41,473 nucleotides of DNA from NCBI GenBank assembly GCA_021841025.1, contig JAKBWA010000037.1, positions 1 to 41,473 of the forward strand. Reading direction: 5' to 3'. The notes below the pieces were generated by a model. That model was not told where the DNA came from. It searched no databases and saw nothing but the letters and a program-made list of their open reading frames with translations. The translations under genes were made by a program, and so were the position numbers. Position 1 is the first letter of the stretch; each line of letters opens with the position of its first letter. Source of the stretch: Bacillota bacterium (GTDB lineage: Bacteria > Bacillota > Sulfobacillia > Sulfobacillales > Sulfobacillaceae). Of the stretch, positions 1 through 41,473 are shown in pieces.

Positions 1-179
1 AGTATTTAACCCCGACCAAGATTACGTCCTTTCAGAAAAACCCGATGGTGCGCGTGCAGTGCGCGGAAGTATGCGGCCCGGGTCATCCCTGGATGGAAGC
101 GCCGCTCAAGGTCGTGTCTCATGCGCAGTTTGCCAAGTGGATCAAATATGAACAGTCTTTGGCCGGAAATGGCGGCTAA
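1..179 (+). CDS. ctaC: cytochrome c oxidase subunit II, C-terminal end (partial)
   Basis: Only the last 58 codons are in the window, frame starting at base 3. The peptide carries the CuA-site signature C-A-E-V-C-G-P-G-H-P-W-M: two cysteines, glutamate, histidine and methionine that bind the binuclear copper centre, which receives electrons from cytochrome c outside the membrane. The protein ends about 38 residues after this motif with GNGG and a TAA stop. There is therefore no fused C-terminal cytochrome c domain of the kind found in Bacillus caa3 oxidases, so an aa3-type enzyme fed by a separate electron donor is likely. The subunit I gene follows 55 bases later, as in a cox operon. The start and the membrane anchor lie outside the window. 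Confidence 0.93.
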   Translation, partial: YLTPTKITSFQKNPMVRVQCAEVCGPGHPWMEAPLKVVSHAQFAKWIKYEQSLAGNGG

Positions 180-234
180 CTATCCCTTTGGCTTGGAAGG
201 GGTAAGACCGTAATTAAGAGGAGGTAGAAATAGC

Positions 235-2139
235 GTGGCTCAATCCTTGTCCCAAGACATGCAAAATCCCCAAGGAGCAATGCGCCCGAAAGCGGGTATG
301 CCACCTGTTCTTCGTGCGTTTTTATGGGCGGCTATTGGCTTTATTGTGGTCAATGCATTCGTCGTCATTGTCGATCCCTTTCGTGGCCATCCGTTTGTCA
401 CAGGGCCTTCGGTAACCCTGGGCTGGGTTGGCGCCGTGATAGGATGGCTTCTCGGCATTGGTTCCTGGGAAAGCGTGATTTTGCCGACTTTTGGATATGC
501 AACATCCTGGCGTGAAAGACATAGCGGTTGGCGCCGATATTTTGAGTACAGCACGGACCATAAAGTCATTGCCTTACAATATATGATGTTTGCTGTCGGC
601 GGTTTTCTTATCGCAGGTGCTGTAGCAATGCTGATGCGTTACGAATTAATGACCCCCTACATGACCATTTTCCATTACCCGAGCAATTACCTGACCGCCG
701 TGGGAATCCATGGCACCATTATGATGTTTTCATTCGGCACCGTGATGATGATTGGCGGATTGGGCAATTACTTCGTTCCTCTGATGATAGGAGCAAGAGA
801 AACGGTTTTCTCGCGACTCTCGGGTATCGGTGTGTGGCTGGTTCCCGTGGGGATCTTAACAGTTCTTTTCAGCCCGTTATTGGGAGCATGGACAACCGGC
901 TGGCGAGGCTATCAGCCGCTGGCAGGACAAGACGCCAATGGTATTATCTTTTATTGGTTGGGCGTTTTGGCCTTGACAATGTCTTCTCTGATTGTGGCCT
1001 TGAATTTGGTGGCGACCGTGATGTTTCGCCGAGCTCCGGGTCTGACCTGGGGCCGTTTGCCCTTGTTTGTATGGGGACAAGTTACCGTCAACCTGCTGAT
1101 GTTGATTTGGTTCCCGGAAATTCAAACCACTTTCGTAATGGGGCTGTTGGACCACATCGTCCCCATGAACTTCTTTACGGCCACAGGCAGTCCCATGACT
1201 TTCTTAATGCTGTTTTGGCTTTTCGGGCATCCCGAGGTGTATATCATTGCCGTGCCGGCCTTTGCACTGTGGAATGAGATTATCCCCGTAATGGCTCAGA
1301 AATCCTTATTCGGTCGGCAATGGGCCGTTATCGGACTCGTGTTTGTCATGATGCTCTCGGGATTAGTTTGGGCGCATCACATGTTTACCAACATTCGAAA
1401 CAGTGAAATTCTCCCTTTTTCCTTCTTTACTGAGATGATTTCCATTCCGACGGGATTTGCCTATATGGCAGCGATTGGAACATTGTGGAAATCTAAGATC
1501 CGTCTAACTACGCCTGCATTGTTGGTGTTGATGAGCATGTTCAACTTCCTTATCGGAGGTCTGACGGGTGTGTTTTTAGCCGACCCTATTGTGAACTTGC
1601 AGTTGCACGATACGTTTTGGGTCGTAGGACATTTTCATTACACCATTATCGGCTCTATGGTGTTTACGGCCATGGCGGCGACGTATTATTGGCTGCCTAA
1701 ATGGTCTGGGCGCATGGCCAATGAAACGTGGGCAAAGACGCTCTCCATCATCACGTTTCTGGCATTCAATCTCACCTTCAGTCAGTTCTTTCTATTAGGG
1801 CTTCACGGGATGAACCGGTGGGTTCCTGCGTATCCGTCCTATTTGCAGCCGATGAATTTTGAAGTCTCGATCTTTGCCTTCATTTTAGGAGCATCGTTCT
1901 TGGCTCACATCATCTTCATTGGATGGACATGGGTTAACGGCAAGACTTGTGGAGAAAATCCGTGGAATGCCAAAACTCCGGAATGGTTTACCACTTCTCC
2001 TCCGCCTCGTGAGAATTTTCCCGCGCAGCCAGAAATTGTGGCAGGATTTTATACCTATGGCGAGGGGGCAAAACCTGCCGTAAGCCAGAGTGCATTGAGC
2101 GAGTTGGCGGTTACACGTGAGCCAGAGCTAGAAAGTTAG
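235..2139 (+). CDS. ctaD: cytochrome c oxidase subunit I
   Basis: Catalytic heme-copper subunit that reduces O2 and pumps protons. The GTG start at 235 follows a strong GAGGAGG site. Ligands are visible: His159 (low-spin heme) in GIHGTIMMF, His332 in HPEVY with the cross-linking Tyr336 and the A-type Glu334, His381-His382 (CuB), and His466 and His468 in VVGHFHY (high- and low-spin hemes). At 634 residues it is at the long end for the family. The first ~100 residues hold two additional hydrophobic segments before the usual first helix, which begins near the YSTDHK motif. It lies between the subunit II and III genes in one operon. Confidence 0.97.
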   Translation: MAQSLSQDMQNPQGAMRPKAGMPPVLRAFLWAAIGFIVVNAFVVIVDPFRGHPFVTGPSVTLGWVGAVIGWLLGIGSWESVILPTFGYATSWRERHSGWRRYFEYSTDHKVIALQYMMFAVGGFLIAGAVAMLMRYELMTPYMTIFHYPSNYLTAVGIHGTIMMFSFGTVMMIGGLGNYFVPLMIGARETVFSRLSGIGVWLVPVGILTVLFSPLLGAWTTGWRGYQPLAGQDANGIIFYWLGVLALTMSSLIVALNLVATVMFRRAPGLTWGRLPLFVWGQVTVNLLMLIWFPEIQTTFVMGLLDHIVPMNFFTATGSPMTFLMLFWLFGHPEVYIIAVPAFALWNEIIPVMAQKSLFGRQWAVIGLVFVMMLSGLVWAHHMFTNIRNSEILPFSFFTEMISIPTGFAYMAAIGTLWKSKIRLTTPALLVLMSMFNFLIGGLTGVFLADPIVNLQLHDTFWVVGHFHYTIIGSMVFTAMAATYYWLPKWSGRMANETWAKTLSIITFLAFNLTFSQFFLLGLHGMNRWVPAYPSYLQPMNFEVSIFAFILGASFLAHIIFIGWTWVNGKTCGENPWNAKTPEWFTTSPPPRENFPAQPEIVAGFYTYGEGAKPAVSQSALSELAVTREPELES

Positions 2140-2169
2140 AGTCACAAAAGAAAAGAGGAGGTGAGTTGA

Positions 2170-2742
2170 TTGTCTAGTCAATTGCAAGAACTCGGACTGG
2201 GAAAAGAGATGACGCCCCGTAACCACCGGGCCGTGCGATTTGGATTTCTCTTTCTGGTTGCAACCCAGATCGTTCCCTATGTGGTACTGTATGAAGCCAA
2301 ATATGTTTATGCTGGCAGCTACGTCTCGCCTCGAGCAAGCCAAATTCTCGGTGTGGTGACGGTAGCGATTATGTTAATATCTTTGGCCTTAGCGTGGAGT
2401 GTAAAAGGAATTATTCACACCACGGGAGACCAGGAGGCCATTCGCCGGCGACTGAAGATGACCCTCCTCAGCGGGATTTTGGCCATCATGACGACGTTTT
2501 ACCAGTGGTCAGGCCGTTATACAGCACCCGAGTCCCGCTTCGGTGAGATGTTTTACATTATTACCGGTGCCGATATCCTATACGCGGTGGTAGGGATTAT
2601 TATTCTGTGGGCCGCCATCTCCCGGGCCGGGCGAATCAGCCTGAAGCCCGAAAGGTACTGGATAGCGGATGCTGCGCGCTACTTCTGGACCTTTGTGACG
2701 CTGGCTTGGATAGGGAGTTGGATTGCCGTTTATCTTCTCTAA
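2170..2742 (+). CDS. ctaE: cytochrome c oxidase subunit III-like protein
   Basis: A 190-residue integral membrane protein with about five hydrophobic helices, starting at TTG 2170 behind AAGAGGAGGTGA. Its length, helix pattern and C-terminal W-F-V-T-L-x-W segment ending in YLL fit bacterial heme-copper oxidase subunit III, which stabilises subunit I and its proton uptake. It is 30 bases downstream of subunit I, so co-transcription and probably coordinated assembly are expected. The sequence is divergent and the assignment rests partly on operon position. Confidence 0.82.
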   Translation: MSSQLQELGLGKEMTPRNHRAVRFGFLFLVATQIVPYVVLYEAKYVYAGSYVSPRASQILGVVTVAIMLISLALAWSVKGIIHTTGDQEAIRRRLKMTLLSGILAIMTTFYQWSGRYTAPESRFGEMFYIITGADILYAVVGIIILWAAISRAGRISLKPERYWIADAARYFWTFVTLAWIGSWIAVYLL

Positions 2743-2828
2743 ATCACAGACGAAATGGGGCGCTTCGCTGTTCTAAGGGCACGATGCCAGTGGGCAAATA
2801 AAATGACTTGCAAGGGGGCAATCGGGAT

Positions 2829-3065
2829 ATGAGCGGAGGATTTTGGCCAAGCTTACCATTGAAAATGCCATATAGTGAGGGGATGTCCCACTGGTGGGAT
2901 CCCGCTTGGTGGATTTTTCAAATTGTCGTGATGTCCATCTTGCTATTGACGTTGCGGCGCGTGGCGATGAGTGTCGACCGCGACGAAAGTTCAAAACCGA
3001 GTACGTCGAGACGGCCAGGGACGAGTAGCACACCAACAGATAAGCCACCCACACTTCCCGGGTAA
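2829..3065 (+). CDS. small single-span membrane protein at end of cox operon
   Basis: A 78-residue ORF. I chose ATG 2829 because AAGGGGGC lies about 10 bases upstream; an in-frame TTG at 2808 is the alternative. An N-terminal aromatic stretch (HWWDPAWW) leads into one hydrophobic helix at about residues 29-45, followed by a basic Ser/Thr/Pro-rich tail. It is the last gene before a strong terminator and follows oxidase subunit III, so it may be a small oxidase-associated subunit (subunit IV-like). That role is inferred from position only; I do not recognise the family. Confidence 0.6.
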   Translation: MSGGFWPSLPLKMPYSEGMSHWWDPAWWIFQIVVMSILLLTLRRVAMSVDRDESSKPSTSRRPGTSSTPTDKPPTLPG

Positions 3066-3097
3066 AAAAAAGGCTGGCTTATGGTCAGCCTTTTTTT
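3064..3097 (+). terminator. Rho-independent terminator of the cox operon
   Basis: An A-run precedes the stem GGCTG...CAGCC (3072-3076 with 3086-3090), which is followed by seven T. The flanking A and T runs extend the stem, so it can work in both directions. It begins at the stop codon of the small membrane protein gene. Confidence 0.92.
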
Positions 3098-3200
3098 CTA
3101 CATAACTTGGCAAATGAAATGCGGGACGTTATAGTTAGTTCGATAGGGTCACTAATTAAGTTTCCGGTAGGGCTTATTAATCAATGCCGAGGTGAAGACA

Positions 3201-4103
3201 ATGTACGCGCAGTCAGTGCCTCAGTCGCGCTCCATGACGACGACTGTGGCAGATTATGTAACGTTAATGAAGCCGCGAATTATTTCCTTGCTCCTGATTA
3301 CGGCATACTGCGCGATGGTTGTTGCGGCAGGGCATCTTCCTTCGCTTAGTCTTACGGTGCTGACGATGATTGGACTGACGCTGTCAAGCGGCGGAGCCCA
3401 TGCCGTAAATATGTGGTATGACCGAGATATCGATGGGCTGATGCATAGAACAAAAATGCGTCCAGTGGTGCAAGGGCGTGTTCCCGCGGTTCATTCTTTA
3501 ATTTTCGGCATCATTTTGCAGATGGTGTCATTTTTGGGTTTGGGTTTTTTGGTCAATTGGGCGACGGCTTTATGTTCTCTTGGCGGGTTTTTGTTTTATG
3601 TGTTTGTGTATACAATCTGGTTGAAGCGGCGGACACCGCAAAATATCGTTATTGGCGGTGCGGCTGGAGCCTTTCCTCCTTTGGTCGGTTGGGCAGCAGT
3701 GACTGGCAGTGTGGGCTGGGCCGCTATTTTAATGTTTCTGATTATCTTTTTGTGGACACCGCCTCATTTTTGGGCTCTAGCCTTATACAAACAAGATGAC
3801 TACCGTAATGCCGGGATTCCCATGATGCCCGTCGTGCGTGGGGAAAAAGTGACGAAAACACAAAGTATGATCTATGCTTGGCTGTTGTTGGCCGCATCGG
3901 TGGCACTGTATTTTACCGGTACTGTCTCCTGGGTTTACCTGGTGATTGCGATTGCTCTGGGCCTTGGGTTTATTGTTTACCATGTTTTTCTTTTGCGAGA
4001 ACACGAACCCGAGGTCAGATGGGCGAAGAAGACCTTTAAGTTTTCTCTCATATACATGATGGTGATATTTTTCGGCATGATCTTAGCACTGCCGCATCGT
4101 TGA
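3201..4103 (+). CDS. ctaB: protoheme IX farnesyltransferase (heme O synthase)
   Basis: UbiA-superfamily prenyltransferase that transfers a farnesyl group to heme B to give heme O, the precursor of heme A for the oxidase encoded upstream. The first Asp-rich motif N-M-W-Y-D-R-D-I-D is near residues 70-78, followed by the conserved H-R-T-K-M-R-P. The second motif is around Y-K-Q-D-D-Y-R-N-A-G. About eight hydrophobic helices are visible in 300 residues, the usual size. I chose ATG 3201, with CGAGGTG seven bases upstream, over an in-frame GTG at 3192 that lies within that site. It has its own upstream region behind the cox terminator and its own terminator. Confidence 0.96.
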   Translation: MYAQSVPQSRSMTTTVADYVTLMKPRIISLLLITAYCAMVVAAGHLPSLSLTVLTMIGLTLSSGGAHAVNMWYDRDIDGLMHRTKMRPVVQGRVPAVHSLIFGIILQMVSFLGLGFLVNWATALCSLGGFLFYVFVYTIWLKRRTPQNIVIGGAAGAFPPLVGWAAVTGSVGWAAILMFLIIFLWTPPHFWALALYKQDDYRNAGIPMMPVVRGEKVTKTQSMIYAWLLLAASVALYFTGTVSWVYLVIAIALGLGFIVYHVFLLREHEPEVRWAKKTFKFSLIYMMVIFFGMILALPHR

Positions 4104-4122
4104 TTAGGCATTGTATGCTGCC

Positions 4123-4156
4123 AAAAGAACAGGCCATGAATGCGGTGGCCTGTTTT
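4123..4156 (+). terminator. Rho-independent terminator after ctaB
   Basis: Perfect 9-base stem AACAGGCCA / TGGCCTGTT (4128-4136 with 4146-4154) with a 9-base loop, flanked by AAAA on the left and a T-run on the right. Located 20 bases after the ctaB stop. Confidence 0.88.
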
Positions 4157-4244
4157 GCTGTAGTCAGTCATAGTAAAATCTTGACATGGAGATCTTAGGA
4201 TTCAAGGATCATGACAAACAACTTGGGAGATGGGGGGGCGAAAA

Positions 4245-5570
4245 GTGCGGCCAAACTATAAGGTATTAAGCGTCTATTTGCTGGGTGTGTTCGTGGGAGC
4301 CTTAGACACCAACGTGTTGGGACCTGTGTTTCCGGTTATTGCGCGATCATTTCATGTAAACTTGGAAGTGGCAGCGTGGACCGTAACGGCATATACCGTG
4401 GCCTATATTGCTTCAACAGTGTTGTCTGGCGCTCTCGGGGATCGATTAGGACACCGTAAGGTATTTGTCTGGGGCATCATTTTGTTCGCGGTGGCCTCTG
4501 TGACAGCGGCTTCGAGCCGGGAATTTATGCTGTTTATGATAGCTCGCATTGTCCAGGGAGCTGGGGCCGGGGCTGTGTATCCCAATGGCCAGGCGGAAGG
4601 TTTAAAAGAGTTTCCTCCGGAAAAACACGGGATGGCTTTGGGAATGTTTGGAGCGGTTTTTGGCCTGGCGAGTATCGTGGGGCCGACTTTGGGAGGTATA
4701 TTGGGCCAAGTGTTTGGATGGCCCGCGGTGTTTATTGTCAATCTGCCCATCGCCCTTGTCGTATTGGTGATGCTGCGCAACACCCCTCCTTCGACAGTCA
4801 CGGCACGACCCTTGCCGGACTGGCTGGGTGGTGCCAGTTTCAGCGCCGGACTGGCTAGCATTTTGTTGGTGATTATGGGCCAAGGGTTGGTACGGGTAGT
4901 ATTTCTGGTTCTGTCCATCGTCTTTTTCGGTTTGATGGTGTGGCGTCAACGGGTTGCGCCCACGCCGTTCTTGGATTCCAAGCCTCTGGCGAACAAGGCG
5001 GGAATAGCTGTTATGGTTGGGGCGGCATTAATTGGCTTGGATATGTCGGCAGCGATTTTTGTGCCCACATTAGTCCAGTCTGACTTGCACTTTTCGGTAT
5101 TGCAATCAGGTTTGGCCCTGTTGCCGGCGGCATTTACCGGAGCTTTGCTGGCAGGAGCCGGGGGAGTTTTGGTAGACCGGATGGGCGCAAAAAAAATTCT
5201 GTCGGTCGGACTTCTAGCCGCGGCTATGGGGGGCATTCTGCTGGCCTGGCCCCATTTGACCTTTTTCCGTTTTATTTTGGCCATGATGGCCTTAGGACTG
5301 GGCACAGCGTTTACGATGGGAGCGCCTTTGAACCGTTTGGCCCTCGATTTGTATCAGAGTCATCAAGCCGGTGAAGCGCTGTCACTCATGGCGGTCTTTC
5401 GGGCCGTAGGTCTTGCCGCAGGTCCCATCTTGCTGACAGCAGCCAAAGTGGTTCATGGATTTACCGGAATGTATGGAACCGTAGCCGTAGCGTCAATCAT
5501 TGGCGCTTTGGTATTTCTTATGGTTCCCGAGACCTCTCGCGTCAGAGAGTCAGTGGTGCAAAAGGGTTAG
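4245..5570 (+). CDS. MFS transporter (drug:H+ antiporter type)
   Basis: About 441 residues with repeated hydrophobic helices typical of 12-14-span major facilitator permeases. Motif A is seen as G-D-R-L-G-H-R-K after helix 2, and motif C-like glycines as G-x-V-F-G-L-A-S-I-V-G-P-T-L-G-G in helix 5. It starts at GTG 4245 with a GGGGGGG run six bases upstream; an ATG at 4230 is in frame but has a poorly spaced ribosome site. Substrate cannot be predicted; export of small toxic molecules is the family norm. Its stop codon overlaps by 4 bases that of the convergent thioredoxin-like gene, with no terminator between them. Confidence 0.88.
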   Translation: MRPNYKVLSVYLLGVFVGALDTNVLGPVFPVIARSFHVNLEVAAWTVTAYTVAYIASTVLSGALGDRLGHRKVFVWGIILFAVASVTAASSREFMLFMIARIVQGAGAGAVYPNGQAEGLKEFPPEKHGMALGMFGAVFGLASIVGPTLGGILGQVFGWPAVFIVNLPIALVVLVMLRNTPPSTVTARPLPDWLGGASFSAGLASILLVIMGQGLVRVVFLVLSIVFFGLMVWRQRVAPTPFLDSKPLANKAGIAVMVGAALIGLDMSAAIFVPTLVQSDLHFSVLQSGLALLPAAFTGALLAGAGGVLVDRMGAKKILSVGLLAAAMGGILLAWPHLTFFRFILAMMALGLGTAFTMGAPLNRLALDLYQSHQAGEALSLMAVFRAVGLAAGPILLTAAKVVHGFTGMYGTVAVASIIGALVFLMVPETSRVRESVVQKG

Positions 5571-6154
5571 GATGTGGCCCGGGACTCGATACGCGAAGCC
5601 GAAGTAATGCCGTTGAAGGTGTAGACGATTTTCCCGTGGGCATTAAGAATGAAGATCGTGGGCAGATACTGTGTTTTTTTGGCAAAAATAGTGTGGTCCT
5701 GGGGATCAATCGTAAAGTGACTCAAGGGCTCATGGTAAATGGCCGCGTAGCGGCGCAAGACCATTGTGAGAGCTTTGATGCCGGCGGTTGTGATGCCAAG
5801 ATACTTGGCGTGCCCGTCTTGCCCGGCATTAGGATTGTTCTTGGGGCCGGCTACCCCGATGCCGTCACGGGGAGAAATATCCACCAGCGTGACATTAATG
5901 TGGTGCCGTTGCCCCCACTTTATCAGTGCGGGCTCCTGCCATTTTGCTTCCCAGGCACAATACTTGCACCATGACGCCATCGTAATAACGATGCCTCCCC
6001 GGCTTCCGACAAATGTCCGGGACTGCCACGAGTTTTGAGGGACAGACCACACTTTATAGCGTGGAAGGCTCTGAGCAGTGCTTTGGCTTCCGCAACCCGC
6101 CACTAATAAGGATAGTGCCGTCAGGGACCACAAACTTTTCGGCATACTGCGCAT
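5567..6154 (-). CDS. thioredoxin-fold lipoprotein (TlpA/ResA-like)
   Basis: 195 residues. The N-terminal signal ends in the lipobox L-V-A-G-C with Cys21 as the lipidated residue, so the protein should be anchored outside the membrane. The redox motif W-C-K-Y-C (Cys63, Cys66) and a later Y-L-P-T-I-F-I-L strand with the cis-proline mark a thioredoxin fold. An insertion between the active site and the cis-Pro strand (roughly 70 residues) is longer than in classical thioredoxin, as in TlpA/ResA/PrxU-type proteins. A role in extracytoplasmic thiol reduction, for example cytochrome or CuA maturation, is inferred. AAGGAG lies 14 bases upstream of the ATG, a long spacing. Confidence 0.85.
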   Translation of the reverse strand: MRSMPKSLWSLTALSLLVAGCGSQSTAQSLPRYKVWSVPQNSWQSRTFVGSRGGIVITMASWCKYCAWEAKWQEPALIKWGQRHHINVTLVDISPRDGIGVAGPKNNPNAGQDGHAKYLGITTAGIKALTMVLRRYAAIYHEPLSHFTIDPQDHTIFAKKTQYLPTIFILNAHGKIVYTFNGITSASRIESRATS

Positions 6155-6250
6155 AGATTATGCAAGACTCCTTCCTAGGCACCTTCACTGGCTGTACGAC
6201 CTATTTGATAATCGTATTGTACCACGGAACCGGCTACGCAACCGGGGTGC

Positions 6251-6286
6251 AATGCCCTGGGGGGTATGTAATGCCCTGAGGTATGT
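6251..6286. repeat. short imperfect tandem duplication
   Basis: AATGCCCTGGGGGGTATGT (6251-6269) is followed immediately by AATGCCCTGAGGTATGT (6270-6286), differing by two bases of length and one substitution. It lies in the non-coding interval 6155-6443, upstream of both the lipoprotein gene (minus strand) and the small membrane gene (plus strand). Function unknown. Confidence 0.7.
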
Positions 6287-6443
6287 GGCAGTTAGGGACA
6301 ATTGTGGTTAGTTATTACCGGCTATGTCACCTTGATTATCGTGTTCATTCCTTCTACAATGAAGATTATCATCACGTGTCGGCGCTACGAAATAGCGAGA
6401 ATCCGGTTGAATATTCGAAAAATGACGGTGGGAGTGAGTAGAC

Positions 6444-6731
6444 ATGGACCAACTGGTGTTGGATGCAGTAGGTGTCTCGATTTTTGATGCGCTCTGGATT
6501 CTCCTTCCGACGGCTCTTTTCGTTGCCTTTGGGTGGCGAATGATAACGTGGCTTAGCAAAGAATATCCCAAGGAGGTAGCCTATGGGGAAGAGTATCCCC
6601 AATGGCTCCAGCCACCGTCAGAAACGAATCCCGGAACTGTTCCCCCCGAATGGGCTGTCATTCGCGGAGGGCAGCGTGGCCGGGGGGTGCGGATTCGAAG
6701 AAAAATACCGCGCCGCCACGAATCTCCGTAA
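6444..6731 (+). CDS. small membrane protein of unknown function
   Basis: A 95-residue ORF with ATG 6444 behind GGGAGTGAG. One N-terminal hydrophobic helix (about residues 9-34) is followed by a Pro-rich region with W-L-Q-P-P and then a strongly basic tail rich in Arg/Gly (residues 75-95). A terminator-like hairpin follows 40 bases after the stop. The strong ribosome site, defined terminator and amphipathic composition support a real gene. No family recognised. Confidence 0.6.
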   Translation: MDQLVLDAVGVSIFDALWILLPTALFVAFGWRMITWLSKEYPKEVAYGEEYPQWLQPPSETNPGTVPPEWAVIRGGQRGRGVRIRRKIPRRHESP

Positions 6732-6771
6732 GGGGCAGAACCTGAGCAAATGAGAATAGCTGTAGTCCATT

Positions 6772-6802
6772 AAAGCCGGGAGCCGTGACTCTGGGCTTTT
6801 TT
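6772..6802 (+). terminator. probable Rho-independent terminator
   Basis: AAAGCC (6772-6777) pairs with GGCTTT (6794-6799), with a further GAG/CTC inside, followed by TTTTTT with one break. It ends the small membrane protein transcript. Confidence 0.7.
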
Positions 6803-6902
6803 GGTTTACACAAGAAGAGGAGAATGCCACAATCGGTGTGGGCAGTATCCCATCTGGGCAGATTTGAGATAATGAGTCGCAATGAGAGGAGAAGCCGAGT
6901 TT

Positions 6903-8702
6903 ATGAGTGAATGGCGATTCGACGGGCCTGACGTAGAAGATTTTTTTCGCTATGCGAATATCACCTGTTTTAGTGTCCAAAAGGACGAAAAACATATTGC
7001 TATCGGAACTAATTTAGGCGGGGAGTTCGATGTTTGGGGCATGGAAGAACCGGTATATTATCCACATCAATTAAGTCATGTGGGCCAAATGGTGCATGAG
7101 GTGCACTATGATCCCTCAGGGCGCTATATTCTTTTTACCGCTGACCATGATGGAGACGAGAACACGCAAATGTATTTGCTGCCACCTCACGGCGGGAAAG
7201 CGAAAGTGATTCGTGAAGCGCCGGATCATAAGCAATTGGTGTTGCATGTTTCTAAAGACGGAAAAATCGTGTACTATGCCTCAGACCGTGACAATCCTTC
7301 ATTTTTCAACAATTACCGGCTGGATCTCGAAACCGGTGAGGAAGAGTTGGCTGTGGAAGGCAAGGACGTACCGACTTACATTGCGCAAGTGTCGGAGGAT
7401 GAGCACGTTGTTTTGGTGCTGAAAATGTTTGCCAACACGTTTATTGCCGGATTTGTCGTGCAAAATGGCTCATGGAAACCCGTCGTGAAAGACCCCCAGA
7501 TTCCTCATATCGTGTATGGCGCAGAATTTACCGATGAGAACACCATGTATGTGACAACCAATTATGGCGCTGAATTCAGTTATCTTGCCCGCTATGACGT
7601 GGGTACCGGCGAGTTGGAGATGATCCGGCAAGTTGACGGTGAGGACTTAACCGATGTGAAATGGGACGCTGGCCGTCAGTGTCTGTATGTCTTGAGTCAT
7701 GCTGGAGTCGAGGACGGATTGTATGTTCTGAATATTTCCCGCAATGAAAGCGAATGGAAAAAGATTCCTCTGCCCGTGAGCCTTGTGAGCGGATGGGATG
7801 TGACGGAACGGGGACGCGTCTATGTGCTGGGACAATCCGAAGTCTTCCCCAATAATTTGTTTCGGTGGGATCCTCGGGATAATACCTGGACGCAATTGAC
7901 AGATAACCGGTCAATGGGCGTAGATCCCAACAAAGCTGCCCAGGCGGAAGTCGTCAAATATCCTTCGTTTGACGGAAAGATGATTGAGGCCCTGTGGTTT
8001 TCTCCGCCCCGGGGAAAAACCAATGGCTATACCATTATTTGGCCTCACGGGGGACCTCAATATGCGGAACGTCGCCAATTTCGCAGTATCGTCCAATATT
8101 TTGTGCGTCAGGGCTATCAGTTTTTTGCCCCGAACTTCCGCGGAAGCACGGGCTATGGCCGAACCTTCAGCACTTTAGTGGAGGGAGACTGGGGAGGAGG
8201 GCCCAGGGAGGATATGATAGCCGGCATCGAGTGGCTTTTGGCCAAGAAATGGGCGGATAGGGAAAAAATATTTCTTATGGGGGGAAGTTATGGGGGCTAT
8301 ATGGCCTTGCTATTGCATGGAAGGCACCCCGAATATTTCAAGGCCGTCGTCGATATCTTTGGCCCCTCCAATTTATTCACGTTTCATGATTCCGTTCCTG
8401 CTTCCTGGAAACCTGTAATGGATAAATTTTTGGGTAATCCCACGACTCAAGCCGACAAATTTCGCGAAGACTCGCCCATCACTTATTTGGAAAGCATGAC
8501 ACAACCCATGCTGGTCATTCAAGGAGCCAATGACCCCAGGGTCGTCAAACAAGAATCCGATCAATTGGTCAAGGCACTGAGAGATTTAGGACGGCAGGTG
8601 GAGTATATGGTTCTCGACGACGAAGGACACGGATTTGCCAAAAAAACCAACGAAATTGCCGTGTATCGAAAGATTGCGGAATTTTTTCACCAATATCAAT
8701 GA
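6903..8702 (+). CDS. S9-family serine peptidase (acylaminoacyl-peptidase/prolyl oligopeptidase type)
   Basis: About 599 residues. An N-terminal beta-propeller-like half (residues ~15-340, with repeated Y-x-D/W-D and S-x-D-G patterns) precedes an alpha/beta-hydrolase domain. The nucleophile motif G-G-S-Y-G-G-Y gives Ser462; Asp544 lies in G-A-N-D-P-R-V and His576 in D-D-E-G-H-G-F, a complete triad. No signal peptide, so the enzyme is cytoplasmic and should cleave short or N-acylated peptides gated by the propeller. I prefer ATG 6903 because GAGGAG is upstream; ATG 6882 is in frame. It stands alone between a terminator and the NfeD gene. Confidence 0.93.
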   Translation: MSEWRFDGPDVEDFFRYANITCFSVQKDEKHIAIGTNLGGEFDVWGMEEPVYYPHQLSHVGQMVHEVHYDPSGRYILFTADHDGDENTQMYLLPPHGGKAKVIREAPDHKQLVLHVSKDGKIVYYASDRDNPSFFNNYRLDLETGEEELAVEGKDVPTYIAQVSEDEHVVLVLKMFANTFIAGFVVQNGSWKPVVKDPQIPHIVYGAEFTDENTMYVTTNYGAEFSYLARYDVGTGELEMIRQVDGEDLTDVKWDAGRQCLYVLSHAGVEDGLYVLNISRNESEWKKIPLPVSLVSGWDVTERGRVYVLGQSEVFPNNLFRWDPRDNTWTQLTDNRSMGVDPNKAAQAEVVKYPSFDGKMIEALWFSPPRGKTNGYTIIWPHGGPQYAERRQFRSIVQYFVRQGYQFFAPNFRGSTGYGRTFSTLVEGDWGGGPREDMIAGIEWLLAKKWADREKIFLMGGSYGGYMALLLHGRHPEYFKAVVDIFGPSNLFTFHDSVPASWKPVMDKFLGNPTTQADKFREDSPITYLESMTQPMLVIQGANDPRVVKQESDQLVKALRDLGRQVEYMVLDDEGHGFAKKTNEIAVYRKIAEFFHQYQ

Positions 8703-8771
8703 CACCGCCCCTAGGACATTCTATGATGAAAAGGCAGACGATGATTATTCGACACGATATAGGTGAGCGCT

Positions 8772-8987
8772 ATGAAATACCGTTCGTCGGTTGATCGCCT
8801 GATCGGCTCGGCGGGAGTGGTCATCACTATGATTCCGCCAGAGCGAACAGGTGCAGGAATCATTAAAGTGAATGGGCAGCAATGGTCGGCAGTCACGGAT
8901 TATCCCGAGCCGATTCCTGAGGGAAAGACAGTCTGGGTCAGTGCGCGCGACCATGTGACCTTAATCGTTGTGCCTGAGCCCGGGTAA
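8772..8987 (+). CDS. short NfeD-type OB-fold protein
   Basis: 71 residues. It has the core of the NfeD C-terminal OB fold: G-A-G-I-I-K-V-N-G-Q-Q-W-S-A followed by I-P-E-G-K-x-V-W-V and V-T-L-I-V. There is no protease or membrane domain, so this is the short form. ATG 8772 follows AGGTGA by five bases; GTG 8763 is in frame. The next gene encodes an SPFH/stomatin protein, the standard genetic partner of NfeD proteins, starting 13 bases later. The pair is thought to act in membrane microdomains or membrane quality control. Confidence 0.85.
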   Translation: MKYRSSVDRLIGSAGVVITMIPPERTGAGIIKVNGQQWSAVTDYPEPIPEGKTVWVSARDHVTLIVVPEPG

Positions 8988-9000
8988 GGGGGCATGTGCC

Positions 9001-9975
9001 GTGTTGGCATTTTTAATAGAAGTGGTTGTGATTCTTGCCTTAGTTGTGTTGGCGCTCCGTTCGGCCCTGCGCGTTGTGCCGCAGGGATCCATCGGAGTTA
9101 TTGAGCGTTTGGGGCGTTTTCATCATGAGGCAATGCCTGGTTTAGTGGTTAAATTTCCGCTTGTGGATAATCTGCGGTTTGTCAGCACCAAATCCGTGAC
9201 GGTAACGCTAGCGCCTGAGCCTGTGATCACCGCTGACAATGTCAGTCCGGTCATTGACGCGTATTTCTTGTACCAAGTCGTGGATGCCAAAAGTTATTTG
9301 TATGAGATTCAAAATCCAGAACTCGCGATCAAGAATATTGTTTCATCCACTTTGCGCTCTGAAGTGGGTCAGCGTAAATTGGCTGAGGTCATGACGCACC
9401 GCGAACAAATCAATGCGGCTTTGCGCAAGGAACTTGATGAAATCACCGGTCCCTGGGGTATTCGCATTGTTCAGGCCTCAATCCGCCAGGTGGATTTGAC
9501 AGATGAAATGCAAAAAGCCATGGAGGCCCAGAAAAAAGCTGATGCCAACAAGCTGGCGGCCATTGAACAGGCCCAGGGTCTTAAGGAAGCCAGTATTTTG
9601 GAGGCAGAAGGCGCGCGTCAGGCGGCGATAGCTCAAGCCGAAGGGGAACAAAAGGCGATGGTGTTGCGAGCGGATGGCGCCAAACAGTCCCGTATTTTGC
9701 AAGCGGAGGCGGAAGCTGTGGCTATTCGCCGGTTAGCCGAAGCCCAGGCTGATGCGACGCAAGTGGTAAATCGCGCGGTATTGGCCATGGGCGAAGATGA
9801 TTCCCACGCCTGGCACCAGGAAAAAATGGACGTGATTCTGCGGCTTAAGTCATTGGAAACTTTGGGTCAGGTCGGCCAGTCTTCTTCAACGAAATTGGTA
9901 TTGCCGGGCGAAGTTACGGGATTGGCTGGGCTATTTGAGGCGCTCAAGATGCAAAGTGCGCCAAAACAGGAGTGA
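9001..9975 (+). CDS. SPFH-domain (stomatin/paraslipin-like) membrane protein
   Basis: 324 residues. An N-terminal membrane anchor (residues 2-20) is followed by the SPFH/PHB domain (V-P-Q-G-x-x-G-V-I-E-R-L-G-R-F at about 24-38, continuing to ~175). Then comes an Ala/Glu/Gln-rich coiled coil (about 175-260) with repeats such as A-E-G-x-R-Q-A-A-I and A-E-G-E-Q-K-A. The GTG start at 9001 has AAGGGGG eight bases upstream. The upstream short NfeD gene makes this an NfeD/stomatin operon. Such proteins form large ring oligomers at membranes; the precise task here is unknown. Confidence 0.92.
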   Translation: MLAFLIEVVVILALVVLALRSALRVVPQGSIGVIERLGRFHHEAMPGLVVKFPLVDNLRFVSTKSVTVTLAPEPVITADNVSPVIDAYFLYQVVDAKSYLYEIQNPELAIKNIVSSTLRSEVGQRKLAEVMTHREQINAALRKELDEITGPWGIRIVQASIRQVDLTDEMQKAMEAQKKADANKLAAIEQAQGLKEASILEAEGARQAAIAQAEGEQKAMVLRADGAKQSRILQAEAEAVAIRRLAEAQADATQVVNRAVLAMGEDDSHAWHQEKMDVILRLKSLETLGQVGQSSSTKLVLPGEVTGLAGLFEALKMQSAPKQE

Positions 9976-10040
9976 AACGCGGCCGATTTTAAAAAGGGGG
10001 GGCTGTCGCATGACATGGCCCCTCATTTGGAAGGGGAAGG

Positions 10041-11510
10041 TCATCGGGACACGGCCTCAGAGTGCTTCAGAGCACCAGATGTTTCTTCGCCCCGAAGAGC
10101 AGATAAGACGGCCGAAGCCAAGGCCATAAGGGCCATAAATCCAAAAGCGAGGTCCAAACCATGGGTGAAGTGGTCGAGAGCGCCTGGGTTAACGGCGGCG
10201 GGCTGTCCCGAGAAGATGGCTAGCATGACAGGGGGAGGTACGGTGGCGGCCACCAAAGCCAGAACACTTCCTACTGAGAAGACATTGCCGGTATTGAGAA
10301 GCATGGTCCTGATTCCTGCGGCGACGCCGCGCTCTTGAGAATGAACACTTCCCATGATGGCACTCGTGTTCGGCGAATTGAAGAGACCGTTGCCGATTCC
10401 TGCCACTACGAGCCAAGCTGCAATGATGCTGTAGGGTGTGCTCAGAGAGACGCTAAAAGAAAAGCCTAAGAGGCTTACAGCCATTATGGCTGCACCTAAA
10501 GTGGCGAGTATCCGAGCTCCCATACGGTCGGCCAGCCACCCTGAAATAGGAGCCGTCACTCCCATCGCCACTGCCATAGGAATCACGGAAATGCCCGCTT
10601 GCAGTGCATTCTCGCCGCGGGCACCTTGAAAATAGAAAATGAACAAGAGGATGATCGCTCCTCGCCCCACGGCGATAAAGAAATTGGAGAGATTGCCCAT
10701 TGCAAACGCCCGGATGTGAAACAACTGCAACTTAAGCAAAGGGTGACTGACGACTCGCTCCCAGCGCAAAAACACAAACAGTCCCAAAACTCCCAACGTC
10801 AGAGCCGTGTAGACGACAGGCGAGGACCATCCCCGCACACCGCCCCACGTTATCGCGATGAGGATGCCTAACAGACTCAGCATATACGTAAAGTTGCCCC
10901 AGTAGTCGATGCTCTGATTGCGTTCAGGTTTGGTGATATCCCGAAGCTGGCGCCACGACCACAATGTTCCGAACACGCCGATGGGGACATTAAACCAAAA
11001 TACCCAGTGCCAGTTAACCCAGCTCACTAAGAGTCCACCTAAAATTGGTCCGGAAATTTGTCCCAGAGCAATAACGACGCTGTTGATTCCCAAAGCCAGA
11101 CCAAGCTGTTCACGGGGAAAGGCATCGGCTACGATCGCCGTCGCATTTCCCATGACCAAAGATCCGCCGATGGCTTGAATCGCACGGATAATGAGAAGTG
11201 TCTGCCCGTTGGGAGAGAACCCGGCGGCCAGGCTCGCGGCGGTAAACAGTGTAAAACCGGCGACGTACCACCTTTTGCGTCCATACATATCTGAAAATCG
11301 TCCGACCGTCAGAACCAGCACCGTTTGGGTAACCATATAAGCCAGCATGACCCAAATAGCCAGAAAAGATGACATGTGAAGCACACGGATAAGTGTGGGC
11401 AGGGCTACCAGGAGTGTCGTGCCATTCACTACGGCCATAAACATTCCCAAACTCGTGGCGGAAAGAGCCCACCATTTGTAGTTGGCCGGCATCGCGCCAC
11501 GTACAGCCAT
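10041..11510 (-). CDS. MFS multidrug transporter, DHA2 (14-TMS) family
   Basis: 489 residues with about 14 hydrophobic segments. Motif A is present as G-R-F-S-D-M-Y-G-R-K-R after helix 2, repeated in weaker form as G-W-L-A-D-R-M-G-A-R mid-protein. Motif C-like glycines lie in helix 5 (G-Q-I-S-G-P-I-L-G-G). It resembles EmrB/QacA-type proton-driven efflux pumps of the plasma membrane. ATG 11510 has GGGAGGG at ideal distance. The LysR regulator gene at 11653 is divergent, separated by 142 bases that contain dyad symmetries, so that regulator probably controls this pump. Inducer and substrate unknown. Confidence 0.9.
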   Translation of the reverse strand: MAVRGAMPANYKWWALSATSLGMFMAVVNGTTLLVALPTLIRVLHMSSFLAIWVMLAYMVTQTVLVLTVGRFSDMYGRKRWYVAGFTLFTAASLAAGFSPNGQTLLIIRAIQAIGGSLVMGNATAIVADAFPREQLGLALGINSVVIALGQISGPILGGLLVSWVNWHWVFWFNVPIGVFGTLWSWRQLRDITKPERNQSIDYWGNFTYMLSLLGILIAITWGGVRGWSSPVVYTALTLGVLGLFVFLRWERVVSHPLLKLQLFHIRAFAMGNLSNFFIAVGRGAIILLFIFYFQGARGENALQAGISVIPMAVAMGVTAPISGWLADRMGARILATLGAAIMAVSLLGFSFSVSLSTPYSIIAAWLVVAGIGNGLFNSPNTSAIMGSVHSQERGVAAGIRTMLLNTGNVFSVGSVLALVAATVPPPVMLAIFSGQPAAVNPGALDHFTHGLDLAFGFMALMALASAVLSALRGEETSGALKHSEAVSR

Positions 11511-11558
11511 TATTATCCCTCCCGATAGTTAAAATTTTATTACGGATCGCACGCTATC

Positions 11559-11596
11559 TTAATGACACTATCCATTAAAACTGTCCAGGAATGGAC
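11559..11596. promoter_or_regulatory. candidate LysR operator sites in divergent promoter region
   Basis: Two dyads sit between the efflux pump and LysR genes: TTAATG-N8-CATTAA (11559-11578) and GTCCA-GGAA-TGGAC (11583-11596). LysR-type regulators commonly bind interrupted palindromes in such divergent regions. Binding is inferred. Confidence 0.45.
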
Positions 11597-11652
11597 GACC
11601 AAGGCATTTTAGGGTATACATAGATATAGAAATAATTTATGAGGTCAAGTTT

Positions 11653-12549
11653 GTGGAAATTACCTTGCGACAACTGGCTTGTTTGGTGGCCGTGGCTGAC
11701 CACGGTTCAATTTCGGCTGCGGCTGAGGCCTTAGATGTCACTCAGCCAACCGTTACTCACCAGCTGAAACTCCTTGAGGATTTAATCGGGCACCGCCTGG
11801 TAGACCGCAGTGTGAGAGGCATCACGGTGCGCCCCGAAGGCCAACTGGTGGTGGACAGGGCCCGAGTCATCTTGCAACAGGTGACATCGCTTGGAGATGA
11901 TCTCGTGGATGTGCGCACGATTCATGGTGATGTTCGTTTGGGCATTATCCAAACCGCCTCGGCTGCGCACTTTCCTTTTGTTTATCGCCGGCTGATGACG
12001 CGTTATCCCGATGTTCGTCTCATCGTGACTGAAGCGAGGTCCATGGATTTGGTAGAAAAAGTCCGTCACGGAGATCTGGACTTAGCTGTTGTGACGCTGC
12101 CCATCTTCTATACGGATGTGCAGGTGGCTCCATTATGGCGTGAGGAACTGGTTCTGATTGACAATCCGTCTTCGCGTTCGCCAGATGAGGCCCTATCGAT
12201 CCGGCAATTGGACGGGTTGCCGTTTATTGGTCTGGATGTAGGGACGGGACTGCAAAGACATGTTTTAGAGCTATTTCACGAGTATGGCATCCAGCCGCGC
12301 CTCATTTTTCAAGCCACGAGTATTGCTACGGTTATTGGGTTTGTTGCGGCAGGACTAGGAATTTCGATTGTGCCCAATCAAACAGCCCGAGTCTACGCTG
12401 ATGTGGGGCAAATTGTGATTCGGCATTTAAATCCGACGGCCTTTCGGCAGCTGGCTTTGATTTATCGGCCTTTGGATACTATGCCTAGTGCGGTGCGGGT
12501 TATTGTCCGCACCTTTATCAATCAAGCCAGACGCTTTCCCAGGGGATAA
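11653..12549 (+). CDS. LysR-type transcriptional regulator
   Basis: 298 residues. The N-terminal winged helix-turn-helix (residues 1-60) has the typical L-R-Q-L-A-C-L-V-A-V-A-D-H-G-S-I-S-A-A-A start and T-Q-P-T-V-T-H-Q recognition helix. A periplasmic-binding-like effector domain spans about 90-295. GTG start at 11653 with GAGGT upstream. Divergent orientation to the DHA2 pump suggests local control of that gene plus autoregulation. Effector unknown. Confidence 0.92.
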   Translation: MEITLRQLACLVAVADHGSISAAAEALDVTQPTVTHQLKLLEDLIGHRLVDRSVRGITVRPEGQLVVDRARVILQQVTSLGDDLVDVRTIHGDVRLGIIQTASAAHFPFVYRRLMTRYPDVRLIVTEARSMDLVEKVRHGDLDLAVVTLPIFYTDVQVAPLWREELVLIDNPSSRSPDEALSIRQLDGLPFIGLDVGTGLQRHVLELFHEYGIQPRLIFQATSIATVIGFVAAGLGISIVPNQTARVYADVGQIVIRHLNPTAFRQLALIYRPLDTMPSAVRVIVRTFINQARRFPRG

Positions 12550-12615
12550 ATCGAGGCCAGATATCCTCGGAGAATATGGGGCACTTCCGAAAACAGTATA
12601 GGACGGGGGCTTGGT

Positions 12616-12630
12616 CAAGTGACTCACTTG
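12616..12630. promoter_or_regulatory. 15-base perfect palindrome, possible operator
   Basis: CAAGTGA-C-TCACTTG is a perfect dyad about 200 bases upstream of the ferredoxin-NADP reductase gene, in the 281-base gap after the LysR gene. A protein-binding site is possible. I see no clear promoter elements fixed to it. Confidence 0.35.
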
Positions 12631-12830
12631 GGTGTATGGAAATAGGTACCGGTTGCGAGATCTCGGGATATTCAAAGTGTAGCCATACCCCTTGCCAATC
12701 AAAAGATGATCAGATAAATTTAAAAGCCAAAGCGTTGCATTTTATTTATGGGGGTTATCCGTTCCCGGCAAATGATCCCAAAAATTCCTGAGAAAGAGAT
12801 AAAAGAATTTACTGGGCTGACGAGATGTGA

Positions 12831-13835
12831 TTGGAGGCGGTGTTTACGGAAGTATTTGATGTGACAATCGTCGGCGGGGGACCGGTTGGTCTATTTGGAG
12901 CAACCTTGGCCAGTCTGCACGGCATGAAAGTCAAGATTATTGAAAGTTTGCCGGAACTAGGGGGACAATTGTACGCCCTGTATCCCGAGAAACCTGTTTA
13001 TGATGTGGCGGGATTTCCTGAAGTTCGGGCCAAAGATTTGGCCCTTAGCCTCATTGCCCAGATGGACCGCTTGCACCCGACAGTGGTCCTAAAAGAGTCT
13101 GTGGAATCTGTAGAAAATTTAGAGGATGGAACGTTTGTTTTGCGCACCACTGGCGGGGAGCATTATTCGCGAACAATTTTACTGGCCGTGGGGATTGGTT
13201 CCTTTACTCCTCGACGGTTGCCGGCTCAACAAGCTGAGCTATTTGAAGGAAAAGGGTTGCATTATTTTGTGCCGCCTCTGGAAACTTTCACAGATCAGCA
13301 TGTCTTAGTGGTGGGTGGAGGCGATACGGCAGTAGATTGGGCTTTGGCCGTATCCAAAAAAGCTCACAAGGTGAGTATTGTTCATCGGCGCAATGAATTT
13401 AGAGCTCAAGAAGATAGTGTCAGACAGTTGTTTGACACGCCCAATATTGTTGTGATTACACCGGCAGAAGTAGAGGAAATTTTCGGTCATCAACAAGTGA
13501 CAGGCGTACGGGTTAAGCATCATGAGACGGGCGGAACAGAATTAGCTGTCGATGCGATTATCGGGGGATTGGGATTTCATCCCAATCTGGGAGCGGTAAA
13601 ATCTTGGGGGATTGAATTCAAGGGCTCGACGATAAAAGTCTCGTTGGATTCTATGCTGACAAGCCGTGAGGGAATTTGGGCAGTAGGCGATGCCGTCTAT
13701 TATCCGGGCAAGGTCAAATTGATTGCTACGGGTTTTGGCGAAGTGGGTATTGCCGTTGCACAGATCCGTTCCTACCTCCATCCGGGCGTGACAGGACTTC
13801 CCCACAGTACGACATTAAAGAACAAACAGCACTAA
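12831..13835 (+). CDS. ferredoxin-NADP(+) reductase, thioredoxin-reductase-like type 2
   Basis: 334 residues with two Rossmann motifs: FAD-binding G-G-G-P-V-G-L-F-G-A near residue 15 and NADPH-binding G-G-G-D-T-A-V-D-W-A near residue 162. The C-terminal A-V-G-D-A-V-Y-Y-P-G-K FAD motif is present. The C-x-x-C redox pair of thioredoxin reductase is absent, which identifies a YumC-type flavoprotein that shuttles electrons between NADPH and ferredoxin. Candidate starts are TTG 12831 and GTG 12840; GGAGG at 12833-12837 is too close for GTG and inside the ORF for TTG, so the start is unsettled. The 7Fe ferredoxin at 16.4 kb is a plausible partner. Confidence 0.9.
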   Translation: MEAVFTEVFDVTIVGGGPVGLFGATLASLHGMKVKIIESLPELGGQLYALYPEKPVYDVAGFPEVRAKDLALSLIAQMDRLHPTVVLKESVESVENLEDGTFVLRTTGGEHYSRTILLAVGIGSFTPRRLPAQQAELFEGKGLHYFVPPLETFTDQHVLVVGGGDTAVDWALAVSKKAHKVSIVHRRNEFRAQEDSVRQLFDTPNIVVITPAEVEEIFGHQQVTGVRVKHHETGGTELAVDAIIGGLGFHPNLGAVKSWGIEFKGSTIKVSLDSMLTSREGIWAVGDAVYYPGKVKLIATGFGEVGIAVAQIRSYLHPGVTGLPHSTTLKNKQH

Positions 13836-13954
13836 TTGATTTCGAGTGTATGCGAGGCTTAGGTGCGTGGATGTGTTTTGGTCATGGTACCTATCCCCCG
13901 TATCTTTTTGTGATTTTGGGGGGAACGGGGGAATGATTTTTTCAAGGGACGTGG

Positions 13955-14128
13955 GTGGCATTTACCGGATTGCTCTTGTGTGTGATTGCCGCCTGGTCAC
14001 TCCAGAAGCCTTTCAATCTGTTCAATTACCGGCGGCGAAACTGCTTGGGGACCTTAGCATTACAAAATCATGGCCCGTTATTGGCAGCAATGGCGGGTAC
14101 CATGGTTTTAGTGGAGGGTCGTGTATAA
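13955..14128 (+). CDS. possible 57-residue membrane protein
   Basis: GTG 13955 is preceded by AAGGGA at a five-base spacing and opens a 57-codon frame ending in TAA 14126-14128. The peptide has an N-terminal hydrophobic helix (F-T-G-L-L-L-C-V-I-A-A-W), a basic turn with three consecutive arginines, and a second hydrophobic helix (L-L-A-A-M-A-G-T-M-V-L-V). That is a plausible helical hairpin with positive-inside turn. A longer overlapping frame (13846-14250) looks random. Not recognised; could be a chance ORF. Confidence 0.35.
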   Translation: MAFTGLLLCVIAAWSLQKPFNLFNYRRRNCLGTLALQNHGPLLAAMAGTMVLVEGRV

Positions 14129-14338
14129 TTGTGCCTGGTTCCACTGTGAATATTCTGAGCTGGCGGGATTCCTCAATCTCTGTCGATGGATGTCGGGTTG
14201 GAAAGAAGAGACGGGCGACAACAGGATATTTCCGGGAGGAATCGGCATAAAGAGCTATACTTCCCGAGTGATATGGTCCATAATGCGTAAGGGTTCCCTT
14301 GAAGCGCAATTTTAACGATAGGGGGAGAGGATGGTCTT

Positions 14339-14536
14339 ATGATTATTCCCTTTAAATATCGAGTGGATGTTCCGATAGCCAATAACCTTGCGAATAAGCT
14401 GGCGCATTACGCCCAGGATATGCACACCAACGAGGAAGCCGTGATTGTTGAAGCCTTAAGAGTGTATTTGGAATCAGACCAGTTCCGGTTGACTCAAGCC
14501 CCGACGGTGACTTCTAGCCAGATTCCCCGAAAATAG
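14339..14536 (+). CDS. small ribbon-helix-helix-like protein
   Basis: 65 residues; ATG 14339 follows a GGGGGAGAGGA site. An N-terminal basic strand (F-K-Y-R-V-D-V) is followed by two helices with the pattern L-A-H-Y-A-Q-D and E-E-A-V-I-V-E-A-L-R-V-Y-L-E, as in Arc/CopG-type DNA-binding or antitoxin proteins. No toxin gene sits next to it. A small transcriptional regulator is the most likely role, inferred from fold pattern alone. Confidence 0.55.
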   Translation: MIIPFKYRVDVPIANNLANKLAHYAQDMHTNEEAVIVEALRVYLESDQFRLTQAPTVTSSQIPRK

Positions 14537-15151
14537 CCTCCGGGTACTGGCATTTATGTCCTAAGAATTCGTGTTCAAACCATAGACCGTCTCACATGAG
14601 ACTCCCGAACAAACTCTGTGGCCAATTGTCAGGGGATAGGTATTTTTGGTGTTTCAGCTCCTTTAAAAGAACACACGAAAGTTTCGCCCCAAAACCCCAC
14701 CCATGGCAGATCTCACAAGAGGATTTACATAGGGCTTTTTTGCGATCAGAGTCCTAAGGGTTTGTCTTCTTTCCCTCAATCCCATGGCATGAATCATCAG
14801 CCCACAAAGTGGGCCCAAACCAGACATATTGTCCTTGCCGTAAAGAGAGTTGGCTCAGGCAAGGACTCATGCCTGAGGTCGCCACGGAGGAGAATCTGTG
14901 GTTAATCTTTCATATGGCCCATAAACCACCACGCCTGGAAAGCCAAGCAATTACGCCGTTTTTGCTCTATGGTTGCTCTTCTCGTCACATGATGTCGTGC
15001 GTGTCCACTCCCTTAAGGATCCCTGAAGTTTAAGGGATTAGGGTAGATCTTCGGAACATGAAGTTGTTAGCATATGATGTGTGGTGGCCACCACGTTTGC
15101 CCAGACGCTCAATCCTCACGAAGACATTGGGGGAATGAAGGAGGGTAACGT
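14537..15151. other. non-coding interval with mutually exclusive inverted repeats
   Basis: No convincing gene in 615 bases. It contains GTCCTTGCC (14831-14839) pairing with GGCAAGGAC (14858-14866), and CTCAGGCA (14854-14861) pairing with TGCCTGAG (14870-14877). The shared GGCA makes the two stems exclusive. Nearer the acyltransferase gene, CCCTTAA (15010-15016) pairs with TTAAGGG (15030-15036) and competes with ATCCCT/AGGGAT (15019-15024 with 15033-15038). No T-run follows any stem, so these are not simple terminators. Confidence 0.55.
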
Positions 15152-16312
15152 GTGAGGGAGGACAGGAACGGTCGGAAATCAACGGCGCCTCCAAGGTTTA
15201 AGCGGCTCGATGCTCTGCGAGGGCTCGCAGTGTTGTGTGTTATCGTGTTTCATGCGTGGATTATCCGGTCTTTTCAAGGGCCGTGGTGGATGCGTTTTGT
15301 CTATCAAGGCTTTCAAGGAGTGGGATTATTTTACATCATTTCGGCACTCACTCTGGTATTAAGCTGGCAACACCGTTCGGATACGGATGCCGAACCGGAA
15401 AAAGCATTTTGGGCTAGACGGTTTTTTCGCATAGCCCCGCTATTTTATTTAATGTTGCTTATTGCGGCCTTATTGACTGTAGGAGACGGAACAGTAGTGC
15501 CTCCCAGCATGCGCGGACACATTTTTACTTGGCCTAATTTGCTAGCCCACCTGACATTTGTCTTTGGATGGTTTCCGTGGTACCAGAATTCATGGATAGG
15601 TGTCGAGTGGTCCATCGGCGTAGAGATGACCTTTTATGCGTTTTTTCCCCTGCTTATGCGGCGGATATATCCCAAGGCATCGCCCTGGTTCTTCGTTCTC
15701 TGGGGTTACGGTATGAGTTTAATATGGCCGCATTTGCTGCAATATGTCTTTGGACCGTGGCCAAAGTGGGAACGGCCATATTTGTTTTGGAGTTTTCCGA
15801 CGCAATCGATATGGTTTGCGGCGGGGATTGCCATAGCCAAATTTGACCACCGTCCCACCTTTCGGGGATGGGGAATATTATGGCTGTTGTGGGCTGTGTT
15901 TCTTGGATGGCATCAATGGCCTGTGTTGATGTCCAATGCTATATGGGTTATTCCCAATTATATTCTGGTGTGGCTCACATGGCATGATCATTTCAGTATA
16001 TCGTGGCTCACGCATAACAAAATATTGCAGTATTTCGGCACTCGGAGTTACAGCTTATATCTCACGCACTGGCTGATTTTGGGATTGATAACAAATGTCG
16101 CTTGGGCCAATCCGCACAATCTCACCTCATTTTTCATGCGGTTGGGTGCAGACTTGGGATTAAGTCTTATCGTGAGTGAACTAAGTTACCGATATATTGA
16201 ACAGCCAGGAATTCGTTGGGGCAAAAGAGTGATTGATTATTTGCATTGGGGACAGAAGCCTCAGAAAAAGAATCCGTGGTCTTCGAGGGAGCGCGCTTTA
16301 TCGTATAAATAA
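15152..16312 (+). CDS. acyltransferase-3 family membrane protein (OafA/YrhL-like)
   Basis: 386 residues with about ten transmembrane segments. The N-terminal signature R-L-D-A-L-R-G-L-A-V-L with a following F-H-A-W (the conserved catalytic-type histidine, near residue 37) is the acyltransferase-3 hallmark. The family transfers acyl groups, often acetyl, to extracytoplasmic sugars such as exopolysaccharide, peptidoglycan or teichoic acids. GTG 15152 has AAGGAGGG at good spacing. It is monocistronic, preceded by a structured 615-base gap and closed by a bidirectional terminator shared with the ferredoxin gene. Acceptor unknown. Confidence 0.9.
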   Translation: MREDRNGRKSTAPPRFKRLDALRGLAVLCVIVFHAWIIRSFQGPWWMRFVYQGFQGVGLFYIISALTLVLSWQHRSDTDAEPEKAFWARRFFRIAPLFYLMLLIAALLTVGDGTVVPPSMRGHIFTWPNLLAHLTFVFGWFPWYQNSWIGVEWSIGVEMTFYAFFPLLMRRIYPKASPWFFVLWGYGMSLIWPHLLQYVFGPWPKWERPYLFWSFPTQSIWFAAGIAIAKFDHRPTFRGWGILWLLWAVFLGWHQWPVLMSNAIWVIPNYILVWLTWHDHFSISWLTHNKILQYFGTRSYSLYLTHWLILGLITNVAWANPHNLTSFFMRLGADLGLSLIVSELSYRYIEQPGIRWGKRVIDYLHWGQKPQKKNPWSSRERALSYK

Positions 16313-16354
16313 AAAAACGGATTGGATGGGAAAATCCCACCCAATCTGTTTTTT
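16311..16354. terminator. bidirectional terminator between acyltransferase and ferredoxin
   Basis: GATTGG (16320-16325) and TGGGA (16327-16331) pair with TCCCA (16335-16339) and CCAATC (16341-16346). The stem is flanked by seven A on the left and a T-run on the right, so it can stop both convergent transcripts. Confidence 0.9.
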
Positions 16355-16369
16355 ATTGGTTGTTCAGGG

Positions 16370-16639
16370 TTATTTACGATAGTAGGCCGCATTGATCTCA
16401 ATATACTTTTGATCTTCGGGCGCCAGATCTTCTTCCATAAAGATTGCACCAACAGGACATTCAGGCACACAGGCCCCACAATCTATACAAACGTCCGGAT
16501 CGATGTAGAGCTGAGGAGTCGCTTCGAAGGCCTCATCGCCGTCCAGGCTTTGAGCAGGGTGAATGCAGTCCACGGGGCACACCTCGACACAGCTTTGGTC
16601 TTTGGTGTCCTGGCATAACCCGGTAATTACATGGGCCAT
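16370..16639 (-). CDS. 7Fe ferredoxin (3Fe-4S + 4Fe-4S)
   Basis: 89 residues from the ATG at 16639, which has GGAGGG five bases upstream; an upstream in-frame extension has no ribosome site. The first cluster motif is C-x7-C-x3-C-P (C-Q-D-T-K-D-Q-S-C-V-E-V-C-P), matching the 3Fe-4S site of FdxA-type ferredoxins. The second is C-I-D-C-G-A-C-V-P-E-C-P, a 4Fe-4S site. It is a soluble low-potential electron carrier. The nearby FNR (12.8 kb) is a probable redox partner; the thioredoxin reductase gene lies upstream on the same strand. It probably has its own promoter within 16660-16710. Confidence 0.95.
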   Translation of the reverse strand: MAHVITGLCQDTKDQSCVEVCPVDCIHPAQSLDGDEAFEATPQLYIDPDVCIDCGACVPECPVGAIFMEEDLAPEDQKYIEINAAYYRK

Positions 16640-16659
16640 ATGTTCCCTCCTTAACATTC

Positions 16660-16707
16660 TTGACACACTATCCCCTCTATATTGACGGATCTATTAGGGT
16701 GTGTCAA
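16660..16707 (-). promoter_or_regulatory. ferredoxin promoter with 9-base inverted repeat
   Basis: TTGACACAC (16660-16668) and GTGTGTCAA (16699-16707) are perfect inverted repeats 30 bases apart. Read on the minus strand the right arm supplies a consensus TTGACA -35, followed after 17 bases by CAATAT as a plausible -10. The second arm lies between the promoter and the ribosome site. Regulation is inferred. Confidence 0.5.
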
Positions 16708-16768
16708 ACACAATTTGGGCACAAGAAACCCTGCAGTTTATGCAGAAAGGCTGATGATTTTAACAAGA

Positions 16769-17725
16769 CTACGGATTTGTCAGGGACCAGTCATGGACAA
16801 ATGCCCCTTCTAAATATTTTTCGAGATCCATGGCCGCTCGGCACCCTGTGCCGGCTGCGGTAATCGCTTGCCGGTAGCGTGAATCCATCACATCCCCACA
16901 AGCGAAAACTCCTTCGACGCTGGTGGCCGTGTTTTGGGGTATCGTGACAATATAACCGACTTTGTCGGTTTGCACCTGTCCACTCAGAAAAGCGGTATTG
17001 GGCTGATGGCCAATGGCAATAAAAACTCCTTCGGCTTCCAACAGTTGGGTGTGTCCGTTCTCATTATTCCGTACTTCCAATCCAATAACATGGTGGTCTT
17101 CAGACTTGATCGCAACCGGCGTGTGGTTCATAACCCATTTGATTTTAGGATTATCGTGGGCCCGGTCCTGCATTACTTTAGAAGCGCGAAGCGTATCGCG
17201 GCGATGAACAATCGTGACTTCAGAAGCAAATTTGGTCAAGAAGAGAGCTTCTTCCATTGCGGAGTCCCCACCGCCGACAACCACAATTTTTTTGTCCCGG
17301 AAGAAAAACCCGTCGCAGGTTGCACAAGTGGATACCCCATGACCTAAAGCTTCCGCTTCGCCGGGAATGCCCAGCATTTTGGCGGAGGCTCCTGTGGAAA
17401 TAATCAGAGACCGGCCTAAAAACTCGTCAGATTCATTGACCGTGATACGGAAAGGACGTTTGGATAGATCGACAGATGTCACGGCACCAAAAAAGAACTC
17501 CGCGCCAAAACGTTCCGCTTGTTTCCGCATATTGTCCATCAACTCAGGACCCATAATGCCTTCAGGAAAACCGGGGAAGTTTTCGATTTCTGTGGTAAGT
17601 GTTAGCTGTCCTCCCGGTTCGTTCCCTTCAATAATCAACGGATTTAAATTCGCTCGTGCCGCATAGATGGCGGCGGTCAAACCGGCCGGCCCTGTACCCA
17701 AAATAATGGCCTTTCGCTCGTCCAT
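16769..17725 (-). CDS. trxB: thioredoxin reductase (NADPH)
   Basis: 318 residues, normal length. FAD motif G-T-G-P-A-G-L-T-A-A near residue 10, active disulfide C-A-T-C-D (Cys134, Cys137), NADPH motif G-G-G-D-S-A-M-E-E-A, and C-terminal F-A-C-G-D-V-M-D-x-R-Y-R-Q. It reduces thioredoxin in the cytoplasm. ATG 17725 has GAGGTGA at ideal distance. The ferredoxin gene follows on the same strand after a 129-base gap that appears to hold a separate promoter. Transcription starts from the 654-base gap shared with ctaG. Confidence 0.97.
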   Translation of the reverse strand: MDERKAIILGTGPAGLTAAIYAARANLNPLIIEGNEPGGQLTLTTEIENFPGFPEGIMGPELMDNMRKQAERFGAEFFFGAVTSVDLSKRPFRITVNESDEFLGRSLIISTGASAKMLGIPGEAEALGHGVSTCATCDGFFFRDKKIVVVGGGDSAMEEALFLTKFASEVTIVHRRDTLRASKVMQDRAHDNPKIKWVMNHTPVAIKSEDHHVIGLEVRNNENGHTQLLEAEGVFIAIGHQPNTAFLSGQVQTDKVGYIVTIPQNTATSVEGVFACGDVMDSRYRQAITAAGTGCRAAMDLEKYLEGAFVHDWSLTNP

Positions 17726-18379
17726 AATGTCACCTCGCTACTTCAGTTATATTCTCCCGAAATGCACAAAACTATTGGCCCTCTGCCGCTCAGTCTAAAG
17801 TTGCCAATGCTTGGACGTCAAGGACATCAGATTCTTCATCTCGCCCAGCTTTCTGGGGCGCGTGCAGATATCCTTCCACGAGTGAGGCTTTACCAGCGCG
17901 GCAGAGATTGTTTGTTTAGGCAGGACTCGGCACTTCTTTCCTAACGGTTCCAGCCTATACATTGCGTCATGCGAATTAATGGTACCCCTATAGGGTATGC
18001 TCGTCAATTGGCCAATAAACCTGGCAGGAACCGGGCTTGCCAGATGAGGGGATCACTCACACGCCGATTAAGAGGATACACTCCGACTCCTCTCCTCTAC
18101 TGCGGAGGGAGAAAAAGGTCAGACAAACGGCTGTGGTCTATCTTGACAACCGTTGTGCTGCGGCCAACCGAGGCCATGATCTAATTTGAATGAGGTCCTG
18201 TGTTCCGTTTTATCGGGTGTATCGCGAAAAGACTTTCAACAACCCGCTGCATTTCTTTGCATTTCTTCCCCCGCGGTCATGGTGGGGAGTGGCTATAGTC
18301 TAATCTGAGAAATCGGCCAAAATTGTCTATAATGGTGGGGAGGAGTTTAAGTATAGAGTAAGACGAACGAGGGTGTGTC
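17726..18379. other. long non-coding interval between trxB and ctaG
   Basis: 654 bases between divergent genes. I see no convincing gene; a 70-codon minus-strand frame at 17795-18007 lacks a ribosome site. Short inverted repeats are present, for example CTGGCA (18021-18026) with TGCCAG (18038-18043) and TACCC/GGGTA flanking CTATA near 17983-17997. A consensus TATAAT at 18328-18333 probably serves ctaG. Confidence 0.5.
18305..18333 (+). promoter_or_regulatory. probable ctaG promoter
   Basis: Perfect -10 TATAAT at 18328-18333. The position 17 bases upstream reads CTGAGA, a weak -35. Transcription would begin near 18340, about 40 bases before the start codon. Confidence 0.5.
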
Positions 18380-19228
18380 ATGGCATTTCTATTCAAACAT
18401 TACAATTTCTTCACCTTGTGGCATCCGGAAGTAATTCTTCTTGTTGTTATTTTGACGGTGATCTATTTTCAGCTGGTCGGGCCGATCAAAGCGCGGTTTG
18501 GAGAGAATTTGCCAGCCGTCCCTTTGATTCAAAAGATTTATTTCATGGCCGCTTTGCTAGTCTTTTACGTTGCGATGGGAACACCTTTGAAACTGGTGGC
18601 GGATAAATACCTGTTTGCGGGTCATATGATTCAGTATGCCTTATTAAGCATGGTTCTGCCCCCCCTTTTATTAGCGGGAATTCCCCAGTGGATGATTCAA
18701 AGCCTATGGAAAACACGGTTTTGGTACAAAGTGCTACGGATCACCACCAATCCGCCCTTTGCCATCATTACCTTCAATATTCTTTTTTCTTTTATTGAAT
18801 GGCCCCCCATTTTGGACGCCAGCCTCCACTATGACTGGCTTTATGTTTTAGAGTCTTATGTTATGCTGTTTGCAGCGATTTTTCTTTGGTGGCCTGTGAT
18901 GTCTCCCATTTTGCAGCGCCGTGCCCGCAACCTCAACGTGGCAAGAAAGCCGGGACAACTTCCCGAATTGGGGATGATATCGCGCGGCTACCAACTTTTG
19001 TATATCTTTTTCAATTTTGACTTGATGATGCCGGCTCTTGTTTATATTATTGATACAGCTCGCCCGTTTTACGTGTTTTATATGCATGCCCCCCGGATAT
19101 TTGGCATCTCTGCTTTAGCCGATCAACAACTGGGCGACTTGTTAATGGGCGCCTCTATGACGATCGCGTATATCTCTGCATTTCTGGCTACGTATACCAA
19201 ATATGACGAGACACACTGGTACGATTGA
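18380..19228 (+). CDS. ctaG: cytochrome c oxidase assembly factor CtaG (caa3_CtaG type)
   Basis: 282-residue polytopic protein with about seven helices. It shows features of the Bacillus-type CtaG family: an N-terminal W-H-P-E segment, G-T-P-L-x-x-x-A-D-x-Y-L-F-x-x-H-M-x-Q-Y, and W-W-P-V-M-S-P. This family is needed to assemble the copper-containing oxidase centres in Gram-positive bacteria. Histidines and methionines within membrane segments (H-M-I-Q, M-H-A-P) may bind copper. It lies 15 kb from the oxidase operon, behind its own -10 box. ATG 18380 has GAGGG about six bases upstream. Confidence 0.92.
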   Translation: MAFLFKHYNFFTLWHPEVILLVVILTVIYFQLVGPIKARFGENLPAVPLIQKIYFMAALLVFYVAMGTPLKLVADKYLFAGHMIQYALLSMVLPPLLLAGIPQWMIQSLWKTRFWYKVLRITTNPPFAIITFNILFSFIEWPPILDASLHYDWLYVLESYVMLFAAIFLWWPVMSPILQRRARNLNVARKPGQLPELGMISRGYQLLYIFFNFDLMMPALVYIIDTARPFYVFYMHAPRIFGISALADQQLGDLLMGASMTIAYISAFLATYTKYDETHWYD

Positions 19229-19392
19229 GTGTGTGGTCCCGGGCGACTGGTTGTGGGAAATGAGGGGCGGATACAGAGAAAGCCGATTGCTCGGGTCAGA
19301 TCAAGATGAATCGAGCAGGAACATAGAATGCAGGCCTTCGGCAAGAGAATGAGTAGAGTTGCCGGGCCAAGACAAAAGGATGAGGATAGCCA

Positions 19393-20217
19393 GTGTGGTT
19401 TGATCAGCATGTGCACATGGAACATGGCCCCTATACACCCACCGAATATCCTGTGGAGTGGTTGGAGCAGTTTTTAGAAGCGGGACACTCCCGTCACGTA
19501 ATGGGCCTAGGTATTGTTGAGCATGGGTACCGCTTCACGGAAAGCCAGGGGTTGTTGCCAGGAGAATGGTCAGCGCGTCGATGTCTGTACCCTCTTCGAG
19601 GCTACACGGAATTTTTGGATCGCGTTCGCGGCCGATATCCTATTGCCGTGGGTTTGGAAATGGATTATGTTCCCGGAGCAGAAGAGGGGATTAGGAACTA
19701 CTTGCAACGCTACTCGTGGGATTTCGTTTTGGGTTCTGTTCATTTCCTTGACGAATTTGGTCTGGATGTCGGTGAAATGAAGGATGAATATGTCCGGCGA
19801 GACCCGGAAGATATATGGTCTTTGTATTACCACTATTCGATTCAGGCAGTCGAGTCGGGTCTCTTTCAGGCAATAACGCATCCGGATTTGCCCAAAATTT
19901 ATGGATTTCCCAAACCATCCGATTCGATGTTGATTCCCTGGTATCGCCAGTTTATTGAAGCTTTGGCTGATAACCACGTGGCCCTGGAAATTAATACGGC
20001 GGGGCTCAGACGCCCGGTCAAAGAAATATATCCCCATCCGAAGTTGCTTGAAGAAGCAGCGAAGGTGCATTTGCCAGTGACATTGGCATCCGATGCGCAC
20101 GAGCCAGAGAATGTTGGAAGATTCTTTGATGAGGCCCGCCAATTGGCCAGGGAGTGCGGGGTTGATAAAGTGAGTGCCTTTACCGCCAACGGGATTCAAA
20201 CGATGTCCCTTGGCTAA
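19393..20217 (+). CDS. PHP-domain phosphatase (histidinol-phosphatase HisJ/HisK type)
   Basis: 274 residues covering one PHP domain. Metal-binding motifs are in order: D-Q-H-V-H at the N terminus, E-H-G-Y-R-F, G-L-E-M-D-Y, G-S-V-H-F-L-D, I-T-H-P-D-L, and near the C terminus S-D-A-H. The histidinol-phosphatase-like motif L-E-I-N-T-A-G-L-R-R-P is present. This is the trinuclear-metal fold that hydrolyses histidinol phosphate or other small phosphates. No histidine-biosynthesis genes are adjacent, so the substrate is uncertain. GTG start at 19393 with TGAGGA upstream; about 165 bases separate it from ctaG. Confidence 0.88.
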   Translation: MWFDQHVHMEHGPYTPTEYPVEWLEQFLEAGHSRHVMGLGIVEHGYRFTESQGLLPGEWSARRCLYPLRGYTEFLDRVRGRYPIAVGLEMDYVPGAEEGIRNYLQRYSWDFVLGSVHFLDEFGLDVGEMKDEYVRRDPEDIWSLYYHYSIQAVESGLFQAITHPDLPKIYGFPKPSDSMLIPWYRQFIEALADNHVALEINTAGLRRPVKEIYPHPKLLEEAAKVHLPVTLASDAHEPENVGRFFDEARQLARECGVDKVSAFTANGIQTMSLG

Positions 20218-20475
20218 GGGGAAAACCAAAGTGCTGAAAAAGGGCGGTGGCTTCGGTCTCAAGACGCAAGGTGAAATCGTAAAAAATGCGTGTCTTAGAG
20301 TTCATCAGAGTCATTCCGAGCAAGATGTCCTTGCAAGATCTATCCTTGACAGGCACTTGTTATCCCGAATAGAACCTTCTTCTTCAAAGAAATACTTAAC
20401 GGGCATGACCTCCAGGCACGGTAATGGGTTCTTCTTGTGTTCTCTGAGAAAGAGAGGGGGGAGTTATAAACTAGA

Positions 20476-20505
20476 TTGCACATAAATGCCTAAAAAGTGT
20501 ATAAT
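20476..20505 (+). promoter_or_regulatory. tnpA promoter, probably leaderless transcript
   Basis: TTGCAC (20476-20481), an 18-base spacer and a perfect TATAAT (20500-20505). The predicted transcription start near 20512 coincides with ATG 20513 and no Shine-Dalgarno can precede it, so tnpA is probably translated from a leaderless mRNA. Confidence 0.55.
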
Positions 20506-20512
20506 GCAGGGC

Positions 20513-21175
20513 ATGGAACGCACATTAACTAGTCATGAAGTGGCTCACTTGCTCGGTGTGAACATCAAGACGATTCAACGGTGGGATCGCGAGGGCCGAC
20601 TCAAACCGGCCGGTCGGACGGCCACAGGCCGTCGCTATTATACCGAAGACCAAATTCTGGCCTTTCGACATCAGCCACCGGTCACGACGAGTCCACGTAA
20701 GACGGTCGCCTATTGCCGGGTCAGTAGCCAGAGTCAGCGGACCGATTTGAAGGACCAACGGCGTGCCCTGGAACAGTTCTGTACGGCACGCGGCCTCGCC
20801 AACGTGGAGTTTATCGAGGAAGTTGGTGGGGGCATGAACTTCCGCCGCAAGCGTTTTTTGGCCGTGATGGACGCAGTGGATGCCGGAGAAATTGGCACGG
20901 TGATTCTGGCCCATAAAGACCGGTTGACGCGGTTTGGTTATGAGTGGTTCGAGCGATTCTGCCAGCAACACGGATGCGAGATTCTTGTTCTCAACCAGGA
21001 GCACTTATCTCCTGAGCAAGAGTTGGTCCAAGACTTGCTCACCATTACGCAGGTGTTTTCGGCGCGACTGTATGGGTTGCGGAACTATCGCAAAAGCTTA
21101 AGGGAGGCCGTTCATGCCGACGTTAGCACACAGGATCCGGCTGGATCCGACGCCGGATCAGATCCGAGTCTTTAA
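20513..21175 (+). CDS. tnpA: IS607-type serine recombinase transposase TnpA
   Basis: 220 residues. An N-terminal MerR-like helix-turn-helix (L-T-S-H-E-V-A-H-L-L-G-V-N-I-K-T-I-Q-R-W, residues 4-25) precedes a serine-recombinase catalytic domain. The domain has A-Y-C-R-V-S-S-Q-x-Q with the nucleophile serine near residue 71, and later D-R-L-T-R-F-G. This N-terminal DNA-binding arrangement is specific to IS607 TnpA. ATG 20513 is preferred because the promoter predicts a start at that base; ATG 20486 lies inside the promoter. The C terminus runs 62 bases into tnpB in another frame, giving a low-complexity D/S/P tail. Confidence 0.93.
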   Translation: MERTLTSHEVAHLLGVNIKTIQRWDREGRLKPAGRTATGRRYYTEDQILAFRHQPPVTTSPRKTVAYCRVSSQSQRTDLKDQRRALEQFCTARGLANVEFIEEVGGGMNFRRKRFLAVMDAVDAGEIGTVILAHKDRLTRFGYEWFERFCQQHGCEILVLNQEHLSPEQELVQDLLTITQVFSARLYGLRNYRKSLREAVHADVSTQDPAGSDAGSDPSL

Positions 21176-21965
21176 GCAAGCCGTGGGCACCGCACGATTT
21201 GTCTGGAACTGGGCGCCGGCTGAATGGAACCGCCAATACGAGGCGGGTCAGCAGTCCAATGCCACGGCCTTAAAACCGCCATTTAACGCGATCCAGTATG
21301 AGCAATTCCCGTGGTTGCATGAGGTGCCGCGTGATGCCCATGCTCAACCGTTTGCGGATTTGGCCGGCGCATGGCAGCCCTATTGGGAGGCGCTAAAACA
21401 ACGCCGCGAACGCCCAACGCCCAGTGCACGACTCCGCGATTTCTTACACAAAACGTCTACCCGACTCGGCCGCGAAAACCCAGCGATAGGGAGCGAGACG
21501 TTATCGGTGGAAGGTATGATGCAAAACCATCACTTAGCACGGGCTATTGCCGATCAAGGCTTGAGACAGTTTTTCACGATGCTGAAATATAAAGCGGAGC
21601 GTTACGGCACACAACTTGTGGCAGCCGATCACTGGTTCCCCAGCAGCAAACTCTGCTCGACCCCGGGGTGCGCCTATCTCCAGAAGGACTTGACATGGCA
21701 AGATCGGGAATGGATCTGTCCGTCCTGTGGTACCGGCCACGACCGTGATGTCAATGCGGCGCGGAATTTGGCACGGCTGGCAACCGAAACGGCTCTACCT
21801 GTGGCGACGGCTTGGGCAACGAAGCCGACGAATCCGTCAAGAGACGGAATCGACGGGAAAGTCACGCCTGTCAGAGACGAAGCGAGACCCGCTGGCTATA
21901 GGCTGGCGGCTTCGGGGCAGGAAGAAGTCGGTGCGCACCATCGCACACCGATTTTACGCAGATGA
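21114..21965 (+). pseudogene. tnpB: TnpB RNA-guided nuclease, internally deleted (RuvC-I missing)
   Basis: 283 residues against about 400 in full-length relatives. The N-terminal region with the R-F-V-W-N-W motif is present. The sequence then passes directly from about residue 103 (R-E-R-P-T-P) to the R-D-F-L-H-K-T-S-T-R-L helix that normally precedes RuvC-II. The wedge, RuvC-I strand and catalytic G-x-D-x-G aspartate are absent. RuvC-II is altered (G-S-E-T-L in place of the usual I-E-D-L), while the zinc ribbon C-x4-C...C-P-S-C and the RuvC-III D-R-D-V-N-A-A-R-N remain. It cannot be an active nuclease as written. The frame stays open throughout, so expression is possible. Confidence 0.85.
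21928..21951 (+). ncRNA. putative 3' hairpin of the tnpB-associated omega RNA
   Basis: TCGGTGCG (21928-21935) pairs with CGCACACCGA (21942-21951) with a two-base bulge and a 6-base loop. It sits at the 3' end of tnpB. TnpB guide RNAs overlap the 3' end of the gene and end in a stem at the element boundary, followed by the flanking guide. Here the guide would come from about 21952 onward, the start of the next gene. Assignment is by position. Confidence 0.4.
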
Positions 21966-22249
21966 TGAGTAAAGTAAGTGCAAAAAGTGCTGTCAAAACC
22001 GCTCAGCAAATGGTTCATCGCCTGAAACCTGATACCCGTTTGGATATTGTCAATTTTAAAAAGGACCGCATGGTCCATGTGACGCGCGGGAGCGAGGGTC
22101 AGTTTGTCGTGGATGAGGACGGTTATTTTCATGAAGAATGGAAAGTGGGTGAACGGGAGGCGGAAACCATTCTTAAAGAGATTATTCCCCGGGAATTTCC
22201 TCGCAGTCACGAATTGCGATTCCGCGTTAAAAACCTAAAACAGGCCTAG
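21962..22249 (+). CDS. hypothetical protein abutting the IS607 right end
   Basis: 95 residues, charged, alpha/beta-like, no membrane segment: a Lys-rich start, then L-D-I-V-N-F-K-K-D-R-M-V-H-V and an acidic D-E-D-G-Y-F-H-E-E-W stretch, basic at the C terminus. ATG 21962 overlaps the tnpB stop as ATGA, with a second ATG at 21965. No Shine-Dalgarno is present because the preceding DNA belongs to the transposon. It may now depend on translational coupling to tnpB, or the native start was displaced. It ends exactly at the base before the PpaX-like reading region. Family not recognised. Confidence 0.65.
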   Translation: MMSKVSAKSAVKTAQQMVHRLKPDTRLDIVNFKKDRMVHVTRGSEGQFVVDEDGYFHEEWKVGEREAETILKEIIPREFPRSHELRFRVKNLKQA

Positions 22250-22264
22250 ATGGGAGGATTTTGG

Positions 22265-22912
22265 TTGACTGTTGCATTGTTCGATTTGGATGGTACGTTA
22301 CTCGATACCGTACCGCTTATTACATCATGCTTCCAGCAGATGTTCCAGAAATACGGGAAAGTCGCGATCTCCAAGGAGTCTGTGCACGCGATGTTTGGAC
22401 CCGGTGAATCGATTATCTTCAAAAGAGAATTTGGAGATCGGTGGGAACATGTGCTGCGAGATTATCTGGATTGCTATAACAAAGAACATGAATTTTTAGA
22501 TGTAGAACCGTGGATGAGGGACATTTTGAATGATTTGCGCGCAAGGGGCGTTCCTTTGGCTATCATTACGAACAAAGAACGGGACACTACTACTATGACT
22601 CTGGAGCATGTCGGTTTATCGCCTTATTTCGATGTGATTGTTACGGCCCAAGATGTCGAGCATCCGAAACCCTCTCCTGAAGGAATTTTGAAGGTTCTCA
22701 AGATGCTGGGATCCCAAAAGAGTGAGGCCATCTTCATCGGTGATACCATGAACGACCGGGATGCCGCGCAAGCTAGCGGGGTCAAGTTCGTGCAAGCGCT
22801 ATGGTATGTGCCGAAATCCCAATGGCCTTCTAATCTACAATGGGCTGTGGCGTACTCCCCTGAAGATGCCCGAGCGGTTCTGGCTTCCCATGGGGAAGCC
22901 GCCAACCGGTAA
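22265..22912 (+). CDS. ppaX: HAD-superfamily phosphatase (PpaX/Gph-like)
   Basis: 215 residues. HAD motif I is D-L-D-G-T-L-L-D-T (Asp7 nucleophile, Asp9 acid/base), motif II T-N-K, and motif III/IV G-D-T-M-N-D-R-D-A-A; an alpha-helical C1 cap lies between I and II. Length and cap type fit pyrophosphatase PpaX or phosphoglycolate phosphatase. I chose TTG 22265 because GGGAGG sits seven bases upstream; ATG 22250 directly follows the previous stop. It is probably co-transcribed with the preceding ORF. The symbol is tentative since substrate specificity is not visible. Confidence 0.8.
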   Translation: MTVALFDLDGTLLDTVPLITSCFQQMFQKYGKVAISKESVHAMFGPGESIIFKREFGDRWEHVLRDYLDCYNKEHEFLDVEPWMRDILNDLRARGVPLAIITNKERDTTTMTLEHVGLSPYFDVIVTAQDVEHPKPSPEGILKVLKMLGSQKSEAIFIGDTMNDRDAAQASGVKFVQALWYVPKSQWPSNLQWAVAYSPEDARAVLASHGEAANR

Positions 22913-22989
22913 AAAATTTGGGTTCGAGCCCCCAAGGATGAAACCTAACCAAAGCGTCTGGCGTTATACCCTATAAGGAGGGGATAACC

Positions 22990-23193
22990 ATGATGCCGTT
23001 CGTGATTTTTATCAGTGGTCTAATTATTGCGTTGGTGGTTGCGGTGACGGGAGCGGCGATGGTGTTGGTATGGACGCTGGCTTATGGCTCAGGGCGTTAT
23101 TGCCGTCGAATCATGAAACAAAGCCAAATGAAGGCGGATGCGGCAGGCCGTGGTGGACGGGTCGTCCGTCTGTCGCGTGAGATTGTGTCCTAA
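22990..23193 (+). CDS. small single-span membrane protein
   Basis: 67 residues; ATG 22990 follows a very strong AAGGAGGGG site. Residues 4-30 form one hydrophobic helix (I-S-G-L-I-I-A-L-V-V-A-V-T-G-A-A-M-V-L-V-W) and the remaining 37 are basic and cytoplasmic by the positive-inside rule. A hairpin about 30 bases after the stop may end transcription. The family is not recognised; the ribosome site makes a real gene likely. Confidence 0.6.
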   Translation: MMPFVIFISGLIIALVVAVTGAAMVLVWTLAYGSGRYCRRIMKQSQMKADAAGRGGRVVRLSREIVS

Positions 23194-23224
23194 TCCCCGA
23201 GTTTTGAGTGAATGAGACCATAGA

Positions 23225-23245
23225 GCCCTGTGAACAGGGCCTTTC
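23225..23245 (+). terminator. possible terminator
   Basis: GCCCTG-TGAA-CAGGGC (23225-23240), a GC-rich perfect stem with a tetraloop, followed by a broken pyrimidine tract CTTTCTCATTTTC. The T-run is weak, so efficiency is uncertain. Confidence 0.55.
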
Positions 23246-23571
23246 TCATTTTCTTTGGATCGCTCGTCTATTTTTTCTGCACTGTATGCCTAAAGGGGGT
23301 ACAGAGCAGATCTGTATCTTTCCATCTGTACTGCGCCGGTCCCAGCTTCCCTCACGGGAAAGAAAGCATCATTGAAACGTTCCATGCTCTCACCACGATT
23401 GTGAGAGGGTCTACATACGAAGATACGAAGGAGAGCGTGAGGCCAAACGGTGTCGGTTTACCTTGAGCATGCCCACCAGGCTGAGAACAGCAAGGGAGAA
23501 GGATTAATACTATGCTATAATTTAAAAATATTTTCATTTTCCTAAAATCACGGTTAAAGGACAGGGTGATA
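23246..23571 (+). promoter_or_regulatory. ilvD upstream region
   Basis: 326 bases without a gene. It holds a perfect hairpin CTCTCAC-CACGATT-GTGAGAG (23387-23407) and a consensus TATAAT at 23516-23521 with no clear -35. I looked for a T-box (AGGGTGGNACCGCG-like) and did not find one, so tRNA-dependent antitermination is not supported. Confidence 0.45.
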
Positions 23572-25242
23572 ATGGATAAGTTGCGTAGCCACGAGATTAC
23601 TCAAGGAGTACAACGTTCTCCGAATCGGGCCATGTTGCGCGCAGTGGGTTTTGGTGACGATGATTTTCAAAAACCTATTGTAGGAATTGCCAATGGATAC
23701 AGCAGTATCACACCATGCAACGTCGGGCTCGGAACACTCGCCGAACAAGCAGAGAAGACTCTGAAAGAAGAAGGCGCGATGCCGCAGGTCTTCGGCACTA
23801 TGACGGTAAGTGACGGCATTTCCATGGGAACTGAGGGTATGCACTATTCTCTGGTTTCCCGAGAAGTTATTGCAGATTCGATTGAGACAGCTTGTCAGGC
23901 GCAAAGAATGGACGGTGTGCTGGCTGTCGGCGGATGTGACAAGAATATGCCGGGGGCTATGATTGCTTTTGCCCGGATGAACATTCCGGCGATTTTCGTC
24001 TATGGGGGTACCATCAAACCGGGTCACTATCGAGGACGCGATTTAACCATTGTCAGCAGTTTCGAGGCAGTGGGGCAGTATGTGGCCCAAAATATTGACT
24101 ATGATGAACTGCTCGAGGTGGAACGCCATGCTTGCCCCGGAGCAGGATCATGCGGCGGTATGTATACAGCCAATACCATGTCATCGATCTTTGAAGCCAT
24201 GGGAATTTGTGCACCCTCATCTTCAACTATGGCTGCTGAGGATGCAGAAAAATTGGATAGCGCAGCCTTGTCGGCTCGCCTTTTAGTCCAGGCGATCAAG
24301 AAGAATATTCGTCCCCGTGATTTGTTAACCCGAAAAGCGTTTGAAAACGCGATCGCTTTGGTGATGGCCGTGGGCGGTTCGACTAATGCGGTTTTGCACT
24401 TGCTGGCCATTGCCCATGCCGCCGAAGTGCCTCTAAGCATTGATGATTTTGAGGAAATCCGGGCCCGGGTTCCGGTTCTCTGCGATCTTAAACCTTCCGG
24501 ACGTTACGTGGCAACAGATCTGCACAAGGCGGGAGGCATTCCCCAAGTCATGCGGATGCTTTTGGATCGAGGCCTTCTTCACGGCGACGCTTTGACCATC
24601 ACGGGCCAGACATTGGAAAAGCAGTTGGCGGACATTACTCCCGAGCCTCCTGGCGATCAGGATGTTATCCATCCATGGAACAATCCCGTTTATCCCACGG
24701 GACATCTCAGCATTTTGAAAGGAAATTTGGCCCAAGAAGGGGCAGTGGCCAAGATCTCTGGGATTAAACAACACAAAATTACTGGCCCTGCCCGTGTTTT
24801 TGATTCGGAAGAGGCATGCATGGAGGCGATTTTGGCCCGGCACATTCACCCTGGGGACGTTGTGGTCATTCGTTATGAAGGTCCCAAAGGCGGACCGGGG
24901 ATGCGGGAAATGCTTTCTCCGACGTCTGCCCTGATTGGCGCCGGGCTGGGGGATAGCGTCGGACTCATTACGGACGGACGATTTTCCGGCGGCACCTATG
25001 GAATGGTGGTAGGACATGTGGCTCCCGAAGCCTTTGTGGGAGGGACGATAGCACTCGTTCAGGAAGGTGATTCGATCACGATTGATGCAGAGAAACGGTT
25101 GTTGCAACTGAATGTTCCTGATGAGGAAATTGAAAAACGCCGCCGGGAGTGGACACCTCCTGCCCCCCGCTATGCCCGAGGTGTATTGTCTAAATATGCC
25201 AAATTGGTATCAACCAGCAGTCAAGGCGCGGTAACGGATTAG
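23572..25242 (+). CDS. ilvD: dihydroxy-acid dehydratase
   Basis: 556 residues, the standard length. It dehydrates 2,3-dihydroxy-3-methylvalerate and -isovalerate in isoleucine and valine synthesis, using an iron-sulfur cluster and Mg2+. Cluster and active-site motifs are T-P-C-N near residue 47, G-G-C-D-K-N-M-P-G near 120, and [16 protein letters not shown] near 190. The C-terminal G-R-F-S-G-G-T-Y-G motif carries the catalytic serine. ATG 23572 lies nine bases after AAAGGA; a GTG two codons upstream is in frame. It is monocistronic with a strong terminator; other ilv genes are not in the window. Confidence 0.97.
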
Positions 25243-25272
25243 AGTCATTTCGTGTGTCTTTATCACGGAACG

Positions 25273-25327
25273 AATAAAGAACCCCAAGGCTTCTGAATTC
25301 CATCGAAGTCCCGGGGTTCTTTATTTT
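25273..25327. terminator. strong bidirectional terminator after ilvD
   Basis: AATAAAGAACCCC (25273-25285) pairs perfectly with GGGGTTCTTTATT (25313-25325), with a smaller GGCTTC/GAAGTC stem within. A and T tracts on both sides let it stop ilvD and the opposing zinc-ribbon gene. Confidence 0.92.
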
Positions 25328-25333
25328 GTCAGC

Positions 25334-25510
25334 TTAAGCGGATGGCCTGACCGACGCCATGTCCAGAGCTGGGGTTTCGAGTCTGCTGACATAAGGACAT
25401 TCCGGATAGTTTTCGCAGATGGCATAGACATCACCCGTAACCTTTAGGGTTTTTTGACGCACCGAGTATTGACGGCATATAGGGCATATCTCTTTACTGG
25501 GGTAAGGCAT
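25334..25510 (-). CDS. small zinc-ribbon protein
   Basis: 58 residues from ATG 25510, which has AAGGAGGG at good spacing; an upstream in-frame start lacks one. The cysteines C-P-I-C (9, 12) and C-x5-C (38, 44 within A-I-C-E-N-Y-P-E-C-P-Y) form a four-cysteine zinc site resembling the topoisomerase-type zinc ribbon. No other domain is present. It probably binds nucleic acid or protein; no specific function can be named. Confidence 0.72.
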   Translation of the reverse strand: MPYPSKEICPICRQYSVRQKTLKVTGDVYAICENYPECPYVSRLETPALDMASVRPSA

Positions 25511-25655
25511 GTTATCCCTCCTTGTGAACAGTTTCACATTTTCATATTAGATCATGTTGCGCTTTTTGACAATACATTGCTCATAAGAAATTCAAAGTTG
25601 ACGGAAAAATGGGAAATATAACGACGTTTGAGAATGCTTGACACTCCCGGGATTC

Positions 25656-25691
25656 TTGCGAGGAACCGACTGACGTCAGCTTGACTCGCAA
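25656..25691. repeat. nested inverted repeats, possible element end
   Basis: TTGCGAG (25656-25662) pairs with CTCGCAA (25685-25691), enclosing the 10-base palindrome CTGACGTCAG (25670-25679). It lies at the 3' side of the structured RNA on the minus strand and may mark the right end of a transposon-derived unit. Confidence 0.45.
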
Positions 25692-26060
25692 AGGGGTAGC
25701 CAAAAGCCCCCTATCCGGTCGCCCGAAGGTCTCCGGTTACGGGGAATGATCGTTCGCCGAATCCTGTTAACGTCTGATCTTGACGACGCGATATATTTTA
25801 CGCCTCCCACGACGGCGGGAGACAACCGCCAATATATCCTATTGTCAAAGAGCGAACACACAGTTAGTTTATCGCGAAACGATCCGGGTCTGGCATTGCA
25901 GGGAAAAACTTTCGTCTGACGGCGAGCGCCTTCTATCCCCGCCCCTAAACAGCAGGGTTTTACGGCGCACTGGATAAAGCTCATGAAAAGCGCCAGGGCG
26001 CGGATGAAGTCTTGCGCCCTGGACTGTTTGGCGCTAAGATTCGAAGTTTTCACCTGGGCT
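25684..26060 (-). ncRNA. large structured RNA resembling HEARO/omega RNA, without adjacent nuclease gene
   Basis: The minus strand folds extensively. Helix CCAGGGCGC/GCGCCCTGG (26014-26022 with 25993-26001) is extended by AGCG/CGCT. A bulge on its 5' side reads AAACAG (26024-26029) and matches the loop CTGTTT (25947-25952) of a CCCT/AGGG hairpin, predicting a pseudoknot. A core follows: GAAGGCGCTC (25924-25933), AGAC-GAAA-GTTT hairpin (25906-25917) and TGCAATGCCA (25891-25900). A later stem GATATATT/AATATATC (25831-25838 with 25790-25797) encloses CTCCC/GGGAG, and a cUUCGg loop lies near 25724. The core resembles HEARO (IscB/IsrB omega RNA) as I remember it. No IscB/IsrB ORF is nearby. An overlapping 125-codon frame is a by-product. 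Confidence 0.55.
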
Positions 26061-26086
26061 CGAATAGGAGTGAGATGGCTGTAGGG

Positions 26087-27259
26087 TTAAAGCCACGTGA
26101 TCAGCTGTTTGAGGCGGTGAATAGTCTGGCGGTTTTGTTCGGCAATCGCGAATGACCTGGGGGTCGTTGGCCTGTCTTCTGCTCTATCAATGAAATGATG
26201 CGGTAAAGGAAGAGCGGACAAAGGTTGCCACCGGTCAATCCAGGACTGGGGAATGACGGCATCGTAATCGAGAGGGCGGTGCGTCATATGAGCCCATAAA
26301 AGCGTCCAAGCGCGCGGAACAACCCGAAGCAATTCATAGCCCCCGCCACCCACCGCGAGCCATCTCCCTTGCGTATATTGATGCGCCCAATCATGAATTA
26401 AGCCGGAAATTTGTGAATAAAAATATGTCGATGCCAACAAATCGGTTAAAGGATCCCAATAATGCCCATCACATCCATGCTGGCTGATAATCAAGTCTGG
26501 CTGAAAGTATTCAAGCGCCCTGGGGACAATGGCTTCGAGGCTTTCCAAATTTGAGTCGTCCTCCGTGTAAGGGCGCAGCGGGATATTAAGGCTCAGAGCA
26601 TAACCTTTGCCCGTACCGAGTTCTTCCACACTGCCCGTGCCTGGGAACAGGTACTGCCCGCTTTCATGACAAGAAATGGTCAGGACATTGGGATCATCAT
26701 AAAACGCTGCTTGCACGCCATCTCCATGATGAGCATCTGTATCGATATACAGGATACGCCATGAGGTGTGTTGCCGGAGCCATTTGATGGAGATGGCGAT
26801 ATCATTGTAAATACAAAAACCGGAAGCTGATCGCGGCTTGGCGTGGTGTAAACCTCCCGCAATATTGAGCGCGTGCAAAGATTCTCCTGTTGCTACCATC
26901 CGCGCAGCGGTTAAAGTGCCCCCCACGGCAAGAGAAGCTGCTTGATGCATTTGCGCAAAGACGGGATTGTCTTCCGTGGCCAGACCATATTTCTGAGCTT
27001 CTTGAAGGAGTACAGGATTGTGAAGGTCAGCATTGTTTTGAAATTGCTGGACCATGGCAATGTAATCGGGATGGTGAATTAACAAAAGATCATCCGAAGT
27101 TGCGGAATGAGGTTCCACTGTGTCAAGATTGGATAATAATCCCATGCTCTCGGCCAAACTGGTGGTTGCCAAAAGCCGTACCGGATTGAAGGGATGCGAC
27201 GGGCCAAAGTCATAGAGCGTATACTGGGGAGAGTAAACAAACCGAGAAAATTGGGTCAT
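26087..27259 (-). CDS. acuC: AcuC-type histone-deacetylase-family protein
   Basis: 390 residues, class I deacetylase fold. Motifs: G-G-L-H-H-A tandem histidines, S-G-F-C-I-Y-N-D, the zinc-site D-T-D-A-H-H-G-D-G, and C-terminal G-G-G-Y. AcuC proteins remove acetyl groups from lysine, classically reactivating acetyl-CoA synthetase. It is divergent (98 bases) from a GNAT-acyl-CoA-synthetase fusion that could write the same mark, so the two likely form a regulatory pair. ATG 27259 has only a weak GTGGA site. The structured RNA follows 27 bases after its stop on the same strand. Confidence 0.92.
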   Translation of the reverse strand: MTQFSRFVYSPQYTLYDFGPSHPFNPVRLLATTSLAESMGLLSNLDTVEPHSATSDDLLLIHHPDYIAMVQQFQNNADLHNPVLLQEAQKYGLATEDNPVFAQMHQAASLAVGGTLTAARMVATGESLHALNIAGGLHHAKPRSASGFCIYNDIAISIKWLRQHTSWRILYIDTDAHHGDGVQAAFYDDPNVLTISCHESGQYLFPGTGSVEELGTGKGYALSLNIPLRPYTEDDSNLESLEAIVPRALEYFQPDLIISQHGCDGHYWDPLTDLLASTYFYSQISGLIHDWAHQYTQGRWLAVGGGGYELLRVVPRAWTLLWAHMTHRPLDYDAVIPQSWIDRWQPLSALPLPHHFIDRAEDRPTTPRSFAIAEQNRQTIHRLKQLITWL

Positions 27260-27357
27260 AAACCATCCACTCTTTTTATTGATATTATATGATTTCTGAC
27301 AAGAAGTTCATAATGGAGTCAAGCCGAGGAACGTATTTCAATAAAGAAGGGATGACA

Positions 27358-29697
27358 ATGGCCCGAATAATTTTACGTGATGGCCGTGTCGCAGACCTCA
27401 GAGAAGCGCGCTCCACTGAGAATGACCGCAGAATGCTCAGCGAATTATTTCGCCAAGCGTCTGGTGATGCTTTGTATCACCGGTTTTTCCACGTTGTGAA
27501 AGAAGTGACGGACAAGGATATCGACCGCATGATCTTGGCCAATAACAATGGCAAATCATTAGTCTGCGTGGCACAAGATCAAATTCTCGGTATCGGTCAT
27601 TATGTGGTGGTATCTAAGAGCACGGCCGAAGTGGCATTTTTTGTGGATGAGCGTATTCAGGGACGAGGATTGGGGACCCTCTTGTTAGAGCATCTGGCTC
27701 AAATTGCTTGGCGCGCTGGCATTCTTCAGTTTGAGGCCTATGTGCTCAGTGAAAATCGCAGGATGTTGAAAGTTTTTCAAGACAGCGGTTATGAGATTCA
27801 TGAACGGCATGAGTCGGGAGTTATTCATCTGGTATTGCCCTTACAGCAAACCGAACGGACTCGTGCCTTGGCCGGCGCCAGAGAAAAGCTCGCGACGGCA
27901 GCGTCAGTACGGTGGTTTTTTGAACCGGACGTTATTGCGGTAATCGGTGCGTCTCGTGACTCGCACCGCTTGGGACATTTATTACTGCAGCATGTTCTCC
28001 AGGGACCATTTACCGGGGTGGTATATCCTGTGAATCCCAGTGCCCATGCAGTTTTGGGAGTCAGGGCGTATGCTTCCGTCAAAGAAGTGCCGGATCCGGT
28101 TGATCTTGCCGTCGTGGTGGTGCCCCGGGATTTGGTTATGGGCGTCATCAATGATTTGATTGAATCTCGGGTCAAAGCCGTGTTGGTAACTTCCGCCGGG
28201 TTTTCCGATCAAGACAAGCTGGGAAGGGATTTAGAGGAGCAGTTTACCCGGATGCTGCGGCGTGCCGGTATCCGCCTTGTGGGGCCAAATTCCTTGGGAA
28301 TCATTAATACCGATGACAACCGGCAAATGAACGCGAGCTTTTCTCCCCGTTTGCCAGGGCCTGGAACCGTCGCTATCGCCAGTCAAACAGGGGCGCTGGG
28401 CATCGCTATCTTAGATTATGCCAGCCGGATGGGCGTGGGCGTCTCGAGTTTTGTGAGCACGGGAAATAAAGCTGATGTGTCATCCAATGATCTGCTGCAG
28501 TACTGGGAGGATGACGCGGGCACTCACACCATCTTGCTCTATTTAGAATCATTTGGAAATCCCCGCAAGTTTACCCGGATAGCCCGGCGCATTACCCAAA
28601 ATAAGGCCATTTTGGTTGTGAAAAGCGCACGCAGTCCGGACGCTGTGTTAGCACCCGAGGCATCACCCCAGCACTATGAAGATGATGCCATAGTCAAAGC
28701 ATTGTTCCAGCAAAGCGGTATTATTCGTACTGACACGCTGCAAGAGCTATTTGATGTCGCAGCGTTGTTAACGTCCATGCCGCTGCCCCAGGGCAAACGC
28801 GTTCAGGTTATTGCCAATGCTTCGGGTGCCGCGGTAATCACCGTGGATTCCCTAAAGGTTGGCGGTATGCGGCTCGCACATCCGCCTGTGGATCTCGGTT
28901 TCACGGCATTGGCTCCCGGGTATTATGAAGAGGTGCATAAAGCCCTGGAAGACCCGGAAGTCGATGCGATCGTCGTTTTGTTTATCCCGGTGGGTATTTC
29001 TCAGGCTACGGGAGTCTCTGAGGCCATTTTGCAAGCGGTTCGGGAGAAGGGTTTAGTCAAACCCATAGTGGCGAACTTTTTGACCACGGGTCCCAATCCA
29101 GCCGATTACATTCAAGGCGACTCGTTTCGCATCCCGGTTTACCCTTTTCCCGAACGGGCAGTACGAGCCTTGGTTCAGGTCAGTCGTTACGCCTCTTACC
29201 GCAGACAGCCTTTGGGACATTTACCGGACTTGCCCCGTGTGAATACGGTGGAAGCGAGACGTCTTGTTCATAGTTGGCAAACCCCCGAGAAACTTGTTAT
29301 CGAAACGGAACAGGCACTGGGATTATTGCAGGAGGTAGGTCTTGTTCCCAAGACCTCTTTGAATCAGGAACAGACGCTCTTAACTACCAGCATTCATTGC
29401 TGGACGGACGCATTATTTGGACCTGTGATCACAGCGGATTCCACCAGCCATGTTGCGTATACCCGCTTGATACCGTTAACGGATCGCGATGCCGCGGCTT
29501 TGGCGCGCGATGTATTGAAACCCCTAAAATTTCCGGACTCGTGTCTTGAGACTCTTGCCGATTTATTGTTACGGATTTCCCGCCTTATCGATGACGTCCC
29601 GGAAATCATGGAACTCAGTATGAGTGAGGTGAATGTGAGTGGCGAAGGCAGTATCATTGCCGACGCGACGATTTTGATCGAACCGCGTTCGAATTAA
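27358..29697 (+). CDS. GNAT acetyltransferase fused to NDP-forming acyl-CoA synthetase (Pat-like)
   Basis: 779 residues from ATG 27358 (AAGAAGGG seven bases upstream); earlier in-frame ATGs lack a site. Residues ~5-165 are a GNAT domain with the acetyl-CoA loop R-I-Q-G-R-G-L-G-T. Residues ~180-310 are a CoA-binding Rossmann domain (V-I-A-V-I-G-A-S), and ~315-620 succinyl-CoA-ligase-like domains with S-Q-T-G-A-L-G. The last ~135 residues are a shortened ATP-grasp remnant, so synthetase activity is doubtful. Such fusions (Pat/PatZ) acetylate lysines, notably of acetyl-CoA synthetase; the N-terminal GNAT is the less common order. Divergent from acuC. Confidence 0.88.
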   Translation: MARIILRDGRVADLREARSTENDRRMLSELFRQASGDALYHRFFHVVKEVTDKDIDRMILANNNGKSLVCVAQDQILGIGHYVVVSKSTAEVAFFVDERIQGRGLGTLLLEHLAQIAWRAGILQFEAYVLSENRRMLKVFQDSGYEIHERHESGVIHLVLPLQQTERTRALAGAREKLATAASVRWFFEPDVIAVIGASRDSHRLGHLLLQHVLQGPFTGVVYPVNPSAHAVLGVRAYASVKEVPDPVDLAVVVVPRDLVMGVINDLIESRVKAVLVTSAGFSDQDKLGRDLEEQFTRMLRRAGIRLVGPNSLGIINTDDNRQMNASFSPRLPGPGTVAIASQTGALGIAILDYASRMGVGVSSFVSTGNKADVSSNDLLQYWEDDAGTHTILLYLESFGNPRKFTRIARRITQNKAILVVKSARSPDAVLAPEASPQHYEDDAIVKALFQQSGIIRTDTLQELFDVAALLTSMPLPQGKRVQVIANASGAAVITVDSLKVGGMRLAHPPVDLGFTALAPGYYEEVHKALEDPEVDAIVVLFIPVGISQATGVSEAILQAVREKGLVKPIVANFLTTGPNPADYIQGDSFRIPVYPFPERAVRALVQVSRYASYRRQPLGHLPDLPRVNTVEARRLVHSWQTPEKLVIETEQALGLLQEVGLVPKTSLNQEQTLLTTSIHCWTDALFGPVITADSTSHVAYTRLIPLTDRDAAALARDVLKPLKFPDSCLETLADLLLRISRLIDDVPEIMELSMSEVNVSGEGSIIADATILIEPRSN

Positions 29698-29949
29698 GAG
29701 GGGATCCGGGACTATTGCTCACAAAATCCGCCCAGAGTTCGGGGGCCCATTGTGTAGAAAATGCCTGGACGTTTTAGTGAATAGTTGAATACATTGAAAA
29801 TGACCTGTAAACTTTTTTGAGAAACTGCAAAACGAGCAGGAATATGGTTTCTTGATGTCGAATCGTGGGTCAAGGTTCATTTTGGGAGGAGGTGTGTCGT
29901 TACGTTAAAGGCAACTGCACAAGATCCGATATGGCTTGATGGGGGCTAC

Positions 29950-30237
29950 GTGTACTGGAATTTAGGGGTTCAAACGGTTGACGGATTACCTATTCTGGCC
30001 GTGGACATTATCGGCAAAATGTCTGCTGCATCTTACATAAGGCTTAAAGCTCGGCACCGTTGTCCCAGAATGTATGTAGAATTTTTTGTCGCCCATGCAT
30101 TGCAGTACGATGCGGAATCCATTCACTATTTTATGGAGAATGACAACAAAACATATGTGGTTACGGTACCGGATAACATAAAGGCTTTGGAGAGAATGTT
30201 CCCCAGCCATCTGGGCAATAGCTGGGCACGAGGGTGA
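29950..30237 (+). CDS. hypothetical protein with uncertain start
   Basis: 95 residues from GTG 29950, which has no ribosome site. A very strong GGGAGGAGGTG at 29884-29894 precedes the frame, and the frame is open from there (reading T-L-K-A-T-A-Q-D-P-I-W-L-D-G-G) but has no ATG/GTG/TTG at the right distance; ACG 29902 is nine bases downstream. The peptide is soluble, with V-E-F-F-V-A-H-A-L and Y-V-V-T-V-P-D-N-I-K-A-L. Either a rare start codon, a frameshift or a sequence error is involved. Family not recognised. Confidence 0.5.
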   Translation: MYWNLGVQTVDGLPILAVDIIGKMSAASYIRLKARHRCPRMYVEFFVAHALQYDAESIHYFMENDNKTYVVTVPDNIKALERMFPSHLGNSWARG

Positions 30238-30901
30238 AGGGATGCTGTTCTTTGTCCATTGATGGCCATTGGCAGGAAAATTCTCCAAAGAGATTGTTAG
30301 CTCGTGTGATCGGAAAGAAGGGCATGGATCTCGGAAAACCCGGCAACAGAGGGTGTGTTGGCAAGCCCGTCTAAGTCTTTGTTTTCTTAGGCCATGGGTT
30401 GGGGTAGGGCGAACTCTCTTGGAGGTATTAAGTGCTGGGAAAGCGGCAGATGCTGGGGGCCTGTGTTTGACTCCGCGGCAGATCGTTCTGGCATGAAATT
30501 CTCGTTCGTTTAATGACGTCATAAACCCTCTCTCTTTGCGAATTCAAAGAATCAGACAAAAAAGACCATTGTTGTCGACACGCAAGGGGGAATACGGTGG
30601 AAGGATAGAGAGCTTCAATTATCTCCGATGACAATACTGAGCCCAATTTCCCACTCCGACGGGTTCCCAATTGGTCCTATACGCGGCCATGCGTCTTGAA
30701 CTTGGGCCCCAGGGTCTCAAGAAAGCATCAAGGAGTGGCAGTGTATTGGGTGGGTTTTCTTTAGGGGTGACCGGATTTTTTACTTGTCAAGAAGTTGGTA
30801 AAATGGAAAAATATCCAGGCGATTAATCGCCGTAGTTGGCCTTTTCTCGTCAGCATGAAAGAGCAGGAGCGATGAATGCATACTGAAGGAGTGTTTTCGT
30901 G
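30238..30901. other. non-coding interval before NUDIX gene
   Basis: 664 bases. Frames longer than 60 codons here lack ribosome sites and read as random on both strands. I see the palindrome TGACGTCA near 30513-30520 and a weak promoter-like stretch near 30784-30806, nothing more definite. Confidence 0.45.
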
Positions 30902-31501
30902 ATGAATGACTGGGAAGGCCGCTTGACACCTGCGCGAATTGCTCACATCCTTGAGGGCTTGGCCTTGGATGGACGGTACTATGCCGACAATGACTATGAC
31001 AAGACTCGTTATAACCGGATTCTGGAACTGGCCCGAGCATTAGAAAATTTGCCACACGATGCGCCTTTATTAAGTGAAGTGGTGCCCGTCACGCCGAAAG
31101 TCGGGGTGGATGGAGCCGTGATAGATCAAGAGGCCATTTTGTTAATTCAGCGCAAAGACACTCAAAAGTGGGCCATGCCCGGTGGTGCCGTGGAGGTGGG
31201 GGAGCGTCCAAGCGAGGCAGTCATACGGGAAGTGCAAGAAGAGACCGGCATTGTTATCCAGCCCGACAATGTGGTCGGAGTCTTTGACAACTGGATGGAC
31301 CGCGACGTTGTGTCGCATCATCTGTATCATATTGTGGTTCGGGGCCACAAGATCCGAGGAAAAATTGAACCGCAACCGGAAGAGATTCTAGAAGCCCGGT
31401 GGTTTAATCTTGCAGAGTTGCCCCCGCGGGATCAGTTTCACCCCGGCCATTATGACCGGGTGCTCAAGTCCCTTAGGGGCACGGTTGGGGCACTGGACTA
31501 A
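30902..31501 (+). CDS. NUDIX hydrolase
   Basis: 199 residues. An N-terminal alpha-helical segment (residues ~1-60) of the type found in YjhB-like ADP-sugar/ADP-ribose hydrolases is followed by a NUDIX domain. The NUDIX box G-x5-E-x7-R-E-V-Q-E-E-T-G-I is complete, preceded by W-A-M-P-G-G. It should hydrolyse a nucleoside diphosphate linked to another moiety with Mg2+. AAGGAGTG precedes both GTG 30899 and ATG 30902; I took the ATG. It converges on the PNPOx-like gene, four bases between stops. Confidence 0.9.
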   Translation: MNDWEGRLTPARIAHILEGLALDGRYYADNDYDKTRYNRILELARALENLPHDAPLLSEVVPVTPKVGVDGAVIDQEAILLIQRKDTQKWAMPGGAVEVGERPSEAVIREVQEETGIVIQPDNVVGVFDNWMDRDVVSHHLYHIVVRGHKIRGKIEPQPEEILEARWFNLAELPPRDQFHPGHYDRVLKSLRGTVGALD

Positions 31502-31505
31502 GTGG

Positions 31506-32060
31506 CTACGGGTCATTTTTTATTGCGGTGGGTAAGTTGTCTACACTGAGCCGATTATGTTTGAGCTGATATCGGGTGATACCTTGCGGTCCCTTTCTTT
31601 GAGCCCAGAGTTTGAGGGTGTCTCGCTCTTTTTGATAAGACAGGTAGGGCACCCCATATCCGCATGACGTGGACACCCGGGAAATATGGGCTAAAATAAT
31701 TTGCCGGATTCCGGGATAGAATGGAAAGGAGGCTAATACCTCTTCCCATCGACTATCAGAAGGACTAATAATCCTCCCCTTGCCATATAAGCGCAAGATT
31801 TGCGGGGGTCCGTCCGTGGCCATGAACATAAAGGTCATGCGCTGGTTTTCCAATACGTGGGCGCTGGTTTCGTTGCCGCTTCCCGTAAGGTCTAAATAAC
31901 CTACCTCTGTTGGGGAAAAAACACGAAAAGAATCGTATCCCTTGGGAGATACATTAACATGGCCTTCTTGGCTTAATGGGGCAGTGGCCACAAAAAACAC
32001 CGGTTGTTTGGCTATGAAGTCGACATGTTCGGGTAGTAGTGCACTATAGCTCTTTCCCAT
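31506..32060 (-). CDS. pyridoxamine-5'-phosphate-oxidase-like flavin protein
   Basis: 184 residues with a split-barrel FMN-binding pattern: F-F-V-A-T-A-P-L near residue 22, H-V-N-V-S-P-K-G, D-L-T-G-S-G-N-E-T-S-A-H, then R-L-Y-G-K-G-R. This matches the subgroup of PNPOx-family proteins with a C-terminal extension, usually of unknown substrate. AGGAGGTG lies six bases before ATG. It converges with the NUDIX gene without a visible terminator between them. Not expected to be the biosynthetic PdxH because the substrate-binding C terminus is absent. Confidence 0.82.
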   Translation of the reverse strand: MGKSYSALLPEHVDFIAKQPVFFVATAPLSQEGHVNVSPKGYDSFRVFSPTEVGYLDLTGSGNETSAHVLENQRMTFMFMATDGPPQILRLYGKGRIISPSDSRWEEVLASFPFYPGIRQIILAHISRVSTSCGYGVPYLSYQKERDTLKLWAQRKGPQGITRYQLKHNRLSVDNLPTAIKNDP

Positions 32061-32152
32061 ATTGCACCTCCTGGCAAAATATTGGGGACCGTTCTCTCAA
32101 GCGAGTGGTACGGACTGCCAAAATATTAGCACAGTGGCGAGTGTCCGGACAC

Positions 32153-32190
32153 AAAAAAGCACACGGCAACCGGTGAGTCTTGCCGTGTGC
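32153..32190 (-). terminator. Rho-independent terminator of the LysM-NlpC/P60 gene
   Basis: GCACACGGCAA (32159-32169) pairs with TTGCCGTGTGC (32180-32190). On the minus strand the stem is followed by TTTTTT (32153-32158). Confidence 0.93.
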
Positions 32191-32215
32191 CATTTCAGAG
32201 GGCTGGCTTACGCCC

Positions 32216-33196
32216 TTAGGGATTAACCTGACCCGCGCCGTAATAGTGGCTTATGTAGAAGGGGTCGTTAAGATTTGACACCTGTACGTTTTGTCCGGGC
32301 TCAGGCGCTTCGATAAAGGCTTGGGAATACCCTAGTTTCGGGTACGAACCGATGTAAATACCGACGTGCGAAGCTCCAGGCCCTGCTGTTTGAAAGAACA
32401 CGAGGTCTCCCGGCTGTAATTGTGACTTGGAAATTTTGTGGACGAAGGCATATTGTGCCCAGCTTGTTCTAGGCATTGGCACCCCGTTTTGCCGGAACAC
32501 ATATTGCACCAGACCGGAGCAGTCAAACCCTGTCGAGGGTGAGGCCCCGCCCCAAACGTAGGGAATGCCCAACTGTTGTTCCGCTGTCTTCACAATAGCC
32601 TGGTTAAAGCTCACAGATGCGCTATGTGTCGGCAACTGTGCGGATGTGCTGGATGCTGCTCGTTTTCCCGGAATTTTCAGGACTTCTCCAACCTGTAATA
32701 CATTCGGGTTAGATAAATGGTTAAACGATGCTAAGCTTTGCCATGAAAGTCCGAATTTTGCGGCGATTATACTTAAGGTGTTACCGGATTGCACCGTATA
32801 TTGTGTGGTTGATGACGACGCTGAGGCACTAGCATGAGACGTTGCCGATGCACTAGCCGTCTGACCGATATGCAGCACTTGTCCGACCGAGATGCGATTA
32901 GGATTGGCAATGTGATTCCACTGGACAAGTTGACTGACGGTAACGTGAAAACGTGCGGCAATAGCACTTAAGGAATCACCGGACCGCACGGTATAGGTTG
33001 TCGCATGCGCTGTCTGGAAAATGGGAGAAGTGCTATCCGTTTGCTGCTGGAGTTTAGACGACGGCCGTTGAGAATTGATAGGAACGACTGAACCGACAGA
33101 ATACGGCATAACAGATAACAAACTCATAGTGGCAGGCACAGACAATAAACCTACTGCTAAGCTGGCAGTAACCTTTTTTGACAATAGTTGATTCAA
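32216..33196 (-). CDS. secreted LysM / NlpC-P60 peptidoglycan endopeptidase
   Basis: 326 residues. An N-terminal signal segment (8-30) precedes two LysM repeats (about 67-111 and 133-176, each with Y-T-V-x-S-G and N-x-x-x-P-N). A Ser/Ala-rich linker leads to an NlpC/P60 domain (205-326) with Cys226 in D-C-S-G-L and His277 in S-H-V-G-I-Y. It cleaves peptide stems of peptidoglycan, after wall binding by LysM. TTG start at 33196 with GGAAGGGAG upstream. A c-di-AMP riboswitch occupies the leader, so turgor or potassium state should control it. Confidence 0.93.
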   Translation of the reverse strand: MNQLLSKKVTASLAVGLLSVPATMSLLSVMPYSVGSVVPINSQRPSSKLQQQTDSTSPIFQTAHATTYTVRSGDSLSAIAARFHVTVSQLVQWNHIANPNRISVGQVLHIGQTASASATSHASASASSSTTQYTVQSGNTLSIIAAKFGLSWQSLASFNHLSNPNVLQVGEVLKIPGKRAASSTSAQLPTHSASVSFNQAIVKTAEQQLGIPYVWGGASPSTGFDCSGLVQYVFRQNGVPMPRTSWAQYAFVHKISKSQLQPGDLVFFQTAGPGASHVGIYIGSYPKLGYSQAFIEAPEPGQNVQVSNLNDPFYISHYYGAGQVNP

Positions 33197-33202
33197 CGAA
33201 TG

Positions 33203-33365
33203 GGCTCCCTTCCTTCGGGTATTGCCTTCGAGGTTAGTTGGTTGGTTCGGGCTGAAGGAACCCTACGCGCGAGCCATTAGCTCCGCGATTCACCCTAGGA
33301 AATCCTAGTAATCCCCCGTACGTAATTGCAACAATTACGATTCGGCACGTGGAGTCGTTGAAAGT
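33203..33365 (-). promoter_or_regulatory. c-di-AMP (ydaO-yuaA) riboswitch
   Basis: The leader on the minus strand carries conserved segments of the ydaO class as I know them: CTAACCTCGAAGGC (33224-33237) near the 3' end followed by GAAGGAAGGGAG, and GGGTGAATC (33287-33295). It also has the GGGGGATTAC segment (about 33307-33317) and the intervening CTAGGA/TCCTAG hairpin. The downstream gene, a LysM-NlpC/P60 hydrolase, is one of the commonest ydaO targets. In this class c-di-AMP binding generally turns expression off. The 3' end runs into the ribosome site, which suggests control of translation or of a terminator that I do not clearly see. Confidence 0.85.
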
Positions 33366-33506
33366 ATATGAAATCTTAAGCTTCTTGTCATGATATGTCA
33401 CGAACAATTAGCTCCCTATATAACGATTTCGCGCGCATAAAGGAAGTTTTGCGCTAGTTTTCGCAGATTTTGAGGAAAAATGTCCAAAAACCGGTTTAAA
33501 TGGTCT

Positions 33507-34385
33507 TTAAGGCCACTTGCGCTGTTGCAGAAACTGTAGGAAGGACTGAGTGGGATCGGGAAGTGTTCTGTGAGCACGCCAAATCATGCCCAGATCCCGG
33601 CTATTGTCGTGGGCCAAACGGACAAACCCGATTCTCCGGGACCGAATTTCCAGCTCAACGGTTCTCTCTGGGACGACACTGACCCCGAATCCATGCTCCA
33701 CAAAACCAATGATGGCTCCGATACTCGTTAGCTCGTGTTCAATATGAGGATTAAACCCGCGTGCTTGCGCTAATCGGAATAAAACATCACGCAGTCCGTA
33801 GCCTGGTTCCATAGTAATGAAAGGATAGTGACGAAAGGCTTCAAGCGGAAGAGGGCTCGGAGGAAGATGCATGGCGTGAGGGGTAATGAGAATTAATTCT
33901 TCGGTCCAAAGCGTTTTGACAGCTAACAAGGGATCGCTCAGCGGTAAATCGACTAATGCGACATGAAGGTCACCTGCGGTGATGGACTTGAGCAAACGCT
34001 GAGAGCTGCCTTCGGTGACTTCAAACCGAACGGATTGGTTAAGATTTTGATAAGAGTGGAGCATGGTGGGCAAAATAGAGCGTGTGAGAGTTGGCAACAC
34101 GCCAATCGCAATGGTGCCATGAATGGATGAAGATCCCTGAATTTCTTGCCTCGCATCATTTACGTTTTGCAATATGCGCAACGCATAACGAAGGAGGGTT
34201 GCGCCATCATCCGTTAAATCGACCCCATTGGCATGACGGATAAAGAGCGGACAGCCTAACTCTTCTTCCAGCAGTTTAATTTGTTGACTGATAGTCGGTT
34301 GGGAAACATATAGACTGGCCGCGCCCTTTGTCACACTCTTATGGTCGGCAACAGCGACGAAATATTCGAGTTGCTTGAGATCCAC
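33507..34385 (-). CDS. LysR-type transcriptional regulator
   Basis: 292 residues. Winged helix-turn-helix at 1-60 (L-K-Q-L-E-Y-F-V-A-V-A-D start, S-Q-P-T-I-S-Q-Q-I recognition helix) and an effector domain at ~88-290. GTG 34385 with AAGGAT upstream. The divergent gene pair of small membrane proteins at 34.5-35.3 kb is its probable target; two strong inverted repeats lie between. The pattern of LysR next to paired small membrane proteins recalls CidR/CidAB in arrangement, but the proteins are not CidA/CidB by sequence. Confidence 0.92.
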   Translation of the reverse strand: MDLKQLEYFVAVADHKSVTKGAASLYVSQPTISQQIKLLEEELGCPLFIRHANGVDLTDDGATLLRYALRILQNVNDARQEIQGSSSIHGTIAIGVLPTLTRSILPTMLHSYQNLNQSVRFEVTEGSSQRLLKSITAGDLHVALVDLPLSDPLLAVKTLWTEELILITPHAMHLPPSPLPLEAFRHYPFITMEPGYGLRDVLFRLAQARGFNPHIEHELTSIGAIIGFVEHGFGVSVVPERTVELEIRSRRIGFVRLAHDNSRDLGMIWRAHRTLPDPTQSFLQFLQQRKWP

Positions 34386-34424
34386 TTGTTTTATCCTTCC
34401 CTTCCCTTCTCTTCTCTTCTTTCA

Positions 34425-34496
34425 TATAGGAAAGTCCTATACACAATTATAGCAAAGACGACTTAGACTTTCCCATGATATCGGTATAGTCTAAGT
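34425..34496 (+). promoter_or_regulatory. divergent promoter with two LysR-type inverted repeats
   Basis: TATAGGA-AAG-TCCTATA (34425-34441) and ACTTAGACT-N18-AGTCTAAGT (34461-34469, 34488-34496). In the second repeat the left arm covers TTAGAC as a -35 and the right arm overlaps TATAGT (34485-34490) as a -10, so a regulator bound there would occlude or reposition polymerase. Confidence 0.6.
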
Positions 34497-34512
34497 ATGC
34501 GAGGTGATTAAA

Positions 34513-34860
34513 GTGCTAGGTCTTATATTGAAATTTTTAATGGGCGGATTTGCCGTATCCTTCGCGACATGGTTAACTTCAAAGGTTGGGGGCAAAGCCG
34601 GAGGATTCTTGTCGGGATTTCCGGCTGTGTTCACCTCGGCGTTGATTGTTGGAGCCTTGGCCCACATAGGACAGAATCCCGACAGAATTCTGCGGCAGAT
34701 GGCCTTCGGCGGGATGGTGTCGTTACTGGCTGGTATGGCTATTACGCTAGTGGCGCCGACCGTGTTCAAACGTCAGTCTTTTCACTGGGCGTTCGGTTCT
34801 TTGCTGTTGTTTTGGGGTACGGTAGCGGGCGTCACCATGGCCGTGATGCAATCGCTCTAA
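34513..34860 (+). CDS. small integral membrane protein, first of a paralogous pair (DUF3147-like)
   Basis: 115 residues, four hydrophobic helices. GTG 34513 is five bases after GAGGTGA; GTG 34504 lies within that site. The motif G-F-L-S-G-F-P-A-V-F-T-S after helix 1 is repeated almost exactly in the next gene (G-I-L-S-G-F-P-A-V-F-L-T-S). Two small paralogous membrane proteins encoded in tandem usually form an antiparallel heterodimer, as in SMR-type or DUF3147 pairs. A transport or channel role is inferred; it is probably controlled by the divergent LysR gene. Confidence 0.68.
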   Translation: MLGLILKFLMGGFAVSFATWLTSKVGGKAGGFLSGFPAVFTSALIVGALAHIGQNPDRILRQMAFGGMVSLLAGMAITLVAPTVFKRQSFHWAFGSLLLFWGTVAGVTMAVMQSL

Positions 34861-34927
34861 TCGCTAGAACTTGGCTTTGGGGCCGCAATCCTTAAATTAT
34901 TGTTCCGAAACCGGAGGGGGTATCAAA

Positions 34928-35269
34928 ATGGTGTCGGTAATTCGGTTTGTGGTGGGGGGATTGATCATAGTTGCTGTGAGTTTAGTGACTAAGGCCGACC
35001 CTCTGTTGTCGGGAATACTGTCGGGATTTCCGGCCGTGTTTTTGACCTCTTTGGTGTTCATCTACTTATCGTCCGGACAAAAAGGGGTGCAGGCATTCAC
35101 CAAGACAGCCGCGTGGGGCATGGCGGCAACGTTTTTAGCCGCAGTGGGCACGGTAGCAGCCAGTTACGGGAGGATTTCATGGCCATTTGTGATTGCTGCG
35201 GGACTGCTGTTGTATGCGCTAGCCGTTACCAGCGCAATCGTTATCACCAACAAAAGGAATTATTCTTGA
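34928..35269 (+). CDS. small integral membrane protein, second of a paralogous pair (DUF3147-like)
   Basis: 113 residues from ATG 34928, with GGAGGGGG eight bases upstream; an upstream in-frame start has no site. Four hydrophobic helices and the shared S-G-F-P-A-V-F motif show it is a diverged copy of the preceding gene. It lacks the lysines near the N terminus of its partner, so the two may insert in opposite orientations. The pair ends at a strong terminator. Confidence 0.68.
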   Translation: MVSVIRFVVGGLIIVAVSLVTKADPLLSGILSGFPAVFLTSLVFIYLSSGQKGVQAFTKTAAWGMAATFLAAVGTVAASYGRISWPFVIAAGLLLYALAVTSAIVITNKRNYS

Positions 35270-35326
35270 CTTAGGCTTCAGACGCCCACTTGATCAATAA
35301 TATGGTGAAAGTGAAAAAGTCTGTAA

Positions 35327-35352
35327 CCCAGGTGCATTCCTGGGCGTTTTTT
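35327..35352 (+). terminator. Rho-independent terminator
   Basis: CCCAGG-TGCATT-CCTGGG (35327-35344) followed by CG and six T. Ends the two-gene membrane protein operon. Confidence 0.92.
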
Positions 35353-35407
35353 AATTGTGGATTTAATTGCGTTAGCAACTTGACGTAGAGAAAAGCGAGG
35401 GATTGTT

Positions 35408-36583
35408 GTGGTCAAATGGGCGTATTGGGCAGGAGCAGGTGTAATTCTCGCGGCTTTGGCCGCGCAAGTGGCGCGGCCGGTGAGTCGGCCGACACTTAGG
35501 ACGACCCTGAAAATGCCTAAACTTGGTACGAAGTTGCAAATGGATTGGCCCAGTGGTCCCGAATCCTATCTCGCACTAAGCCCGGGAGGAACAGTGGGGA
35601 CTAGTGGGCCCAACCAGGCAATTCCGGTGGGCAGCGTGACCAAAATGATGACGGCTTACTTGATTCTTCAGAAACATCCTTTGGCTATTGGCAGCCAAGG
35701 TCCGTCTGTGAGTGTTACGCCTCATGATGTGACGGAATATCGCCATGATCTTTCTGGGAATCAGTCGGTGGCTAAGGTGTATGCAGGAGAGAAGTTGTCG
35801 GAAGAGAAAATTTTGAAAGGTCTTTTGGTGGCATCTGGGAACAACATTGCCCATATTGCGGCTGATTGGGTGTCAGGATCTTCGGCGGCTTTTACGCGCT
35901 TGATGAATCAGGAGGCCAAGAAACTAGGAATGCATCATACCCATTTTGTGGGTCCTAGCGGACTCAATCCAGGCAATGTCAGTAACCCCAGAGATGAAAC
36001 ACTATTAGCCGAGAAAGCTATGCAAATCCCGATATTTCGCGAGATTGTACGGATGCCTCAGGTATCATGGGGGCGTTCGCATCGGACTATAGATAACTTC
36101 AATTATGTTGTCGGACATGATGGAATTACCGGTGTGAAGACGGGGTCCACGGTGATGGCGGGCGGATGCTTTGTGTTCTCGGCCCCAAGAACCGTGGGAT
36201 CACATGTCGTAACTATTTATGGATCAGTGTTAGGGCAGGCGGGGACAGCACAGTTGCCTCAATTGCAATATGCCTTGAATGACGGAGAGAGTCTCATTAA
36301 CCAGTTATCTGCGCAATTAAAATCTGTATACCTAATACACGCGGGGCAGAAGGTGGCCAGCATCCAAGCGCCATGGACGCATCAAGTGTCTCTCAAAGCT
36401 GAGAAAACAGTATCGGCGGTTCTATGGCCTACAGAACGGGTGAAGGAAACTGTGCATTGGCAGGGAAACAACCGAGGGCGTCTTGTCATTCAGGCCGGTG
36501 CCGAGAACTGGTCTGTGCCGCTTAAACTGTCGTCGCCATTGCCCAAACCCAGTTTGTCTTACCGTTTGACCCGCGGCTTATGA
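35408..36583 (+). CDS. D-alanyl-D-alanine carboxypeptidase (S11, PBP5/DacF-like)
   Basis: 391 residues. A hydrophobic N-terminal segment (3-20) serves as signal or anchor. Penicillin-binding motifs are S-V-T-K (Ser76, Lys79), S-G-N (Ser143-Asn145) and K-T-G (Lys244-Gly246). After the catalytic domain about 110 residues form a beta-rich domain ending without the amphipathic helix usual for membrane-bound PBP5. It trims the terminal D-Ala from peptidoglycan stem peptides. GTG 35408 has GAGGGA at ideal spacing. The LCP gene follows, a second wall-related function. Confidence 0.92.
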   Translation: MVKWAYWAGAGVILAALAAQVARPVSRPTLRTTLKMPKLGTKLQMDWPSGPESYLALSPGGTVGTSGPNQAIPVGSVTKMMTAYLILQKHPLAIGSQGPSVSVTPHDVTEYRHDLSGNQSVAKVYAGEKLSEEKILKGLLVASGNNIAHIAADWVSGSSAAFTRLMNQEAKKLGMHHTHFVGPSGLNPGNVSNPRDETLLAEKAMQIPIFREIVRMPQVSWGRSHRTIDNFNYVVGHDGITGVKTGSTVMAGGCFVFSAPRTVGSHVVTIYGSVLGQAGTAQLPQLQYALNDGESLINQLSAQLKSVYLIHAGQKVASIQAPWTHQVSLKAEKTVSAVLWPTERVKETVHWQGNNRGRLVIQAGAENWSVPLKLSSPLPKPSLSYRLTRGL

Positions 36584-36672
36584 TGCTTCGGGTTGGGGAC
36601 AGGTACGCTCTCCAATGTTGGAAAATCACCGTAGACTACAGTGTGGTGCCAGTGGCAGAGAGTGATATTCGG

Positions 36673-36698
36673 GTAAAACTCGCGTGAAGGAGTTTTAC
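36673..36698. repeat. perfect 9-base inverted repeat upstream of LCP gene
   Basis: GTAAAACTC (36673-36681) and GAGTTTTAC (36690-36698) with an 8-base loop. No T-run follows, so it is not a typical terminator. It may be an operator or an RNA stem in the LCP leader, about 75 bases before the start codon. Confidence 0.55.
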
Positions 36699-36773
36699 TC
36701 CGAAGATTCTCCCTGAATAAGGCCGAAAAGGTGTCCAAGTAAGTTTAATAAGGAAGGCAGGACGGGGAAAACT

Positions 36774-38057
36774 ATGGAATTACGCCGGACTGGGATCAAA
36801 AAAAAGAGAAAGCTGTGGCCCTATTTTCTGGGAGGGACAGTGCTGATCGGTGGAGGGTTGGGTGGGGCGGCTTATTGGACGTTTGTTCATAATCCGGTCC
36901 ATGCTCTGGCCACGACCCACGTGAGTTCACATAATGCACACTACACCAGTTATCATTTTACTCACCGTGTCACATTTTTGTTGCTTGGCAGCTCGTTGGA
37001 AACCGGTAAGAATCAGCGGGATATCAAGGCCAAAAATGCGCGAAATCGTACAGACACAATGATGCTGGTTTCCATTAACCCGGCCACCAAACAAGTGGGA
37101 GTGCTTTCTATCCCTCGTGATTCGCGGGTTGATGTGCCTCCGGTGGGTAAAACCAAAATTGCCGAAGCAAGTTTTTTCGGAGGTGTCAAGGAAAGCGTTA
37201 ACGTCGTGGAAAAGACGTATCACGTGCCGGTAGATTATTATGCCTATTTGGACTTGTTTCAATTTCCCAAAATTATCAATGACATGGGCGGATTGACAGT
37301 CAATGTGCCGCAGAACGAAGTGTATCAACCGGGGGGAGCCTTGGGTATTGATTTGCATAAAGGCATTCATCATTTAAATGGTCAACAGGTTCTGGAATTT
37401 GTGCGGTTTCGCAATACCGCGCAAGGAGACATTGGCCGTATCCAGCAGCAACAGCAAGTGTTAAGGGACATGGCCCATCAGTTATTGAAGCCGCAGGAAA
37501 TTTTGCACTGGCCGGCTTTGGCCCACGATTTGCTTCAATCCCTCAGTGCCACCAATTTGTCGGTGGGACAACTGTTGTCTTTGGGGTTATTTGCTAAAAG
37601 CACGTCATTATCCCAGGCGCGCTTTGCCACGATTCCCGGATATGCGACGACACATATGGATCCGTACATGCATATTAAATTGAGCTACTGGCATTGGAGT
37701 CGCCAGTTAACGCCGATTTTGATCCAAAATGTTTTGCTGGGCAAGCCTTTGACGGCTCAAGAGCGTCAGCATGTGGTCTTTCAGGTGGAGAGCGGCACGG
37801 ATTCATTGGCCCCGGCTCAAAAACTAGCCGCGAATCTGTCCCGGGATGGGTACACGGTAAAACCGGTAATTTGGGCCAATCATCACAATCACCACCGCTC
37901 GGTCATTGTCAATAGCACCGGGGATCATTATTTGGGCAAGCAGATTGCCAGCATGGTGGGGCCGAACATCGAACAATTTACGCCTTACCATACGACTCCC
38001 TGGGACTTTAAAATAGTGGTGGGATCTGACTATTCCTCGTCCAAATCCTTGCCGTAG
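36774..38057 (+). CDS. LytR-CpsA-Psr (LCP) family cell-wall ligase
   Basis: 427 residues. Cytoplasmic Lys/Arg-rich start, one membrane span (about 17-37), then the LCP domain (~65-230). The domain has R-T-D-T-M-M-L-V-S-I, S-I-P-R-D-S-R-V, F-G-G-V and V-R-F-R-N-T-x-x-G-D-I-G-R-I-Q-Q-Q, which carry the arginines and aspartates binding polyprenyl pyrophosphate. A LytR C-terminal domain (~325-420) follows. LCP enzymes attach anionic polymers or glycans to peptidoglycan outside the membrane. ATG 36774 has GGACGGGG upstream. Confidence 0.93.
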   Translation: MELRRTGIKKKRKLWPYFLGGTVLIGGGLGGAAYWTFVHNPVHALATTHVSSHNAHYTSYHFTHRVTFLLLGSSLETGKNQRDIKAKNARNRTDTMMLVSINPATKQVGVLSIPRDSRVDVPPVGKTKIAEASFFGGVKESVNVVEKTYHVPVDYYAYLDLFQFPKIINDMGGLTVNVPQNEVYQPGGALGIDLHKGIHHLNGQQVLEFVRFRNTAQGDIGRIQQQQQVLRDMAHQLLKPQEILHWPALAHDLLQSLSATNLSVGQLLSLGLFAKSTSLSQARFATIPGYATTHMDPYMHIKLSYWHWSRQLTPILIQNVLLGKPLTAQERQHVVFQVESGTDSLAPAQKLAANLSRDGYTVKPVIWANHHNHHRSVIVNSTGDHYLGKQIASMVGPNIEQFTPYHTTPWDFKIVVGSDYSSSKSLP

Positions 38058-38094
38058 CTTGGAATTATCCGTAGACTAAGTGAAGGTGATAGAC

Positions 38095-38745
38095 TTGGGT
38101 TATTTTGATGAAATGCGGCGATTGCGCCGGCAACTTTTGGACCAATATTGGCCTCTCGTTGAACCTGCCGTCACGCGGTTGCTAACTGAGCAAAGGACCC
38201 CATTAACCCAAGTTCAGATCCAAGCGGTAAGCACCTTAATTAGCGAGCGGTTTCACTTAGGGAAAGTTGACGGAGCTTACCTGGAAATGCTTATTAAAAG
38301 GCTGGAACATCAAGTGTTAGGATTTCCGGGCGGGGAGAAGCCGTCCGGTTCTTCCGCTGCTGTTCGTTATATCACCATTGCAGATTGCGAAGGCATGACC
38401 CCTCGGCAGTTTTGCCGCATTATTCGTCAACTCTTTTCCCAATTTGGCTATCAAGGCGAATGTCATGAGGAGCATTGGCTGGAACTGCGGCACACACAGT
38501 TGGCAAAAACGTTATTAATTGATACCGAGGTAGAAAACCGCGTAATCCACTGTAAAGATCTTCGTTGGCTTGAGTCGCGAAAAAAAGGCAACCCCAACCT
38601 GCGCGCTATTTTTGTCACTGTCGGATCATTCGGAGCGGACGTGATTGATGTGTGTAATCAAGGCCAGGTGGAATTATGGGATGGAAACCAACTGGGTGCT
38701 CTCTTAGACCGAGTGCAGTTGCCTCCTCGTTCCATGCTTGACTAA
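38095..38745 (+). CDS. unknown protein with degenerate Mrr-like (PD-(D/E)XK fold) C-terminal domain
   Basis: 216 residues from TTG 38095, preceded at five bases by AAGGTGAT; GTG 38080 is in frame. The N-terminal ~80 residues are helical and basic. Residues ~105-215 follow the Mrr restriction fold in outline: M-T-P-R-Q-F-C-R-I-I-R-Q-L-F-S-Q-F-G-Y, then strands ending I-H-C-K-D-L, and I-F-V-T-V-G-S-F-G-A-D-V...L-W-D-G-N-Q-L. The expected catalytic aspartate position is replaced (E-L-R) and Q-x-K is H-C-K. A non-cleaving DNA-binding protein is a possible reading. It follows the LCP gene by 37 bases. Confidence 0.55.
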   Translation: MGYFDEMRRLRRQLLDQYWPLVEPAVTRLLTEQRTPLTQVQIQAVSTLISERFHLGKVDGAYLEMLIKRLEHQVLGFPGGEKPSGSSAAVRYITIADCEGMTPRQFCRIIRQLFSQFGYQGECHEEHWLELRHTQLAKTLLIDTEVENRVIHCKDLRWLESRKKGNPNLRAIFVTVGSFGADVIDVCNQGQVELWDGNQLGALLDRVQLPPRSMLD

Positions 38746-38749
38746 AAGG

Positions 38750-39946
38750 CTAGCACTTCTCGGATTTTTGATTGATCAAACGCTGAGCTTCAATAGAAAA
38801 CTCCATAGGCAAATGACTTAAAAACGTTTTCGAAATTTCCAAAGCTTTGTTTCCCGCACTTGCGTTAATTTCCCCATTCCATGATTTGAGAGAGAATTCG
38901 GGCCCCGTGATCACAGCGTCCTCTCGCGATACAAGACTTTGGTTGCGAATCAGGGCGATGCCCGGCGTCGTTTCGATGACCAAGATATCCCGTGTGACAT
39001 CACAATGATGAGCGCGAGACAAGACGTATTGACCAGCCTCAACCGTCAATTCTCCCTGGGCGACGGCATGAACACTGAGGTGTGATGTCGTGTTTCGGCC
39101 TTCGTGAACGATTCGGGGCCGATAGGATATCGTCTGAGATGCGGAACTAAAGGCATAGGCAACGATATTGGCGTGAGAGTGTTCTCCTGTTAGCAGGGTA
39201 TCGGTCCATTCGTGGGACTGGTGTCCGCCAAAATGGCCTTCGATCCAGGCCATTTGGCTGCCCTTCTCACACAAGGCCCGCTTTTGCACCCAGGTATTGA
39301 CCTGCTTGTCCCAGTTTTTGACGGCTGTGTAGCTTAAACGGGCGTCATGCTCCAAAACCACCTCGGTTTGCACCAAGTGGCTGGGTGCATAGCTTAAGGA
39401 CGGCCGCCCTTCAACAAAACTGGCCGAGGCTCCAGCTCCAATGATGATGAGTTGGCGCTCGATTTGCCCGGGATTGGAGAAGGTACGAAAGTAGCTGAGG
39501 GGTACTTCACAGCTTACACCGTCAGGGACGTAAATCACCATGCCTCCGGTAAACAGTGCCATGTTCAGAAGGGACAAGGTGCTTTCGCGGTAATTGATCA
39601 CACGGCCGAGGTATCGTTGGATGAGTTCGGGATTGGTGCCGAGTACATCAAAGAAGTCTCCATAAACAATATCCTTTGATGCTAATGACTCTTGTAACTG
39701 TTGGTAGACAACATCGGCTTCGTCCGGATGGTGATAGTATTTCATGACCCCCAGTGAATCCGGCGGCTCGCTAAAGCCTTGATCGGGGCCGGAAGGCCAA
39801 TAGGGCGATACCTGGCTGGAATCTAACAGCTGAAAAGCTTCCAGACGATATTCGGTGAGCCAGGACGGTTCATTGCGGCTTAGACTGAGCTTTCGGATGC
39901 TCTCGGGCGTAATCGTGTCAAAACCAGATAGTTTCTTCCATTTCAC
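38750..39946 (-). CDS. SufB/SufD-family protein, orphan and lacking expected active residues
   Basis: 398 residues from GTG 39946, with AAGGG seven bases upstream; an earlier ATG (40051) reads into transposon DNA. The beta-helix core and flanking regions match SufB: N-terminal W-L-T-E-Y-R-L-E-A-F, central Y-V-P-D-G-V-x-x-E-V-P-L-S-Y-F-R and S-A-S-F-V-E-G, and C-terminal L-P-M-E-F-S-I-E-A-Q-R-L-I. The usual C-R-N-N cysteine region reads A-L-I-R-N-Q-S, and the usual H-E-A reads R-E-D-A. No sufC, sufS or sufU is adjacent. A divergent paralog with a structural or altered role is likely. Confidence 0.8.
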   Translation of the reverse strand: MKWKKLSGFDTITPESIRKLSLSRNEPSWLTEYRLEAFQLLDSSQVSPYWPSGPDQGFSEPPDSLGVMKYYHHPDEADVVYQQLQESLASKDIVYGDFFDVLGTNPELIQRYLGRVINYRESTLSLLNMALFTGGMVIYVPDGVSCEVPLSYFRTFSNPGQIERQLIIIGAGASASFVEGRPSLSYAPSHLVQTEVVLEHDARLSYTAVKNWDKQVNTWVQKRALCEKGSQMAWIEGHFGGHQSHEWTDTLLTGEHSHANIVAYAFSSASQTISYRPRIVHEGRNTTSHLSVHAVAQGELTVEAGQYVLSRAHHCDVTRDILVIETTPGIALIRNQSLVSREDAVITGPEFSLKSWNGEINASAGNKALEISKTFLSHLPMEFSIEAQRLINQKSEKC

Positions 39947-40021
39947 GTCGTTTCCCTTCTCTCCTAAATCAGGATGTGAATCTCGCCTGCCCTGGGCATG
40001 AACGCTGTTCTTATTGTAGCG

Positions 40022-40079
40022 CCAAATTTTTGAAATTTGGGGATTGAACATAACGCCCGCGCATTCCCCTTTCCGGGCG
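40022..40079. repeat. hairpins at the IS605 end
   Basis: CCAAATTT-TTG-AAATTTGG (40022-40040) is a perfect 8-base stem, and CGCCCG (40054-40059) pairs with CGGGCG (40074-40079). IS200/IS605 transposases recognise subterminal hairpins; the second is just outside the tnpA stop at 40094. Either could be the recognised end. Confidence 0.6.
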
Positions 40080-40093
40080 TAGCCGGGAGGGGG

Positions 40094-40536
40094 TCAAGCG
40101 GGCGGCGGCTTCTGGGCCGCTTTGCGGGGTTTTTCTTTCGTCCCTTGAGCCTCGACATAGCGTTTTACCGTCTCTAAAGATGATCCGCCGCCACTCCCGA
40201 CGTAATAGGCGCGGTGCCAAAAGTATGGTGTCCAGTAAAATTTTGCGAGGTGATCCGAAAACAAAAACGGTTGCGCATCCGGCGCGAGCTGAGCGATTTA
40301 AGGGTGTCGATCAAGATGGAGATATTTAACGCCGGATGGAGGCTGATCACCAGATGGACATGATCAGCTTCTCCGCCGAATTCGATTAGCGTGCAGCGCC
40401 AATCCGTCAGAGTCTCCCGCAAGGCATTGAGAATCTCCGGGGTTAAGGTTGTCCGGCGGTACTTGGTCACAAAGACAATATGTAAGCGAAGAGAGTACAC
40501 CGCGTGTGAGGCAGACAGCATTGCTGTTTCATTCAT
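40094..40536 (-). pseudogene. tnpA: IS200-type Y1 transposase TnpA, -1 frameshift
   Basis: From ATG 40536 the frame reads V-F-V-T-K-Y-R-R and the HUH motif H-V-H-L-V-I, then leaves the family after R-M-R-N-R-F. A -1 shift at the T-runs (plus strand 40258-40267) restores the conserved end: L-A-K-F-Y-W-T-P-Y-F-W, Y-Y-V-G-S-G-G-G-S-S and the catalytic tyrosine in V-K-R-Y-V-E (codon at 40157-40159). It stops at 40094-40096. The repaired protein is about 147 residues, the normal size. Either a mutation or programmed frameshifting in a slippery TTTTTGTTTT run. Confidence 0.82.
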
Positions 40537-40557
40537 AGCCTGATCTATCATGCTCAA

Positions 40558-41473
40558 GTGCAAGAGGATCGCTACTTTCGCCGCTTTGCCCGACGCATGG
40601 TCGGCACGGCGGGGGATCCAATTCCCGTCGATCAACAATACCGCCAGTTCATCACCGAACGCACACCCTTTCTCCGGGAGGGGCCGTCTCAAATTTTGCG
40701 CAATGGGGCCGTCAAATTCCGCCAAACTTACAGCCGTTTCTTTCAGAAGCTGGGAGGGCGTCCCAAAATCAAGAAAAAGACCGGACGACAAGCGGCGCGG
40801 CTGACCCAAGAGTTGTTCGCGTTCATCCCCCAAATCAACGCGGCTACCGGAGAAATTACCGCCTATCACCTGCACGTCGGGCCCCGCAAATTTCCTGTCG
40901 GCATGATTTCCTATAAGGCGCATCGCTCCCATGGAATGCCTTCGTCGATCCACGTCGCCGTGGAGGGCGGCCACTGGTGGCTCTCGTTTGCGGCGGAGGC
41001 CCCGAACGTGACAATGGCCGCCACGACAGTCGAGGCGACGGTGAAGCAGAGGGCCGAGGATTTGCGGCATTTATCGCCGGATCAACTGGCCAAGCGCCCG
41101 CTCGGCGGGGATCGCGGTGTCGCGAAACCGTTGATGACCTCAGATGGGCAAACCTTTGATCTCCTGCCTGTACAAAAGAAACGTATCAAAAAAGCCCGAC
41201 GCCAGCGCCAAAAATGGCAACGCCGGGGGGCACGCCGAAAAAAGGGCTCCGAGAATTAAAAGAAAGCCTATCGCAAAGCGGCTCAATATCAACAATATGA
41301 GGCGAATGTGCGTCGAGAGTATGCCCACCAAACCAGTCATGCGCTCGTCGTCAACGAAGAGAACGCACTGTATGTTTTTGAGGATTTGCGGATTCGGAAT
41401 ATGACCCATCGACCGAAGGCCAAAACGGATGCGCGAGGACGGTTTCTCGCGAATGAGGCCCAAGCCAAAGCGG
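40558..41473 (+). pseudogene. tnpB: TnpB RNA-guided nuclease, premature stop, runs off window
   Basis: GTG 40558 opens a frame with S-Q-I-L-R-N-G, F-Q-K-L-G-G-R-P-K, the RuvC-I motif G-G-D-R-G-V (Asp codon at 41110) and a basic K-K-A-R-R-Q-R-Q-K-W-Q-R helix. It then meets TAA at 41257. The same frame continues open with A-Y-R-K-A-A, Y-A-H-Q-T-S-H-A-L and the RuvC-II Y-V-F-E-D-L (Glu codon at 41380). A single CAA-to-TAA type change explains the stop. The N terminus seems shorter than in typical TnpB. The RuvC-III and zinc-ribbon part lies beyond the window. Confidence 0.82.

Follow-up and report, generated by a model that had tools for sequence, protein, structure and literature searches.

A miniature, gene-less IS200/IS605-type element of the Sulfobacillaceae, probably derived from a tnpB-bearing element and retaining a TnpB omega-RNA scaffold

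The window analysed here is a stretch of 41,473 nucleotides from a Sulfobacillaceae genome. Between an acuC-like deacetylase gene and a small zinc-ribbon gene, its minus strand carries a structured stretch without a nuclease ORF. A sequence-only reading had described it as such, and both the ORFs and a comparison of the fold with shuffled sequence (z −2.9 for 25656–26086) confirmed the description. The extent of 25656–26086 given in that reading was not confirmed, as the conserved unit is 25638–25973 (z −2.0 when folded on its own). In DNA searches 25638–25973 recurs and its flanks do not; 25974–26086 is host flank, and the sequence upstream of 25974 differs at every copy. The features of the locus are as follows.

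26087–27259, minus strand: acuC-like deacetylase gene (an ORF; the name is that of the sequence-only reading), upstream neighbour and possible source of read-through.
25974–25978, minus strand: TTTAT, the target site and expected TAM, abutting the element on its 5' side, judged from TTATC at left ends and TTTAT in the sister copies.
25638–25973, minus strand: miniature gene-less IS200/IS605-type element of 336 nt, a sharp-ended repeat in its own genome and in relatives.
25925–25968, minus strand: left-end hairpin, GCGCC...GGCGC with an inner stem (predicted fold), in a region conserved in the left ends of tnpB-bearing elements.
25752–25857, minus strand: central long hairpin, GTTCGC...GCGAAC, aligned in 31 miniature elements and absent from tnpB-bearing copies.
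25638–25740, minus strand: right end, a TnpB omega-RNA (reRNA) scaffold by alignment and compensatory changes, homologous to the C-terminal codons and 3' end of tnpB.
25645–25652, minus strand: TCCCGGGA, scar of the deleted terminal right-end hairpin (the omega-RNA 3' stem-loop), a 14-nt deletion relative to the sisters.
25622–25637, minus strand: presumed guide of 16 nt, GCATTCTCAAACGTCG, in the host DNA that adjoins the element on its 3' side, placed by its position after TCAA and by the unrelated 3' flanks.
25334–25537, minus strand: small zinc-ribbon gene (an ORF), downstream neighbour.

The repeat was found in eleven further full or partial copies in the same genome, at 94–98% identity and 82–330 nt each, together with one more copy at 80% and more distant pieces. 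Sister copies are 349–353 nt long, and the window copy is 95–97% identical to them. Of 34 genomes from the same family, 25 yielded relatives of the repeat in the DNA search, as against none of 27 genomes outside it; in an exact-pattern scan of the genome contig collection, matches occurred only on three MAG contigs. A protein-coding reading of the 125-aa ORF at 25676–26053 appears untenable, the interval being a repeat with indels between copies and the ORF crossing the element boundary.

The ends of the element are sharply defined. Left ends follow straight on TTAT (in most cases TTTAT) and open with CCAGTGCGCCGTAAAAC... or a variant of it. With the target not imposed in the search, 81 candidate left ends were obtained, of which 67 had TTATC where it was expected and some of the others are chance motif matches; TTTAT was present in all six full sisters in the same genome. 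Right ends terminate in ...AGTGTCAA, with GTGTCAA at the element boundary, and the 20 nt beyond show no relationship from copy to copy (0.12 bits per column at most, 64 ends). These ends, the target motif and the hairpins just inside both ends together make up the anatomy of IS200/IS605-family elements. The target is TTTAT/TTAT here, whereas TTGAT is found in the ISDra2-type comparison. In L140 (128–230) and in the left ends of L122 and L123 the palindromes are perfect where the hairpin arms of other copies are imperfect, as if they had been corrected by template switching. The right end of another copy in the same genome (L035) is broken by GGGGCTGTCTCAAAAGG..., which resembles the end of another insertion sequence.

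In G002 the zinc-ribbon gene follows acuC without the element, which is also missing between the orthologous genes in G003 and G004; the window copy is thus an insertion. At the empty site, TTTAT would be joined straight to GCATTCTCAAACG. The presumed guide has a single perfect match in the genome, its own site, and no second one; weaker matches were at chance level (26 versus 23 for a control).

The same left and right ends enclose a 429-aa ORF in G026 (L063) and a decayed copy of this ORF in G028 (L062). The 429-aa protein scored 189.7 bits against NCBIfam guided_TnpB (cut-off 100), lay above the cut-offs for Pfam OrfB_IS605 and Cas12f1-like_TNB, and contains the NADXN motif, which defines 'Derived' TnpBs (PMC10278001). 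The last TnpB codons (...VARGLLANPLRVKLT*) fall inside the right end that is common to the miniature elements. Two elements of G009 (L064 and L165) consist of the left end and a TTTACA...TATACT promoter-like stretch, followed directly by the right-end scaffold, and are the simplest derivative. Intact tnpB relatives at 81–83% occur in G002. The genome of the window has a tnpB piece that is open over 263 aa (78% identity) and runs off a contig end (C7), plus several fragments; no intact tnpB of the element's type is visible in this fragmented assembly. Three genomes (G011, G016 and G018) gave matches to the miniature element and no related tnpB match, and represent either assembly gaps or scaffolds without a partner. 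None of the inspected loci among six Y1_Tnp matches in the own genome has the ends of the element, and no TnpA with these ends was found. Two other transposon-related loci lie in the window. At 40145–40500 (minus strand) a Y1 transposase (TnpA) match is split across two frames, probably a broken gene. At 20486–21965 (plus strand) there is an IS607-like pair, in which the frame of a MerR-type serine recombinase (229 aa) overlaps that of a short TnpB of 283 aa; because its OrfB_IS605 match is weak, this TnpB is probably internally deleted.

Over its last 103–118 nt the element can be aligned to the 3' ends of tnpB, including those of L062 and L063. Five helices were assessed in 45 sequences, and 87% of the cells pair; sliding the helix partners lowered the pairing to 42–55%. 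Changes on both sides of a pair were seen in 92 cells versus 44.9 in shuffles (45 sequences, all copies), where cells are sequences rather than events, independent changes are fewer, and the counts of pairs and of pair types do not exceed the shuffles. The gene-less copies alone gave 88% pairing and 55 both-side cells versus 27.8 in shuffles. In helix 1, for instance, CCGG/CCGG, CCAC/GTGG and CCAG/CTGG alternate. Some of the pairing may persist as hairpins that serve TnpA at the DNA level. The compensatory changes reach as far as about 110 nt from the element end, in helices 1, 2 and 4.

Both the ISDra2 TnpB omega-RNA (PMC10097598) and 'Derived' TnpB omega-RNAs (PMC10278001) share with the present family a scaffold of about 116 nt derived from the right end and a guide taken from the 3' flank. 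The likeness to the ISDra2 omega-RNA (PMC10097598) includes stem 1 on the 5' side, stem 3 (7 bp, with an inner stem) and a 3' stem-loop with a UUUA loop, here near −20. ISDra2 pairs −5 to −3 with −105 to −103 (PMC10097598); in the present family GUC at −5 to −3 is complementary to GAC near −108, a positional match without a covariation test, as GUC and GAC are nearly invariant. Unlike in the ISDra2 and 'Derived' TnpB systems, the scaffold lies in a tnpB-less element, and the window copy is without the 3' stem-loop, which in a TnpB omega-RNA would be expected no more than about 10 nt from the guide. Judged by its sequence, the right end has the makings of a TnpB reRNA, that is, the 3' part of tnpB plus the right end, termination at the element boundary and stems that covary at the family level.

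The central hairpin has a mean column identity of 88% in the 31 miniature elements. Only one pair shows changes on both sides, so selection at the RNA level is unsupported. Two miniature elements of G010 (L065, 216–320, minus strand; L071, 704–1167, plus strand) have the left end and central hairpin in common with the others and a different right end (...GGGGAGGTTCAA); the hairpin is therefore combined with TnpB-type right ends of two different kinds.

Overall, the feature is very likely a miniature gene-less element of the IS200/IS605 family, PATE-like, derived from a tnpB-bearing element and with the TnpB omega-RNA scaffold kept at its right end. As in PATEs, it is too short for a transposase, is present in several copies and is inserted 3' of a short motif without target duplication; subterminal palindromes occur at both ends in the sisters, and at the left end of the window copy, which has lost the right one. 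The PATEs of Haloquadratum (PMC3119063, notably HqIRS71) are likewise gene-less IS605 derivatives with subterminal palindromes, but they are archaeal and have other sequences, and no guide-RNA role was discussed for them then; the central hairpin also sets the present element apart from them. An ends-only IS605 element of Halanaerobium hydrogeniformans (PMC7290912) is similar in being an ends-only relative, of about 271 nt, of a tnpB element in one genome; that element is a single copy, whereas the present set is multi-copy and family-wide.

The window copy reads GAATCCC^GGGAGTGTCAA where the sisters read GAATCTCCTCCCTTCAGGGAGGGGAGTGTCAA. The terminal right-end hairpin is absent from this copy only (one of 63 right ends) and kept in the other 62. 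A 3' stem-loop close to the guide is conserved in both large TnpB clades (PMC10278001), and TnpA requires such hairpins in DNA (PMC7290912). Because the hairpin is lost and has these roles in TnpB and TnpA systems, the window copy is probably neither mobile nor a working guide and is most likely an immobile, guide-dead fossil. Sisters that are still intact could act as trans guides for TnpB.

From the repeat nature, the ends, the target motif, the tnpB kinship and the compensated pairing, we infer a path that leads over transcription and TnpB loading or binding to cutting. An intact element would be moved by TnpA acting in trans. Its transcript would arise either by read-through from an adjoining gene (acuC, for example) or, as in the simplest copies, from a leftover tnpB promoter, and would form an omega-RNA with the DNA just 3' of TCAA as its guide. 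Full-length relatives would supply TnpB in trans, and TnpB would cut the empty, re-joined TTTAT-plus-guide site after excision by TnpA, which would help to retain the copy. The earlier suggestion of an orphan omega-RNA that might serve a nuclease in trans thus survives in kind, with TnpB in place of IscB/IsrB as the family. The guide had been placed at the 5' end; a TnpB-type guide would instead be the 3' flank, 25637–25622.

A serious contender is a purely parasitic miniature element: the right end would owe its conservation solely to its role as a DNA substrate of TnpA, and no RNA would be produced from it or serve as a guide. Its main argument is the genomes with miniature elements but no related tnpB match (G011, G016 and G018); the element also has no strong promoter, and terminal hairpins are generally known to be needed as DNA in the IS200/IS605 family (PMC7290912). 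We nevertheless lean against it, since the compensated helices 1, 2 and 4 lie well inside the tnpB coding part, beyond the terminal hairpin, and the helices are arranged like those of a solved omega-RNA. The location between two same-strand genes would suit a cis-acting leader or 3'-UTR RNA belonging to acuC or the zinc-ribbon gene, but this is highly improbable: the repeat is dispersed in unrelated contexts, does not occur between the orthologous genes in G002, G003 and G004, and has no terminator-like site, and the promoter-like sites are all weak and lie outside the element or at its edge.

The assignment made in the sequence-only reading, an orphan HEARO-type omega-RNA of IscB/IsrB with its guide at the 5' end, retains next to no probability: it fits in general look (a structured, transposon-borne OMEGA-class guide RNA, no nuclease gene, and a HEARO with an IscB-type gene elsewhere in the genome), but differs in sequence, structure, guide end and nuclease, and both ends of the feature are common to tnpB elements. 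The HEARO covariance model (RF02033) gave no match in the feature, either at gathering or at E up to 10, an outcome that the reading had itself named as grounds for withdrawing the assignment. No other Rfam family gave a credible match to it, the best being a chance one to HOXA11-AS1_3 (E 0.49). The supposed HEARO-like core, GAAGGCGCTC and a GAAA-loop hairpin, belongs to the transposon left end and recurs in tnpB-bearing elements. As to the proposed pseudoknot, AAACAG (26024–26029) lies in host flank, where the sisters differ, and CTGTTT (25947–25952) in the left-end hairpin. A search of the genome for IscB/IsrB and further copies, as had been advised, did find copies of the repeat; the IscB-type gene occurred only with an unrelated, true HEARO. 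This HEARO (121.3 bits, on C106) is unlike the feature and adjoins a 438-aa open frame with an RRXRR match (PF14239, 195.7 bits); the pair is located at L001 1501–1726 and G000:C106:27728–28243. A decayed second HEARO/RRXRR pair was seen in L002 (G000:C74). The genome's RRXRR genes sit beside true HEAROs, and no iscB or isrB ORF is present in the neighbourhood within the window. The window also holds a full-length c-di-AMP (ydaO/yuaA) riboswitch at 33208–33357 (minus strand, 59.8 bits).

Elements of this general kind (PATEs) are already known, and the present one is a further example; the window copy taken alone is ordinary transposon debris. In the literature searched we found no report of TnpB omega-RNAs acting from gene-less elements, with incomplete coverage of the work on TnpB retention and OMEGA systems, so that earlier reports are possible; such work may already have noted gene-less elements with omega-RNAs. 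What will be of note to specialists is the family-wide keeping of compensated scaffolds in gene-less copies, together with the common central hairpin. More broadly, these may be family-wide gene-less guide-RNA transposons that outnumber recognisable intact tnpB, keep a working scaffold, exploit a shared TnpB or supply it with guides in trans, and carry the central hairpin as an extra module, with the window copy as a dead member; we regard this broader reading as finely balanced, tipping only just to the doubtful side. Naturally varied scaffolds with compensated stems are plentiful in the family, which also has a matching full-length TnpB. If intact sisters load into TnpB, a single nuclease would protect numerous gene-less insertions simultaneously, a simple natural case of trans-acting OMEGA guides in which miniature elements would profit from empty-site cutting.
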